A stretch of DNA of 48,861 nucleotides, from positions 1 to 48,861 of IMG/VR virus record IMGVR_UViG_3300022924_000207; one strand, written 5' to 3'. Shown here piece after piece: positions 1 to 48,861 of this stretch (positions are counted from its first letter, which is position 1; each line of letters starts with the position of its first letter). The notes below the pieces were generated by a model. The model searched no databases, was not told the origin of the DNA, and saw only the letters and a program-made list of their open reading frames with translations. The translations under genes and the position numbers were made by a program. The stretch comes from a virus.

Positions 1-405
1 TCAAATCTCCATTTTCACAAGCAGGGTGGGTGAATCGCGGTGCAGCCTGGCAGGGTTGAGCTTCGGCCCGAATGCCTGGTTGAGCAACTGGATGGTGTAA
101 TCGCTGATCACCATCGCTGGTTTGATTTTTGATCTACCGGGAGGGTTGATCAGATCTGCAACCGGGTTGACGCTGTAATAGTTTTTCGTCCGGTTTTTTA
201 GCTCGACCTTTTCCACTTCAAGCACTTCATGCCCAACCAGCCAATTCAATGCGCTTGTTACCGTGTGCTTGGTGTAATCGGGCGGGGCAATTTTCTGCAC
301 GTCCTTAATATCGAAGGTGTCGGTGTAACCTTTAACCAGGTGGAATATTTGCACCTTTTTTAGGTATGCTTCTGCAAGTTGTTCTGCGCTAGGCCCGCCA
401 CTCAT
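1..405 (-). CDS. Hypothetical early protein, wHTH-like
   Basis: A complete 134-residue ORF, last visible gene of the leftward early operon. Residues 15-75 look like a winged-helix fold: a helical stretch, then a segment with VTSALNWLVGHEVLEVEK resembling a recognition helix and wing, followed by a basic KNRTKNYYSVNP strand. This suggests DNA binding, perhaps a regulator or replication accessory. The start is backed by GAGGTGG just upstream and by an ATGA overlap with the preceding gene. No named family is recognised and the function is inferred from fold impression only. Confidence 0.6.
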   Translation of the reverse strand: MSGGPSAEQLAEAYLKKVQIFHLVKGYTDTFDIKDVQKIAPPDYTKHTVTSALNWLVGHEVLEVEKVELKNRTKNYYSVNPVADLINPPGRSKIKPAMVISDYTIQLLNQAFGPKLNPARLHRDSPTLLVKMEI

Positions 406-560
406 ACTGCCACCTCATGTTCTATACATTGCGGTTCCTTGGCATCGGGTTGTGCCAAGCCTTCATGAGTATGTTTTTTCCAGTGCCACCACTCGGCACC
501 ATCAAAACCGCAATGGATGCATACGGCATCGTCATCGAATTCGTGCCTAATAGATTTCAT
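402..560 (-). CDS. Small zinc-finger-like protein
   Basis: A 52-residue protein starting MKSIRHEFDDD. I chose the internal ATG at 560 because AGGAGG lies 7-8 bases upstream and it gives an ATGA overlap with the cytosine methyltransferase stop; the longer frame to 686 has no comparable site. Residues 15-18 are CIHC, followed by W-rich and His residues (WWHWKKHTHEG) that could complete a zinc site. Small Cys/His proteins like this are common in phage early operons. Function unknown. Confidence 0.6.
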   Translation of the reverse strand: MKSIRHEFDDDAVCIHCGFDGAEWWHWKKHTHEGLAQPDAKEPQCIEHEVAV

Positions 561-2368
561 GCTGGCACCTCCTCTTTCTGTCCAACCATTAAGCCGATAT
601 TGGCGGCCACTAAAGCCCTGGCTAATACAGGCGGGACGCTGTTGCCGCACATCTTTACCTGGTCGCTTTTGGTGAGTTTTATCCATTCCACCTTGCCATC
701 CGGGTGAATGATCAGGCCACGGTCGATGATGTAATCCCTTGGGAAACTCTGTGCCAGGAAAAGCTCATGCGGCCATAGCATGCGCAGCCCGATGTCGGTG
801 ATCTCGTAAACGTCACCGTCGATGATCACCAGGGCGAAGCGGTCTTTTGTGGTGATGGTGTGTAGCGGTTCGCCCAGCTGCGGGTCTTGATCAGTACCGT
901 AGTACTTGATCAGTAGCGCTCTGACTTCCGCATGGTGGGTGCCTCCAGCGCTGATGGTATGCAGTGGGGCGTCGGCTTTATCGCCGACGTTAGTGCCTCG
1001 GAGTTTGGAGAGAAAGGACGTCTCTAGTAGTGACTTGCCTCCACCTCCCGCCACGATGGTGCCGAGCGGTGCATCTATATCAGCGGCATCGCTGTTGCCG
1101 AATTGCCTGACAATATTGGCTGCCACCACGCCTTGCAATGTGGCGCTGGCGGTTATGGTGCTAAGTGGATCGGTCGCAGGGTGCCCGACATTCGGCTTGC
1201 CGTTTCCGGTGTTGTTGAATTGAGCCAGGAATGCAGTCACCAAGGCGTGTTTTTTAGTGCCTACTAGAGTGCCCAATGGTTTATCCAGCCCCGGCACCCT
1301 GGGTGATTGCCCTGGCCGTTCACCGTAACCCATCGATATGAGGGTCGGGGCGACTACAGAAAAATGCCCGCCTTTGACTTGGGCGCATTGAGTGCGGAGC
1401 GGTTCATCTGCATCAAAAACCCGTTGGCTGCTGGAGTTGGCATGCTCAGTCATAAAGGGAGCGCACACTGCCAGTTCGCCACGGTTGGCCCCGGTGATCG
1501 TCCGGAATGGCTCATCGATACTATTTACACGAACGCTGCCTTGATGGGTAACCGGCACTATGAATGGCTTCGGGTTATCGATCACGTACCGCATCATTCC
1601 CTTGGCGACGCGCCGCATTGTGGTCTCGGCCAGCGGTTTCTTGCGGTCGAATATGCTTGGGCAAGGAATGCTCCAGTCTATGCACTCGGCAGCGGTGCGC
1701 CAGGGCAGTAAATTGCCTGCCTTGAATGCCTTACCAGCAGGATCGCCGTGCGTGGGTTCGGGCCATACAATCGGCTGGCCGTCGCTACGTGCGATCATAA
1801 AGAAGCGTTTGCGGATGGTAGGTGCGCCGAAGTCAGAGGCGCGCAACTCCCGATGTTCAACCACAAAGCCGTGCGCAGCCAGGGCGTTTTTGAACGCCTG
1901 GAATTCCCGGCCCTTGTTCTTTTTGCAGGGCTTGCCGTCACTGGCTAATGGCCCCCAGGTGACAAACTCCTCAACATTTTCCAGCATGATCACGCGGGGC
2001 TTGCCTTCGTCTTTCGGCAGCGAAGCCCACTTCAATGCTACCCATGCCAGGCCGCGTATCTTCTTCTCGACGGGCTTGCCACCCTTGGCCTTGCTGAAAT
2101 GCTTGCAATCGGGTGACAGCCAGACCAGGGCTACGCGCCTGCCTTTGATTACCTCCCGTGGGTTGACATCCCAGACCGACTCGCAGAAGTGTACAGTCTG
2201 CGGGTGGTTGGCGACGTGCATGGCAATGGCTTTGCGGTCGTGATTGATCGCAATATCAACGTGCCGGCCTGTTGCCTGTTCAATGCCGGTCGATGCACCG
2301 CCACCGCCTGCAAAATTGTCGATGATCAGTTCGCCGTTTAGATCGAGCTTGTATTGAGGGCTTAACAT
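557..2368 (-). CDS. C5-cytosine DNA methyltransferase, phage type
   Basis: Transfers a methyl group to cytosine C5 in DNA, probably protecting phage DNA from host restriction. The 603-residue protein shows the family motifs in order: SAM-binding DNFAGGGGAS (about residues 17-26), the catalytic-Cys motif SPDCKHFS (Cys88), ENVEEF (130-135), RKRFF (186-190) and C-terminal CGNSVPP (from 574). Between roughly residues 270 and 510, where the target-recognition region sits, there are about seven degenerate copies of a D.PL.TI.A unit. The start at 2368 gives a TAATG junction with the upstream HD gene and places motif I near the N terminus; the longer frame to 2485 reads into that gene. No partner endonuclease is visible, so it looks like an orphan methyltransferase. 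Confidence 0.9.
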   Translation of the reverse strand: MLSPQYKLDLNGELIIDNFAGGGGASTGIEQATGRHVDIAINHDRKAIAMHVANHPQTVHFCESVWDVNPREVIKGRRVALVWLSPDCKHFSKAKGGKPVEKKIRGLAWVALKWASLPKDEGKPRVIMLENVEEFVTWGPLASDGKPCKKNKGREFQAFKNALAAHGFVVEHRELRASDFGAPTIRKRFFMIARSDGQPIVWPEPTHGDPAGKAFKAGNLLPWRTAAECIDWSIPCPSIFDRKKPLAETTMRRVAKGMMRYVIDNPKPFIVPVTHQGSVRVNSIDEPFRTITGANRGELAVCAPFMTEHANSSSQRVFDADEPLRTQCAQVKGGHFSVVAPTLISMGYGERPGQSPRVPGLDKPLGTLVGTKKHALVTAFLAQFNNTGNGKPNVGHPATDPLSTITASATLQGVVAANIVRQFGNSDAADIDAPLGTIVAGGGGKSLLETSFLSKLRGTNVGDKADAPLHTISAGGTHHAEVRALLIKYYGTDQDPQLGEPLHTITTKDRFALVIIDGDVYEITDIGLRMLWPHELFLAQSFPRDYIIDRGLIIHPDGKVEWIKLTKSDQVKMCGNSVPPVLARALVAANIGLMVGQKEEVPA

Positions 2369-2958
2369 TATTTCATCGTCCCCATGATCTGGTGATAGCG
2401 GCGCAAGAATATGGTCTCGGCCATAAAGGAATTCAGCGCGTAGGTCTTTCTCAGGATGGGGGTGACCCCATCGAGTATTGACCACGCTACGTCTTGATCA
2501 AGCATCAGGTCGCGCCGCTCGGTTGCCAGCATCTGCAAGTCGGCCTGTTTAATTGAATCGGGTAAGGGGTAAGGTATTCCGAAGTGATTAAAAACAGCCG
2601 TAGCAACGCGCTTTTCAATGACTTTGTACTCAGGCAGCAATTGTTTAAGCGGGCTGGTCATGTCGCCCACGTATGCCTCGGCTGAATCATGCAACAAGGC
2701 GGCCAGGGCATCTTCGGGCGGCACCAGGTTGCTGACCGCTACCGAATGCTGGGCTACAGAGTAGAAGTATTGGCAGTGACCATTGAACCTGCAGATTTTG
2801 GAAAGTGCTGCAGCAATGTCACGAATGTCTATGTGGCATTCTTCGGGTGCATCAAAGTAAAAATCATGCCCCTGGAATGTTTGGATGAAGGGGCGCGGCC
2901 TGTTGGTGCGCGGCTGGAACCCGCCTGTTTCAATGCCCGTGCTGACTTTCTTAAACAT
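2368..2958 (-). CDS. HD-domain phosphohydrolase
   Basis: A 196-residue protein of the HD superfamily, similar in layout to YfbR/YfdR-type nucleotidases found in prophages. The metal-binding pattern is visible: His71 (AQHS), His90-Asp91 (LLHDSAEAY) and a downstream Asp99 in GDM. The family hydrolyses phosphate from small substrates, often deoxynucleotides; the substrate here is not known. The start MFKKVSTG at 2958 is preceded by GGAGGTGG, whereas the longer frame to 3054 runs into the upstream gene. It overlaps both neighbours slightly, as expected for a tight early operon. It may adjust nucleotide pools during phage replication (inference). Confidence 0.85.
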   Translation of the reverse strand: MFKKVSTGIETGGFQPRTNRPRPFIQTFQGHDFYFDAPEECHIDIRDIAAALSKICRFNGHCQYFYSVAQHSVAVSNLVPPEDALAALLHDSAEAYVGDMTSPLKQLLPEYKVIEKRVATAVFNHFGIPYPLPDSIKQADLQMLATERRDLMLDQDVAWSILDGVTPILRKTYALNSFMAETIFLRRYHQIMGTMK

Positions 2959-3334
2959 TTTCCACCTCCGCTTTGTTACATACCCCTTCAAGAATGTAAC
3001 CGGCCTCGATGCCATCAATGATGAACACCTGTCGGCTGCTCGCCATTGCAGCATCGAGTTGCTTAGTTACGTTTTCAATTTGGTCGCGTGAGAAAATTTT
3101 CCCGGTGGTCAAAACCAATTTGTCTGCTTGTGAAACGTTCTTCACAACAATCACACTTTCATGCGTCCTAAGTAGTGAATCGTTGATTTCGCGCAGTCGC
3201 TTAATCTCCTCTACTAATAAAATCTTGTCTTTTGCGTCCGGCCAGCAATCTGAAAACGCGCCATAAGCTTCGACTTCAACAAGTAGCCCATTCACCTTTT
3301 CAGGCCAGTCGTGCGGTAATTTTTTTTGTTCCAC
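2951..3334 (-). CDS. Hypothetical early protein
   Basis: About 127 residues. A GTG at 3334 follows GGGAGGTGTAAAG, a strong ribosome site, while the ATG at 3349 has none, so I favour the GTG. The middle (about residues 40-60, LVEEIKRLREINDSLLRTHES) looks like a short coiled coil, and the C-terminal half has alternating hydrophobic strands (VFIIDGIEAGYI). No family recognised. It lies between the ASCH-like and HD genes with no gaps, so it is clearly part of the operon. Confidence 0.6.
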   Translation of the reverse strand: MEQKKLPHDWPEKVNGLLVEVEAYGAFSDCWPDAKDKILLVEEIKRLREINDSLLRTHESVIVVKNVSQADKLVLTTGKIFSRDQIENVTKQLDAAMASSRQVFIIDGIEAGYILEGVCNKAEVENV

Positions 3335-3336
3335 CT

Positions 3337-3780
3337 TTACACCTCCCATTTGATAAGGACGCCGTTCCAGGCGCGTTCACCATGCAGGCTCATCAGGTAC
3401 AGCCTTAACTGGTGGTATGTATTGAACCCTTCTGCCCTGGCGAAACGCTCCAGCTGCTTGCGGTTCAAAGGTTCGCCGTCCAGGAATATCGGCTCCTGGT
3501 CATGCACGTCGATATGCACAGGTAGCACCTCGATCAGCGTGGCCTCGCGTACGATCTTCATGGAAACGGTGCTGGTTGATACCCAGGCGATGACCTGGTC
3601 ATTGGTGACTGGCGCTATCTCGTAGTCTTCCACTGCGCGCAGCAAGGCTTGCAACTTGGTGCCTGCGCGGATGCCATGCTCGAAACCTGGCCGGAATTCC
3701 AAGGCTATGACCCTCGCAGCCTTGCCTTGGGAGAGGGCAGCATTACCCGGCACCGCAACTGGTTCGATTAGCTCAAGCAT
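3337..3780 (-). CDS. ASCH-domain-like protein
   Basis: A 147-residue protein starting MLELIEPV, ATG overlapping the end of the parB-like gene. The order of elements (a hydrophobic strand with FRPGFEHGIRAGTKLQ, a middle strand QVIAWVSTSTVSMKIVRE, then LIEVLPVHI and a helical tail) matches small ASCH/PUA-fold proteins common in phages, which are thought to bind RNA or modified nucleotides. The usual KTQTIR signature is weak here (KLQALL), so the assignment is tentative. Translation is probably coupled to parB because the start lies inside its last codons. Confidence 0.55.
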   Translation of the reverse strand: MLELIEPVAVPGNAALSQGKAARVIALEFRPGFEHGIRAGTKLQALLRAVEDYEIAPVTNDQVIAWVSTSTVSMKIVREATLIEVLPVHIDVHDQEPIFLDGEPLNRKQLERFARAEGFNTYHQLRLYLMSLHGERAWNGVLIKWEV

Positions 3781-5473
3781 TGGCGGCCTCACTGGTTTGC
3801 GTGGCGGCAGCCGCGCCAGTTTGTACATCGGCGCTAGCCGATTCCTTTTGTTGTTGGGGTTTAGCGCGCCTCGCGCGCCTGGCGAGTTCCTTGTCCTTTA
3901 TCGCCTGAAGTTTCGGCGGTAAGGTTTTTGCCGGCGCAGCCGGGAGGTCGTTTTGTGAAATTTCCGGTGTGTTATTTACCTGCGTAGCAGGCAGTGGGGT
4001 AGTGGGCGTTTCGAAGTCTTTTTTAGTTTGAACGGTTGCCTCACCAAACTCTGTGCCTTTATTCCGTCCGGCTGGATTTAGATTTTCTGCTTCTTCTTTA
4101 AGAATTTCTGAAGCTGTAAGACCGAGCGAATACATCAAAAACATCATGTCTTCGGGTTCATCAACCGTGTCTTCGCTGAAATTCCAATCAACATCCGTTC
4201 CCTGTGCAGCCATAATCAAAAACAGGAATTTAAGTAGGTTTGCGTTGGTGGTTGGCTGTGCAACCATGCCCTGCAGAAAGTCTGCGTCATCGATACCGTT
4301 GTAGCCGTAGGCTCCTTGCACCAGTTCCCGGCCTTCTGGGTACAGTTGCTCGAACTGCTTTTCTATCAACACTTCAAGCAGGCAGGTGATGGGGAATTCT
4401 TTTAGGCCGCCGTATTCGTTGATGCTGTCGCACATCACCCCGAAAATCTTCTCGCGGCTTTCGGTCTCTTCCTGCATCAGGGTGTGGCGACGTGATTTTT
4501 CCTGCTCATATTGGGGGGCGGTTTGGAACGTCGCGGGGGGTGTGCTTGCAGGTGTTTCAGCCTGAAGCATAGATGTCTCTGCCTGTGGAGTGCGGACGTC
4601 CGCATTCTCTTCGGGTACTTTTGCTATTTCAGATTTAGCCTTGTGCGCTTCACACTTGGCGGTATAGCAATCAGGGTCAGTGCAGACGTCCGCACTTTCT
4701 ATATCGCTAAATAATTCAGGGGTATTGCCGCTACGCTTGGGGCATGTCTTGCAGCTGCCGGCATCGGGTATTAGATCAACCACCCAGGCAGCAAGCCTGA
4801 ATGGGGCGGATTTTAATTTAAGCGTATACCGTGCGTGAATATGCTCTTTTGCCTTGCGAAAGCTCATCGGCTCGGCTTCTTCACTGCCGACGATCTCGCG
4901 GGTTGCAGACTCTTGCAGCTTGGTGCCGGGTATACGGGCAATCAAGATCGCGGTCTCGCGGCCAAATTTGCCAGCTAAGAATTTATCTTGAGCATAGGTG
5001 CACAACTCGGTAAGTTTGAGTGCGCCGTAAATGTGGGTTTTGCTGATTCCGAGCTTGGCGGCCATGTCTTCGACGGTGAATCCCACCAGGTCTTCGGTCT
5101 GGCTCTTGGCGAGAAGCTCTTTAAATCCCAGCGCTTCTTCCAGTGGATGCAGATCCACGCGATGCAGGTTTTCCATCACTTGGAGTTCCAGCGCCTCCAG
5201 ATCAGTTAGTTCGCGGACAACGCCAGGGATTGTTTCCATGTTGGCAAGCTTGCTGGCCCGCCAGCGTGACTCGCCCGCGACAATCTCAAAATGCTCCAGG
5301 GGGTTCTCCGGGTGCGGCCTGACCACGATAGGCTGAATCACGCCCTTGATGCTGATGCTGGCGGCCATCTCCTCCAGCTTTTTTTCGTCAAACCGCTTGC
5401 GTGGGTTGGTGCGAGAAGGGAAAACGCTATCGATAGGCAAATTGCGGCCAAGGTTATTTTGAGAGTTGTCCAT
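3773..5473 (-). CDS. ParB/KorB-like DNA-binding protein
   Basis: A 566-residue protein with a ParB N-terminal domain (residues 12-110): TNPRKRFDE, the GESRWRA box near 67-73 that in ParB proteins forms part of the CTP pocket, and ENLHR at 101-105. A helix-turn-helix follows at about 133-154 (DMAAKLGISKTHIYGALKL). Residues about 232-275 hold a cluster of Cys (CKTCPKR, CTDPDCYTAKCEAH), a possible zinc site. The rest is long and low in complexity. The start at 5473 has AAGGA upstream. No ParA ATPase gene is next to it, so it may be a regulator like KorB rather than a partition protein. Two copies of a near-perfect 18-bp palindrome lie inside the gene, a possible binding site. Confidence 0.85.
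   Translation of the reverse strand: MDNSQNNLGRNLPIDSVFPSRTNPRKRFDEKKLEEMAASISIKGVIQPIVVRPHPENPLEHFEIVAGESRWRASKLANMETIPGVVRELTDLEALELQVMENLHRVDLHPLEEALGFKELLAKSQTEDLVGFTVEDMAAKLGISKTHIYGALKLTELCTYAQDKFLAGKFGRETAILIARIPGTKLQESATREIVGSEEAEPMSFRKAKEHIHARYTLKLKSAPFRLAAWVVDLIPDAGSCKTCPKRSGNTPELFSDIESADVCTDPDCYTAKCEAHKAKSEIAKVPEENADVRTPQAETSMLQAETPASTPPATFQTAPQYEQEKSRRHTLMQEETESREKIFGVMCDSINEYGGLKEFPITCLLEVLIEKQFEQLYPEGRELVQGAYGYNGIDDADFLQGMVAQPTTNANLLKFLFLIMAAQGTDVDWNFSEDTVDEPEDMMFLMYSLGLTASEILKEEAENLNPAGRNKGTEFGEATVQTKKDFETPTTPLPATQVNNTPEISQNDLPAAPAKTLPPKLQAIKDKELARRARRAKPQQQKESASADVQTGAAAATQTSEAANA
4589..4606. promoter_or_regulatory. 18-bp palindrome, copy 1 (inside parB-like gene)
   Basis: AGTGCGGACGTCCGCATT, one mismatch from the perfect palindrome AGTGCGGACGTCCGCACT. 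Two other copies occur in this window, one 90 bp away and one just upstream of the late promoter. Candidate ParB/KorB-type operator; no binding evidence. Confidence 0.5.
4679..4696. promoter_or_regulatory. 18-bp palindrome, copy 2 (inside parB-like gene)
   Basis: AGTGCAGACGTCCGCACT, one mismatch from the perfect palindrome. Its centre is 90 bp from that of copy 1. See copy 3 at 12532. Confidence 0.5.
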
Positions 5474-5483
5474 GGGGAAATCC

Positions 5484-5720
5484 TTAATTGATGTGATGAG
5501 CCGGTACGTCAGGCATGCCTGCTGCCCAAGCATCCAGCAGTTCTTGTATGCCCTTTACTACGTCCTCACGGGCGGAATTGCTGACGTAATTGGCACGTTC
5601 CGGTGTAAATACAATGAGTGTGAAACCTACCCGGTGACCTGCAGCCAATGTCGTGAGTTTTTCGATTACATCTGCTATTTCAGGTAAAGCTCTGCTTACT
5701 TTTTCTGCTGAACTGGACAT
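5484..5720 (-). CDS. Small conserved phage protein
   Basis: A 78-residue protein. It has a helical N terminus, a strand pair GFTLIVFTPERANYVSNSAREDVVKGI and a C-terminal helix. I recognise this pattern (G-F-x-L-I-V-F-x-x-x-R-A-x-Y-x-S-N-x-x-R-E-D-V) as a small protein frequent in proteobacterial prophages, with no function I can name. AGGA precedes the ATG at 5720. It sits just upstream of the parB-like gene in the early operon. Confidence 0.7.
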   Translation of the reverse strand: MSSSAEKVSRALPEIADVIEKLTTLAAGHRVGFTLIVFTPERANYVSNSAREDVVKGIQELLDAWAAGMPDVPAHHIN

Positions 5721-5729
5721 GGAGAATCC

Positions 5730-6107
5730 TTAATCGATTGAAATATATGAGGGGGTGGCGCAGACGTAGTCGGACGGGCAATCGATGGTTGCCGGGCGCG
5801 GCAGTGGGTCGATGGTTAGCTTGGCTTCGGGAATGTCATCATTTACCAACCATAGGGCCAGGCAGATGACGATCAGGGCAATTGCCCCCCAGATATAATT
5901 CGGAGTCGGCGACTGGTGCTGCTCAATCTCGCCGGCATCGATCACCTGGTCGATATCGTCATCCGTTGCGTAATCGATATCGTCGATGGTGCGGCCCAGC
6001 AATTCTTCACCGCAACGCTGGCAGTAATGCAGCGTGTTGGCGTAGAAAGCCGGGGTTTCGAACCGGTGGCCTAGTGCCTGGCAGATGATATTAGTGCCGG
6101 AATTCAT
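5730..6107 (-). CDS. Small membrane protein with N-terminal zinc motif
   Basis: A 125-residue protein. Residues 9-35 carry CQALGHRF...LHYCQRCGEEL, a likely zinc knuckle, followed by an acidic linker (about 40-65, rich in Asp) and a single hydrophobic segment at about 72-88 (IWGAIALIVICLALWLV). It is therefore probably anchored in the inner membrane with a cytoplasmic zinc module. The start overlaps the upstream stop as ATGA. Function unknown; an exclusion or host-takeover role is only a guess from position. Confidence 0.65.
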   Translation of the reverse strand: MNSGTNIICQALGHRFETPAFYANTLHYCQRCGEELLGRTIDDIDYATDDDIDQVIDAGEIEQHQSPTPNYIWGAIALIVICLALWLVNDDIPEAKLTIDPLPRPATIDCPSDYVCATPSYISID

Positions 6108-6622
6108 GCTGGCTCAAGGTCTGCCAAAGCTACACAGACAGGGCACTCGTTATCATGCCCATCGCCGCCGTGTTCAAGCAGGCAGGCATCCACCAGGCGG
6201 GCAAAGGTGGCGTTGTCGGTTTCAAGCTGAGAGATGCCGGCATGCAAGTCCGCGATCAGCTGCGATATGCCTACCTGCGATTCGTCGCCGTCAAAGCCTT
6301 CAATGAAGTCCAGCGCCTTTTTGAGCGTGATAGCAATCGATACCTTGGGTTCGCTGCCATCGGGGGCCGAGTAGTAACCCAGGCTGTGAGTGCCCATCAT
6401 TTTGATGATCAGCGCATGGCAGGCTTCGATGTTTTGTAGGCTGGGCGGCATCTTGCGGTGATCACGATCGCAGATGAGGTCGGCCAAGTCGGACAGATCG
6501 GCCAGGTTCACATCGACCACCCTGAATTTTGCCCTGGCTGCGGACAGGAAAGCCTTTGTTTCGGCGTTGGGTGCCAGGGTGCCCAACTCTGCAATTTCAT
6601 CTAATACATTACTTTGGGACAT
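6104..6622 (-). CDS. Hypothetical early protein
   Basis: A 172-residue, mostly helical protein ending in a conserved-looking HGGDGHDNECPVCVAL stretch, where CPVC could bind a metal. Residues 30-52 are rich in Leu/Asp (VDVNLADLSDLADLICDRDHRK). No family recognised. It is the second gene of the leftward early operon and overlaps the next one by four bases. Confidence 0.65.
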   Translation of the reverse strand: MSQSNVLDEIAELGTLAPNAETKAFLSAARAKFRVVDVNLADLSDLADLICDRDHRKMPPSLQNIEACHALIIKMMGTHSLGYYSAPDGSEPKVSIAITLKKALDFIEGFDGDESQVGISQLIADLHAGISQLETDNATFARLVDACLLEHGGDGHDNECPVCVALADLEPA

Positions 6623-6627
6623 GCTGC

Positions 6628-6819
6628 TTAATCCTTGTATCGTGCCAGCGGCTGGGGTGCTGGTTTGCCCGGCTCCGCGTTCTTAGCGGTGCTTTCGGCG
6701 ATACGGGTTAAGCGTTTAAGCCAGAATGGATCTGTGGTGGCCGTGAGGAAAGTTATCCCGAACCGGTCAAGTTTCGCCCGGTGGTAGGCTACATTCAGGT
6801 CATCAATATCCGGTTGCAT
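6628..6819 (-). CDS. First gene of the leftward early operon, hypothetical
   Basis: A 63-residue basic protein starting MQPDIDDLNVAYHRAKLDR. The frame is open to an ATG at 6858, but that codon lies within the promoter's -10 region, so translation must begin downstream of the transcription start near 6842; the ATG at 6819 with GGGATGAG upstream is the best choice. No family recognised. By position it corresponds to the N/first PL gene slot of lambda-like phages, though no arginine-rich N-type motif is obvious. Confidence 0.55.
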   Translation of the reverse strand: MQPDIDDLNVAYHRAKLDRFGITFLTATTDPFWLKRLTRIAESTAKNAEPGKPAPQPLARYKD

Positions 6820-6848
6820 CTGCTCATCCCGTACTGCTGATGATGCGG

Positions 6849-6878
6849 ACATTAGCAAATGCTAAATATACATGTCAA
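6849..6878 (-). promoter_or_regulatory. Leftward early promoter (PL-like)
   Basis: On the minus strand TTGACA (6878-6873), an 18-base spacer and TAATGT (6854-6849). The -10 hexamer overlaps one operator copy and the -35 overlaps another, so repressor binding would block polymerase. Predicted to drive the operon from 6819 leftward. Confidence 0.75.
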
Positions 6879-6891
6879 TAGCAAATGCTAA
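6852..6891. promoter_or_regulatory. Left operators (OL-like), two copies
   Basis: TTAGCAAATGCTAA at 6852-6865 has perfect 6-bp inverted arms around AA. ATAGCAAATGCTAA at 6878-6891 differs at one base. The same motif recurs three times between the divergent repressor and cro-like genes, so these are the likely binding sites of both regulators. Confidence 0.75.
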
Positions 6892-6948
6892 TATTTATGA
6901 TATTATTTTTTCGGATTTACTAAAACGTATTGACAGTTAACCAATAAA

Positions 6949-6969
6949 AAACCCGCTCATGGCGGGTTT
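6949..6969 (-). terminator. Intrinsic terminator, leftward
   Basis: AAACCCGC pairs with GCGGGTTT around a 5-base loop; on the minus strand the stem is followed by a T run (the A-rich stretch at 6944-6951). It would stop the leftward repressor transcript after it has crossed the 6996-7481 gene in antisense, before it reaches the PL-like promoter. Confidence 0.65.
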
Positions 6970-6977
6970 GGTATGAT
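6969..6977 (+). promoter_or_regulatory. Possible extended -10 promoter
   Basis: TGGTATGAT matches an extended -10 element (TGnTATAAT) upstream of the 6996 gene. No good -35 at the right distance. The start point would fall near 6984, just before the AAGGAGG ribosome site. Tentative. Confidence 0.35.
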
Positions 6978-6995
6978 GTTGAAAAAGGAGGATAT

Positions 6996-7481
6996 ATGAA
7001 TGAAAAATTAGACTGGATTGAGGATCACGCAATTAAATCATTGTTGAGCAGGCATGAGAATGCTGATTACATTGCCCGAGAGACAAATTACGTTCTAACT
7101 CTTTTGCTGGCTGGAGGAGGTGCGTGTCTAGGCTTCAGTGCTGTGCATGCTGATGGGGAGAAAGCTTTATTGGCTGCTGCTTTAGTTACTGCTATTTGGT
7201 TATTTGCGTTGGGTGCAGCATTATTGATAAGGGTTAAAAATACTAAAGATTTCCCCTCGGTCTACAATAGCCCAAAAAATCTATTATCTAGAAAAGACCT
7301 GAGTTTTGATGATTTGAAATTGGCCGATATATTGCGAATTCAAGACAGCATTGATCAAGCAGCGGCAATTGTTTTCGACCGATCGCTTATTTTAAATAGC
7401 ATTCAGCGATATTCATGCGCAACGCCAATTGTCAGTATAGTTTCCTACACAATTGCTTGGGCAATCACCGCTTTTGCTTAG
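6996..7481 (+). CDS. Membrane protein inserted in the immunity region
   Basis: A 161-residue protein with an excellent AAGGAGGA ribosome site. Three hydrophobic segments are visible: about 30-48 (VLTLLLAGGGACLGFSAVH), 57-78 (LLAAALVTAIWLFALGAALLI) and 145-160. A charged loop (about 80-120) lies between the second and third. It is AT-richer than its neighbours and runs opposite to the flanking early genes, between the PL-like promoter and the repressor. That is the usual place for lysogenic-conversion or superinfection-exclusion genes expressed from the prophage. No family recognised; the exclusion role is inference from position and membrane topology. Confidence 0.7.
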   Translation: MNEKLDWIEDHAIKSLLSRHENADYIARETNYVLTLLLAGGGACLGFSAVHADGEKALLAAALVTAIWLFALGAALLIRVKNTKDFPSVYNSPKNLLSRKDLSFDDLKLADILRIQDSIDQAAAIVFDRSLILNSIQRYSCATPIVSIVSYTIAWAITAFA

Positions 7482-7536
7482 GGTCGTCGTTTTTTCGCAT
7501 CGGTTCTTGCTCTGGAAGTTTTTCATCTCCACCCAT
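7465..7536 (-). CDS. Possible 23-residue ORF after the repressor
   Basis: Very hydrophilic (MGGDEKLPEQEPMRK...). It follows the 31-residue ORF with only two bases between, but has a weak ribosome site and overlaps the 3' end of the opposing membrane-protein gene. Listed as a possibility only. Confidence 0.2.
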   Translation of the reverse strand: MGGDEKLPEQEPMRKNDDPKQKR

Positions 7537-7538
7537 CT

Positions 7539-7634
7539 TTAACCCCTCGGATTTTTTCCTGGTGAATCTTTAACTGGAACCTGCTCCCGTCTAGCCGGCG
7601 GGGGTGGATTCAACGGTTGATCTGCAAAGTTCAT
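7539..7634 (-). CDS. Possible 31-residue ORF after the repressor
   Basis: Begins 9 bases below the repressor stop with GAGG six bases before the ATG. The product is proline- and charge-rich (NPPPPARREQVPV). Its spacing and ribosome site make translation from the repressor transcript plausible. No family recognised. Confidence 0.35.
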   Translation of the reverse strand: MNFADQPLNPPPPARREQVPVKDSPGKNPRG

Positions 7635-7642
7635 GTATACCT

Positions 7643-7975
7643 CTACTTTTTGAGTGGTTCGCCAGCTAATGTTTTGCCGATCATCACCATTTGTTGTTTC
7701 TGGGTGTCCGACATTTGTTCCATAATCATAATCACTTCGTATTCCGGGGTGTCTTGCTTAGCCATAAGTTGCTCTTGCTCATCGAAATAAAACGGTGCCA
7801 ATTTGCAGGCTAGTTCAATTTTTCGAGCGGATTTTTCACCAAATGGCCGATGCTTATTCAGTATTTGCGACAGATAAGAAGCATCTACGCCATATTGACG
7901 CTGTATTTCTGCGGCACTGCCGACCTTCTTCACAAATTCCTGAAGTTTAAGGATTCTGGTCTCTTGAATCTTCAT
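7643..7975 (-). CDS. CI-like repressor (short, HTH only)
   Basis: A 110-residue regulator with an N-terminal helix-turn-helix, residues about 18-45 (SAAEIQRQYGVDASYLSQILNKHRPFGEKSARKIE), followed by a helical C-terminal part with a Met/Gln-rich run (MEQMSDTQKQQMVMIGKTL). It has no LexA/CI peptidase domain, so induction cannot depend on RecA-stimulated self-cleavage. I chose MKIQETRI at 7975 because GGAGG lies upstream; the frame extends to 8017 without a ribosome site and across an operator. It diverges from the cro-like gene across three copies of the TTAGCAAATGCTAA operator, the arrangement of a lysogeny switch. Confidence 0.75.
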   Translation of the reverse strand: MKIQETRILKLQEFVKKVGSAAEIQRQYGVDASYLSQILNKHRPFGEKSARKIELACKLAPFYFDEQEQLMAKQDTPEYEVIMIMEQMSDTQKQQMVMIGKTLAGEPLKK

Positions 7976-7995
7976 CCGTAAATAATCCTCCATAA

Positions 7996-8049
7996 TTAGC
8001 ATTTGCGAAATTGACAAATGCTATTGACTTAATAATTAGCGTTTGCTAA
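7996..8049. promoter_or_regulatory. Right operators (OR-like), three copies
   Basis: TTAGCATTTGCGAA (7996-8009), a degenerate copy TTGACAAATGCTAT (8011-8024) and TTAGCGTTTGCTAA (8036-8049). The outer two are one base from the consensus seen at the left operators. The last overlaps the -10 of the cro promoter, the first lies next to the repressor start. Confidence 0.7.
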
Positions 8050-8052
8050 TGT
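8024..8052 (+). promoter_or_regulatory. Rightward early promoter (PR-like)
   Basis: TTGACT, a 17-base spacer and TAATGT, the same -10 hexamer as the left promoter. The predicted start point (8058-8060) coincides with the first base of the cro-like ATG, so the transcript would be leaderless or nearly so. Confidence 0.7.
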
Positions 8053-8059
8053 TCGTCGC

Positions 8060-8254
8060 ATGAAAACCGATTCTGAAATTATTGATGCCATTGGGGGCAA
8101 CCGTGTTGTTGCAGAAATTTGTGCACCTACTTTGCCGGAAGTTGTATCTGGATGGCGAAGACGGGGTATCCCAAGAGGGTGGCGTCACGTTTTAAAACTC
8201 AAATTTCCTGAATATTTTTCAGAGCAAGATTCCATGAGTCAGGTTGCAGCTTGA
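8060..8254 (+). CDS. Cro-like regulator (YdaS/carph-isopro type)
   Basis: A 64-residue protein. Residues 6-47 (IIDAIGGNRVVAEICAPTLPEVVSGWRRRGIPRGW) match the short helix-turn-helix type found in Cro/YdaS and carph-isopro proteins, with the typical WRRRGIPRG recognition and wing segment. It is the first gene of the rightward early operon and diverges from the repressor. There is no ribosome site because the PR-like -10 ends only seven bases before the ATG. It probably represses the repressor gene at the shared operators, as Cro does (inference from family and site layout). Confidence 0.8.
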   Translation: MKTDSEIIDAIGGNRVVAEICAPTLPEVVSGWRRRGIPRGWRHVLKLKFPEYFSEQDSMSQVAA

Positions 8255-8585
8255 ATTCCGCGTCAGCACGGATGTTTTTGTTATTTGCTGAATATTCCGG
8301 TGAACCGGTTGCTTCGTCTCCTACCTCTGTGCCACCCACGATCCTCCCCGACGTGGGTGGCTTTTTTTTGGTTAAGAGAAGGGCACGTTGAAAGCTGGCG
8401 TGTACGCCAGTGATGAATGTGAAGTCAGGATTAACGCTATACCCGCAGCCGCTGCAATGGCTGATAAAGCTAAAAGGGCGCGGGTTTAGTGCTGGATTGA
8501 CGGCCTCGCGCTTTTCGTGATTGCAGTGCCCGCACCGCAGCACGAATTGAAGGCCATCTCCAGATAGATTTACCGCATCAAACAT
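8199..8585 (-). CDS. Possible zinc-ribbon protein opposite the cro terminator
   Basis: A 128-residue frame on the minus strand. Its N-terminal part looks real: CGHC at about residues 18-21 and CSGCG at about 44-48 form a four-Cys zinc ribbon, framed by FVLR and YSVNPDFTF strands. AAGG lies nine bases before the ATG at 8585. The C-terminal half is less convincing because it reads antisense through the terminator stem and the end of the cro-like gene. If real, it may be a small host-takeover or Ogr-like zinc protein. If not, 8255-8659 holds only the terminator and a short inverted repeat. Confidence 0.4.
   Translation of the reverse strand: MFDAVNLSGDGLQFVLRCGHCNHEKREAVNPALNPRPFSFISHCSGCGYSVNPDFTFITGVHASFQRALLLTKKKPPTSGRIVGGTEVGDEATGSPEYSANNKNIRADAEFKLQPDSWNLALKNIQEI
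8331..8369 (+). terminator. Strong intrinsic terminator after cro-like gene
   Basis: A perfect 10-bp stem (GCCACCCACG with CGTGGGTGGC), 11-base loop, then eight T. It lies 77 bases below the cro-like stop and upstream of the CII-like gene, the position of lambda tR1, so it probably limits early transcription unless antiterminated. Confidence 0.85.
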
Positions 8586-8626
8586 AATAAGAAACCTTGA
8601 ATATTTCGAAGAGACGAAACAATTAT

Positions 8627-8642
8627 GTATTTGATTAAATAC
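8627..8642. promoter_or_regulatory. Inverted repeat upstream of the CII-like gene
   Basis: GTATTT-GATT-AAATAC, perfect 6-bp arms, 33 bases before the likely GTG start. Possible operator or -10 region (TACAAT overlaps its right side). No clear -35. Confidence 0.35.
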
Positions 8643-8674
8643 AATAAATACGGCTTTTTATGTCAGGAATAGCC

Positions 8675-9139
8675 GTGTTTAATATCCCCGATTTGGTGTA
8701 TGACACCGCCCACGGATACCCAGGCGGTGTGCCGGCGCTGGCTACCAGGTACTGCACCCCCCATTACAAAATGTCGCCGAACGTACTTTCGAAGAAAGTA
8801 GACCCCGATGTGCATAGTCATTGGACGACGGTGGAGGAGCTTATCAAGATGATCCACTTCACTGGCGATCATCGAGTGGTGCATGGGTTTGCTGCGATGG
8901 TCGGTGCTGTGCTGGTCTATGTGGAAGACCTGGAACACGTCAACGATATGGAATTGCTTGAAACCTACACCGAGGTCATGAGTGTATTTGGTGAATTCAG
9001 CAAGCTATTCCACGTAAGCCTGGCCGACAGAAAAATAACCCGGCCAGAATACCTCCAGATGAAAGCAGCCTGGCATAAATTACAGTCAGCTGCCATGACA
9101 CTGCTGGGCCGGATTGAAAGCCTGATCGATGAAGAATAG
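8675..9139 (+). CDS. Phage regulatory protein CII-family
   Basis: About 154 residues, resembling the phage CII regulator family (P2/CP76-type): the N-terminal FNIPDLVYDTAHGYPGGVPALATRY segment, then MSPNVLSKKVDP (the HTH) and HSHWTTVEELIKMIHFTGDHRVVHGFAA. The C-terminal half is helical. A GTG at 8675 has AGGA six bases upstream; an in-frame ATG at 8660 has no ribosome site, so the shorter start is favoured though not proven. The family controls the lysis-lysogeny decision or early transcription. It heads a run of genes leading to the VapE helicase. Confidence 0.8.
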   Translation: MFNIPDLVYDTAHGYPGGVPALATRYCTPHYKMSPNVLSKKVDPDVHSHWTTVEELIKMIHFTGDHRVVHGFAAMVGAVLVYVEDLEHVNDMELLETYTEVMSVFGEFSKLFHVSLADRKITRPEYLQMKAAWHKLQSAAMTLLGRIESLIDEE

Positions 9140-9314
9140 ACGTCGCAGGCTTGCCAGGCAGCGGGCATGCAACCGGGCCGACCGCCTCCGAATAAGGTTT
9201 TTGGTGTCGAAATTCGTCAAAGAATGCTGCGACAAAGTGGTAGCTAGGATGGTGGCTGCCTTTTCTACCGCATTCGACCGGATGCTAGGCCTGTATCGCA
9301 GGGAGCCGGATTAA
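9129..9314 (+). CDS. Small basic protein
   Basis: A 61-residue, Arg-rich protein (MKNRRRRLARQRACNRADRLR...) overlapping the CII-like stop by 11 bases and touching the next start as TAATG. The N-terminal 25 residues are strongly basic and could bind nucleic acid; the rest is helical. The overlaps and coding context support it; no family recognised. Confidence 0.5.
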   Translation: MKNRRRRLARQRACNRADRLRIRFLVSKFVKECCDKVVARMVAAFSTAFDRMLGLYRREPD

Positions 9315-9829
9315 TGGCCCGCTTTGTTCCATACGGGCGTGACATCTACAACAAGCGTAAAGCAGGTGAAAAAGTCGGTCTATTGATAGTCGGCACCGGC
9401 TGGAAGGCCGGGCAGCTGTTCCCCAATAACGAGCGCGTACAGCGTTGCGTGATCCTGGATGACATGCCGATCACTGGCGGCAACATCATGTTCATGGCCG
9501 GGCTGGATGTGCTGGTCTGTCCCTCTGAAGAAACCACCGATAAGCGCCTGCAGGAAGTGTTGGCCGCCTGCTTTGAGCATGGCAAGGCCAGCCAGGTGTG
9601 GTGCGTGTTCAATGAGGATATCGCCCACGAGGTGAAGTACTTCGAAAGCGCCAATGCTGAATTCGATAACGCAGTAACCACAGGCGTCTCAGTACCCCTC
9701 GACGGGCTTGCGCCAGCCATTAAAGAAGCCCAGCGGATGATGATGATCCGGCGACAGGGCATCTACGCAGATCCCGATACTCACGATGATTTTGTGCGCA
9801 AGCTATTCGAAAGCGCGGTGGCTTCATGA
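9314..9829 (+). CDS. Hypothetical early phage protein
   Basis: A 171-residue protein with alternating strands and helices: KVGLLIVGTGWKAG, CVILDDMPITGG, LDVLVCPSEETTDKRLQEVLAACFEHGKASQVWCVFNED. This could be a small Rossmann-like fold, but no nucleotide motif is certain. It overlaps the VapE gene by four bases, which suggests a shared role in replication. No family recognised. Confidence 0.7.
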   Translation: MARFVPYGRDIYNKRKAGEKVGLLIVGTGWKAGQLFPNNERVQRCVILDDMPITGGNIMFMAGLDVLVCPSEETTDKRLQEVLAACFEHGKASQVWCVFNEDIAHEVKYFESANAEFDNAVTTGVSVPLDGLAPAIKEAQRMMMIRRQGIYADPDTHDDFVRKLFESAVAS

Positions 9830-11136
9830 GCGCCAAAAAAGACGCTGCCCAGGAGGTGTTCGACAAGCTGGACGTAGACGCCATGCTCATCAAGAGCGAA
9901 AAAGGCAACCCGATGGCACTGCCGGCGAATATTGAATGCATCCTCCAGAACGACGCGGAATGGCAAGGCGTGTTGCGCCTGAATGAAATGTCGGGCGAGG
10001 TGGACAAGGTGAAGCAGCCGCCGATCTCGGGTGGTCTCGGCCAATGGCGTGATACCGACGACACGCGCTTATCGATCTGGTGCTCTCGTAAATACGGGCT
10101 GCATGCTTCAGTCAAGAATATGTACGAAGTGGTCAATGCGGTGGCGGATGAGCATAGCTATTCGCCAGTGCGTGATTACCTGGATAACCTGACCTGGGAT
10201 AAAACGCCCCGGCTGGCAACCATGTTGCGAAAGTATTTCGGGGCGAGTGCCGAAGCGCCGGATAAGTACCTGGAACTGGTCGGCATCTATTGGATGATCT
10301 CTGCGGTCGCCAGAACCTACTGGCCGGGCTGCAAAGCTGATTGCGTGCTGATTCTGGAAGGCGAACAGGGCAAGAAAAAATCCACGGCGCTCAAGGTGCT
10401 GTGCGGTGATGACTGGTTCATGGATACGCCGATCAAGATAGGCTCGACGGATGCCTACCAGGCCATGCGCGGCATATGGATTGTCGAACTGGCCGAACTG
10501 GACAGCTTGAACAGGTCGGAGTCTTCCACTTCCAAAGCGTTTTTCTCCTCTACCAAAGACCGATACCGGGCCGCTTATGGCCGACGTGTCATTTCGGTGT
10601 TACGCCAGTGCGTGTTCGCGGGTTCGGTCAATCATCGGCAGTACATGCGAGATGAGACCGACAACCGGCGCTACCTGCCCGTGTGGTGCGATGAATTTTC
10701 CCTTGAAGAACTAAAGGCCGACCGTGACCAATTATGGGCCGAAGCGGTAGCGCTCTATAAAGACGGGCACCGTTGGTGGGCTGAAGACGATGACGAAAAG
10801 GCGTTGTTCAAAGAGGAACAGGCCAAGCGCTACATCGGCGATGCGTATGAGGAAAAGATTGAACGCTGGCTGCGGGATAACCCGGCCATCGAAGTGACGA
10901 TGGAGAAGCTGATGGGCAACGCCCTGGGGCTTGATTCCAGCAAGTGGAGCAAGGCTGAACAGATGCGAGTCGGCACGATCATGACGTCGCGCCTGGGCTG
11001 GGTGAAGAAGCGGCCAGAGAGGTCGGGCACTCGCATATACGTGTATTTCCCGCCCAAGAACTGGCTGTCGGTTAATTATGAACCGGGCCAGGATGCCGGC
11101 AAGGAGATGGATGATGGAGAGGAGATTCTATTTTGA
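9826..11136 (+). CDS. VapE-family primase-helicase
   Basis: A 436-residue member of the virulence-associated E family, P-loop ATPases that act as replicative helicases in phages and pathogenicity islands. Walker A is GEQGKKKS at about 179-186; a Walker B-like stretch, GIWIVELAELDSL, lies near 214-226; and DRYRAAYGRR with FAGSVN gives the sensor/arginine region around 243-270. The N terminus lacks a CHC2 primase zinc domain, so it is the helicase-only version. It is coupled to the preceding gene by an ATGA overlap. A large inverted repeat with iterons lies directly downstream, a likely replication origin on which it would act (inference). Confidence 0.88.
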   Translation: MSAKKDAAQEVFDKLDVDAMLIKSEKGNPMALPANIECILQNDAEWQGVLRLNEMSGEVDKVKQPPISGGLGQWRDTDDTRLSIWCSRKYGLHASVKNMYEVVNAVADEHSYSPVRDYLDNLTWDKTPRLATMLRKYFGASAEAPDKYLELVGIYWMISAVARTYWPGCKADCVLILEGEQGKKKSTALKVLCGDDWFMDTPIKIGSTDAYQAMRGIWIVELAELDSLNRSESSTSKAFFSSTKDRYRAAYGRRVISVLRQCVFAGSVNHRQYMRDETDNRRYLPVWCDEFSLEELKADRDQLWAEAVALYKDGHRWWAEDDDEKALFKEEQAKRYIGDAYEEKIERWLRDNPAIEVTMEKLMGNALGLDSSKWSKAEQMRVGTIMTSRLGWVKKRPERSGTRIYVYFPPKNWLSVNYEPGQDAGKEMDDGEEILF

Positions 11137-11153
11137 TGGCTCTCTGTATTGAT

Positions 11154-11349
11154 TCCGTCCTACCAAACGCAAGGCCGGACGGAGGCCGGACGCTGGAAAG
11201 CCGCACGGTTATTGGCTCCGTCCTACCGTCGCACCCGTCCTACCAGTCTTCCCATACGTGTACGCGCGCGTCATGTGTATTTTTTTTAAGTAGGACAGAT
11301 AGGACAGTAGGACGCAATAAGCAACGGCGCGGGTTTCCAGCGTCCGGCC
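11154..11349. repeat. Long imperfect palindrome with GTCCTAC iterons, candidate origin
   Basis: The 244-base gap after the VapE gene holds a hyphenated inverted repeat of about 166 bp. Its outer arms are identical over 16 bp: GGCCGGACGCTGGAAA (11184-11199) and TTTCCAGCGTCCGGCC (11334-11349). The centre is the CGCGCG run at 11264-11269. GTCCTACC occurs at 11157, 11220 and 11237; TAGGAC, its complement, at 11291, 11300 and 11308. The arms stay similar along most of their length. Repeats plus dyad next to a replicative helicase suggest an origin. Confidence 0.6.
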
Positions 11350-11379
11350 ACGTCGCACCATCCATAAAAGAGGCGGGCA

Positions 11380-11622
11380 ATGAATAAGCGTGAACAGACC
11401 CGGCAGGACTTCCCCGAAAACGCCAAGATCATTGATGCCTTCACTGAGGTGTTCGGTGCGGTGCGGATTGACTACGTGGCTGAAGGCGGTCGGGAACTCA
11501 AGACACGCAACCATACCGAGGAAAGCCAGTTCAAGGTGATCAAGGGCAAAGACCTGGTGACGAATCCCGATCCCGAGAAAATGAAACAGTTTTATGCAAA
11601 GCACAAGGTGAAACCATTATGA
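11380..11622 (+). CDS. Small conserved phage protein
   Basis: An 80-residue protein starting MNKREQTRQDFPENAKIIDAF. It has a helix followed by a strand pair (VRIDYVAEGGRELKTR) and a basic tail. GAGG lies upstream of the ATG. This short protein type often follows the primase-helicase gene in prophages, but I know no function for it. Confidence 0.65.
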   Translation: MNKREQTRQDFPENAKIIDAFTEVFGAVRIDYVAEGGRELKTRNHTEESQFKVIKGKDLVTNPDPEKMKQFYAKHKVKPL

Positions 11623-11951
11623 GTTGGGCATTTACTAAACCCGAATTGATTCAATCAGCCAGGAAAACACATCTTTGTTTCTGGTGTGGGCAGCTTGTTA
11701 ACGTTGGGGAAAGCTATACCAGATACCGCGCTTTCTATAGTGGTGATGCCTCTACTATGCGCATGCATAACGAATGTCACTTGGCAATGACGGAAGCAGC
11801 AACCTTGGAGGGGGATGTAATTGAATTTGGTCTAGCAGATAACCCGCGAGGGGGAAATTGTGGGTATTGCGGTGACGAGAACTGTGTCCCGTGTGGAAAA
11901 CATGCAGCTTATAGAGAAAGCCGCAAGCAGGAAAGGCAGTCTCTGGCATGA
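11619..11951 (+). CDS. Cys-rich zinc-binding protein
   Basis: A 110-residue protein with two metal sites: CFWC (about 20-23) with HNEC (about 50-53), and a C-terminal CGYC...CVPC (about 81-92) followed by H and a basic tail. The layout is that of small DNA- or RNA-binding zinc proteins in the nin-type region of lambdoid phages. Coupled to the preceding gene by an ATGA overlap. Exact role unknown. Confidence 0.65.
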   Translation: MSWAFTKPELIQSARKTHLCFWCGQLVNVGESYTRYRAFYSGDASTMRMHNECHLAMTEAATLEGDVIEFGLADNPRGGNCGYCGDENCVPCGKHAAYRESRKQERQSLA

Positions 11952-12154
11952 AAAGTACCGCACTCCCGCGTGATGCATATCAAGACCCGGAAACGTATGT
12001 AGCCAATAAAGAATTGAAGGAACTCGGCTGCCGGGCCTGCGACAGTAGCGTGCCGGTCGGCAGCCGTGTCGGATGCAGCGAACCGAGAAAGACCGATCAG
12101 AAGGGCATTCCGCACATAGGCAGTAGATGCAAGTTTTTTAAATTGAAGGGGTGA
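11948..12154 (+). CDS. Small NinE-like zinc protein
   Basis: A 68-residue protein with four cysteines (CRAC at about 28-31, C43, C61) that may bind one zinc. It overlaps the previous gene by four bases and lies three bases before the late regulator gene. Position and size recall the nin-region proteins of lambda, but similarity is not strong enough to name it. Confidence 0.6.
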   Translation: MKSTALPRDAYQDPETYVANKELKELGCRACDSSVPVGSRVGCSEPRKTDQKGIPHIGSRCKFFKLKG

Positions 12155-12157
12155 TAC

Positions 12158-12580
12158 ATGTTTCAAACATACGTTGAAAGCAGGCTGGCATTGTGGGCAG
12201 CGCAGAAGGCCAGGCGCGAGGATGGCGGGCTGGGCATGCCGCGCAAGTCCGCTTTCGTTCGTGAGATATCGGGTGGCTTCTGGACGCCAGACATGGACTC
12301 GGCATGTTACGAGGTCGATCAGTGTGTGTGTGCCCTGATACCGGAAAGGCGTGAAGCCATCGAAGCCTGCTATGAAACCGACAAGCGATTCCGTTTCATG
12401 ACGATTAAGCAGAAGGCCACGGCGATGGACGTGCATAAGAATACTTACTACAACCGCTTGGAACTGGCAATGAAAGACATCCTCGGTTTCCTCAACGACC
12501 TGGCTGCCGGCATACCTGTGACGCCATACACAGTGCGGACGTCCGCACTAAACGAAATTAAAGTTGCAGAATACGCTTGA
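12158..12580 (+). CDS. Q-like late regulator (sigma-region-4-type HTH)
   Basis: A 140-residue protein. Residues about 84-108 (MTIKQKATAMDVHKNTYYNRLELAMKDI) form a helix-turn-helix like that of ECF sigma factors and of phage antitermination/late-activator proteins. Upstream, residues 40-75 hold VDQCVCALIPERREAIEACYE, typical of phage late regulators of the RinA/ArpU/Q type. It is the last gene of the early operon, directly before a strong promoter and terminator, which is where lambda Q acts. An 18-bp palindrome lies within its last codons. Alternative: a transcription activator rather than an antiterminator. Confidence 0.7.
   Translation: MFQTYVESRLALWAAQKARREDGGLGMPRKSAFVREISGGFWTPDMDSACYEVDQCVCALIPERREAIEACYETDKRFRFMTIKQKATAMDVHKNTYYNRLELAMKDILGFLNDLAAGIPVTPYTVRTSALNEIKVAEYA
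12532..12549. promoter_or_regulatory. 18-bp perfect palindrome upstream of the late promoter, copy 3
   Basis: AGTGCGGACGTCCGCACT, a perfect palindrome, ends 27 bp before the -35 of the late promoter. The other two copies are in the parB-like gene. Its place suggests a regulator acts on late transcription, perhaps the ParB/KorB-like protein. Confidence 0.55.
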
Positions 12581-12606
12581 CAGCATTTGGACTAAACGTG
12601 TATAAA
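12577..12606 (+). promoter_or_regulatory. Late promoter (PR'-like)
   Basis: TTGACA, an 18-base spacer and TATAAA, the best promoter in the window. The -35 overlaps the stop codon of the Q-like gene. Start expected near 12613, giving a leader RNA of about 57 bases before the terminator. Confidence 0.8.
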
Positions 12607-12638
12607 TTCGCTAGGCTGTTAATCAGTCCGTCCAAAGC

Positions 12639-12669
12639 AACCCGCCCTGCATCGCTCGGCGGGTTTTTT
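12639..12669 (+). terminator. Leader terminator (tR'-like)
   Basis: AACCCGCC pairs with GGCGGGTT around an 11-base loop, then a T run. It lies only 26 bases below the predicted late start point, so late genes can be expressed only if this terminator is bypassed. Confidence 0.85.
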
Positions 12670-12701
12670 GTTGCCTGTAGCATAGACGGGATTATCTATT
12701 C

Positions 12702-13088
12702 ATGATGCGCGCCGCTTCACCATGTCGGGCTAGCGGTTGTCGCGCCTTGGTAAGTGATGGCTCTGGTCGATGCCCAAAGCACCAGGTAAAGCAGGTGACC
12801 GCACCACGTGAGTCATCGACCAAGCGCGGTTATGGATACGCTTGGCAGAAGGCACGTGCCGGTTACTTGATGTCGCACCCGCTGTGTGCTGGATGCGAAA
12901 AGAAAGACCCGCCGAGGCTGACGGCTGCGACCGAGGTTGACCACATCATTCCGCATGGTGGCGATCAATCGTTGTTCTGGAATCATGATAATTGGCAGGG
13001 ATTGTGCAAGTCCTGCCATAGCGAGAAGACCGCACGCGAAGACGGCGGTTACGGAAATTCAAAATTTCAAAAACCTTACCTAGGGTAG
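12702..13088 (+). CDS. HNH endonuclease (packaging-associated)
   Basis: A 128-residue HNH nuclease. The fold is clear: zinc Cys in CAGC (about 63-66), the catalytic VDHIIPHGGD (about 84-93), NWQGLCKSCH (about 102-111) with the second Cys pair, and a closing H-S-E-K-T segment. In HK97-type phages such nucleases sit next to the terminase genes and take part in cutting DNA during packaging. The N terminus has an extra zinc-like CRASGCRALVSDGSGRCPKH. The ribosome site is weak and the ATG at 12702 or 12705 could be used. First gene after the late promoter. Confidence 0.88.
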   Translation: MMRAASPCRASGCRALVSDGSGRCPKHQVKQVTAPRESSTKRGYGYAWQKARAGYLMSHPLCAGCEKKDPPRLTAATEVDHIIPHGGDQSLFWNHDNWQGLCKSCHSEKTAREDGGYGNSKFQKPYLG

Positions 13089-13215
13089 GGGGTGGCTCAA
13101 AGTCTGGGGCTTTTTCGCTCTAGACCGTATGCTTAGTGTTACATCGTGCGAGTGTGAAATTTGAAGTGGGGGGGGGTCAAAATCCGCAAGGTTGGCTTTC
13201 TTTAGGACAGATTCT

Positions 13216-13731
13216 ATGAACCAGAATACTGAATTGGTCGCAGTCGATAGCAGCGCCGTACAAAGTCCAAGCACCTCTTCCAGCCAATTCGTGTCTGCGA
13301 TACCTGCGCCGCCTGAAAAGCTTTCTGCCAAGGATAAGAAGTTCTGGGATTACATAACAGCAGCGTTGCTCGAATACGGCCTGATCCACAAGACTGACGG
13401 CTTTGTGTTACTGATCATTGTTAAAACTTTCCAGCGCTGGGTGCAAACGGAGACCCTGCTGGAAGCGCACATGAAAGAAAACAACGGAAATTACTTCGTC
13501 AAAACCCCGAATGGCTATGACCAGCCGCACCAGTTGTATTTTGCTGCCCGTAACCTTAAAGGCGAATTGCTCAAGTGGCTGCCAGAAGCCGCGCTGACTA
13601 TTCCAAGTTTCCATAAAATCGTCGGAGATCAGGCTGCGCCACTGCAGGGCGGACTGTTCGATGACCCCGTTGAGGCGCACCAGAAGCGCGGAAGGCTGCT
13701 TAAATTCCCTGGCGCTAACCCAGCAAAATGA
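13216..13731 (+). CDS. terS: Terminase small subunit, P27 family
   Basis: A 171-residue protein of the P27 small terminase family, which recognises the packaging site and regulates the large subunit. Typical features: LSAKDKKFWDYITAALLEYGLI (about 39-60), a helical central part, and GYDQPHQLYFAARNLKGELLKWL with a C-terminal GRLLKFP. The start at 13216 has AGGA upstream; a TTG start at 13192 would be less likely. It overlaps the large-subunit start by four bases. Confidence 0.88.
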   Translation: MNQNTELVAVDSSAVQSPSTSSSQFVSAIPAPPEKLSAKDKKFWDYITAALLEYGLIHKTDGFVLLIIVKTFQRWVQTETLLEAHMKENNGNYFVKTPNGYDQPHQLYFAARNLKGELLKWLPEAALTIPSFHKIVGDQAAPLQGGLFDDPVEAHQKRGRLLKFPGANPAK

Positions 13732-15419
13732 CCGCCGTGCAAGTTGAGGTCGGGTCTTTCGACTTCGACGCCTATGGCCGCGACGTTATTGCTGGCGCAA
13801 TACCCGTTTGTAAGTGGACGCGACTCGGTGTCGAGCGGCATTACCGCGACTTGGAAAACGGACATGAACGGGGATTGTGGTTTTCTCCAGGGCATGCCCA
13901 GCACGCCCTGGAGGCTTTCCTGTTCCTTCGCCACTCCAAAGGTGAATGGGCAGGTAAAACTTTTGAGCTAGCGCCGTGGCAAATGTTCTGGCTGGCGCAG
14001 CAATTCGGCTGGATGCGCGACGACGGCACCAGGCGATTCCGTGAAGTGTGGGAAGAAGTCCCGCGTAAAAACGGGAAAAGCACCAAAGTTGCCGGCATTG
14101 GCCTGTACCTGTTTATCTTTGACGGCGAGGGCGGCGCAGAAGTTTATACCGCTGCCACCAAACTTGATCAGGCCAAGATTACGCACTCGGAAGCATTGCG
14201 GATGGTGGAGTCATCGCCGCATTTGTCACGGCATATTGCAGTCCGCAATAATGAGTTGTACAACCGCAAGCCAGGCCGCGCCGATAAGTTCGTGCCGCTG
14301 GGACGCGACTCCAAGAGCGTAGACGGGTTGAACCCGCACGGCGCATTGCTGGATGAGGTGCATGCACACCCCAGCCGCGAGATGTATGACGTCATCGAAT
14401 CGGGCCTGGGTGCCAGGCTGCAGCCGATGATCTATCAGATCACGACAGCCGGGTTTGATTTAAGCAGCTTTGGGTACGATCAACACCTCTATGCCGAGCA
14501 GGTGCTGGAGGGTGTGATTGAAGACGATGAGTTTCTCGCCATCATCTATACGGTCGATGACCCGGAAAAATGGACAGATCCACTAGAGTGGCAGAAAGCC
14601 AATCCGAACCTTGGAATTTCAGTATACGAAAACAACCTGCGCGCCGCGTGCGAAGGTGCAATCCGGCAGGAAAGCCGGCAGCCAAACTTCAAAACCAAGC
14701 GGCTCAACATCTGGTTAACCGGGGGCGAGAAGTGGATACCGGTCACAGTGTGGCGGGAATGCGGTAACCGTGATTTAAAGCTTGAAGACTTCGATGGCGA
14801 GGAGTGCTTCATCGGTATTGACCTTGCGGAAAAGAATGACATTGCTGCGCTCTGCTTGATTTTCCAGCGCGGCGGTAAAGTATATGTGTTCTTCAGGTAT
14901 TACTTTCATGAAGACGGGACAAAAAGTGACGGTTCCAAAAAGAAAAAAGGCGCATTGAATCTGGCCAAGTGGGGCCGCACCGGGGATATTAAATTAAATC
15001 CAGGCAATGCCACAGACTTTGATGTTATCAAGGCGGACTTGCTGGATTTCAATAGCCGATTCCTGGTTAAAGAAATTCCTTACGATCCAAAATTTTCTGC
15101 GTACTTCGCTAACAAATGTATCGACGCTGGCCTGCCAATGGTGGAGATCAGCCAAACCAGCGCGCACTTTACCTTGCCGATCATTGAAATCGACAACTTG
15201 GTGCTGGAGAAAAATCTTGAGCATGACGGCAACCCGGTTACCGAATGGATGATGAGCAACGTGGTTATGCGCATCAGCAAGTTCTCTAACCTGAAGCATC
15301 CGACAAAAGAAAAGCCAGAAAATAAAATCGATGGCCCGGTAGCCATGTTGCTTTCGGCAGGCCGTGCGCTACTGTTCCGTGAAGAAGATGAAGGCGGAGT
15401 TGGCATTGTCAGCTTTTAG
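13728..15419 (+). CDS. terL: Terminase large subunit
   Basis: A 563-residue HK97/P27-type large terminase. It powers DNA packaging and cuts the concatemer. Residues 111-119 are VPRKNGKST (Walker A); LLDEVHAH at 207-214 is Walker B with the catalytic Glu; the nuclease domain starts around 363 with GIDLAEKND, whose Asp residues bind metal. The WQMFWLAQQFGW motif precedes the ATPase. Full length for the family. Followed 20 bases later by the portal gene. Confidence 0.95.
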   Translation: MTAVQVEVGSFDFDAYGRDVIAGAIPVCKWTRLGVERHYRDLENGHERGLWFSPGHAQHALEAFLFLRHSKGEWAGKTFELAPWQMFWLAQQFGWMRDDGTRRFREVWEEVPRKNGKSTKVAGIGLYLFIFDGEGGAEVYTAATKLDQAKITHSEALRMVESSPHLSRHIAVRNNELYNRKPGRADKFVPLGRDSKSVDGLNPHGALLDEVHAHPSREMYDVIESGLGARLQPMIYQITTAGFDLSSFGYDQHLYAEQVLEGVIEDDEFLAIIYTVDDPEKWTDPLEWQKANPNLGISVYENNLRAACEGAIRQESRQPNFKTKRLNIWLTGGEKWIPVTVWRECGNRDLKLEDFDGEECFIGIDLAEKNDIAALCLIFQRGGKVYVFFRYYFHEDGTKSDGSKKKKGALNLAKWGRTGDIKLNPGNATDFDVIKADLLDFNSRFLVKEIPYDPKFSAYFANKCIDAGLPMVEISQTSAHFTLPIIEIDNLVLEKNLEHDGNPVTEWMMSNVVMRISKFSNLKHPTKEKPENKIDGPVAMLLSAGRALLFREEDEGGVGIVSF

Positions 15420-15439
15420 CCGCTAGGAGTTACCAACGC

Positions 15440-16684
15440 ATGCAATTCAAAATTCCAAAATTGTCATTCAGTTGGGGTAGAAAAAACGCAGTCACCACTG
15501 CGGACTTGTACAAAGAATTGTTATCTCGAGCCAGTACTAAAAGTGGCGTAGCGATAACGACTAAAACTGCGTTGCAGGCTTCTGTCGCCATTTGTTGCGC
15601 CAGGGTGATTGCTGAAGGTTTAGCCCAGGTTCCATTTAAGTTATATAAAACCCGGGCCGCAGGCGGTATGGACGTTGCAGGAGATCATGCGATTTCTGAA
15701 CTGATCTCGCTTAAGCCCAATGATTTTCAGACATCCTTTGAGTTTCGGGAACAGATGGGTTTGCACCTGGCTTTCAAAGGCAGATTCTACGCTTACAAAG
15801 TGCGAGGCCTCCGTGGTGAAATTTTGGAGTTGTTGCCTTATGAACCTGATATGGTGCGCCTGGTGCGAGACGGCTGGGAAGTTAGCTATGAGGTGTTAAC
15901 CACCAAGGGCGTCATTCTAAAAGTACCCGCTGAAGATATGTGGCACGTAAAAGGCATCTCCTGGGACGGCTTCAACGGCCTTGAAGGCATCAAACTGGCC
16001 CGCGAAGCCATCGGCCTTGCCTTGGCTACTGAAGAACACGGCAGCCGCATGTTTAGTAATGGAGCAAAGGTAGGCGGTGTTCTCTCTACAGAAAAGACGC
16101 TGGACGCCGAACAACTCAAACTTTTAAAAAGCAGCTGGGTTGAAACGCAGGAAGGAACGGAAAACGCTTATAAGACCGCTGTTATGTTCGGTGGTCTTAC
16201 CTGGTCGCCTATGGCGATGACGGGAGTGGACTCCCAACACTTGGAGCAACGGCGATTCCAGGTGGAAGAAGTTTGCAGATTTTTCCGTGTATTGCCAATC
16301 ATGGTCATGCAGTCCGACAAGGCTGCCACATATGCCAGTTCGGAACAGATGTTTTTAGCCCATGTAGTGCATACCCTTATGCCTTGGTATTCCAGGATAG
16401 AACAATCTGCAACTGTGAATTTACTTACCGCTGCAGAACGAAAACTAGGCTATTACACAAAATTTACAGTTCAAGCGCTACTGCGAGGTGCCTCTGCGGC
16501 GCGCGCAGAGTTTTACGCCAAGGCACTAGGGGCCGGGGGTACGCAACCGTATATGACGGTTGATGAAGTCCGTGAATTTGAAGAAATGAATCCTATGGGT
16601 GGTGAGTACTCCAAAATCGGCAAGGCCAATTACGGCACCGCACCTACTGAAAAACCAAAAGGGGAAGAAGATGAAATTGTCTAA
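15440..16684 (+). CDS. Portal protein, HK97 family
   Basis: A 414-residue portal protein, the dodecameric ring through which DNA enters the head. Family hallmarks are visible: the N-terminal AISELISLKPNDFQTSFEFREQM, GRFYAYKVR, LPYEPDMVRLVRDG, DMWHVKGISWDGFNGLEGI, and a long C-terminal part with EVCRFFRVLPIMVMQSDKAATYASSEQM and WYSRIEQSATVNLL. AGGAG lies upstream. The end overlaps the protease gene by 14 bases. Confidence 0.93.
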   Translation: MQFKIPKLSFSWGRKNAVTTADLYKELLSRASTKSGVAITTKTALQASVAICCARVIAEGLAQVPFKLYKTRAAGGMDVAGDHAISELISLKPNDFQTSFEFREQMGLHLAFKGRFYAYKVRGLRGEILELLPYEPDMVRLVRDGWEVSYEVLTTKGVILKVPAEDMWHVKGISWDGFNGLEGIKLAREAIGLALATEEHGSRMFSNGAKVGGVLSTEKTLDAEQLKLLKSSWVETQEGTENAYKTAVMFGGLTWSPMAMTGVDSQHLEQRRFQVEEVCRFFRVLPIMVMQSDKAATYASSEQMFLAHVVHTLMPWYSRIEQSATVNLLTAAERKLGYYTKFTVQALLRGASAARAEFYAKALGAGGTQPYMTVDEVREFEEMNPMGGEYSKIGKANYGTAPTEKPKGEEDEIV

Positions 16685-17423
16685 GCTCAACGCAATGCCG
16701 GCCATGGCTCACCTGATCGAGCAAAAGGACAGCACCGAGCACTTCCAGCACATGGATATCGAGGCAGTTGAATTCAAGCTGTTGGACACCACTGAATCCA
16801 CCGCAATGACCTTCTCTGGTTATGGTGCAGTGTTTGGCAATGTCGATTCTTATGGCGATGTGATCCAGAAGGGTGCATTCAAAGACACGCTACGCGATGC
16901 CAAGAAAGCCAATAACTGGCCGGCCATGCTGATGCAGCACGGCGGCTGGGGCATGGGTGCCGATGACATGACGCCAGTTGGCATTTGGACTTCTATGGAA
17001 GAGGACGATATCGGCCTCAAGCTGGAAGGTGCCCTGGCTGATACCGTGCGTGGCCGTGAAGCTTATGCCCTGATGAAGATGTCGCCTCGGCCAGCCATAA
17101 CTGGCATGTCTATTGGCTACATTCCCAAAGAATTCACACTCGGCACCAAGCCAGATGAGCCGCGCCGCCTATTGAAAAAAGTCGAGCTGATGGAAATTTC
17201 CCTGGTGACGTTCCCAGCGAATCCAAAAGCCCGCGTGCAATCCGTCAAAAGCGGCGGTTTGCAAATACGAGATGCAGAACGAGCCTTACGGGATGTGGGC
17301 TTTTCGCAGCAGGAAGCCAAGGCCATCGTGGCCGGTGGTTTCAAGTCCATTGCTCATCGGGAAGATGATCTGGGCGCCTTAGAAGCATTGATCAAAAGCA
17401 ACACAGCAATGCTGACGGCTTGA
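16671..17423 (+). CDS. Prohead protease, S78/HK97 family
   Basis: A 250-residue serine protease that processes the capsid precursor during head maturation. The catalytic His is in MLMQHGGW (His90) and the Ser in PAITGMSIGYIP (Ser147), with the typical FSGYGAVFGNVDSYGDV start of the domain and LMEISLVTFPANPKA near the end. The start at 16671 has GGGGAAGAAG just upstream and overlaps the portal end; the longer frame to 16599 lies inside the portal gene. Acts on the downstream major capsid protein. Confidence 0.92.
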   Translation: MKLSKLNAMPAMAHLIEQKDSTEHFQHMDIEAVEFKLLDTTESTAMTFSGYGAVFGNVDSYGDVIQKGAFKDTLRDAKKANNWPAMLMQHGGWGMGADDMTPVGIWTSMEEDDIGLKLEGALADTVRGREAYALMKMSPRPAITGMSIGYIPKEFTLGTKPDEPRRLLKKVELMEISLVTFPANPKARVQSVKSGGLQIRDAERALRDVGFSQQEAKAIVAGGFKSIAHREDDLGALEALIKSNTAMLTA

Positions 17424-17463
17424 GTCAAGCGTCAGAACCCACATTTATTAACAGGAGCACGAA

Positions 17464-18831
17464 ATGAACAAATATCGTAGTTTTCGCAGCAACTTCACCA
17501 TCGGCCTGGTAGCTTTACTCAGTGTCATGGCGATCTTTACCTTGTGTGGCCACCCACTGGTTGACCCTCATGTTATCGCGGGTCTTGGTATGGCAGGAGG
17601 TTTTATCGGTGAGACCGATTTTGGCTCACTTCAAGAGTTGCTGAAAAAGCAGGGCGAAACATTCATGGAGTTCAAGACTGCGAATGATGCACGCTTGAAA
17701 GCACTGGAAGAAAAATCTCCAGTTGATCCGGCAGTGACTGCCGAAGTTACCCGGTTGAATGACGAGCTTACCCAGCTGCAGGCAGATATCACTACCTTAA
17801 CCAAAAAAACAGCGCGTCCTATTGCTGCTGCAGTGGGTGAATTGACACCTGAACAGGCTGAATACAAAACTGCTTTCCAACGTTTTGTTCGCAAAGGCGA
17901 TAAAGACGGCCTGGAAGAGTTGGAAAAGAAGGTATTCCAAGCTGGTTCTGATGTGGATGGCGGTTATTTCATTCATGCTGAAATGGATAGCAACATCGAT
18001 CGCGTTGCTTCTGTGGTCTCCACAGTGCGTGAACTGGCTGATGTGCGTACCATTGGCAAGTCTAGCATTGAAATGCGCGTCAAGATTTCCGGCACAGCCG
18101 GTCGTTGGGTGGGTGAAGGTGAAGAGGGTGGTGAAACTACAAATCCTAAATACGCCAAGATCGAGATCACTGCAGAAGAGCTGGAAATCGAACCTTGGGT
18201 ATACAACACCGCCATGGAAGATGCCGACTTTGATGTTGAAGCGGATCTGACTGACGAAGCCGGTATCGGCTTCGGTGAAGCTGAAGGCGTGGCCTTCGTT
18301 TCAGGCAATGGCGTCAAGAAGCCAAAGGGCTTCTTGACATATCCAGTGGTTGCAAACTCTGCTTACGCATGGGGCAGCATTGGCTACATCGCTTCCGGCG
18401 CCGCTGGCGCATTTGGAGCCTCAAACCCTGGCGATGCCATCATCAATTTGCTGCACTCGCTTAAAGCGGCGTACCGCAATGGTGCTGTGCTTTTGATGAA
18501 TGAAACAACGCTGGGCATGATGCGCCAGATCAAGGATGGCAGCGGTAGCTTCTATCTGTTCAATCCTGATCCAACCGGCAAGTTCGGTGGCTACGTGTTA
18601 GGCGCCCCTGTTGTGATCGACGACAACATGCCTGACATCGCTGCAAACAGCTATTCCATTGCATACGGTAACTTCAAGCGTGCATACCGCATCGTGGACC
18701 GCAAGGGCATCACGCTGATCCGTGACAACATTACCAACAAGGGCACCACTAAATTCAACATGCGCAAGCGTGTTGGCGGCGGTGTAAAGAATTTCGAAGC
18801 CATCAAGCTGATGAAGTTCTCAGTCAACTAA
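17464..18831 (+). CDS. Major capsid protein, HK97 fold
   Basis: A 455-residue capsid precursor. An N-terminal scaffolding (delta) region (to about residue 125) includes a coiled coil (about 60-115), and the mature shell domain follows, with AGSDVDGGYF, the E-loop GRWVGEGEEGGETTNPKY and GVKNFEAIKLMKF at the end. Unusual: residues 12-28 (TIGLVALLSVMAIFTLCG) form a membrane-like hydrophobic stretch, absent from typical delta domains. AGGAG seven bases upstream supports this start. The hydrophobic part would presumably be removed by the protease. Confidence 0.93.
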   Translation: MNKYRSFRSNFTIGLVALLSVMAIFTLCGHPLVDPHVIAGLGMAGGFIGETDFGSLQELLKKQGETFMEFKTANDARLKALEEKSPVDPAVTAEVTRLNDELTQLQADITTLTKKTARPIAAAVGELTPEQAEYKTAFQRFVRKGDKDGLEELEKKVFQAGSDVDGGYFIHAEMDSNIDRVASVVSTVRELADVRTIGKSSIEMRVKISGTAGRWVGEGEEGGETTNPKYAKIEITAEELEIEPWVYNTAMEDADFDVEADLTDEAGIGFGEAEGVAFVSGNGVKKPKGFLTYPVVANSAYAWGSIGYIASGAAGAFGASNPGDAIINLLHSLKAAYRNGAVLLMNETTLGMMRQIKDGSGSFYLFNPDPTGKFGGYVLGAPVVIDDNMPDIAANSYSIAYGNFKRAYRIVDRKGITLIRDNITNKGTTKFNMRKRVGGGVKNFEAIKLMKFSVN

Positions 18832-18860
18832 CCCACAATCCGCAGGACTTTCGCTTATAT

Positions 18861-18887
18861 AACAGGCCGCCTCGTCGGCCTGTTTTC
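18861..18887 (+). terminator. Terminator after the capsid gene
   Basis: AACAGGCCG pairs with CGGCCTGTT around six bases, then TTCT. The T run is short, so it may only attenuate transcription and reduce downstream gene levels relative to capsid. Confidence 0.6.
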
Positions 18888-18905
18888 TATTAGGAGCATT
18901 GAATC

Positions 18906-19322
18906 ATGAAAGATTTACACACTCGTATCTCACCTGTGCGTGTAATTAGTCCGGTAAGTGTGGCTGATAACACCGCGCAGGTTGGCCAGATCGTTGATAT
19001 GGCCGGCTTTAAAGCACTTGAATTCCTTATTCTGCTTGGCTCCCTGGCCGATGCAGATGCGACTTTCGTTGTCCTGGTTGAAGATGGCGATGTATCTAAC
19101 CTCTCCGATGCCGTGGCAGTTGATGACAAATACCTGCTTGGCACTGAGTTGCAAGCTGGCTTCACATTCGCAGCCGACGATACCATCAAGAAAATCGGCT
19201 ACAAAGGCCACAAGCGCTACGTCCGCCTGACGATCACGCCTGCGAATAACGCATCAGCTGCTTTCCTGGCTGTGGTAGGGGTACGAGGCGGTGCGTACAA
19301 CGCGCCGACGCCTACCCTGTAG
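18906..19322 (+). CDS. Head protein, probable decoration type
   Basis: A 138-residue protein right after the capsid gene with a good ribosome site (TTAGGAGC). Predicted largely beta: VGQIVDMAGFKALEFLILLGSL, TFVVLVEDGD, KRYVRLTITPANN, AAFLAVVGVRGGAYNAPTP. This pattern is seen in small virion proteins placed after capsid genes in many siphophages. A decoration or stabilising role is inferred from position. Confidence 0.6.
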   Translation: MKDLHTRISPVRVISPVSVADNTAQVGQIVDMAGFKALEFLILLGSLADADATFVVLVEDGDVSNLSDAVAVDDKYLLGTELQAGFTFAADDTIKKIGYKGHKRYVRLTITPANNASAAFLAVVGVRGGAYNAPTPTL

Positions 19323-19384
19323 GCTTTCACCTAATCCATTGAGAAAGGCAAACGCCGGCGCCAATAACGCCGTCGTTTTAAAGC

Positions 19385-19693
19385 ATGCATAAAATTCTTG
19401 TAAGTTTTAAAGGCTCACCTGATGGCTTTACTGTGATCGAGTACACAGAAGGCGAAGAGGTAGAGTTGAGTGATGAACTAGCAGAAGTTGCTGAAGACGA
19501 AGGCTGGGCTGAGCCGGTGAAAGAAAAGCCAGTGAAACCTGAATTGTCTGCAGGAGGTGTTGCCCGCAAGAAAGTAATTCAGGGCGAATTGTCTGCATTA
19601 GGCAAAAAATTGAAGTCAGCTGCGGATGCTGATAAACCAGCGATTCAAGCGGAAATGGATAAACTCAAAACTGAGCTTTCAGAGCTTAAATAA
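19385..19693 (+). CDS. Hypothetical head-region protein
   Basis: A 102-residue acidic protein. The N-terminal half (KILVSFKGSPDGFTVIEYTEGEEVELSDELAEVAEDEGWAE) is a small beta/alpha module common in phage head clusters; the C-terminal part is a helical coiled coil (ALGKKLKSAADADKPAIQAEMDKLKTELSEL). No clear ribosome site and no function known. Confidence 0.6.
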   Translation: MHKILVSFKGSPDGFTVIEYTEGEEVELSDELAEVAEDEGWAEPVKEKPVKPELSAGGVARKKVIQGELSALGKKLKSAADADKPAIQAEMDKLKTELSELK

Positions 19694-19716
19694 ATTCAAG
19701 CACCCAAATTAAAAAT

Positions 19717-19740
19717 GCTCGGTTTCTCCGGGCCTTTTTT
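19717..19740 (+). terminator. Intrinsic terminator
   Basis: GCTCGG pairs with CCGGGC (one G-T pair) around TTTCT, followed by a T run. It separates the capsid block from the SGNH-like gene. Confidence 0.55.
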
Positions 19741-19772
19741 GTTTGTGACCTGAATCAATCAAAGGGTAGAAC

Positions 19773-21266
19773 ATGAGCACCTATAAAACCGCACGGCCTG
19801 GTCCATCAAGCGAATTCTGGATTATTGACAACGTCACTAGGCAGATCATCGGTATCGAAGCAGCTGATGGTACCCGTAACTTCTTCTCACCGATGCAGGT
19901 CACTGCTGCCGAACTGGCGACTCTACAGTCCGCTGGCGTTCCTGTAGATAAAACGCTGCAGTATCAGCTTGATGGTGGCGCAATTTATGGCTGGAATGGC
20001 ACAGCTATTGTTGCACAGGGTAGTGGGAGTGGAACAACAGGAAAATCAAACGGCATCGCAAGTCTCAAATATAGCGTAGCTAATGCATTCTTTACGTCGG
20101 GGAATACTATCGCTGGCGTAATTCCGGTTTCAGGCCCATACGGTGGCGTTCGTTTTGTCTTCGAGAATTTTGATATTGCGAACCCTCTTACTTTGATCGC
20201 AAAATGTGCGCCTACACCTGTTCTGAACCAAAATGGCAACGGGTTGACTATGACCCGCATAACTTTTGATAAGATGATTGACGGGGCCACTGGCGCTGTG
20301 ACTTCTTTAAATGGGGCAAACACGGTTACGCTCCCTGCGGCTGGGTCTTATACAAGCCCGAATGCTGTTACTGGAACGGCTAAAGTTAGCCCTTCCCTTG
20401 TCGTGTCTGATATTATTCCCATTCAATCGGTAGCTCGTTCTGATGACCCGGCAACATTCGGCAGTGACATACTGATTTACCTAAGAACTTACAGCGTTCA
20501 AACTCTTTACGTCCAGAGTATCACACCTTCAAATCTTCCTCTCAATGGCACTGGCTTATTCGCAGCCAGCGGCCAAGCCGGTACTGACCAGGTTACAGGT
20601 GTGGCGAATATCGGTGTGAGTGTTGATCAGTCAACCGCTAAGTCTCTGCCATGCTCCAGTGTGGATATTTTCACCGCAGGCAAGACTTGCATGATTGCAG
20701 CGATTGGCGACTCCTATGATGCAGGGGGCGGAGACGGTGGAGGTGGCGACACTAATCAAAACGCCTCATGGGTTAATCGCATGATCAGCAACTTTAGAAC
20801 GGCATCCTCACCTCTTAGAGTCGCCATGTGGGCTGTAGGAGGTGAAGAGCGAGAAGTCACATCCTATAAGCTACAACTTCAGCAAGCGTTGAATAAACCC
20901 GATATTCTTATTAGCAATAGCGCTTCGGTGAATAGTTTTCTTACAACACAAGCGCAGCAAGACTTGCAGTTCCAGGCTGTATTAAGGGACAACGCTTGGT
21001 GTAGAGCAAATGGCATAAAACACGTTGTTATGTTGATTTGGGGAAGTAGCGCTGGAATTATGGCGCTGAACGCTAGAATCAAAGCATTTGCAACGGGGAA
21101 TAATATTACGATCCTCGACGCAAATAGCGCGTTATCTCTTAGTGGAACTGGTGGCGCTGTTAATCCAATATACATGCAAAGCGGTTTGAACCACGCCAAC
21201 GTGGTGGGAGCGTCAAGACTTGCCGATATATTCGCACCTATCATCTTGGCGTTGGCTTCTGCCTAA
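19773..21266 (+). CDS. SGNH-hydrolase-like virion protein
   Basis: A 497-residue protein in the head gene block. The C-terminal half (about 300-497) looks like an SGNH/GDSL hydrolase: IAAIGDSYDAGG with the nucleophile Ser314 (block I), AMWAVGGEER (block II Gly), DILISNSASVN (block III-like), and SGLNHANVVGASRLAD with His474 (block V). The Asp normally three residues before the His is not in place (Gly there), so activity is uncertain. The N-terminal part (1-290) is beta-rich with a Gly/Ser linker and likely anchors it to the virion. SGNH domains in phages usually deacetylate or cut surface polysaccharides. Flanked by terminators on both sides. Confidence 0.7.
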   Translation: MSTYKTARPGPSSEFWIIDNVTRQIIGIEAADGTRNFFSPMQVTAAELATLQSAGVPVDKTLQYQLDGGAIYGWNGTAIVAQGSGSGTTGKSNGIASLKYSVANAFFTSGNTIAGVIPVSGPYGGVRFVFENFDIANPLTLIAKCAPTPVLNQNGNGLTMTRITFDKMIDGATGAVTSLNGANTVTLPAAGSYTSPNAVTGTAKVSPSLVVSDIIPIQSVARSDDPATFGSDILIYLRTYSVQTLYVQSITPSNLPLNGTGLFAASGQAGTDQVTGVANIGVSVDQSTAKSLPCSSVDIFTAGKTCMIAAIGDSYDAGGGDGGGGDTNQNASWVNRMISNFRTASSPLRVAMWAVGGEEREVTSYKLQLQQALNKPDILISNSASVNSFLTTQAQQDLQFQAVLRDNAWCRANGIKHVVMLIWGSSAGIMALNARIKAFATGNNITILDANSALSLSGTGGAVNPIYMQSGLNHANVVGASRLADIFAPIILALASA

Positions 21267-21296
21267 CAACTTAGTATGAAGTGCCTTTAGGAGACA

Positions 21297-21326
21297 TTGC
21301 GCATTACATCAGCTTGTCAGTAATAT
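21297..21326 (+). promoter_or_regulatory. Promoter of the DUF3800 gene
   Basis: TTGCGC, 18-base spacer, TAATAT. The predicted start point falls at the ATG (21333), so the mRNA would be leaderless; no ribosome site is present, which fits. Confidence 0.45.
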
Positions 21327-21332
21327 AGGCGA

Positions 21333-22151
21333 ATGAAACTAATATTCATCGATGAAGCTGGAACGAGCGGTAGCCCGCACGAGGTGGTCACTATCGTAGC
21401 TGGGGTGATGGTAGATGAAGGTGAGCAACATTCTTTTTTGAAAGTGATTATTGCACGTGCATTTGATCAATTCGTGCCCGAAAGGTATCGAGAGAATTTC
21501 ATTTTTCATGCATACGATGTTTTTGGCACAAAATATCGTGAAGGTTGGACAGTTGAGGCTAGGAAAAATCTGCTTTTAACAATGATGTTCTTGCCGCGAA
21601 TGTTTGGCTTGCCGCTATGCATGGGTATGAGACGACGTACCGCGCCAGGGGTTTTTCCGGAGGAATTAGAAAATTTACTTAAATCAATAAAAGTTTCACT
21701 GGCTCAGTATGATCATTTACTTCCGTTTATGGATTGTATTGTCAAAGCGGATGCGCGACTGATTCACGAAGGACCGAATATTTTCGGTCGAGTGATTGCA
21801 GAGGACGTGCCCGACGTAAAAAAAATTCTTTTGAAAGCGGGACTATTTCTCAAAAATAGTACATTAGTCTTTGAAGCACAACATCAAGAACCTACACAAA
21901 AGCAAGTAAGTGAAAGCATTCAACCCGAACCTTTTGAATTTAAGATATCCAGAATTGATACTGCAATCAATTTTGAAAACAAGTCGGGTGACCCTGTTCT
22001 TCAAGTAGCAGATGCATGTGCTTTTGGTCTGCGTAGATTCTTCAGTAATCAACCAATGGGCGAAGAATTTGCACAACATATGCTTGGTGAGGTACCAAAT
22101 TTAAAAGATTACGAATGCCCAGTCTCTAGTTCGTGTTGGTCACCATCTTGA
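21333..22151 (+). CDS. DUF3800-family protein, cargo gene
   Basis: A 272-residue protein. The N-terminal KLIFIDEAGTSG and the C-terminal SGDPVLQVADACAFGLRRFF are the hallmarks of DUF3800, an RNase H-like fold family of unknown function common in mobile elements and near defence genes. Conserved acidic residues (Asp6, Glu7 and the Asp in QVADA) could bind metal. It is AT-richer than its neighbours and has its own promoter and terminator inside the head operon, the signature of a moron. It is not needed for particle assembly judging by context. A role in host or phage competition is inference. Confidence 0.8.
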   Translation: MKLIFIDEAGTSGSPHEVVTIVAGVMVDEGEQHSFLKVIIARAFDQFVPERYRENFIFHAYDVFGTKYREGWTVEARKNLLLTMMFLPRMFGLPLCMGMRRRTAPGVFPEELENLLKSIKVSLAQYDHLLPFMDCIVKADARLIHEGPNIFGRVIAEDVPDVKKILLKAGLFLKNSTLVFEAQHQEPTQKQVSESIQPEPFEFKISRIDTAINFENKSGDPVLQVADACAFGLRRFFSNQPMGEEFAQHMLGEVPNLKDYECPVSSSCWSPS

Positions 22152-22166
22152 TTTAATTGAATTTAC

Positions 22167-22189
22167 AAACCCGCTTCGGCGGGTTTTTT
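22167..22189 (+). terminator. Intrinsic terminator after DUF3800 gene
   Basis: AAACCCGC-TTCG-GCGGGTTT followed by T run; an 8-bp stem with a stable TTCG loop. Confidence 0.85.
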
Positions 22190-22207
22190 ATTGCCTAAAG
22201 GTTGCAT

Positions 22208-22783
22208 ATGGGATTAAAGCTAATTACCGCGCCGACGCTATTCCCTGTCACCTTGCGGCAAGCCAAGGTTCATTTGAATGTCGACGGCAATGAAAGTGAT
22301 GCAGTGATCGAAGAGAAGATCGGCGCGGCTACTGACCTCGCTGAAGGTGAACTCAACCGCCTCTTGCTTCCGCAAGTATGGGAACTCGCGCTGCCATGTT
22401 TCCCTGGGGGTGATATCGATCTTATGCAAGCCCCGGTGCTGGAAATCATCAGCATTAAATATATCGATACTGCTGGAGTGGAACAGACGCTTGACCCGAT
22501 CGACTACAGTCTGGACAACTACGGCGTGCGGCATTGGGCTGTTACAAATTTCGGTCGGCTTTGGCCTATCGCCAGGCAAACGCCGAATGCCGTCAAGATT
22601 CAATACCGTGCCGGCTACGCAGATGTGGAAAGCGTGCCGCTCAGTATCAAGCAGTGGATTCTGATGGTAATCGCCACCTGGTTCCAGGTACGTGAGGGCG
22701 TAATCATCGGCACGATCATCCAGGAGTTGCCGGATAACTTTATGTCAGCGCTGCTGAACAGGTATCGCATTAGGAGGTTTTGA
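22208..22783 (+). CDS. Head-tail connector protein (gp6-like)
   Basis: A 191-residue adaptor protein of the HK97 gp6/phage head-tail connector family. N-terminal TLRQAKVHLNVDGNESDAVIEEKIGAATDLAEGEL is the typical helical module, then PVLEIISIKYIDTAG, VKIQYRAGYADVESVPLSIKQWILMVIATWF. It forms a ring under the portal. The ATG at 22208 is chosen over a TTG at 22202. Followed directly (TGATG) by the head-closure gene. Confidence 0.85.
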   Translation: MGLKLITAPTLFPVTLRQAKVHLNVDGNESDAVIEEKIGAATDLAEGELNRLLLPQVWELALPCFPGGDIDLMQAPVLEIISIKYIDTAGVEQTLDPIDYSLDNYGVRHWAVTNFGRLWPIARQTPNAVKIQYRAGYADVESVPLSIKQWILMVIATWFQVREGVIIGTIIQELPDNFMSALLNRYRIRRF

Positions 22784-23133
22784 TGGCTATACCTGGTGCG
22801 GGGACTTTGAACAAGCGAATCACTGTTGAATCTCTGGAGGTTGGTAAGGACAGCAAGGGCGGCATGGTGGATGCATGGACGGCCCTACCAGGTATGCCGG
22901 TATGGGCAGGGATAAAAAACCTTTCCGGGAACGAAAGGGCGATCACTTCCAGTGGCGGGGATACAAAAGAAGCCCGGTCTGAATTCACCATGCGGTATCG
23001 GGCAGACGTTACCGAGCAATGCCGCATTGTGTACAAAGGTAAATTTTTCAACATCAAGCACCTGAATAACTTCAATGAAGAAAATCGGATGCTGATCCTC
23101 ACCTGCGATACCGGCAGCAACGATGGCCGCTAA
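22783..23133 (+). CDS. Head closure protein (SPP1 gp16/HK97 gp7 type)
   Basis: A 116-residue beta-barrel protein: AGTLNKRITVESLEVGKDSKGGMVDAWTAL, then RYRADVTEQCRIVYKGKFFNIKHLNNFNEENRMLILTC. This is the standard head-tail joining protein that plugs the connector. AGGAGG precedes the ATG, and TGATG couples it to the connector gene. It overlaps the next start by 11 bases. Confidence 0.85.
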   Translation: MAIPGAGTLNKRITVESLEVGKDSKGGMVDAWTALPGMPVWAGIKNLSGNERAITSSGGDTKEARSEFTMRYRADVTEQCRIVYKGKFFNIKHLNNFNEENRMLILTCDTGSNDGR

Positions 23134-23734
23134 TCAAATACTCGGCCTGAGTGATTTAACCAAATCCTTTAAGTCGCTGGGCCAGGAGATGGAAAAAAAG
23201 ACCGCCGCCCGTATGGTGGCTTCAGGCGGCGGCGTGCTGCGCAAAGAGGCAAGACGGCTGGCTGAAGCCCAGGGGTTGAGAAAGACCGGGGCGCTGATCA
23301 AGAACATCGCCATCAAGCGCGAGCGCAACGTGCCGCAAGGCACTGTGCAATACAACCTGGGTGTGCGGCACGGTAAGGACTTAGGGAAAAAATATAAGCA
23401 GCTTGGCGTCGGCAGGAATGGCCGGGTTAAGGTGTTCTATCGAGACAATCCGTATTACTGGTCATTCCTGGAATTCGGTCATCGCATCGTCGCCCGTAAT
23501 TCCAGTCAGGCCGGCGGCGGTAAAACGACTTACAGCACCCGGCTGCGGAATGGAAAAATTAAACTCCGCACCAGGGTATTCAGGAATAGTTCATTAACAG
23601 TACGTAGGCGAAGCCCTACGGGATTTGTCCCTGCCAAGCCATACATTGGCCCGGCGCTGGTTAATAAACGCGAATCGGCCATCGAAGCCATGAGCAAAGT
23701 GTTGTTGAAAGATTTAGAGAAGGCGGGCAAATGA
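23123..23734 (+). CDS. Tail completion protein, HK97 gp10 family
   Basis: A 203-residue basic protein of the HK97-gp10 family, which completes the tail end joined to the head. Typical features are LRKEARRLAEAQGLRKTGALIKNIAI, YYWSFLEFGH in the middle and AKPYIGPALVNKRESAIEAMSKVL at the end. Starts inside the end of the closure gene and overlaps the next gene by four bases. Confidence 0.88.
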   Translation: MAANQILGLSDLTKSFKSLGQEMEKKTAARMVASGGGVLRKEARRLAEAQGLRKTGALIKNIAIKRERNVPQGTVQYNLGVRHGKDLGKKYKQLGVGRNGRVKVFYRDNPYYWSFLEFGHRIVARNSSQAGGGKTTYSTRLRNGKIKLRTRVFRNSSLTVRRRSPTGFVPAKPYIGPALVNKRESAIEAMSKVLLKDLEKAGK

Positions 23735-24078
23735 GCATCAAGGACACGTTGACCGCTGCACTCACTTCCGTACTTGAGAATTCCTGGGCGGTTGAATTGC
23801 CGCCCGATCCGCAATGGCCGGCCAGTGTCTTTGAAGTCGATACCGTTTCGGAAAAGAACTGGGTGCTGGGTGGCGGGTACGATCAGCACACGGTGATCAT
23901 TACCGTCTTTGCCAAAACGATCACCGAAATGGAAACGCTGCAGCTTGCCATTGATGCCGCTGTCATGGCAATTGAAGGTTACCTGGATGACGGTGAAAGT
24001 GGTGATGCCACGTATGAGGGCGACGCCAGCGTCTATGGTTTTTTTGTAACACACACAATCCGCTTACCGCGATATTAA
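23731..24078 (+). CDS. Tail terminator-like protein (DUF3168-type)
   Basis: A 115-residue protein with the plan of small tail terminator proteins: helical start (DTLTAALTSVLENSW), then strands VIITVFAKTITEMETLQLAIDAAVMAI and a final FFVTHTIRLPRY. Such proteins cap the tail tube and set its end. Position between gp10 and the tail tube supports this. Confidence 0.75.
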   Translation: MSIKDTLTAALTSVLENSWAVELPPDPQWPASVFEVDTVSEKNWVLGGGYDQHTVIITVFAKTITEMETLQLAIDAAVMAIEGYLDDGESGDATYEGDASVYGFFVTHTIRLPRY

Positions 24079-24089
24079 GGAGATCCACC

Positions 24090-24311
24090 ATGAAGAATTC
24101 CGGCCAGTCATCCAGCAACCTTACAGCACCCTTGCCTGATTCACTGAAAGACGCGGGCACTATCGATAAAGAAGCCCAGGACAAGCAGGCAGCGGAAGTC
24201 AAAGCCGACCTGGTGAATGCGATGAAGACTGACGAATTTGCAGGGAAGGGCGGTTCGTACATTTTCGACCCGATCACTAAGACACGCACCCTCGCTCCCG
24301 CTGAAGAATAA
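24090..24311 (+). CDS. Small tail-region protein
   Basis: A 73-residue hydrophilic protein with AAGGAGA upstream of the ATG. C-terminal GGSYIFDPITKTRTLAPAEE is a conserved-looking short motif in small proteins placed before tail tube genes. Function unknown. Confidence 0.6.
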   Translation: MKNSGQSSSNLTAPLPDSLKDAGTIDKEAQDKQAAEVKADLVNAMKTDEFAGKGGSYIFDPITKTRTLAPAEE

Positions 24312-24333
24312 CAGCAGCAAGCCCCGACCCCAG

Positions 24334-24354
24334 GCCGCTTATGCGGCTTTTTTT
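24334..24354 (+). terminator. Intrinsic terminator
   Basis: GCCGC-TTAT-GCGGC followed by seven T, upstream of the tail tube gene. Confidence 0.7.
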
Positions 24355-24375
24355 ATGCCTGAAAGGAATTGAGCG

Positions 24376-25308
24376 ATGTCCAAATTAAGCCGTAATCTGT
24401 TGCTGCTGTTTAAAATCCAGCCGACGATTGATACTGACCCGATCCCCACTGCCGGTGCCAATGCAATCCTGGCCGGTAATTTCACCATCAACGCGATCCA
24501 GGCGCAATTTGCCGACCGCGAAAACCTGCAGCCTTACTTCGGAAATTCCGGCAAGGTGCAAATTTCGGCGTATTCCACTGTCAGCTTCGATGTCGAACTG
24601 GCGAGTTCTGGTGTTGCCGGTACGCCTCCAAAGTTTGGCCCGTTGCTGCGGTCATGCGCGATGGCGGAAACAATCGTGGCATCCACCAGTGTGGCTTACC
24701 ACCCCGTCACCATTGGCGATGAGATGGCGACCTTGTATATGTACCTGGACGGCCTATTGTTCAAGATGCTGAATTCCAAGGGCACGGTGTCATTCTCGGT
24801 TGGTGCGGGTGGTATACCGAAGATGACCTACACCTTCACCGGTTCCTTCAGCAATCCTGCGGATGCCGCATTGCCTTCTGGTGTGGATTACAGCGGCTTT
24901 ACAGCACCGCTCGGTATCAATAAAGTCAATACACCTTCACTGACTATCCACGGCGCTGCTGTGAAAGCCGACACACTGTCTATCGACTTGGCGAACAATG
25001 TGATCTACCGCAACCTGATCGCCACGGAAAGCATCAAGATCACCGACCGATCACCATCCGGCCAGACATCGTTCGAAACTGAATCGGTGGCTTTCAAAGA
25101 CTGGACTGCCATTGTGCGCCTGGGCACGCTTGGCCCACTGGAACTTGTACATGGCACAGTCGCCGGCAGGATCGTGGAGATCGATGCCCCCAAGGTGCAG
25201 CTGACCGAACCGACACTGACGGACTCAGACGGCATCTCCATGTCCAACTACAACCTGACATTGCAGCCTGATACCGGCAACGATGAATTGGTCGTGACGT
25301 TCCGGTAG
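24376..25308 (+). CDS. Major tail tube protein
   Basis: A 310-residue phage tail tube protein. N-terminal NLLLLFKIQPTIDTDPIPTAGANAIL, and SFDVELASSGVAGTPPKFGPLLRSCAMAETI are typical of the large siphophage tube subunit. The rest is beta-rich, ending in an SMSNYNLTLQPDTGNDELVVTF strand pair. AAAGGAAT precedes the ATG. Flanked by terminators on both sides, which probably tune the amount of tube subunit. Confidence 0.85.
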   Translation: MSKLSRNLLLLFKIQPTIDTDPIPTAGANAILAGNFTINAIQAQFADRENLQPYFGNSGKVQISAYSTVSFDVELASSGVAGTPPKFGPLLRSCAMAETIVASTSVAYHPVTIGDEMATLYMYLDGLLFKMLNSKGTVSFSVGAGGIPKMTYTFTGSFSNPADAALPSGVDYSGFTAPLGINKVNTPSLTIHGAAVKADTLSIDLANNVIYRNLIATESIKITDRSPSGQTSFETESVAFKDWTAIVRLGTLGPLELVHGTVAGRIVEIDAPKVQLTEPTLTDSDGISMSNYNLTLQPDTGNDELVVTFR

Positions 25309-25365
25309 TCCTTCAGCACAGACAAGTTTAACTATGCTCGATAGCGAATAGCTGAAAGCGCAACC

Positions 25366-25391
25366 AGGCCCGCCCCATGCGGGCCTTTTTT
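25366..25391 (+). terminator. Intrinsic terminator after tail tube gene
   Basis: AGGCCCGC-CCCAT-GCGGGCCT followed by a T run; 8-bp GC-rich stem. Confidence 0.8.
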
Positions 25392-25405
25392 ATTGGGATC
25401 ACATC

Positions 25406-25732
25406 ATGGCGTTCAAACTCGCAAAAAAAAGAACCTTCAAGGAAACCGTCAAGGTACACCTGCCGCTCGGCGACGGTAAGTTCGAAACATCGGAATTGAA
25501 AATTGAGTACATCAGCCCGCCTACGGATGAGCTGGATGTCCTTCGCACCCAAGGGCAGATTGAAGTCCTGAAGAAAGTGATCGTGGGTTTCGAGGGTCTG
25601 GTCGACGATGCAGGTGCTGAAGTCGGCTTTGATGAAACCACCCTAAACGGATTCCTGGCTGTTCCCCAGGCCGCGCATGCAGCTGCAGAAAAGTTCTGGA
25701 CATCTTTGTTCAAGGCTCCAGTAAAAAACTAG
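25406..25732 (+). CDS. Tail assembly chaperone (lambda G-like)
   Basis: A 108-residue protein between tail tube and tape measure, the slot of lambda gpG. It starts FKLAKKRTFKETVKVHLPLGDGKFETSELKIEY, a beta module typical of these chaperones, followed by helices. The stop codon is preceded by A AAA AAC, a canonical -1 frameshift heptamer in the correct frame, so a fraction of ribosomes should make a G-T fusion. Confidence 0.8.
   Translation: MAFKLAKKRTFKETVKVHLPLGDGKFETSELKIEYISPPTDELDVLRTQGQIEVLKKVIVGFEGLVDDAGAEVGFDETTLNGFLAVPQAAHAAAEKFWTSLFKAPVKN
25723..25729 (+). other. -1 ribosomal frameshift site A AAA AAC
   Basis: In the zero frame the codons are GTA AAA AAC TAG. Slipping back one base moves ribosomes to a frame that stays open to 26130. 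The heptamer matches X XXY YYZ exactly. Confidence 0.8.
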
Positions 25733-26130
25733 AGGAGGCAGCGCGACATTGGGCCGGTAAGCGCGCTGTCGATAAGCCTGACATACAAGTCGATGACAAC
25801 GTCATTGATGGCCTGGTAAGGGCGAATGCACCGCAGGAAGTGATTGATGCTGCCAGGCAGGCGTCTCGCCCGGAAGTAGTAAAAGAACCCGCGTTCGAGG
25901 TCTGGCCGGAAAACATGGATGCAGTGTTGTTCTTCTGCAGTCTGGGTACTCAATGGGAAGTAGTGGCCGGTTTCTCCAGCCTTTATTACGTAGGTATCCC
26001 ATCACCGCGTATCGAAGCCAGCATGAACCTGAACGGCATCGCTGCCCGCAAACGCAAACAGCTGTTCCATGCAGTCCAGGTGATGGAGCGCAGCGCGCTT
26101 AAAGCATTAAACGCACCCTCTGAAAAATAG
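25729..26130 (+). CDS. Tail assembly chaperone T-part (DUF1799-like), expressed by frameshift
   Basis: The frame opens at the slippery site and continues for 133 codons. No good ATG starts it: the first possible start is a GTG at 25840 without a convincing ribosome site, so it is best read as the C-terminal extension of a gpGT-type fusion. The second half (FEVWPENMDAVLFFCSLGTQWEVVAGFSSLYYVG) resembles DUF1799, the lambda gpT-like domain. The fusion would bind the tape measure during tail assembly, as in lambda. Confidence 0.75.
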   Translation, partial: LEEAARHWAGKRAVDKPDIQVDDNVIDGLVRANAPQEVIDAARQASRPEVVKEPAFEVWPENMDAVLFFCSLGTQWEVVAGFSSLYYVGIPSPRIEASMNLNGIAARKRKQLFHAVQVMERSALKALNAPSEK

Positions 26131-26137
26131 GATATTT

Positions 26138-29100
26138 ATGTCAGCTCTTGGAAAGCTTGTTGTCAGCCTTGCGCTGGAATACGCTCAGTACACCAAGGGC
26201 CTGGATAAGTCCGACCAAGCTTCCCTGCAGTTTGCCCGCAAGGCACAGAAGAATTTCGACCAGGCAACCAACTCGCTGGGCAACATGGCAAAGGGTGCCG
26301 TGGGTGTGGGTGCTGCGTTCCTGGGCGTCAACAACATCATGGAGGGATTGTCGCGATCAATCGATGACCTGGCGAACCTGGATGACTTGGCGCAGAAAAC
26401 AGGCTCGTCGGTCGAGAACCTTTCCAAGATGCAGAAGGTAGCGAAGCAGTTCGGCGCTGACTTCGGCGCTGTCGATTCCTCCATCAGTAAACTGGCGAAA
26501 GGCCTGGGTGCTGTCGATGATGCATCAAACAAGACCACCTCGGCCCTGCGCGCGCTCGGTATCACCTCAGAATTCTATCGTACCCATGATGTATCGGATG
26601 TCTATATCGAGGCCGCCAAGCGCCTGCAAAACTACCGTGACGATGCCAGCAAGACCGCGCTTGTCATCGATATCATGGGCAAGGCCGGTGCCGAGAATAT
26701 CCCGTACCTGAATGACCTGGCAGAAAACGTCGACAAGATGTCTGGTGTGTCTGCTGAAGCTGCCGCCCAGGCCGCCAAGTTCCAAGATCAAATGGGGTTC
26801 CTCAAACTCAAGACCGATGAGGCATTCCAGTCCATCAGCAATAATTTCCTGCCCGGCCTGAATGAAATCATTTCGAAATTCATTGATGGCACAAAAGAGG
26901 GTGGCCTGTTCGTCGGCATCCTGGAGGGCATTGGTAATTACACCAAAGTGTTCTGGTTAGGTAGCGAGGCAACGCAGCGCAAAGACCGCATGGAAATCTT
27001 GACGGAAAACATCAAGATCGCCGGCAAGGAACTGGAAGCCCTGGAAGCACAGATGAATTCCTTCGGTGCTGGCCGAAACTCCCTGGATTCCGGTGATGGT
27101 ACGTTTGCCCGCAAGGACTCATCGGCATTCAACAAGAAGCGTGCCCAGGTGCTGGCAATGTCGCAGGAGTTGCAAAAACTCGCCATCGAGCAAAACAAGA
27201 ACATGGCGAGTCCGTATGTCTCGCCCAATACAGGCAAGCCATCCGTTGCTTATACATCCGGGGAAGCATCTAACAGCGCAGCATCAGCAAAAGCGCTGGC
27301 GAACACTTACGATTCCTTGATCAGCAAGTCACGGGATTACGTCACGGCCATGCAATACGAAAGCGTGGAAGGCGAGAAGCTTTCTGCCGGGCAGAAGCTG
27401 GCTGCCGAGTTGCGCGAGTTCCTGACTAAAAACACCCTGGGCCTGACCAAGGCTGAAATCGAGGGTGTGAATGCCGCCATCTCCAGGGTGACCGCCGAGG
27501 ATTCGCTGAATCGTGCGCAAACGGATCGCTTTGAGCGCGTGGGTGTTTGGGTTGAATACCAGATGCAACTCAATGAGGCGCAAAAAGCACACACCGATGG
27601 ATTGATGCAGGCAACGCTTGCATACGACGGCCTGGTCACCAGTGAGCTTGATCAGCTGAAGTCGCTGGAGGAGCAGCTTAATATCCTCAAGTACGGCAAG
27701 GTCGCTACCCAACAGATGGAAAGCGCACGCCTGCTGGAGGCCGCTGCCGCCTTTGAACAGAATGCGGTGTATGCAGAACAAAACGGTGTATCTGCCGAAA
27801 ACATCAAGTCCATGCGCGACCGTGCGCAGGCATTGCGCGACCTGGCATCCGCACGAGATCAGGTGGCAAATAAGCAGGTCGAAATCGATCAGCTCACCAA
27901 GATTCAGGATTTTGCCAACGACACCTGGCGCAGCTTGGGCGACGGTCTGACTAATGCATTATTCCGTGGGTTCGAGCGTGGCGAAACCTTCGGTAAAAAT
28001 TTCTTCACTTCCATGAAGAACCTGGCGCAGACCACTGTACTGAAGTTCGCCACGGACTTTGTTTTCTCGCCGATCAAGGCGGGTGTAGCTGCAACTTCGA
28101 TGGGGGCTGCCGGCACGGCCAGTGCATCCGGCAATGGCTATGGCACGCCGGGCATCATAGGGACTGGCAAGAGCATATTTTCTGCGATTACAGAAGGGTT
28201 CCAGTCTGCCAATGCCTCTTATTTTTCCGCCATTGCGAAATTCGGCAGCACTCTAAGTAGTGTAGGTCTTGACAAGCTGGGAAGTCTTGTCAGTGCAAAT
28301 TCGGTGATCATTGGTAAAGCATTGCCCTATGCCGGCGCTGTTATCAGTTTGCTGAAAGGCGATATCAAGGGGGCGGCACTGCAAGGGATAGGCGTTGCAA
28401 TTGGCACTTATTTCGGCGGGCCTATTGGTGGTGCCATCGGCGGGGCGATCGGCTCTATGGTGAGTGGTATGTTCGGAAGCCATGTGTCTCGTCCTAAATA
28501 TTATGCCAATACCACGGTGTCTGACGCTGGCAGTTCGTTGCTAAATGCCTATACAAATAGTGACGGGAAAAAAAGCAACACCGTGGCCTCCGGGGCTGGC
28601 AATGGTATTGGTGACACGATTGCCCAATATGCTAGGGAGCTTGACGGGGCGGTAAAAGACTTTGTTTTAGGTATCAATTACCAGCAAAAGTACGATACGT
28701 ACCTTTTATCTGTTGGCAATGCCATCAGCAAAAATGGAATGAATGCTGATGTCACTTTCAAATCGAGTGGTGCTGGAGATGGAGTTGCAAATGCTTTTCT
28801 GGTAGCGGTTCGTAAAGGTTTGGTGACTCTGCCTGAATACATCACCGAGCTTATCAATCGATCAGACAATGGTGGAACGGCTGCGCTGGATAATGTCATT
28901 GCGATTAAGAGTATTTACGAGTCGCTGGCTGATCTCCCTCCAGTCTTCAGATCCGTTAAATATGCAATCGATGAGTTCGCAAATTCCGATAGCCTGGATT
29001 TCCTAAATAAACGGATTACGGCTATATCCACATATACCGATTTATTTTATTCACAACAGGAAAAGCTTGACACTCTGCAGGCGCAACTAACTACACGCTT

Positions 29101-29611
29101 TACCGATCTGGGTAATGTATTACCTGCGACGCGTGAAGGATTGCGGGCTTTAATCGATGGGCTTGATACCACAACATTATCTGAATACGGCGTGTTTAAT
29201 GCCTTGGTCGATCTTGCCCCTCAATTGGATGCGTACTACAAGGCGCTGGAGTCACAGGCTGATATTACTAAGCAAGCTGCCGCTGCAACGAATGAAATGA
29301 TTGACAGTTTGCTAGGTACTGACAAGTTCTCAAGCCTGACAGACTACCTTCGGTATAAGGGGGTTGCTAAGAATTACGGTGCTGCTTTCGCTTCGGATTT
29401 CACCTCCAACCTTAGCGCCGGTTTGATTAGCAATGACGCATCGGGCAAGACAATAACAGCGACTGGTTTGAATGATCTTGTTGCAGAACTGCAGGCACTT
29501 AGAAGCGACGTTAAAGCAGCACTATTGCCAGTAGCTATCAATACCAGTGATGCAGCCAAGGTGCTGAAGCAATTCAATGGTGCAGGTATGCCACCAGTAC
29601 GTGATTTTTAA
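26138..29611 (+). CDS. Tail tape measure protein
   Basis: A 1157-residue tape measure protein, which sets tail length and is ejected during infection. It begins LGKLVVSLALEYAQYTKGLDKSDQASLQFARKAQK, and has long helical stretches with coiled coils, a lambda-H-like region LDDLAQKTGSSVENLSKMQKVAKQFGADFGAVDSSISKL (about 86-125), and a hydrophobic, glycine-rich segment near 745-785 (GGPIGGAIGGAIGSMVSGMFG) that could cross the host membrane. Length predicts a tail of roughly 170 nm using 0.15 nm per residue. AGGATATTT precedes the ATG. Confidence 0.92.
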   Translation: MSALGKLVVSLALEYAQYTKGLDKSDQASLQFARKAQKNFDQATNSLGNMAKGAVGVGAAFLGVNNIMEGLSRSIDDLANLDDLAQKTGSSVENLSKMQKVAKQFGADFGAVDSSISKLAKGLGAVDDASNKTTSALRALGITSEFYRTHDVSDVYIEAAKRLQNYRDDASKTALVIDIMGKAGAENIPYLNDLAENVDKMSGVSAEAAAQAAKFQDQMGFLKLKTDEAFQSISNNFLPGLNEIISKFIDGTKEGGLFVGILEGIGNYTKVFWLGSEATQRKDRMEILTENIKIAGKELEALEAQMNSFGAGRNSLDSGDGTFARKDSSAFNKKRAQVLAMSQELQKLAIEQNKNMASPYVSPNTGKPSVAYTSGEASNSAASAKALANTYDSLISKSRDYVTAMQYESVEGEKLSAGQKLAAELREFLTKNTLGLTKAEIEGVNAAISRVTAEDSLNRAQTDRFERVGVWVEYQMQLNEAQKAHTDGLMQATLAYDGLVTSELDQLKSLEEQLNILKYGKVATQQMESARLLEAAAAFEQNAVYAEQNGVSAENIKSMRDRAQALRDLASARDQVANKQVEIDQLTKIQDFANDTWRSLGDGLTNALFRGFERGETFGKNFFTSMKNLAQTTVLKFATDFVFSPIKAGVAATSMGAAGTASASGNGYGTPGIIGTGKSIFSAITEGFQSANASYFSAIAKFGSTLSSVGLDKLGSLVSANSVIIGKALPYAGAVISLLKGDIKGAALQGIGVAIGTYFGGPIGGAIGGAIGSMVSGMFGSHVSRPKYYANTTVSDAGSSLLNAYTNSDGKKSNTVASGAGNGIGDTIAQYARELDGAVKDFVLGINYQQKYDTYLLSVGNAISKNGMNADVTFKSSGAGDGVANAFLVAVRKGLVTLPEYITELINRSDNGGTAALDNVIAIKSIYESLADLPPVFRSVKYAIDEFANSDSLDFLNKRITAISTYTDLFYSQQEKLDTLQAQLTTRFTDLGNVLPATREGLRALIDGLDTTTLSEYGVFNALVDLAPQLDAYYKALESQADITKQAAAATNEMIDSLLGTDKFSSLTDYLRYKGVAKNYGAAFASDFTSNLSAGLISNDASGKTITATGLNDLVAELQALRSDVKAALLPVAINTSDAAKVLKQFNGAGMPPVRDF

Positions 29612-29625
29612 AAGCGAGTAACTAA

Positions 29626-30555
29626 ATGTCATTGCAAATTATTGCTCCCGTTTTAATTACGGATAGTCGGCTGGTCAGTTCAAACGTCCCTGAAAATGAC
29701 TTGCCACTTTATAACCCAGCCGCTACTTACGATCTCAACGATTCCGTCATGTTTTTAGGTGCCGACACACACAATCTCTACAAGTCTCAAATGGTGGGGA
29801 ACATCGGCAACCTGCCAACAAATGATATCCAGGGTGACGTAAACAATCCACCGACCCATTGGTTGCTGGTTGGTAAAACCAATCGTTGGCGAATGCTGGA
29901 CAGGTCTATATCAACTCAAACACGCTATACAGATGAGCTGGTCTATGTGTTCAAAAACCTGGGGCCATTCGATTCGGTTTTCATGAATAACCTGGAAGGC
30001 CAGTTTGTCAATATCAGAATCATTGATGATTTTGCCGGCGTTGTATTTGACCAGGAGTTCGCTCTCGTTTCTGATCGCGGAGTTACTGATTGGTACGGTT
30101 TCTACTACACACCATATCAAGCTTACAACGAGTTTTACTTGCGGGATCTCCCAAAATATATCGATGCTTTGGTTGAAATTACGATCTCTAATCCGGGCGG
30201 TATGGCTGCATGTGGCGAATGCGTTCTTGGCCTGGGGCGTGAATTGGGAGACTTGCAGTTTGGGGTCAAGACCGGAATCAATGATTTTAGTCGAAAGACA
30301 AAAGACGATTTTGGCAATTGGCAGATTACTGAGAAGCCATATACCGATTATGCAAATGTATCTCTGTACGTGCCATCGGATAGTGCATTTGAAGTGAAGC
30401 GATTCCTGACTGAGCTGCGGGCAAAGCCCATCGTATTTATTGGGAATAAAGACCGCAGGACTACATGGATTTATGGCTTTTATACAGACTTCTCCGAAAC
30501 CATTCAATACGCAACGGAATCGGTCTTTACTATGGAAATGGAGTCATTGACATGA
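29626..30555 (+). CDS. Tail tip/baseplate protein
   Basis: A 309-residue protein directly after the tape measure. The sequence is beta-rich with WRMLDRSISTQTRYTDELVYVFKNLGPFDSVFMNNLEG and GMAACGECVLGLGRELGDLQFGVKTGINDFSRKTKDDFGNW; the position corresponds to distal tail proteins. No lambda M/L/K/I/J-like proteins follow, so this may be the main tail-tip component. The family is not one I can name. Four-base overlap (ATGA) with the next gene. Confidence 0.65.
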   Translation: MSLQIIAPVLITDSRLVSSNVPENDLPLYNPAATYDLNDSVMFLGADTHNLYKSQMVGNIGNLPTNDIQGDVNNPPTHWLLVGKTNRWRMLDRSISTQTRYTDELVYVFKNLGPFDSVFMNNLEGQFVNIRIIDDFAGVVFDQEFALVSDRGVTDWYGFYYTPYQAYNEFYLRDLPKYIDALVEITISNPGGMAACGECVLGLGRELGDLQFGVKTGINDFSRKTKDDFGNWQITEKPYTDYANVSLYVPSDSAFEVKRFLTELRAKPIVFIGNKDRRTTWIYGFYTDFSETIQYATESVFTMEMESLT

Positions 30556-31736
30556 CAATCTCGCAGCACACCATGGATGTTTTAGCCAATGCCCCACAAC
30601 CGAACCAGCCAAGGGAAATTTTTAATCCAAATGCCTTTGCACATGCGGCTATCCTTTACACACTTAGCCTGGAAATAAACCAGACGGTAGCTTCATTGAA
30701 TAATGTGCCCACCTCTGCCGGATCGGTGACGAACAACACGGTCAGTGTCGGTACTAAAAACTTTGTGATAGACCCTGCTAAAGGTTATCAAAAGGGAATG
30801 ACAGTAAAGATTGCTGCAGATATTGCACCGACTCACTGGATGCTTGGCGATGTGATTTCGTATAACGATGTAACAGGTGCTTTTCAGGTAGAGGTTAGCA
30901 ATACACAGAATCCAGGCGCAACTGTCTACAGTGCATGGACTGTTAGCCTTGCCTTCGGCGGCTCCACCATAAGTGGCGGGGACGTACAGAACCAAGCCTT
31001 TACAGGAGCCAATGCAACGGGCACAGGCACGGCATATGTAATTACCCCCAGCCCGGCCATTACTGCTTATGCCGCAAACCAGTCGTTCTTCGTGACGTTC
31101 AATGTCGTGTCTGGTGTGGCCCCAACCTTACAAATTTCTGGGGTAGGAAGTCCGCCAAACCTGGTCAAGCAGCTGGTAGATGGCAGCTATGTGAACATCA
31201 CCGCGAATGATATCCCGGCCAATCATCGCAGCCGGGTGACATTGCTTAGTGCTAATCAAGCGCTCGTGGAAGACTTACCTCCAGCCAAATCAGAAGACTA
31301 TATCCTGATCAGAGAGGAGCAGCCAAACAATACTGCTGGTCAGAACTCGGTTGGGGGTACCTACTCAAAACGCGCTTTGAACACAATTGTTGCGGATACA
31401 GGCAGCAATGTATCGCTTGTAAGTGGGGTTATTACCCTAGCACCTGGTAGATATCGTTTCCGTGCACGCGCTCCAGCTATCGATTCAACCAAACATAAAG
31501 TGCGTTTAGCCAACACGGCAGACACGACCTATACCGTTGGTGTCAGCTCCTATAGTGGCAGCACAAACGTCAGTACCGATTCTGAGGTAAGCGGACGATT
31601 TACTATCGCTGCGCCAAAGACCTTTGAATTGCAGCACCGGACATCCACTTCAAATACAGGTGGTTTCGGTACACCATCCAATTTCGGGGATATCGAGGTG
31701 TACGCATCCATTGAATTATGGAAGGAAAAACAATAA
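30552..31736 (+). CDS. Tail fibre-like protein with C1q/TNF-like tip
   Basis: A 394-residue structural protein. N-terminal helical attachment region (1-50), a central beta region with TAYVITPSPAITAYAANQSFFVTFNVVSG, and a C-terminal domain (about 270-394: RALNTIVADTGSNVSLVSGVITLAPGRYRFRARAPAI, then FTIAAPKTFELQHRTSTSNTGGFG) that matches the C1q/TNF-like head domains at phage fibre tips. It likely contacts the host receptor. Starts within the previous gene's last codons at ATG 30552. Confidence 0.75.
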   Translation: MTISQHTMDVLANAPQPNQPREIFNPNAFAHAAILYTLSLEINQTVASLNNVPTSAGSVTNNTVSVGTKNFVIDPAKGYQKGMTVKIAADIAPTHWMLGDVISYNDVTGAFQVEVSNTQNPGATVYSAWTVSLAFGGSTISGGDVQNQAFTGANATGTGTAYVITPSPAITAYAANQSFFVTFNVVSGVAPTLQISGVGSPPNLVKQLVDGSYVNITANDIPANHRSRVTLLSANQALVEDLPPAKSEDYILIREEQPNNTAGQNSVGGTYSKRALNTIVADTGSNVSLVSGVITLAPGRYRFRARAPAIDSTKHKVRLANTADTTYTVGVSSYSGSTNVSTDSEVSGRFTIAAPKTFELQHRTSTSNTGGFGTPSNFGDIEVYASIELWKEKQ

Positions 31737-32221
31737 TGCCATTCGTCAAAGTTGAAAGTGGAGTAGTGGTACAGAAGCAGCTGCAGCGGCAGACCGGTTT
31801 CATTGAGGTCGGTGATGAAGTTTGCTGCGGCATGGTGAGTAAGCCAGGTGGTGTTTTCGTTGCTCCTGATCCGGATATCGAGACCGTAAGGGCGATTGTG
31901 CGTAATGATGTCAGGCAGGGTTATGAAACATCTTGTCTCTTGGCCGTCACTGCGTTAGGAATTTTCTGGGACGGTGGCTTTGAATCCGCAATCAAGCTGG
32001 ACGCAGCACAGCGATTAAATCAAGCAGCCAATCTGCCCGATGTAACCTTTTTCGATTCTGAAAACCAACCGCACCAGTTGTCTTTTGAGGATGCGCTTGA
32101 AGTGATTATCACGGTGGCTGCAACCTTCCAATATAAGCTGGCAAAAAAACAGGCTTTGATGCGCACAATTGATAGTGCTAGTGCTGAAGACCTGCTAGAT
32201 ATTGCTTGGGTGGAAGAATGA
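31736..32221 (+). CDS. DUF4376-like tail accessory protein
   Basis: A 161-residue protein starting MPFVKVESGVVVQ (TAATG with the fibre gene, AAGGA upstream). Residues 50-155 (VRAIVRNDVRQGYETSCLLAVTALGIFWDGGFESAIKLDAAQRLN) resemble DUF4376, often encoded after tail fibres. Probably a fibre accessory or chaperone (inference from position). Confidence 0.7.
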   Translation: MPFVKVESGVVVQKQLQRQTGFIEVGDEVCCGMVSKPGGVFVAPDPDIETVRAIVRNDVRQGYETSCLLAVTALGIFWDGGFESAIKLDAAQRLNQAANLPDVTFFDSENQPHQLSFEDALEVIITVAATFQYKLAKKQALMRTIDSASAEDLLDIAWVEE

Positions 32222-32700
32222 AGCCGGGCTGGATTACCGAGGCGGAAAAGTACATCGGCCTCAAGGAAGTGCCCGGTGCCGGCAATAATTCCACCATCCT
32301 GAAGTGGTGGAAAATCATTAAACGGGGCGGCATTCAATCAGACGCGGTGCCGTGGTGCGCCGCCTTCGTCGGGGCCATGCTGGAAACTGCCGGCATCGCA
32401 TCCAGCCGCTACGAATCTGCAAAATCATATCTGACATGGGGAGCCATGATTACCGTGCCGGTGTACGGATGCGTGGTGGTATTCACGCGCGATGGCGGTG
32501 GTCACGTGGGATTCGTGGTGGGCGTGGATGAAAAGGGACGACTGATGGTGCTGGGAGGCAACCAAGGCGATACGGTCTCAATAGCGCCGTTCGAGCGGTC
32601 AAGGGTGGCAGGTTATCGCTGGCCTGCCGGGGTTAACTTCATCCTGGAAGCGTTGCCGATTATGAACAGTGCTGCGGCCAGTTCAGCAAATGAAAAATAA
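32218..32700 (+). CDS. Endolysin, CHAP/NlpC-P60-like peptidase
   Basis: A 160-residue TIGR02594-type cell-wall hydrolase. Catalytic residues: Cys47 in AVPWCAAFVG, His96 in GGGHVGFVVG and polar Asn115 in LGGNQGDTV. It cleaves peptidoglycan at lysis. No signal peptide, so it needs the holin next door to cross the membrane. ATGA overlap with the previous gene. Confidence 0.88.
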   Translation: MKPGWITEAEKYIGLKEVPGAGNNSTILKWWKIIKRGGIQSDAVPWCAAFVGAMLETAGIASSRYESAKSYLTWGAMITVPVYGCVVVFTRDGGGHVGFVVGVDEKGRLMVLGGNQGDTVSIAPFERSRVAGYRWPAGVNFILEALPIMNSAAASSANEK

Positions 32701-32715
32701 TTATGGGGATGCACT

Positions 32716-33078
32716 ATGGCTGCAGCGCTTGTCTTGTATTTTGGTGCAAACCTCGGGCCTATCATATGGGGTTTGCTGAACGTTCTCTATGCCATGACAG
32801 CCGGCGCGCTGGGCTATCTATCACGCACCACATCACCTGAAGTAGACCTTGGCTTTAAACCACGTGTTTTCATTGTGCAAACTCTCGCTGCAGGCTTTGT
32901 TGGCTCTGTAGCGCTGATGCTTTGCATGTTGCTGGAGTGGAATGATTACGCCACCCTGGTGCTGGTCGGTTTTTTCGGTTGGATGGGCGCGCCGGCATCA
33001 ATGGTGATCATTGAAAAATTCATCTACAACAAACTAGGGATTACAAAAGATGCTGACCTGCCTAAAACTGGTAATTAG
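32716..33078 (+). CDS. Holin
   Basis: A 120-residue membrane protein with three hydrophobic segments: about 3-34 (LVLYFGANLGPIIWGLLNVLYAMTAGALGYL), 54-73 (FIVQTLAAGFVGSVALMLCML) and 78-100 (ATLVLVGFFGWMGAPASMVII). It lies directly between the endolysin and spanin genes, the classical lysis cassette, so it should be the holin that releases the endolysin. Confidence 0.8.
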   Translation: MAAALVLYFGANLGPIIWGLLNVLYAMTAGALGYLSRTTSPEVDLGFKPRVFIVQTLAAGFVGSVALMLCMLLEWNDYATLVLVGFFGWMGAPASMVIIEKFIYNKLGITKDADLPKTGN

Positions 33079-33553
33079 TTCACCCAAGCTGCTATGGGGC
33101 TTCATCACTGGTAAGCCGCAATTGTTCCTGACTTACTTGATGCTCGGCGGGCTGATATGCCTCGGTGCTTTAGTGGCCGTCCAATGGGCTGACAACAAAT
33201 TGCTGCAAGTCAAAGCCTCGGATACTGAAGTGAAAGCTGCAAAGCTGGAGACCTCATTGACCGGAGTTAAAGGCGACCTGCGCCAGCAGAAGGAAATCAA
33301 CCAGGCGCAGGATGAGCAGATTAAGTCGCTCAAAGATCAACAAGAGTTGAACGAAAAGGCGTTAGAGAAAAATTCTGCCGATCTTGAAACCAACAAAACA
33401 AAGGTAAAAGTATATGAACAGCGACTTGAAAAGCTCGAAAAAACCGACCCGGCATTTAAAGCACTTAGTGATACTCCTCTGCCTCCTGAGTACAGCCGCA
33501 TGCTCAACGCTGACAAGCCCAAAGCCAGAACCCGAAATAAAGGTGGTCACTAA
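33050..33553 (+). CDS. Inner-membrane spanin (Rz-like)
   Basis: A 167-residue protein with a transmembrane anchor at about 26-44 (LFLTYLMLGGLICLGALVAV) and a long coiled coil (about 55-135) reaching across the periplasm, then a short tail. It disrupts the outer membrane together with Rz1. It overlaps the holin end by 29 bases and contains the start of the Rz1-like gene in another frame. Confidence 0.85.
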   Translation: MLTCLKLVISSPKLLWGFITGKPQLFLTYLMLGGLICLGALVAVQWADNKLLQVKASDTEVKAAKLETSLTGVKGDLRQQKEINQAQDEQIKSLKDQQELNEKALEKNSADLETNKTKVKVYEQRLEKLEKTDPAFKALSDTPLPPEYSRMLNADKPKARTRNKGGH

Positions 33554-33725
33554 ATACGAAAAGCCGGTACCGCCTTTGCCATTGATCGAGCAATGCGTGT
33601 TCCCGGATATCTACTACCGGGTGGTAGGCGACGTGCTTAAAGCGCGCGATGCATACCAGCTGGCGCTGGAGCGTTGTTCCGATAAATTTAACAACCTGGT
33701 GGATTGGGCGCTGGGAAAGAAGTAG
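33414..33725 (+). CDS. Outer-membrane spanin lipoprotein (Rz1-like)
   Basis: A 103-residue lipoprotein embedded in the Rz gene in the +1 frame and extending 172 bases past its end. A lipobox LLSTAAC (Cys about 30) follows a hydrophobic signal peptide (HLVILLCLLSTAAC), and the mature part is proline-rich near the start (KPEPEIKVVTKYEKPVPPLPL). The two spanins together fuse inner and outer membranes at lysis. Confidence 0.85.
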   Translation: MNSDLKSSKKPTRHLKHLVILLCLLSTAACSTLTSPKPEPEIKVVTKYEKPVPPLPLIEQCVFPDIYYRVVGDVLKARDAYQLALERCSDKFNNLVDWALGKK

Positions 33726-33734
33726 TAATAAAAG

Positions 33735-33776
33735 AGGGGCGACCTGGTGATGCGTCAACATCACCAAGCCCCTTTT
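33735..33776 (+). terminator. Terminator after lysis genes
   Basis: AGGGGC ... GCCCCTTTT encloses an inner stem GGTGATG/CATCACC, ending in four T. It marks the end of the late transcript. Confidence 0.75.
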
Positions 33777-33792
33777 CACACAGATCAAGCCT

Positions 33793-33872
33793 GTGAGCCA
33801 GGACTAGGCCCCTCACCACGTCGACGCGGCGGTGGGAGCCTAGCACAATAATCTCAACATGAGAAAGCTCAC
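33793..33872 (+). ncRNA. Candidate structured RNA before the Dam gene
   Basis: A three-part fold is visible by eye. A closing stem GTGAGC (33793-33798) pairs with GCTCAC (33867-33872). Inside are a long hairpin from CTAGGC (33804) to GCCTAG (33843) with further paired blocks CCC/GGG and ACC/GGT, and a small hairpin CTCA-ACA-TGAG (33853-33863). It ends six bases before the Dam ATG, which has no clear ribosome site. Could be a leader that controls Dam translation or an independent small RNA. Confidence 0.5.
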
Positions 33873-33878
33873 ATCATT

Positions 33879-34685
33879 ATGCAAGCACTTCCCGTAATTC
33901 CCTGGATCGGTGGCAAACGCCGCCTGGCCGCTCAACTCATTCCCTTGTTTCCTCCTCATAGCTGCTACGTAGAAGTATTCTGCGGTGGCGCTGCCCTGTA
34001 CTTTCTCCGGCCTGTACCTGCCGAAACTGAAATCATCAACGACATTCATGGTGACCTGGTGCGCCTGTACCGGGTGCTTAAACATCACCTCCAGGAGTTC
34101 GTCCGCCAGTTTGAATTCGCGTTAAGCAGCCGCGAGATATTCGAATGGGAAAAGATGACTCGCCCCGAGACGCTTACCGACATCCAGCGTGCCGCACGCT
34201 TTTACTATATGCAGCACCACGCATTCGGCGCGAAGGTCACGGGCCAGAACTTCGGCACCGTCACGACAGGAGAGGCGGCAGGACTTAACATTTGCCGCAT
34301 TGAGCAGAATTTGACGGCAGCCTGGATGCGGTTGGGTGGGACGTGCATAGAAAACCTCGCCTGGCGCGATTGTGTTGATCGTTATGATCGACCGCACACG
34401 TTCTTCTACATGGACCCGCCCCATTGGGAAACCGAGGGCTACGGCGTCCCGTTCGAATTCGACAACTACGTCGACATGGCCGCCCGGCTGCGCACCATGA
34501 AAGGCAAGGCCATGATCAGCATCAACGATCACCCGGCGATCCGGAATGTTTTCGCGGGCCTGCCTATGCTGGAGTTAGATATTAAATACAGCTTGCAGAA
34601 TGGTGGCGAACAGCAGACGTCCGGAGAACTGGTTGTAACCAATTGGGATACGGCTGCGATGGGTGGTTTATTCGATGGTTTGTGA
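33879..34685 (+). CDS. DNA adenine methyltransferase, D12/Dam class
   Basis: A 268-residue N6-adenine methyltransferase. Family motifs: PWIGGKRRLA (about 8-17) and VEVFCGGAALYF (31-42) bind SAM; the catalytic motif is DPPH at 179-182, where most members have DPPY. His in place of Tyr is known in some phage members and may still allow catalysis, but activity should not be assumed. LVVTNW near the end is typical. It lies after the lysis cassette with its own leader structure. No endonuclease partner is seen, so it probably protects phage DNA or alters gene control. Confidence 0.88.
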   Translation: MQALPVIPWIGGKRRLAAQLIPLFPPHSCYVEVFCGGAALYFLRPVPAETEIINDIHGDLVRLYRVLKHHLQEFVRQFEFALSSREIFEWEKMTRPETLTDIQRAARFYYMQHHAFGAKVTGQNFGTVTTGEAAGLNICRIEQNLTAAWMRLGGTCIENLAWRDCVDRYDRPHTFFYMDPPHWETEGYGVPFEFDNYVDMAARLRTMKGKAMISINDHPAIRNVFAGLPMLELDIKYSLQNGGEQQTSGELVVTNWDTAAMGGLFDGL

Positions 34686-34805
34686 TGCTGTATCGAGCAT
34701 AGCTGGCAGTGACTATGTCTGCCGGCATTTCACTTGTCCAGAATAGATGAAACTGACTATGTGCGATCGACACGCTGCAGTATAGATAACCCCGGCTATG
34801 TTTCC

Positions 34806-34835
34806 GGCAGCATAGTCGGAAGCGACTGTGCTGCC
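34806..34835. terminator. Perfect long hairpin between convergent methyltransferase genes
   Basis: GGCAGCATAGTCG-GAAG-CGACTGTGCTGCC, a 13-bp stem with a single G-T pair. There is no T run on either side, so it is not a standard terminator; it may still block transcription between the two converging genes. Several further CTATG/CATAG copies lie in the same 180-base gap (34697, 34712, 34757, 34795, 34811). Confidence 0.4.
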
Positions 34836-34865
34836 AGGCCGTGCGTGTAGATCCTATAGATGTAA

Positions 34866-35543
34866 TCAGCTATGCTTCAGGAGATGGGTTTCAAGTAAAG
34901 CTGCGAATACTGCCAGGCGTTCGGCAGGTGGTAGGTCTTTGTAGGCATCTGCCCAGCGCTTGGCTTTACGCTTGATACGTTGCCGATCAGTGAAGTCCTT
35001 ACCGGCATACGTCGACCAAAACTTTGCGGCTGGTTCAAAGTTGAACCATAGCTTCTCTGTTCTTACCCCGCCGCGAGTCATTACCTGAAATTCGAATGAC
35101 CGCCAGTCGCCCAGCAATTCATCGTACAAGGCAGATGGATATCCACTGATGATTACGGACGCCTGCACTTTTCGCAGGGTGGCAATAAGCTGCCGATGGT
35201 CTTCCTCGGTGTATTCGTGCTTGTATCGATGATTGCCAGTCCGGGTGCTTAATAGATAGGGTGGGTCGGCATAAATTAATACCTTGCCAGATCTACCATA
35301 GTCGAAACTGTCTAGCATCGATACTGCGTCATCGTTAAATAATTCGATATCGCGTCCACCACAGTCGAATTCAGCTATAGCCTGGGCGGATAGGTCGATG
35401 CCAATTGAGCGCTTGCAGGGTGGCTTGAGCTTCATTACTACGCCGCTGCCGAGGTGCGTTTCGATATAGGTATCGTGGGGTGGCATCAATCCGATGATGG
35501 CCTGAAACGCGCCGGATGCTGCTTTGCTGCCTAAGTAGCCCAT
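34866..35543 (-). CDS. Second DNA adenine methyltransferase (D12 class)
   Basis: A 225-residue methyltransferase with the short N-terminal MGYLGSKAASG, a SAM pocket (YIETHLGSGVV, about 26-37) and an intact catalytic DPPY at 93-96. The C terminus carries a basic helix region (RQRIKRKAKRWADAYKDL). Compared with the other adenine methyltransferase in this prophage it is shorter and has a different motif I, so it is not a duplicate. It points left, toward the Dam gene. The ATG at 35543 is used; the frame opens at TTG three bases earlier. Confidence 0.85.
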   Translation of the reverse strand: MGYLGSKAASGAFQAIIGLMPPHDTYIETHLGSGVVMKLKPPCKRSIGIDLSAQAIAEFDCGGRDIELFNDDAVSMLDSFDYGRSGKVLIYADPPYLLSTRTGNHRYKHEYTEEDHRQLIATLRKVQASVIISGYPSALYDELLGDWRSFEFQVMTRGGVRTEKLWFNFEPAAKFWSTYAGKDFTDRQRIKRKAKRWADAYKDLPPAERLAVFAALLETHLLKHS

Positions 35544-35593
35544 CAAATTTCCACTGCCGGCATTACGACCAATTTGGTTATAATGTCGGACTG

Positions 35594-35666
35594 CAGCGGT
35601 TTTATATTTTCGGAATTGCGGAGCAACCTGTATTTTGCGGAGCGCCGATTTTTATAAAAACCGCTG
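35594..35666. repeat. Inverted repeat upstream of tRNA-Arg
   Basis: CAGCGGTTTTATA (35594-35606) pairs with TATAAAAACCGCTG (35653-35666), one bulged base. TTGCGGAGC occurs twice inside (35616, 35635). It sits at the boundary between element 1 and the tRNA. Possibly the right attachment region of element 1 or an old element end; unproven. Confidence 0.4.
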
Positions 35667-35700
35667 AAACCCTTCTGCTTATTGCCTTGCAGAAGACCAT

Positions 35701-35776
35701 GCCCCCGTAGCTCAGTGGATAGAGCATCCCCCTCCTAAGGGGAGGGTCACACGTTCGATTCGTGTCGGGGGCACCA
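35701..35776 (+). tRNA. tRNA-Arg (CCT)
   Basis: A full cloverleaf with encoded CCA. Acceptor GCCCCCG pairs with CGGGGGC, the D arm has GCTC...GAGC, the anticodon stem TCCCC/GGGGA encloses CTCCTAA with anticodon CCT (decodes AGG), and the T arm is ACACG-TTCGATT-CGTGT. The gene is intact at the left edge of element 2, as expected when an element integrates into a tRNA 3' end and regenerates it. Confidence 0.95.
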
Positions 35777-35793
35777 AAAAACAGTCCATAGCA

Positions 35794-35862
35794 ATTCACT
35801 TCAATTCACTTTTTATATAAAAAGCAACCTATTAGTAATTACAGCTATTCACTTCTATTCAT
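35794..35862. repeat. ATTCACTT repeats between tRNA and integrase
   Basis: ATTCACTT occurs at 35794, 35804 (10 bp apart) and 35847, with a partial copy ATTCAT at 35857. Short direct repeats with helical spacing next to an integrase gene are typical of arm-type integrase or excisionase sites. Function inferred from position. Confidence 0.5.
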
Positions 35863-35889
35863 AGTTGTCCATTGACATCCACAAAAAAT

Positions 35890-35938
35890 ACGTATAAAAA
35901 GTGTATAAATAGCATTTATACATATCAATTTTATACGT
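35890..35938. repeat. Nested inverted repeats upstream of the integrase start
   Basis: Outer arms ACGTATAAAA (35890-35899) and TTTTATACGT (35929-35938), inner arms GTATAAAT (35903-35910) and ATTTATAC (35914-35921). The dyad lies 12-60 bases before the integrase ATG and covers the likely promoter, so it may be the operator for self-control of the integrase. Confidence 0.5.
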
Positions 35939-35950
35939 TTTGGATGTTAC

Positions 35951-37162
35951 ATGGCCGCAGAACTTCTTGATGACAAGAAAATCAGTTACGCAAAACCTGC
36001 TGAAAAGCAGTATACCCTCCGTGACGGAAAAGGCCTGTTTGTCCTCATTCATCCCAATGGTTCTAAGTACTTTCAATTTAGATCGACTGTGGCCGGCAAG
36101 CCTAAGCTTATTCAACTTGGTGTGTATGGAGTAATTTCACTAAGCCAGGCTAGGGAAATGGCCAGGCAAAACAAATCTCAAATCTCTAATGGCAAAGATC
36201 CTGTTGTAGAAAAGAAGATTGCAAAGGCAAATTCTATACTTGCTGCAAATGCTACTTTTAGCGCTGTATATACGGCTTGGCTAGCTGAGAAGTACATCTC
36301 ACCGGCATATCACAAAAAGATCAGTTCAACGATTAAAGTTAATGTACTGCCGAGACTGGGGGAAATTCCTATAAGTCAAATTACTCCACCAGTTATTAAG
36401 TCTGCTCTGAAAATAATGGAGGCCAGAGGCAGCATTACCTTGGCGAAGAAAACCAAAGCCTGGCTGAAAGAGATATTCGATTATGCAACTGAGGATGGGC
36501 TGAGGATTGGGGATAATCCAGCCAATGTGGTAAAGATTAAAACACCGCACGAGAAAGAACATTACCCATCGCTCAAAAATAGAGTTGATGCAGGTGAGTT
36601 CATGCGAAGACTTGTTGAGTACGGCGGGAGGGTCGAGACTATTATTGCAATTCAAGTCCTTATGTTCACAGGAGTAAGGCCCGGGGAACTAAGACTGGCT
36701 GAATGGAACGAATTCGACCTAAACGTAGGAGTTTGGGAAATCCCATCTAGCCGGATGAAGATGCGCAAGCCTCATACTGTCATGCTATCAAGTCAAGCAA
36801 TTGCTCTGCTGCAGCAGCTTAAGTCCCTTACTGGTTATCAAAGATATGTCCTACCTGATTTAACTGGCAGCAAACCCATATCTAACGCTACATTAATTAT
36901 GGCATTGAGGCGTGTTTGGGTAGATTACAGAATTGTTCCTCATGGCTTCCGGCATTTCTTTAGCACCCAAGCCAATGAAAGCCGGCTATTCCATAAGGAT
37001 GTGATCGAGTCAGCGCTATCTCATGGAGACGAAAACAAAATACGCGGTACTTACAACCAAGCTGAATATAGGACTGAGCGTGCCAAACTTGCGCAATGGT
37101 GGGCTGATGAATTGGATTTAATGCGGAATGGAGCAAAGGTACTGCAGATAAAGACTGCTTAA
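35951..37162 (+). CDS. int: Tyrosine integrase, P4 type
   Basis: A 403-residue tyrosine recombinase with a DUF4102-type N-terminal arm-binding domain (LLDDKKISYAKPAEKQYTLRDGKGLFVLIHP, residues 5-35). The catalytic set is complete: Arg243 (TGVRPGE), a Lys near 273, His331-x-x-Arg334 (HGFR), His358 (LSHG) and Tyr368 (GTYNQ). Such integrases use tRNA 3' ends, and this gene starts 175 bases after an intact tRNA-Arg and reads away from it. It belongs to element 2, not to the phage on the left. Confidence 0.93.
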   Translation: MAAELLDDKKISYAKPAEKQYTLRDGKGLFVLIHPNGSKYFQFRSTVAGKPKLIQLGVYGVISLSQAREMARQNKSQISNGKDPVVEKKIAKANSILAANATFSAVYTAWLAEKYISPAYHKKISSTIKVNVLPRLGEIPISQITPPVIKSALKIMEARGSITLAKKTKAWLKEIFDYATEDGLRIGDNPANVVKIKTPHEKEHYPSLKNRVDAGEFMRRLVEYGGRVETIIAIQVLMFTGVRPGELRLAEWNEFDLNVGVWEIPSSRMKMRKPHTVMLSSQAIALLQQLKSLTGYQRYVLPDLTGSKPISNATLIMALRRVWVDYRIVPHGFRHFFSTQANESRLFHKDVIESALSHGDENKIRGTYNQAEYRTERAKLAQWWADELDLMRNGAKVLQIKTA

Positions 37163-37168
37163 AATAAA

Positions 37169-37203
37169 GGCTATATCGAGAAAGGGGATAACCCGATATA
37201 GCC
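37169..37203 (+). terminator. Hairpin after the integrase gene
   Basis: GGCTATATCG pairs with CGATATAGCC around a 15-base loop. A perfect 10-bp stem with no T run; a weak or rho-aided terminator is likely. Confidence 0.45.
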
Positions 37204-37314
37204 CTGTACCTACAAATGGAGATGAGTAGAGATATCTACTTTAGTGATTGACTGTAAAGGGCATATTTCCAAGAAGTAATTTTAAGTATATCTATGTAAC
37301 AGAGTTTTACCGTC

Positions 37315-37373
37315 ACTCATGCGGAACATGAGTAAAGCGGCAACGCTGGCTTACTTTGACGGGAATGCCAGCG
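37315..37373 (+). ncRNA. Structured leader upstream of the 37414 gene
   Basis: Two perfect 7-bp hairpins: ACTCATG-CGGAA-CATGAGT (37315-37333) and CGCTGGC...GCCAGCG (37344-37373). They lie in the 250-base gap after the integrase, 40 bases before the next ATG. Possible regulatory leader or small RNA. The rest of the gap shows nothing clear. Confidence 0.4.
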
Positions 37374-37413
37374 AAGCCTAACCAAACGCAATACTGACTA
37401 GGAGTATTACATC

Positions 37414-37806
37414 ATGGCTGTCAACAATTCTACAGCAACAGAAATTAAGCTTGTACCACATCCATATTTTTTAAATAAATCAGTCAGCCTTCCTTCAAAA
37501 GGAAAATTGAAGTGGCTGGGTGGTTCCCTTGGGCTTGCCGGCCCAGTGCATGAGGATGTTATAGATGATGAAGGCAATCACCTGACAATGGATCTTTCGT
37601 CATTATTGAATAGATTGAATGAATTTGAAGGGTTTCGTGATCGCGAAAAAAGAATTCCCATCCAAGATAATCTAATTAGCAACTGCATTGCAGCGCATAA
37701 ATACAATTTGCTAACTCCTGATGAGCTCTTAATTTTTGAGAGAAGTCCCATTTTTGCGGAATACCTTCTGGCTATCTCATCAAATGAAATGGGGGGGGTG
37801 AGATGA
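37414..37806 (+). CDS. Hypothetical element-2 protein
   Basis: A 130-residue protein with AGGAG before the ATG. It has a short N-terminal extended region and helical C-terminal half (LLNRLNEFEGFRDREKRIPIQDNLISNCIAAHKYNLLTPDELLIFERS). No family recognised. First gene after the integrase; it overlaps the next start by four bases. Confidence 0.6.
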   Translation: MAVNNSTATEIKLVPHPYFLNKSVSLPSKGKLKWLGGSLGLAGPVHEDVIDDEGNHLTMDLSSLLNRLNEFEGFRDREKRIPIQDNLISNCIAAHKYNLLTPDELLIFERSPIFAEYLLAISSNEMGGVR

Positions 37807-38078
37807 ATCCACTTACTAGAGAAGCCGCGCGCGCATTAGCTAGGGAAACTGCAACAGAAGCCGTTGGACTGCTAGCTAAATCAATAAATGCTTGTAATGT
37901 TTTAGGCCGCCCATATCAGTACTCGCAAGAGGCTATTGCCGATTTCACAAACGTGATCGCACAAATAATTTCAATTGTGGAAACCGGCGATATTTTATTG
38001 ACACCTATTTCTGTGGCCAGGATGGATGAAGATTTCCAGGAGTTCAAAAATAAGTTATTAGGTCGAACGGGAGATTGA
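37803..38078 (+). CDS. Small helical protein
   Basis: A 91-residue, almost fully helical protein (REAARALARETATEAVGLLAKSINACNVL...). Coupled to both neighbours by overlapping stop/start codons. No family recognised. Confidence 0.6.
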   Translation: MNPLTREAARALARETATEAVGLLAKSINACNVLGRPYQYSQEAIADFTNVIAQIISIVETGDILLTPISVARMDEDFQEFKNKLLGRTGD

Positions 38079-38548
38079 TGATGCAAGAAGAGCGTTATGG
38101 CACCCGCGATATGACTTACTCCGCATGGCATCGGCGCATGTCTACTCGCCGTTTTGTTGGCATAGAAAAGGCGCAAACCCTATCCATGATCGATCTGGAT
38201 GGTGCTTTATACGTCGAGTTTGATGATGGATCTAAAGAACCAATTGCATTAATTGAAACTGCTCAAGACGTTGGCCAGATGAATAAGCCAGTTACAGTGA
38301 CTACTAAACTTGCTCAGAGGTCTGGGTTGCCTTGCTACTGTGTTTTATACAAATGTTCAAAAAAGGTTAATCCCGCAGATCCAACTTGGCCAGACATCGA
38401 TTATTTTCGAATAAAGAGAGTATGGCCAAAGCCGGATAAAAATTGGCGGATTGTTCAACCAAACGAGTGGGCTGATGCATTAATAAAAATCAGAAGTTGG
38501 GCAAGTATCAAGATAGATGCAAAAGCAGCGAACGATGCTAATTATTGA
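38078..38548 (+). CDS. Conserved phage protein of unknown function
   Basis: A 156-residue protein starting MMQEERYGTRDMTYSAWHRRMSTRRFVGIEKAQTLSMIDLDGALYVEFDDGSKEP. The N-terminal part is a pattern I have seen in many phage and prophage proteins, with no assigned role. The middle carries CYCVLYKC and DYFRIKRVWP, typical of a beta core. It sits in the early region of element 2, coupled to the previous gene by TGATG. Confidence 0.7.
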   Translation: MMQEERYGTRDMTYSAWHRRMSTRRFVGIEKAQTLSMIDLDGALYVEFDDGSKEPIALIETAQDVGQMNKPVTVTTKLAQRSGLPCYCVLYKCSKKVNPADPTWPDIDYFRIKRVWPKPDKNWRIVQPNEWADALIKIRSWASIKIDAKAANDANY

Positions 38549-38565
38549 CCTCGTGAGTTATAGAT

Positions 38566-39081
38566 ATGAGTGAATCCCATTCTGAAAATGCTCCAAAAAG
38601 GGGTAGAGGCAGGCCTAAAAACAAGGATGATCCTGAAATAGCGCTAATGGATGAAGTCATTGCCAGGACGATGTTTCAATTGTTGTCTTGGGGTTTACCT
38701 CGTAGATCTAAGGGTACGAAGCTCGGAATTGCTGAAGCCATTGGTAATGCTGCTTTAACAATTCTCAAAAGAAGTGATTCATCTGGATTGGCCTTGGGTC
38801 CAGAAAGAATTGAGCAAATTTTTGAATTATGGTTTGCAAAAGAAACTTCAAGGAGGATTTCTTCTAAAGAATGGCCGATGCCTCAAAGATGGCGCTATGC
38901 AAAAGAAACATTGAAGCAACGAATTCCTAATAAGACCTTAGACCTCGAGCAGTTGGTTAACATTCTTCTGAATAACAATGGAGTATGGCCGGAAAAATTG
39001 ACCGGCTTAATCCCCCATGGTGATCTTGAGTTAACACCTAGTGCATGGGAAAAGCTAGGTTCTATGCCAAAACTCAAATAA
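38566..39081 (+). CDS. Hypothetical DNA-binding protein with AT-hook-like N terminus
   Basis: A 171-residue protein. Residues 11-19 (KRGRGRPKN) match an AT-hook core (RGRP), which binds the minor groove of AT-rich DNA. The rest is helical (VIARTMFQLLSWGLPRRSKGTKLGIAEAIGNAALTIL). No other domain recognised. Confidence 0.55.
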   Translation: MSESHSENAPKRGRGRPKNKDDPEIALMDEVIARTMFQLLSWGLPRRSKGTKLGIAEAIGNAALTILKRSDSSGLALGPERIEQIFELWFAKETSRRISSKEWPMPQRWRYAKETLKQRIPNKTLDLEQLVNILLNNNGVWPEKLTGLIPHGDLELTPSAWEKLGSMPKLK

Positions 39082-39166
39082 TTCAAAAAAAGGGGGTAAT
39101 TAAATACTGATCACAATTATCTAAAATTACTCTAGCACTGTCCTAATTAGTTCAAGGCTGTGCAAA

Positions 39167-39388
39167 ATGTCTAACAATCTCATCCGAATCTCCGATTTAC
39201 AGAAAAAGATCGGCTTATCAAGAAGTGCCATTTATTTAAAAATCAGCAAGAAATCTCCAAAGTACGATACTAATTTTCCACAGCCAGTAAAGTTTAGTAA
39301 TGCAAAAAATTCTCCTGTTGTATGGGTGGAGGATGAAGTTGATGCCTGGATTGATTCGTTTATTCAATCCAAGCGTAAAGCTGCATAA
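39167..39388 (+). CDS. AlpA-family regulator/excisionase
   Basis: A 73-residue AlpA-type wHTH: ISDLQKKIGLSRSAIYLKISKKS (about 8-30) and the closing VVWVEDEVDAWIDSFI (about 50-66). AlpA proteins act as excisionase or transcription activator of P4-type integrases. Here it belongs to element 2 and would control excision by the integrase at 35951. No repressor is visible in the window for this element. Confidence 0.85.
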   Translation: MSNNLIRISDLQKKIGLSRSAIYLKISKKSPKYDTNFPQPVKFSNAKNSPVVWVEDEVDAWIDSFIQSKRKAA

Positions 39389-39393
39389 CTCAA

Positions 39394-39651
39394 ATGGCTG
39401 CGCAATCCCAACACTCAAGAGTTGATCGCGAGATTTATTTTCGCGGTTATTTAACTTTGCAAAATATCAGAGGGGCTTGGCACGCATCTTCAAAAGAAGG
39501 CTCATTCATCGTTATATGGGGTGAAAAAGCTAAGTGCTGGGCTTATCTACATCAATTCGATCCTATATCCCAAGATACCTTGGTAAATGAATGTCGTCGT
39601 CGCATTGCTTACATTGAACACGATCATAGAAAAATGGACTGGATTAGGTAA
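39394..39651 (+). CDS. Small element-2 protein
   Basis: An 85-residue protein (DREIYFRGYLTLQNIRGAWHASSKEGSFIVIWGEKAKCWAYLHQF) with a beta-rich core and a C-terminal helix. Starts five bases after the AlpA stop, and its end overlaps the next start (TAATG). No family recognised. Confidence 0.55.
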   Translation: MAAQSQHSRVDREIYFRGYLTLQNIRGAWHASSKEGSFIVIWGEKAKCWAYLHQFDPISQDTLVNECRRRIAYIEHDHRKMDWIR

Positions 39652-40415
39652 TGCATCGTGGATACGTCAAAGTCTGGCGAAAGATTGAGGACAGCGGATT
39701 GATGCAGATACCAAACACATTAGCGCTTTTCATGTTCATTCTGCTGAATGCAACACATACACCCCGAAGGCAAGGCAGTCCTCATGGCCTAATTGATCTT
39801 AAGCGTGGTCAGTATATGAGTGGCAGAAAAGTGTTGGCGATCAAACTAAATCAAACAGAACAACAAATAAGAACGGGTTTAGACCGCCTAGAAAAGCTTG
39901 AAATTTTAACCATCGAATCCACCAACAAATTTAGCATCTATACCATTGAAAATTATAACGTTTATCAAGCCCATGAGGAATCTGATAACCAAGAGGCAAC
40001 CAACAAACAACCAGCGAATAACCAGCGAATAACCACTAAACAAGAATTAAATCATTTAAGCATTGAAGAAAATACAACACCCGCTTCTTCTCATAAAAAT
40101 AAAAAAAGGAAGGAAACAGGCGTCACTTTGATCCAATTCTTAGACCAATGCAAAGCTAACAAAGTGAGACCTATTGAAGATGATGACCCCATTTTTTCTT
40201 ATGCCGAGAAAGTTGGAATATCAGTTGAAATGCTTTCTGCATGCTGGAACGAATTCAAAATCGCTTATATGGGTAAACCAAAAAATTATTTAGATTGGAG
40301 AGCTGCATATCGAATGTCTGTAAGGAAGAATTATTACGACTTATGGTACATAAAAGATGGTGAGCTTGCTCAATGGACTTCAGCTGGTGAACAAGCGAGG
40401 AGGGCTGCCGCATGA
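39651..40415 (+). CDS. O-like replication initiator
   Basis: A 254-residue protein built like phage replication initiators. An N-terminal wHTH (about 5-100: YVKVWRKIEDSGLMQIPNTLALFMFILLNATH, then QQIRTGLDRLEKLEIL) binds DNA. A linker of low complexity (about 110-150) is encoded by 11-bp iterons. The C-terminal domain (about 160-240: LDQCKANKVRPIEDDDPIFSYAEKVGISVEMLSACWNEF) should contact helicase. A DnaB helicase follows with a four-base overlap, matching the lambda O/P principle. The origin is probably inside this gene. Confidence 0.78.
   Translation: MHRGYVKVWRKIEDSGLMQIPNTLALFMFILLNATHTPRRQGSPHGLIDLKRGQYMSGRKVLAIKLNQTEQQIRTGLDRLEKLEILTIESTNKFSIYTIENYNVYQAHEESDNQEATNKQPANNQRITTKQELNHLSIEENTTPASSHKNKKRKETGVTLIQFLDQCKANKVRPIEDDDPIFSYAEKVGISVEMLSACWNEFKIAYMGKPKNYLDWRAAYRMSVRKNYYDLWYIKDGELAQWTSAGEQARRAAA
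39987..40041. repeat. Five tandem 11-bp iterons inside the O-like gene
   Basis: Units start AACCA at 39987, 39998, 40009, 40020 and 40031; two are identical (AACCAGCGAAT). The 11-bp period is about one helical turn, so all sites would face the same side. An AT-rich stretch follows (40041-40080). This resembles the lambda origin. Confidence 0.7.
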
Positions 40416-41785
40416 TTACTTCAGAGTTGCTATTACCTCCAAATTCCGCCGAAGCCGAGCAATCCGTTCTCGGTGGTTTATTAATCCAAAATGATGCAAT
40501 GGATCGGATTACCGATGTTACGGTCGCATCTGATTTTTATCGGCACGACCATAAGCTAATATTTGAACAAATATCGAAACTTATAGAGATCAATCAGCCG
40601 GCAGACATCGTAACGGTAGCTGAGTCACTGGATTCAATTGGGAAGCTTAATGATGTTGGAGGTATTGCTTACCTTGGGGCTTTAGCTCAAAACACTCCAG
40701 GCGCAGCAAATATTCGCAGATACGCCGAAATCGTACGAGAGAAATCGATGCTCCGATCACTCTTAACCCTAGCGGCAGAACTTCAATCTGCGTGCCATGG
40801 TGTCGAAAGCGACGCTGAAAAACTTGCACTTGGTGCGGAAGAGTCAATTTTCCAACTTTTCCAAAAGCAGAATGGTTCTGAGCAGCAACTCGATCAAGCT
40901 GTCGACGCTGTCCTGCAAGATATAGACAACCGAGCTGATCAGGAAAATGGATTCTCAGGGCTTGCCACCGGTTTTGATAAGTTCGATTCATATACCGGCG
41001 GCCTTGAGCCAGGTCAACTTGTTATCGTTGCCGCGCGCCCAAGCGTCGGTAAATCTGTATTTGCTTGTAACGTTGCCGATCGGGTTGCAGGATCTGGTAA
41101 GTCCGTCCTTTTCCATACTCTGGAAATGTCATCTAAAGAAATTGGCATGCGTATCTTGGCGGCCAGGTCTGGTGTAAGCATGCATCAAATGCGCTCAGGT
41201 ACACGTGAAAACAATCATTGGGACGCAATGACAAAAGCGAAACGAGAAATTTTCAAATCTAAACTTTTTATTGATGACCGGCCTGCTATTGCAGTGAATC
41301 AGATCCGGGCAAAGGCTAAGCGGATTCGTCGCCAGCATGGCTTGGATCTTGTGGTAATCGATTACTTGGGACTGATGACTGGAAAGGGCGATAACCGCAC
41401 CCAGGAAATCGGATCCATTTCCCGCGGTCTCAAGAATCTTGCAAAAGAACTTAATGTTCCAATCATCGCTTTAGCCCAGCTAAATCGAGGTGTTGAAGCC
41501 CGTCAGGATAAGCGACCTCTAATGTCTGACCTCCGAGATAGCGGAGAAGTTGAGCAGGATGCAGACATTGTGCTGATGCTTCACCGCGAAGAACTTTACA
41601 ACGACGCAGATGAGTTTATCGGCATGGTGGAAGCATTACTTCGTAAAAACAGGAATGGACCTACCGGTGATATGGACCTTAGATTCGAGAAGGAGATATC
41701 TAAGCTTACTGACTATACGGGCCCCAGGATCAGAAGTCGATCAACAAGCCCTTTACGTAAAAAACAATCTGGATTTGATAGTTAG
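40412..41785 (+). CDS. dnaB: Replicative DNA helicase, DnaB type
   Basis: A 457-residue DnaB helicase of full family length. The N-terminal domain starts PPNSAEAEQSVLGGLL (9-24), Walker A is ARPSVGKS (208-215), then FHTLEMSSKEIGMR (H1a-like), LVVIDYLGLM (Walker B) and PIIALAQLNRGVEARQDKRPLMSDLRDSGEVEQDADIV (motifs H3 and the arginine region). It unwinds DNA at the replication fork. It differs from host DnaB in context only; it belongs to element 2's replication module and starts inside the previous gene's last codons. Confidence 0.93.
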   Translation: MITSELLLPPNSAEAEQSVLGGLLIQNDAMDRITDVTVASDFYRHDHKLIFEQISKLIEINQPADIVTVAESLDSIGKLNDVGGIAYLGALAQNTPGAANIRRYAEIVREKSMLRSLLTLAAELQSACHGVESDAEKLALGAEESIFQLFQKQNGSEQQLDQAVDAVLQDIDNRADQENGFSGLATGFDKFDSYTGGLEPGQLVIVAARPSVGKSVFACNVADRVAGSGKSVLFHTLEMSSKEIGMRILAARSGVSMHQMRSGTRENNHWDAMTKAKREIFKSKLFIDDRPAIAVNQIRAKAKRIRRQHGLDLVVIDYLGLMTGKGDNRTQEIGSISRGLKNLAKELNVPIIALAQLNRGVEARQDKRPLMSDLRDSGEVEQDADIVLMLHREELYNDADEFIGMVEALLRKNRNGPTGDMDLRFEKEISKLTDYTGPRIRSRSTSPLRKKQSGFDS

Positions 41786-41802
41786 GAATTGGAGAAATAA
41801 TC

Positions 41803-42330
41803 ATGGGATGGGCAGCCGTACCGTACGTATTAGCAGGAGCATCGACAGTAATGTCGGTGATGGGCCAACAATCTGGGGCAAGGAACGAACAGGCGCAGCT
41901 AAATTACCAAGCCGACCAGGCAACCGCCGACGCGGAAGCCGAACGCGGTGCCGCCCAAGTGCAGGCGCAGAAGATTCGCAAGGCAGGTAAGGCAACTGCC
42001 GGACAGGCCCGGGCGTCTCTTGCTGCTTCAGGTGTGGATGTGAATGAGGGCACGGCTAACACAATAAATGCAGAAATCATAAAAAACACTGAGACCGACG
42101 CGTTAACGGCCATTCTTAATGGAGATTACGGCGCCAAACGTAAGCTTGCGCAAGCACAGGGATTTGTTCAAGAGGGTAAATTAGCAAGAAATGCGGCTAA
42201 CGTTAAGAGCGTAAGTAGCGTGTTATCTACTGGCGCCAAAGTGGCTAGCGGCTGGAAAACAGTTTCTCAAGGACCTAATTTAACCAATATCAATGACGGC
42301 AATTCTATGAGCTATGGGAACTACGCATGA
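41803..42330 (+). CDS. Internal virion protein, small ejection-type
   Basis: A 175-residue Ala/Gln-rich protein, largely helical (QQSGARNEQAQLNYQADQATADAEAERGAAQVQAQKIRKAGKATAGQARASLAASGVDV). This start and the TANTINAEIIKNTETDALTAILNGDY region match small internal virion proteins of podophages (T7 gp14-like in role). It probably helps form the DNA ejection channel. It follows the helicase gene by 17 bases with a GGAG ribosome site, and overlaps the next start by four bases. GC content rises from here compared with the replication genes. Confidence 0.72.
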   Translation: MGWAAVPYVLAGASTVMSVMGQQSGARNEQAQLNYQADQATADAEAERGAAQVQAQKIRKAGKATAGQARASLAASGVDVNEGTANTINAEIIKNTETDALTAILNGDYGAKRKLAQAQGFVQEGKLARNAANVKSVSSVLSTGAKVASGWKTVSQGPNLTNINDGNSMSYGNYA

Positions 42331-44402
42331 AAATCCCAATGGGGGAATTTGGCTATTCCCTAATTAAGCCACAATCTGGAATTGTATCTGTAACTAATGC
42401 TGGTGCTACTGGTGAGGCTCTCGAGCAAGCAGGAAATGCTGGTAATGCCATAGCCGGTACTATGCTTGTAGAGCAGGCCGCTGAGGAAAAACGAACCGCT
42501 GCAGTAGCATTAAAGGCTAGAGAGGAAGCAGATAAAGCCACTGCTGCAGGTGTCCTGGTTTCCACAGAAAATAATCTTGCAGATCTCCAGCAACAATTTC
42601 AGCAAGATATATCGACTGGAAAAATATCTAAAGATGAAGCCATGGGTAAATGGCGTGAAGCATCCTCGAAAGTTACCACTGATAATTTGAGGTCAATGCC
42701 TGATAGCCACGCTGTAATTGCCAAAGCACAAATTGACAAGTTCAGCGGTTCATTCACTAGGGATATTGATAAAGCCGTTTTCACTAAAAACGTTGAAGAC
42801 ATAAAAAGTGGTCTGACAGTTACTATGGAAGGACTTGAACGCCAGGCCATGCGCGATTTGCCTGGTTCGATTGCCAAGCTTGATCAGGTATTAGATAGCG
42901 TTGGGCCTTCTGCCCAGTATTCCGCTGATGAGATTGCAAAGATGAAACAGGGCTTCCGTGAGAAAACCAGCTTTAATCTTGCTTACGATCACATACACTC
43001 AAATCGCGAAAACTCGAAAGCACTTTCCAAAATAGAAGGGTTACTCGGTACGGAAGCATTTTCCGCACTTGATCCACATAAAAAGTCCGAGCTCTTTAAT
43101 ACGATCGAGACATACAAATCGGCAAATCTTCAAAAAGCAGAAGCTGTCGCCAACAGGGCAGAGCGAGAAAATGAACGCCGGCTCAGAAGTGCAGAGGCAT
43201 CATTTAACACCTTCCAGTCCCTATCGGATAAGGGTTCGGTCCTTGATCCTGCATACATTGATCGAGTCCTGAAAGATACTTCCGGTACCCCCTTCAACCA
43301 AGGGGTAAAGATCATAGCCCAGCAGGCTAAAGAAACCGGTGGTATCGCCATGCAGCCTATCCGGCAGCAGCAAGGCATGCTGGATGCGATTGATCAACAG
43401 ATCGCAACAAATGGACGAAATCCCGGGCTTGATAAACGGCGTGAACAGGTTGCTAAAGTCCTGAATGCCTCTAAGCAGGATATTAATGAAGATCCTTTGC
43501 GTGCTGGGCTGGAGCGTGGTGTTATTTCACAGATTGCACCGCTGGACATGTCTAACCCTCAAAACATTGCAGCATCTATCACTAGCCGTCTACAACAAAC
43601 GGACACAGTCAGCATGTGGGCCGGTAAAACAATTTCTCCTCTCGATGCCACCGAGGCATCGGGTTTGAGGGATATGCTCAATACATTACAGCCTAAGGCT
43701 AAATCCCAGGCCATCTCACAGATTGCAACCTCAATGCCTCCTAAATACGCTAGCGCCTTGGCTTTGCAGCTTGATAAAGATGATCGTGCTTTAGCATTGG
43801 CTTTTAATTTCGCTAATTCCAAAACAACCGGGGCAACTAATTTTTGGGGTAATCAGACAGTTCCGCCCAGGAATACATCAGAGCTGATTATTAAAGGCTC
43901 GCAGGCTATAAAAGACGGTACCGTGATGAAGGATGACACGAAAGTGACGGGGTGGAGAGCCACAATTGCGAATAAAGTCGAAGGACTATTCCCAAATGAA
44001 GAATTATCCAAAGCTACAAAAGACGCCACATACCTGATCCTTGCCGGCATTTCACTAGAAAATGGTGGGAAAGTTGGTTCAGATGATATCGATAAAGCTT
44101 TCAGATTGGCAATTAGCGGTGATGTGATTAAGCATAATGGCAAAAGGTTGCCTGCGCCGCCGGGTGTTGACGAAGAACAGCTGGACAAGAAGCTGCGCTC
44201 TGTAAGTCCGGAGGATATGAAAGCCCAGGTGCCTGATGGCAAAGTTAGAGCCGGTGGCATAGAAATACCTCTGGCAGACTTTCTACAAACACTGCCTGGC
44301 CAAGAGTTAGGTTTTGCAGGCAACGGCCGCTATTCGGTGATAGTGCGAGGGCGGCCCGTTGTGAACACTGCAGGCAAACCCATTTACATCGGAGTGCAAT
44401 GA
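42327..44402 (+). CDS. Internal virion/DNA ejection protein, middle size
   Basis: A 691-residue protein, mostly helical, Ala/Gln-rich near the N terminus (ALEQAGNAGNAIAGTMLVEQAAEEKRTAAVALKAREEADK) and with long coiled-coil segments (about 40-290). The plan and neighbours fit the T7 gp15-type ejection protein class, although sequence families here are very divergent. It overlaps both neighbours by four bases, so all three are made together. Confidence 0.7.
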   Translation: MKIPMGEFGYSLIKPQSGIVSVTNAGATGEALEQAGNAGNAIAGTMLVEQAAEEKRTAAVALKAREEADKATAAGVLVSTENNLADLQQQFQQDISTGKISKDEAMGKWREASSKVTTDNLRSMPDSHAVIAKAQIDKFSGSFTRDIDKAVFTKNVEDIKSGLTVTMEGLERQAMRDLPGSIAKLDQVLDSVGPSAQYSADEIAKMKQGFREKTSFNLAYDHIHSNRENSKALSKIEGLLGTEAFSALDPHKKSELFNTIETYKSANLQKAEAVANRAERENERRLRSAEASFNTFQSLSDKGSVLDPAYIDRVLKDTSGTPFNQGVKIIAQQAKETGGIAMQPIRQQQGMLDAIDQQIATNGRNPGLDKRREQVAKVLNASKQDINEDPLRAGLERGVISQIAPLDMSNPQNIAASITSRLQQTDTVSMWAGKTISPLDATEASGLRDMLNTLQPKAKSQAISQIATSMPPKYASALALQLDKDDRALALAFNFANSKTTGATNFWGNQTVPPRNTSELIIKGSQAIKDGTVMKDDTKVTGWRATIANKVEGLFPNEELSKATKDATYLILAGISLENGGKVGSDDIDKAFRLAISGDVIKHNGKRLPAPPGVDEEQLDKKLRSVSPEDMKAQVPDGKVRAGGIEIPLADFLQTLPGQELGFAGNGRYSVIVRGRPVVNTAGKPIYIGVQ

Positions 44403-46159
44403 TGGGGCTTGCCGATGCTTACCAGGATGAAACTGACCAAGCGATTCAAACTACTGCATCACTTCCGCTTGATCCAACAAAGCCGAAGCCAAAACATAGC
44501 GGGTGGACAACTATCCCACGAGCGTTAGGGGCGGCCGGCACAGAAATTTCTGCCAATGTACTAGATATCGCCGGTGCTTATGGAAAAACAGTAACGGCGT
44601 ATGGGGCAGCATCATCTTCCCCTTTCGGTCAGACGGAAGAAGAGAAAGCCCAATCAGTAGCAATGCAAAACCGCTTGGCGGCCGGTGAAGACCTATTCAG
44701 AAATCCTCAATCTGAAAGCTTGTATACCTTCGCACGAAATCTAAGACCTGATCCAAGCACGGCATCTACTGCTGAAAATATTACATTCAGCCTTACCAAA
44801 GGCTTAAGCAAAGCGATCGGCTCTTCTGTGATTGCAGGCCCTGTCGCTGGTATTACTGCTTTCGGTACAAGCGAAGGCCTTGCCACTTCAGAAGATCTGG
44901 CTGTTGAAGGGGTGGATAAAACTACTCGTACTAAAGTTGGCACTTTGACAGGAGTATTGACGGGTGGCAGCGCTTTGATACCGGTCGCTGGGTCCACCAT
45001 TGGAAAAACTATTGGGCTTGCAGTAGTGGGCGGTCCCGCTGCGTTTATCGCGCAGCAAGCAGCAACAAAGGAAATACTCTCCAATGCAAACTACGATGAC
45101 TTGGCAAAACAATATGATCCTTTAGATCCAACTGGACTGGCCGTTGCAACATTACTTCCAGCTGGCTTTGGTGCTTGGGCAATGCGTGGCGCTAAAGCGC
45201 CTAAACCGATTAAATCATCTTCAAAGATAGATTCACCTCAATCCGATGTGGAAAGCTCATCCACGTTGGATGATAGTGGCCTGGTGCCCACAAATGAACA
45301 GATTGATGCAGTCATGACGCACCATTTGACATTGACCCGTGATATTCACGAAACAACCGATCCTAGGGAATTTGCACTAAAAAGCCTGCAGCAACTCCAT
45401 GACGCTCACACAAACGAGATTGCCGAGCTGTTGCCAATTGCCGGTAACAGAGCGGAACCAGGTGCAGTTTCTACAATTAAGGCCGAGATAAGCCGTATTG
45501 ATTACGATCTATCGCAGCTAGATCAATATTTTTCTTCTGAGGCCAAACGCCTGCAAGGTGATGGGCTATCGCGTAAGCAAGCGGAGTCGGCATCCAGAAA
45601 ATTAATTGAGGACAAACGGCAGGACCTTCAAAGCCGCAGGAGTCTATTAGATGATCAAATAGGTTTGAATGCTGATGCAACCCAGGCAGAGCAACGGATC
45701 GCAGTATTGCAAAAATTGAGGTCGGAAACTACATCAAAGATAGAGCAGGCAACTAATGGACGCTTCGAGTCTGAACCTCCAATTTTTCTAAATTCTGATG
45801 AAATGAACGTCTCTGATTTAACGGCCGAAGAGCGCTCAGGGCCGCAAGAGTTAAGCCCAATACAAGCCATTGTCGAGAGAGTCCAGACTTTTTTAGGCGG
45901 TGATACAGAATCAAAAGAAAGAATCAAACATCTGGATCCGCGCATTGAGTCTGCTTTGAATCGAATTGAAGAATTAAGTGCTAAAGCTCCGGACATGCAT
46001 GTAGCAGTTAATGATCAGGGTGAAAGAGTAGACCTTAAATCAGATCTTGATGCTGTAAAAAGGGAAGTAAGGGAAGGAACCGATGATCACTTGGGAACTA
46101 TGGATGCTGATCTCTTGAAGGTAGCTGCAGAGTGTTTTCTTACAGTTGGTTCGGTATAA
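44399..46159 (+). CDS. Internal virion protein with membrane-like segments
   Basis: A 586-residue protein. The N-terminal third holds hydrophobic glycine-rich stretches (about 135-165 and 178-220: GTLTGVLTGGSALIPVAGSTIGKTIGLAVVGGPAAFIAQQAATKEIL, and LAVATLLPAGFGAWAMRGA at about 245-265), which could insert into the host membrane on ejection. The rest is a coiled-coil-rich rod. The pattern GGPAAFIAQQA...YDPLDPTGLAV is known to me from phage internal proteins. A very short hydrophobic C terminus ends AAECFLTVGSV. Confidence 0.7.
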   Translation: MMGLADAYQDETDQAIQTTASLPLDPTKPKPKHSGWTTIPRALGAAGTEISANVLDIAGAYGKTVTAYGAASSSPFGQTEEEKAQSVAMQNRLAAGEDLFRNPQSESLYTFARNLRPDPSTASTAENITFSLTKGLSKAIGSSVIAGPVAGITAFGTSEGLATSEDLAVEGVDKTTRTKVGTLTGVLTGGSALIPVAGSTIGKTIGLAVVGGPAAFIAQQAATKEILSNANYDDLAKQYDPLDPTGLAVATLLPAGFGAWAMRGAKAPKPIKSSSKIDSPQSDVESSSTLDDSGLVPTNEQIDAVMTHHLTLTRDIHETTDPREFALKSLQQLHDAHTNEIAELLPIAGNRAEPGAVSTIKAEISRIDYDLSQLDQYFSSEAKRLQGDGLSRKQAESASRKLIEDKRQDLQSRRSLLDDQIGLNADATQAEQRIAVLQKLRSETTSKIEQATNGRFESEPPIFLNSDEMNVSDLTAEERSGPQELSPIQAIVERVQTFLGGDTESKERIKHLDPRIESALNRIEELSAKAPDMHVAVNDQGERVDLKSDLDAVKREVREGTDDHLGTMDADLLKVAAECFLTVGSV

Positions 46160-46337
46160 ATAAATACATGACGAGGGCGAATAGAGATGCGGCAATGAGC
46201 ATCCATGCAATTACTTTGATCCAGTCTCGAGTGTATTTCCAACCCTGTTTATAGCTGCCAGTAGTTAGCGTGCCGACAATCGGAATGATTGACAGCATAG
46301 CCAAAAGTATCAGAACGTATTTGAGGACTTGAATCAT
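46140..46337 (-). CDS. Small two-TM membrane protein in reverse orientation
   Basis: A 65-residue frame on the minus strand, with two hydrophobic segments (about 2-25, LKYVLILLAMLSIIPIVGTLTTG, and 41-61, VIAWMLIAASLFALVMYLFI). It fills the 176-base gap between two internal-virion genes and its ATG overlaps the ATG of the opposite gene by two bases. No ribosome site is visible. Real but unusual, or a chance frame; the membrane topology and gap make me keep it. Confidence 0.4.
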   Translation of the reverse strand: MIQVLKYVLILLAMLSIIPIVGTLTTGSYKQGWKYTRDWIKVIAWMLIAASLFALVMYLFIPNQL

Positions 46338-48861
46338 GCATAGCAAATGTATCACAGCAGTTAAAGCAGCAGCAAATGGCAGAGAAATAAACGATTACAA
46401 GTTGCAAAGGATTGAAGAAGCCATCAGTAACAGTATGCATAGTTTAGCCAGGCAGGATCGCCAACGTTGGGCTGGATTAACGCGGGAAGAACGTGTTACG
46501 GAAGCTACTCAGCATGCAATAAAGGCGGTAGAAGAGGCAGCTCAACGCAAAGAATTGCTGGCAACAAACCAAATTCTCAAAACCGAAGAAACCAACACTC
46601 GCATTAAACGCGCTGCGGACTTAGAAAAGCTGACTCGATCGCGCGCTCTTATCCGAGATATCGAGCACACCGATGCATATACCCACGCAGTCAGAGACGA
46701 ATCAATTGCAGGACTGACAGACCTCATTGATGCCGCGGAGTCTAGTGATGGGACAGGACAATTGCGGAATCTGGCCATGAAGATTTGGGATTTGGATAAT
46801 CCTACGATGACGGCTGATATCGTGCGTGAAGTATTCAGTAATGCAGCTGGTAGAACCGCAAATCTAGTTGCTAAAAAAGCCGCAGATGCCTGGTTGGCTA
46901 CAATAGAAAATCTTAGGCTTAGATTTAATGCTGCCGGCGGAGATGTCAGAAAAGTATCGTATGGCTATTTAAGCCAGATCCATGATGCCGTAAAGGTGGG
47001 AGCTGAAACTGCAGAGACTTGGGCAATGAAGGTTTTGCCCTTGCTCAATCGTGAGCAGTATGTAAATGCCGATGGCTCACTTTTAAGTGATGCCGAGTTA
47101 GTTTCTATGCTTGAGGCCGCTCACGAAACCATATCTACCGGGGGTATGAATAAAAGCGAACCAGGAGCATTCAAAGGGCCCGGTGCTAAAGCAAATCAAG
47201 GTAGCGATGCTCGTGTCATCCATTTTAAGGATGGCGATGCCTGGTTAACTTACATGCAGGAATACGGCTCGGGCTCGCTTTACGATGCCATGCTTGGCCA
47301 TGTGGGAGTCATGGCAAAAAATATTGCATTAGTTGAAAGGTACGGTCCCAATCCAGAAATGCAGTTTCGACTGCAAAATGATATCGCTGAGAGAGCAGAC
47401 GGACGAGGTACATATCGTAATCGTTCTGCAGGGAATACTCCAAATGCCTATTGGGACATGCTCACCGGGGCGACCGGCACCCCTGAAAATCCAGTCATTG
47501 CGAAAGCTTTTCAGGATGCGAGAAACGTCCAAACAGCGGCCAAGCTTGGTGGTGCTGTAATTTCATCCCTGACTGACGTCAGCACCGTTGCAGCAACTCT
47601 TCATTACAACCGATTGCCATATTTCGAAATGCTGCGCAGCGTAGGCCGGCAGTTCGATAGTGAGCATCGAGACTTTCTAACATCACATGGCGTCATTGCT
47701 GAACACCTAACAACGAGTTTGAACCGTTGGACAGGTGATAACTTAACTCACAGTTTGACGGGGCGGGTGGCTTCCAGTGTCATGAAACTATCTTTCATGA
47801 ATGCTTGGACGGATGCACTGCGAGGGGCCTTTGCAGACACGATGATGCAAGGATTTGCCAAGAAAGTAGGGACAGACTGGCAGGATCTCGATGAATGGGA
47901 TAGGTATCTGATGCAGCGTAAGGGTATTGATGAGGTGGACTGGAGCGTCATCACCCAGGCGAAGCCTACAGATCGCAATGGTCTGCACTATTTGACCAAA
48001 GATAGCATTACAAGTACTGGCCACGAACAATCTAACCAGGTGGCCAACAAATGGATGGCATTCGTATCGGACGATGCACAATATGCAGTGCTTAATCCTG
48101 ATATGGCCACCAGAGCGATCGTAACGGGTGGCGGAATGCCAGCCGGCACCATAAGCGGGGAAGCGGCGCGCACTCTTATGCAGTTCAAAAGCTTCCCGAC
48201 AGCTATGATTACCAGGCATTGGCGTCGAATATTCGAAACCCCACAAGGATTAGAAGGAGCTCCACTTGGATATGGTGCCCGCAGCTCGGCTGGAGCTGCT
48301 GTTAATCGAGTGACGTTACTTGCTGGCTTAAGTGTTTCCGGCATGATGCTAGGTGCGGCTGTATTGCAGATCAAGTCAATGCTTGCGGGCAAAGATCCCT
48401 TGGATATGACCGAGGAAGGTTTCTGGGGGCGCGCATTAACCCAAGGTGGCGGACTAGGTTACTTCGGTGATCTTCTGCTGAAAGATCCGACCGAACAGCA
48501 TGGAAACAATTACGAACAAGTTGCTGGATCCGTATTGGGGCCAGTTGCAGGATCGGTTGCCGGGTTAGGGGGTGATTTGCTGTTAATGAATGCATGGGAG
48601 GCCGCCAAAGGCAAAGAGACGCATATAGCTGGTGAGTCATTGAAATGGCTTAATTCGCAGCTTCCGTACGCTTCGTTGTGGCAAATCAGGGGTGTTTGGG
48701 AGCATTGGTTTCTGCATAACGCGCAAGAGGCTGTTAATCCGGGCTATCTTTCTCGGATGCAGCAGCGCGCAATGCGGGATTATGGCCAGGATTTTTTCTG
48801 GCAGCCTGGTGAAGTTGTACCTGATCGGGCTCCAGACTTAACAACATCAATAGGAGAATAA
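46336..48861 (+). CDS. Large internal virion protein, T7 gp16-like in role
   Basis: An 841-residue protein ending at the window edge with TAA, so it is complete. The N terminus (CITAVKAAANGREINDYKLQRIEEAISNSMHSLAR) matches the start of large internal proteins in podophages, and the C-terminal half holds AKLGGAVISSLTDVSTVAATLHYNRLPYFEMLR, WMAFVSDDAQYAVLNPDMATRAIV and a membrane-like GVTLLAGLSVSGMMLGAAVLQI-type stretch around 650-675. GAGGA lies nine bases before the ATG. Likely injected into the host with DNA. No transglycosylase Glu-containing motif seen. Confidence 0.75.
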   Translation: MHSKCITAVKAAANGREINDYKLQRIEEAISNSMHSLARQDRQRWAGLTREERVTEATQHAIKAVEEAAQRKELLATNQILKTEETNTRIKRAADLEKLTRSRALIRDIEHTDAYTHAVRDESIAGLTDLIDAAESSDGTGQLRNLAMKIWDLDNPTMTADIVREVFSNAAGRTANLVAKKAADAWLATIENLRLRFNAAGGDVRKVSYGYLSQIHDAVKVGAETAETWAMKVLPLLNREQYVNADGSLLSDAELVSMLEAAHETISTGGMNKSEPGAFKGPGAKANQGSDARVIHFKDGDAWLTYMQEYGSGSLYDAMLGHVGVMAKNIALVERYGPNPEMQFRLQNDIAERADGRGTYRNRSAGNTPNAYWDMLTGATGTPENPVIAKAFQDARNVQTAAKLGGAVISSLTDVSTVAATLHYNRLPYFEMLRSVGRQFDSEHRDFLTSHGVIAEHLTTSLNRWTGDNLTHSLTGRVASSVMKLSFMNAWTDALRGAFADTMMQGFAKKVGTDWQDLDEWDRYLMQRKGIDEVDWSVITQAKPTDRNGLHYLTKDSITSTGHEQSNQVANKWMAFVSDDAQYAVLNPDMATRAIVTGGGMPAGTISGEAARTLMQFKSFPTAMITRHWRRIFETPQGLEGAPLGYGARSSAGAAVNRVTLLAGLSVSGMMLGAAVLQIKSMLAGKDPLDMTEEGFWGRALTQGGGLGYFGDLLLKDPTEQHGNNYEQVAGSVLGPVAGSVAGLGGDLLLMNAWEAAKGKETHIAGESLKWLNSQLPYASLWQIRGVWEHWFLHNAQEAVNPGYLSRMQQRAMRDYGQDFFWQPGEVVPDRAPDLTTSIGE

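Follow-up and report, generated by a model that had tools for sequence, protein, structure and literature searches.

The window analyzed here is the complete 48,861-nt virus record IMGVR_UViG_3300022924_000207 from IMG/VR. On its plus strand it encodes a 436-aa VapE helicase (positions 9826 to 11136; Pfam VapE-like family PF05272, E = 4e-73), whose AAA+/SF3-like core (residues ~119 to 334) is followed by a C-terminal winged helix (~335 to 413), with the recognition helix at residues 376 to 389 and the wing at residues 393 to 408 in an AlphaFold model (mean pLDDT 89). The nearest fold in the PDB is that of SaPI1 PriRep1 with double-stranded DNA (7pds; TM 0.72), which is also the nearest solved structure by sequence (profile E = 2e-80). 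Since VapE lacks here the N-terminal primase region present in relatives of about 730 to 890 aa, priming must come from elsewhere; the 171-aa gene immediately upstream (9314 to 9829) matched no Pfam or PHROG family. A ParB-like protein of 586 aa (3773 to 5533, minus strand; PHROG 4715) is encoded on the opposite strand to the left of the early operon, and a tRNA gene at 35701 to 35773 (plus strand, 68 bits) was the sole match in the Rfam scan.

Directly 3' of vapE, whose stop codon ends at 11136, lies a repeat-rich element (about 11157 to 11358). We found no supported gene in the intergenic gap that holds it (11137 to 11379). The two open reading frames crossing this gap, a TTG frame (11133 to 11387) and an antisense frame that runs through the element (11209 to 11604, minus strand), have no Pfam match, and the latter is probably spurious. 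That such frames might be wrongly annotated as genes had been anticipated in the initial annotation of this DNA, and Pseudomonas phage Haddon (L171) provides an example: CDS0006 (1688 to 1813), a “hypothetical protein,” is located inside the putative origin of that phage, and both it and CDS0005 (1456 to 1581) are tiny hypothetical genes in or beside this site that are probably spurious.

When every centre in the window was scanned, the top inverted repeat was centred at 11266, with 60-nt arms (11184 to 11243 and 11290 to 11349) that pair at 46 of 60 positions (77%) across a gap of 46 nt. The background, with all centres and loops tried, had a mean of 15 and a standard deviation of 3.4, and the next unrelated site reached 32. 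The initial annotation had described a 166-bp palindrome with identical 16-bp outer arms, a CGCGCG centre, and repeated GTCCTAC boxes. The identical arms (GGCCGGACGCTGGAAA at 11184 to 11199 and TTTCCAGCGTCCGGCC at 11334 to 11349), the centre, and the boxes were all found again, but one further box, at 11157, falls outside the 166 bp, and the description had missed a third, degenerate box in each inner array (GTCGCAC at 11228 and ATAGGAC at 11299) as well as a degenerate box (GTCCGGC) inside the outer arms, which are made up of this box and the adjoining first part of the spacer. Exact GTCCTAC occurs five times inside 157 bp of the element and once elsewhere in the 48.9 kb, for an expectation of 2.3 copies in the whole window, and the single-strand DNA fold of the element has a z-score of -6.7.

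The two halves of the element, each read toward the centre, follow one plan. The inner left array (11220 to 11243, plus strand) comprises GTCCTAC at 11220, GTCGCAC at 11228, and GTCCTAC at 11237, with spacings of 8 and 9, and the inner right array (11290 to 11313, minus strand) comprises GTAGGAC at 11290, ATAGGAC at 11299, and GTAGGAC at 11307 in the mirror spacing of 8 and 9, so that the opposite strand reads GTCCTAC (11307), GTCCTAT (11299), and GTCCTAC (11290) toward the centre. Beyond the left array are an outer GTCCTAC box (11157 to 11163, plus strand; offset -63 from the first inner box) and two degenerate boxes on the minus strand, both GCCGGAC: a presumptive one at 11174 to 11180, two mismatches away from GTAGGAC, and one at 11185 to 11191 (offset -35) that is contained in the 16-bp outer arm. 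The latter is mirrored on the right by GTCCGGC (11342 to 11348, plus strand; offset -35), followed by GTCGCAC (11352 to 11358, plus strand), a degenerate variant identical to the inner box at 11228; the outermost forward box that the plan would predict on the right is absent. Spacers of ~28 nt separate the inner arrays from the degenerate boxes of opposite orientation. The left spacer (11192 to 11219, plus strand) contains the recurring motif GCCGCACGGTTATTGG, two mismatches away from CCGCGCCGTTRYTGG, and the reverse complement of the right spacer (11314 to 11341, minus strand) contains the same motif, CCCGCGCCGTTGCTTATTG. The central gap (11244 to 11289) is occupied in large part by an alternating purine-pyrimidine, Z-DNA-prone tract (11253 to 11279) of 19 unbroken nucleotides (CATACGTGTACGCGCGCGT), one break, and 8 more (CATGTGTA); a run of 19 was reached in none of 200 shuffles of the gap, for which the mean longest run was 5.8. 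AT-richness is confined to the right part of the gap, where T8AA (11280 to 11289, plus strand) adjoins the right array and forms the likely melting region. No GC-skew switch was seen at the element.

Element DNA had no similarity matches among phage records, which implies that whatever is conserved is the layout and not the sequence. VapE as a single query retrieved one identical viral contig and nothing among genome contigs. Searching instead with a profile built from six VapE proteins yielded 160 loci in viral contigs and bacterial genomes, and annotated phages were added to these. In most loci, a GTCCTAC-type box was the inverted 7-mer repeated most often in the 700 bp that follow vapE. Of 128 dereplicated loci, 96 had inverted arrays of tandem boxes in the region downstream of VapE according to a strict automatic detector that required at least two tandem boxes, a gap of 20 to 180 bp, and at least two inverted boxes; the detector fired in 20 of 376 control windows taken upstream and in none of 128 shuffles. 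As the detector missed the window's own copy because of its degenerate middle boxes, and as boxes are visible by eye in several other misses, the true share probably exceeds this 75%; a few loci (e.g., L058 and L074) appear to be without the element. The initial annotation had taken loss of the inverted repeat in relatives that keep the flanking genes as the outcome that would speak against it, and the comparison of the same gap across VapE loci gave the opposite, with the inverted arrays retained. In this record and in phages Haddon and PS3, moreover, the VapE-adjacent site is the densest inverted 7-mer cluster of the entire genome.

The nested organization recurs as well. Pairs of outer boxes at preferred offsets were found in 31 of 48 left and 35 of 48 right half-sites (0.15 and 0.05 expected); in relatives, the outer forward boxes lie mostly at -55, -65, and -73, and -34/-35 or -30/-31 are the usual offsets of the reverse one. 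The spacer motif is found within two mismatches in 42 of 128 loci versus 1 of 128 upstream controls. It is independent of the iterons, sits between the outer and inner boxes (e.g., in L079, L082, and many Pseudomonas loci), and in the window is present in both halves. In most of the 48 loci, the gap contains an alternating purine-pyrimidine stretch whose length significantly exceeds that in shuffles, followed by an AT-rich part beside the right array (AT content by fifths of the gap,.41,.40,.30,.63, and.66). The tract was seen at the same place in L068, as a 35-nt run, and in L061 and L098; it is missing in several alphaproteobacterial loci. Among six phages sampled outside the Proteobacteria, five carry the array after a gene for a VapE-type helicase (Bacteroides F4, Staphylococcus QT1, Latilactobacillus, Corynebacterium, and, weakly, Streptococcus), and in Bacteroides BF503P4 it was not found after that gene. 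The layout is therefore not specific to PICIs. In Staphylococcus phage QT1 (L175, 3361 to 3719), the depositors had annotated the inverted iteron arrays that follow the primase-helicase gene as repeat_region features and named no origin there.

This distribution bears on two alternative functions. Given its position between two codirectional genes and the one weak terminator-like stem called within it (11256 to 11271), the element might, instead of being an origin, control transcription of the downstream genes, as an operator bound by a repressor or CII, a terminator, or an attenuator. However, terminator-like stems are as numerous in the element as in shuffles, promoter-like sites are absent from it, and it stays near VapE and covaries with it, whereas the downstream genes differ between lineages; we thus consider transcription control very unlikely. 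A mobile, MITE-like repeat or a packaging site (cos/pac) could likewise be imagined, as the element resembles a terminal inverted repeat and the gene for the terminase large subunit starts at 13728. Yet it is present in a single copy in the record, for which reason a MITE or repeat element was rejected, and its layout accompanies VapE through different phyla even as the boxes diverge in concert, which reduces the probability of this reading to almost nothing.

The box sequence differs between lineages: GTCCYAC in Pseudomonas and in the window, TGTCCCAA/T in Cupriavidus, Massilia, and relatives, GTGGTCA in Glaciecola and Pseudoalteromonas, GGTCAC/GGTCAT in Marinobacter PS3, TTGCCAA in Thiodiazotropha, GTCCAAC and GCCCAAC in alphaproteobacteria, and GACAACC in Methylophaga. 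With the helicase core controlled for, iteron distance tracks the distance between VapE C-terminal domains in a partial Mantel test, which takes related loci as exchangeable, both for iterons read by eye (r = 0.29, p = 0.001) and for automatically called iterons at four redundancy cutoffs (r = 0.33 to 0.37, p <= 0.002); the reverse test of iterons against the core, with the C-terminal domain controlled for, was null (r about 0 or negative). In the recognition helix, PPEQKRVG is common to GTGGTCA loci, PEQMRVG is found in most GTCCYAC loci, EQQRVG or a close variant in TGTCCCAA/T loci, and HQNR/HTNR in TTGCCAA and GACAACC loci. This statistical covariation and the predicted winged helix suggest that the C-terminal domain of VapE may recognize the iterons. 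The earlier suggestion that the dyad could load VapE is thereby strongly supported: many lineages retain the arrays after their vapE genes, and box and C-terminal domain vary jointly.

The same data speak to whether the palindrome acts through its own pairing, that is, as a cruciform that extrudes under supercoiling and whose hairpin initiates replication or is recognized. Hairpin potential is strong both here and in relatives, whose z-scores run from -3.8 to -15. Degenerate outer boxes and the recurring spacer motif lengthen the palindrome, which symmetric spacers extend beyond the boxes; of 48 loci, 11, the window's own among them, have mirror symmetry of the spacers exceeding chance at p < 0.01. 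In 27 of the 48, however, spacer symmetry is not significant (p > 0.05), which argues that extrusion is not a shared requirement, and the fold potential already arises from the inverted arrays alone, the part that is conserved. Pairing also does not predict that the boxes are tandem direct repeats as well, nor that all of them vary jointly with the C-terminal domain of VapE; with every box changing in step with the others, a naive analysis of base-pair covariation would be misled. Conserved RNA or cruciform pairing outside the boxes was rejected, as arm pairing there is not kept in relatives (27 of 48). The extrusion put forward in the initial annotation is thus not needed to account for the element, and we regard dependence on a cruciform as highly improbable.

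Iterons in plasmids often have autoregulatory or incompatibility roles, and VapE bound to the boxes could similarly set copy number or the level of its own production, with replication starting elsewhere. The site lies 3' of vapE, away from the vapE promoter, has an AT-rich gap and dyad symmetry, and is homologous to PICI sites that serve as origins (PMC6092414), all of which leave little room for such a role. Instead, because the helicase is homologous and the layout identical to those of SaPIs and PICIs, we interpret the element as a putative phage replication origin cognate to the VapE encoded directly upstream, a reading to which we assign a probability of roughly 0.88. In the mechanism that we propose, the winged helices of VapE would bind the boxes, and one VapE ring would assemble on each inverted array, placing two rings head to head. 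The T-rich side of the gap would then melt, perhaps aided by the supercoil-sensitive purine-pyrimidine tract, a plausible supercoil sink or boundary. VapE would load itself without a DnaB-type loader and unwind outward in both directions, and priming would be provided by the host or by another gene.

With the layout now found beside VapE in phages of Pseudomonas, other Proteobacteria, and sampled Bacteroides, Staphylococcus, Latilactobacillus, and Corynebacterium, it is tempting to speculate that there is one general type of origin, in which a nested iteron dyad, a Z-DNA-prone tract, a melting region, and a self-loading VapE form a common start of replication for many temperate phages of several bacterial phyla, and of which PICI/SaPI origins are one branch. 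Specificity would come from a swappable C-terminal winged helix and amount to a readable helicase-origin code; we lean toward this generalization, with clearly less assurance than toward the origin itself. A widespread layout in VapE phages, together with boxes that track the C-terminal domain, is of more interest than the single palindrome. For a common group of prophages, where the origin usually goes unannotated or is buried under spurious genes, a putative one could now be located from the sequence, and the specificity code between helicase and iterons is testable and bears on the source of satellite replicons.

The layout had previously been described as unique to phage satellites (PICIs/SaPIs). 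In PICIs, the origin lies 3' of rep and has a set of iterons on either side of an AT-rich region; one such origin supported plasmid replication in E. coli (PMC6092414). Judged by its sequence, the element is a phage origin of this SaPI/PICI Rep-ori kind (SaPI1 PriRep1; E. coli PICI EcCICFT073): an AAA+ helicase homologous to SaPI Rep and self-loading in its relatives (7pds) is encoded here, the element lies directly 3' of its gene, and two three-box arrays surround a 46-bp gap, as in the two iteron sets around an AT-rich region that published descriptions give for SaPIs. The record itself is not a PICI, as it has a terminase large subunit and, at 48.9 kb, the size of a phage; unlike the satellites, it represents a tailed phage with terminase and structural genes, its helicase has no fused primase, half of its gap is alternating purine-pyrimidine, and its box sequence is different. 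We found no VapE-associated origins outside SaPI/PICI/SCCmec in the literature covered, which leaves out most subscription papers. In the SCCmec Cch2 operon, a D5/Rep-type helicase binds iterons downstream of its gene through its C-terminal domain, but only three direct iterons are reported for Cch2 (PMC7581432). The origins of SV40 large T and papillomavirus E1 also present arranged sites to a hexameric helicase that recognizes its own origin (an analogy drawn in PMC7581432), whereas their origin-binding domain is N-terminal, and we claim no sequence homology. Iteron plasmid origins of the RepA/DnaA type and the lambda O iterons share with the element repeated short initiator sites beside an AT-rich region. 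The initiators of those systems recruit the host helicase; here, in contrast, the initiator would itself be the helicase, and the putative melting region lies between arrays of opposite orientation.

Follow-up and report, generated by a model that had tools for sequence, protein, structure and literature searches.

The mom gene of phage Mu is activated by Com, which binds an RNA hairpin; the published target is a hairpin loop with CC(N)2-3GAG near the mom start (PMC6483171). Conserved structured RNAs are also known from other temperate phages, and in translational riboswitches mutually exclusive helices, one of them over the start site, are combined with a compact conserved core. Here, we describe an RNA that directly precedes a dam gene in a 48,861-base virus record, which was analysed as a whole and is referred to below as the window. 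It is a real, widespread and conserved leader without a family in Rfam 15. The leader likely acts in cis on translation, its folding probably decides whether DNA-modification genes are translated, and it is possible that it senses something.

Results

Near the leader, the window carries genes for a CHAP-domain endolysin, a holin and spanin-type proteins, followed by dam, a second D12 gene on the opposite strand, a tRNA and a tyrosine integrase. The RNA leads dam (33879–34685, plus strand, as are all parts of the RNA), which encodes a D12-class N6-adenine DNA methyltransferase (PF02086, 68.6 bits), and the leader begins about 8 nt after the stop of an Rz1-like spanin gene (33414–33725, plus strand), which scores 26.6 bits with the LysC model, below its cut-off of 27. 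The original prediction had placed a structured RNA at 33793–33878. This stretch is indeed unusually stable, folding at −34.6 kcal/mol compared with −20.0 ± 3.1 kcal/mol in 200 dinucleotide shuffles (z = −4.7), none of which folds as well. The proposed limits were nevertheless wrong: the stretch is the 3′ half of a larger RNA, whose conserved core spans 33733–33849 (positions 1–118 of 118 in the covariance models R1 and R2, with cmsearch scores of 93.3 and 94 bits, respectively) and which extends to the dam start codon at 33879. The 150 nt up to that codon (33730–33879) fold with a z of −6.6 against shuffles.

All three stems proposed earlier are present in the window, namely an outer GTGAGC/GCTCAC, CTAGGC...GCCTAG with an inner stem, and TCTCA/TGAGA. 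What had been read as a clear terminator upstream of them (33735–33776) turned out to be the 5′ strand of helix P1 together with hairpin P2, that is, the 5′ half of the RNA. It is not among the predicted terminator-like sites, and a GC stem with a U run, as an intrinsic terminator would have, is not kept in relatives: in alignment A1 the GAGGGGC/GCCCCTTTT base of the supposed terminator hairpin is lost, and the pairing of GAGGGGC with 33808–33814 (P1) is kept by covariation. Because P1 reaches from the 5′ arm of the supposed terminator into 33793–33878, we set the 5′ limit of the RNA at 33733.

A1 comprises 39 upstream regions; L016, which has the same RNA as L015, was left out, as were six diverged loci and five that lack the motif. 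Folded by RNAalifold without a prescribed structure, A1 yielded four helices, P1, P2, P3 and P5; for 17 of their 20 pairs, at least one sequence has both bases changed. P1 joins GAGGGGC (33734–33740) to GCCCCTC (33808–33814); it recurs as helix 1 of alignment A3, with 82.7% of cells paired, and its 3′ strand also in A5. P2 (33743–33768) is a hairpin with a 6-nt loop at 33753–33758 (A3 helix 2, 88.8% paired), and P3 (33779–33795) pairs CACAG (33779–33783) with CTGTG (33791–33795) (A3 helix 3, 91.1% paired), all five of its pairs having changed on both sides in A3. P5 (33816–33829) is formed by CCACG/CGCGG around a TCGA loop (A3 helix 4, 63.9% paired; 77.6% in A5). It is followed by a conserved single-strand segment, GAGCCTAGCAC (33836–33846), made up of invariant or nearly invariant columns in A1, for which a mutual-information scan found no strong covarying partner. 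The interval between the core and the start site holds a small hairpin in the window fold, TCTCA/TGAGA (33852–33864), the sequence of which varies among relatives.

The original prediction counted a lack of covariation in homologous phage regions among its refuting conditions; the core helices covary strongly, and on this count the RNA passes. In A3 (97 distinct rows), 24 of 28 core pairs have changed on both sides, and the pairs are standard in 83.2% of cells, compared with 63.0% after shuffling and at most 40.9% with slid partners. An alignment of 91 distinct newly found copies has 26 of 28 pairs changed on both sides and 84.6% paired, both alignments being fitted to the covariance model. 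The top ranks of the mutual-information scan are taken by pairs of P2, P3 and P1. Two contacts outside the model also emerged: the pair that closes the P2 loop (columns 24–30; z 12.4) is C.A in 76 and U.G in 20 of 100 rows, combinations that are able to adopt the same wobble shape, and a C-G/U-A/G-C contact connects the P2–P3 joint with the first G of GCCAAGG. Two further pairings were considered and dropped. No strongly covarying partner was found for the conserved GCCUAG segment, the CTAGGC/GCCTAG pair of the window not being general, and an extended P5 helix (P1 3′ strand with GGGAGCC) was seen in energy folds only.

The interval between the ribosome site and the start codon is complementary to the P3 3′ strand and a few bases beyond it, and we call this start-site helix P0. 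Its strands in the window are TGTGAGC (33792–33798, of which 33792–33795 also belong to the P3 3′ strand) and GCTCACA (33867–33873), immediately 5′ of the dam start codon. Relatives pair different bases at the same place: UGUGAGCC with GGCUCACA in the beta-proteobacterial type, UGCAAGCC with GGCUUGCA or GGUUUGCA in the Pseudomonas type and AGUGCUCC with GGAUCACU in the L151 type, and a leader that stands before an unrelated gene (L233) has a compensated P0, UGUGAGAC/GUCUCAC. For the dam class (n = 62), the mean duplex energy is −11.9 kcal/mol compared with −9.1 kcal/mol for mismatched pairs, and none of 5,000 permutations is as good; the com class (n = 31) is weaker, its native mean being reached by 13 of 5,000 permutations. 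An ungapped 8-base score of at least 7 is obtained for 45 of 62 dam leaders and 18 of 35 com leaders, compared with 32% and 37% of cross-clade pairs, respectively. P0 is standard in 89.6% of cells and in at most 48.7% when slid (A4, 45 aligned leaders out of 53 from a list already thinned, short spacers being left out). Among held-out later copies, P0 falls in the top 5% of its own shuffles for 45 of 55 dam and 19 of 32 com leaders. P0 is not seen in some dam leaders, in which the duplexes are weak (L013, L021, L036 and L046), and the independent origins of P0 variants are fewer than these row counts, given that large clades have the motif in common.

The bases shared by P0 and P3 can serve only one of the two helices at a time, and both helices covary through them. 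The triples of P3 strand, shared base and start-site base read G-C-G in 18 rows, A-U-A in 12 and A-U-G in 5, both pairings being kept in 35 of 40 rows; the core thus shares bases with the start-site helix, as riboswitch classes do. Only P3 and P0 are mutually exclusive, and P1 and P0 are topologically compatible and could coexist as a pseudoknot. In most of 35 leaders tested, the P0-containing fold is the nested minimum or near it, and forcing P1 and P3 costs 8.4 kcal/mol on average, a figure in which pseudoknots and tertiary contacts are unscored. Predicted pairing of the ribosome site differs little between the two forced states (3.7 vs 3.4 of 10 bases unpaired); a model in which the start is hidden rests on the P0 bases themselves. 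The original prediction that the fold may control dam translation is supported by the position of the RNA, by P0 and by the triple covariation of P3 and P0.

Its remark on the missing ribosome site of dam is justified for the window, in which only GAGAAAG is found; many relatives have GAAAGG there, a stronger site than that of the window. The window Dam also has DPPH as its catalytic motif, where aligned relatives mostly have DPPY, and the gene may be decaying or altered. A second D12-class methyltransferase gene (34866–35546, minus strand; PF02086, 25.9 bits) is convergent to dam and adjoins the tRNA and the integrase.

The distribution of the RNA was followed from 80 related viral loci, fetched with the Dam protein and compared over the 170 bases upstream of dam. 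About half have a common pattern, and 30 others have a small Com-like zinc-ribbon gene. Model R1 was built solely from loci without a recognised com gene. It then detected the RNA at com-bearing loci as well, immediately before com, among them the locus of phage B3. The RNA lies upstream of dam or com-dam in 60 of 72 viral Dam relatives (the 80 loci minus L016, L031, L053, L057, L058, L061, L063 and L070, which are near-duplicates or short), with no model match in the other 12, and in 71 of 80 bacterial Dam loci, with no match in 9; the latter are mostly from Pseudomonas, Burkholderia and other proteobacteria, as judged from record titles. It is present in all 14 named phages examined, which were drawn from 25 matched records, some of them duplicates: B3, Meadow, Lodos, Aval, TJ1 and KS9 in the first set, and VP882, PhiKM, S1, Phipami28, UMP151, BgVeeders33, Bise and, as a weak match of 25 bits, Lsp-JY19. 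In Bise (L199), a reverse transcriptase gene (40–1071) stands directly before RNA-com-dam.

When searched for by the RNA alone, R1 matched 14 of 398 Pseudomonadota genomes, one of them the centre of the draw, and R2 agreed with this result on largely the same draw. With R2, the RNA was found in 12 of 369 Gammaproteobacteria, 30 of 399 Burkholderiales and 139 of 398 Pseudomonas genomes, the last being about a third of the species genomes sampled. Six loci (L073–L075, L078, L080 and L081) have structured-looking stretches upstream of dam with stems in a similar order; these look-alikes are below the reach of the models, hence uncounted, and are possible distant relatives of the leader.

The distance from core to start codon is 5–32 nt in the dam class and 6–29 nt in the com class, identical cores being counted once. 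Nineteen non-centre Pseudomonadota copies were found by the RNA alone, 8 before dam, 9 before com and 2 decayed (L221 and L224); with 17 of 19 copies before com or dam, the genomic place is not independent of the downstream gene, as it would be for a small RNA acting in trans. Nine of 11 new Gammaproteobacteria loci have the RNA before dam, that of L233 precedes an unrelated methyltransferase (PF01555), and one match, L235, was discarded as a chance match inside an ORF. We further fetched 93 copies (L258–L350), which are not a random sample: 25 are loci of the Burkholderiales search, 28 the best of the Pseudomonas search and 40 hand-chosen (33 from Pseudomonas, mostly weaker matches, and 7 from Burkholderiales). 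In 87 of them, com or dam comes first. Assigned by HMM scan for the proteins submitted and by eye, motif or likeness for the others (among the rare ones L274, L276, L334 and L335), the modification gene is a D12 dam in 72 (one frameshifted), a PF01555-type (N6/N4) methyltransferase in 6 (one degraded), a C5 methyltransferase (PF00145) in 3, Mom in 1 (PF25680, E 2.4e-75, in the order RNA-com-Mom) and an ABC-GNAT fusion in 2 (phrog_11143, in the order RNA-com-ABC-GNAT); com is followed by other cargo in 5, and no gene follows in 4. Since the RNA leads such varied modification genes, their common factor is the modification module and not one enzyme.

The ABC-ATPase/GNAT fusion occupies the place of the methyltransferase after the RNA and com (L331, 681–1805; L281, 12–1136). 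The L331 protein matches phrog_11143, to which no function is assigned, and the fusion is a candidate for a new DNA-modification enzyme. In five Pseudomonas loci (L314, L316, L344, L346 and L350), the RNA and com are followed by glyoxalase-like, endolysin-like, choice-of-anchor or unknown genes, and Com may control cargo besides modification genes.

Where com is present, it sits between the RNA and the modification gene. Com (PF10122) was not found in the window; among 18 records with the RNA, six of which are from IMG/VR and possibly fragments, it was found in 4 and is missing from 14. By eye, com-class loci have an AUGC-CAUCGA-GCAU hairpin before dam that resembles the Mu target, AUGC-CUGCGA-GCAU, so control in com-class phages seems to have two layers. 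The leader RNA itself is absent from Mu, for which the best score with filters off is 3.7 bits and none exceeds 4 bits. A Com binding site within the leader was considered and rejected: CCUGUGAG fits the published motif, CC(N)2-3GAG, but CCUGCAAG stands at this place in the Pseudomonas type, and Com is missing from com-less phages. Four loci without the RNA (L034, L138, L153 and L158) have GAACGATCGTTCTATAAT in common just upstream of com, a palindrome with GATC and a TATAAT-like box; this is perhaps a transcriptional control that substitutes for the leader there.

Site prediction gave no promoter-like site on the plus strand. At 92 of 132 loci, the nearest upstream ORF (at least 55 codons) ends −20 to +9 nt from the RNA. 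A promoter would hardly fit into this interval, which points to an intercistronic leader. A CTG-N10-CAG pattern occurs between core and start codon in 37 of 96 dam-class leaders, against a background of 0.018 per 50 nt. In 36 of these, all Pseudomonas-type loci, it is what we take to be a LexA-like box, the exception being L055; the box, CTGTTTATYCATACAG, lies 13–19 nt upstream of the dam start codon, for example in L139. Being 3′ of the core, it would make possible an SOS transcript that lacks the leader, and dam may be SOS-induced in these loci. The window has no such box.

Known RNA families do not account for the leader. Against Rfam 15 at the curated score, the window matched tRNA only, and with E up to 10 the region 33650–33950 gave only symR (20.4, cut-off 61) and MIR398, and no phage RNA. 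Scanned in the same way, 12 loci gave tRNAs only at the gathering threshold, and 10 loci with E up to 5 gave no match at the leader. A methylase-linked RNA motif, ‘D12-methyl’, has reportedly been described; we found no paper on it in the open-access literature and no such family in the cmscan results. Searches of the open-access literature, which leave out most subscription journals, likewise found no paper on this leader RNA. Two other identities were considered. The conserved RTG of P2 is start-like and could begin a leader peptide, but in-frame stops follow right after it in relatives (for example CGCTAA in L015). Sensing of SAM is plausible for methyltransferases and may still apply, but the copies before com-Mom (one) and com-ABC-GNAT (two) speak against a methyltransferase-specific ligand.

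Discussion

We propose that the RNA is a 5′ leader in a polycistronic late mRNA, a transcript that we infer, and that it gates translation of the first gene of a modification module through the choice between P3 and P0, a reading that the comparative sequence evidence makes probable. The module is dam in the window and com-dam or other modification genes elsewhere. In the compact core, P1 closes hairpins P2 and P3, followed by P5 and the conserved single strand. By default, the 3′ strand of P3 would form P0 with the stretch that separates the ribosome-binding site from the start codon, and hide the start. If a factor or tertiary contacts held the core with P3 intact, P3 would retain its strand and leave the start site free. 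The direction of switching and the stabilisation of the core by something in trans are the more conjectural steps of this scheme.

Other roles were weighed against this reading. The leader could be a passive insulator that silences read-through mRNA, transcripts from a promoter just before the gene being translated as they lack the leader; such insulation is known for T4 late genes and the IS10 transposase. The LexA-like boxes after the core in 36 Pseudomonas-type loci are the strongest support for this role, and inspection by eye of RNA-less Dam relatives showed, in some, a box of this kind or a TATAAT-like element immediately 5′ of the gene. However, the boxes are limited to Pseudomonas-type loci, the 6–29 nt interval of the com class leaves little room for a promoter, and a plain hairpin would do, which leaves the conserved P1, the P2 loop wobble and the single-strand segment unexplained. 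We regard insulation as unlikely. We are more doubtful still that the leader is the binding site of an activating or repressing protein, be it Com or the product of the modification gene. The P2 loop has a C.A/U.G wobble that would suit protein contact, and Mu Com, which binds a hairpin near the mom start (PMC6483171), is a precedent, but Com is missing from the window and from most of the RNA-bearing records, and the genes led come from unrelated families, which means that the common binder cannot be any one of the encoded enzymes. A protein of the host, or another one of the phage, is a possible binder, and would make this a form of the translational switch.

The original prediction had also offered a separate small RNA of the prophage. 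The fold is stable and autonomous, and phage VP882, which carries the leader RNA, is known to make an Hfq-dependent RNA of about 50 nt, VpdS (PMC12197685). A role in trans nevertheless appears very improbable to us: nearly every intact copy examined stays directly beside com or a DNA-modification gene, the RNA forms a helix with the start site, there is neither a plus-strand promoter-like site nor a conserved terminator, and the upstream ORF mostly ends at the RNA. Finally, the GAGGGGC of the window can also pair with GCCCC, which is followed by TTTT, as in a terminator of the lysis operon next to a chance fold. This pairing is lost in relatives, and given the covariation and the wide recurrence of the RNA, we accord this explanation practically no probability; as a full account, it is already refuted by the covariation.

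The translational switch between P3 and P0 remains our preferred reading, and it is open to simple mutant tests in laboratory strains. More tentatively, and with rather more doubt than confidence, we suggest that the leader could represent a new class of ligand- or factor-responsive switch, a portable unit of temperate phages that would couple one host or infection signal to whichever modification gene is carried, be it a D12, N6/N4 or C5 methyltransferase, Mom or the ABC-GNAT fusion protein. The leader ties together phage DNA-modification genes without common ancestry, and marks neighbours such as the phrog_11143 ABC-GNAT fusion as candidate DNA-modification enzymes. Its trigger, once found, would tell what signals a phage when to modify its DNA.

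As in the com-mom system of Mu, with its Com protein and translation-inhibition structure, an RNA structure at the start site is here predicted to control translation of a late phage DNA-modification gene, and many relatives have com in the interval from this RNA to the modification gene, which in one case is Mom (PF25680). In Mu, however, control resides in the com-mom junction, whereas the leader RNA stands upstream of com and is also found where com is absent. The c4 antisense RNA and other phage RNAs in Rfam are likewise conserved structured RNAs of temperate phages, but the window has no match to them at the gathering threshold. Unlike translational riboswitches, the leader RNA matches no Rfam family, and the genes that it leads are joined by DNA modification and not by one metabolite. 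As a candidate switch, it has in common with them a compact conserved core, conserved unpaired bases and mutually exclusive helices, one of which lies over the start site.
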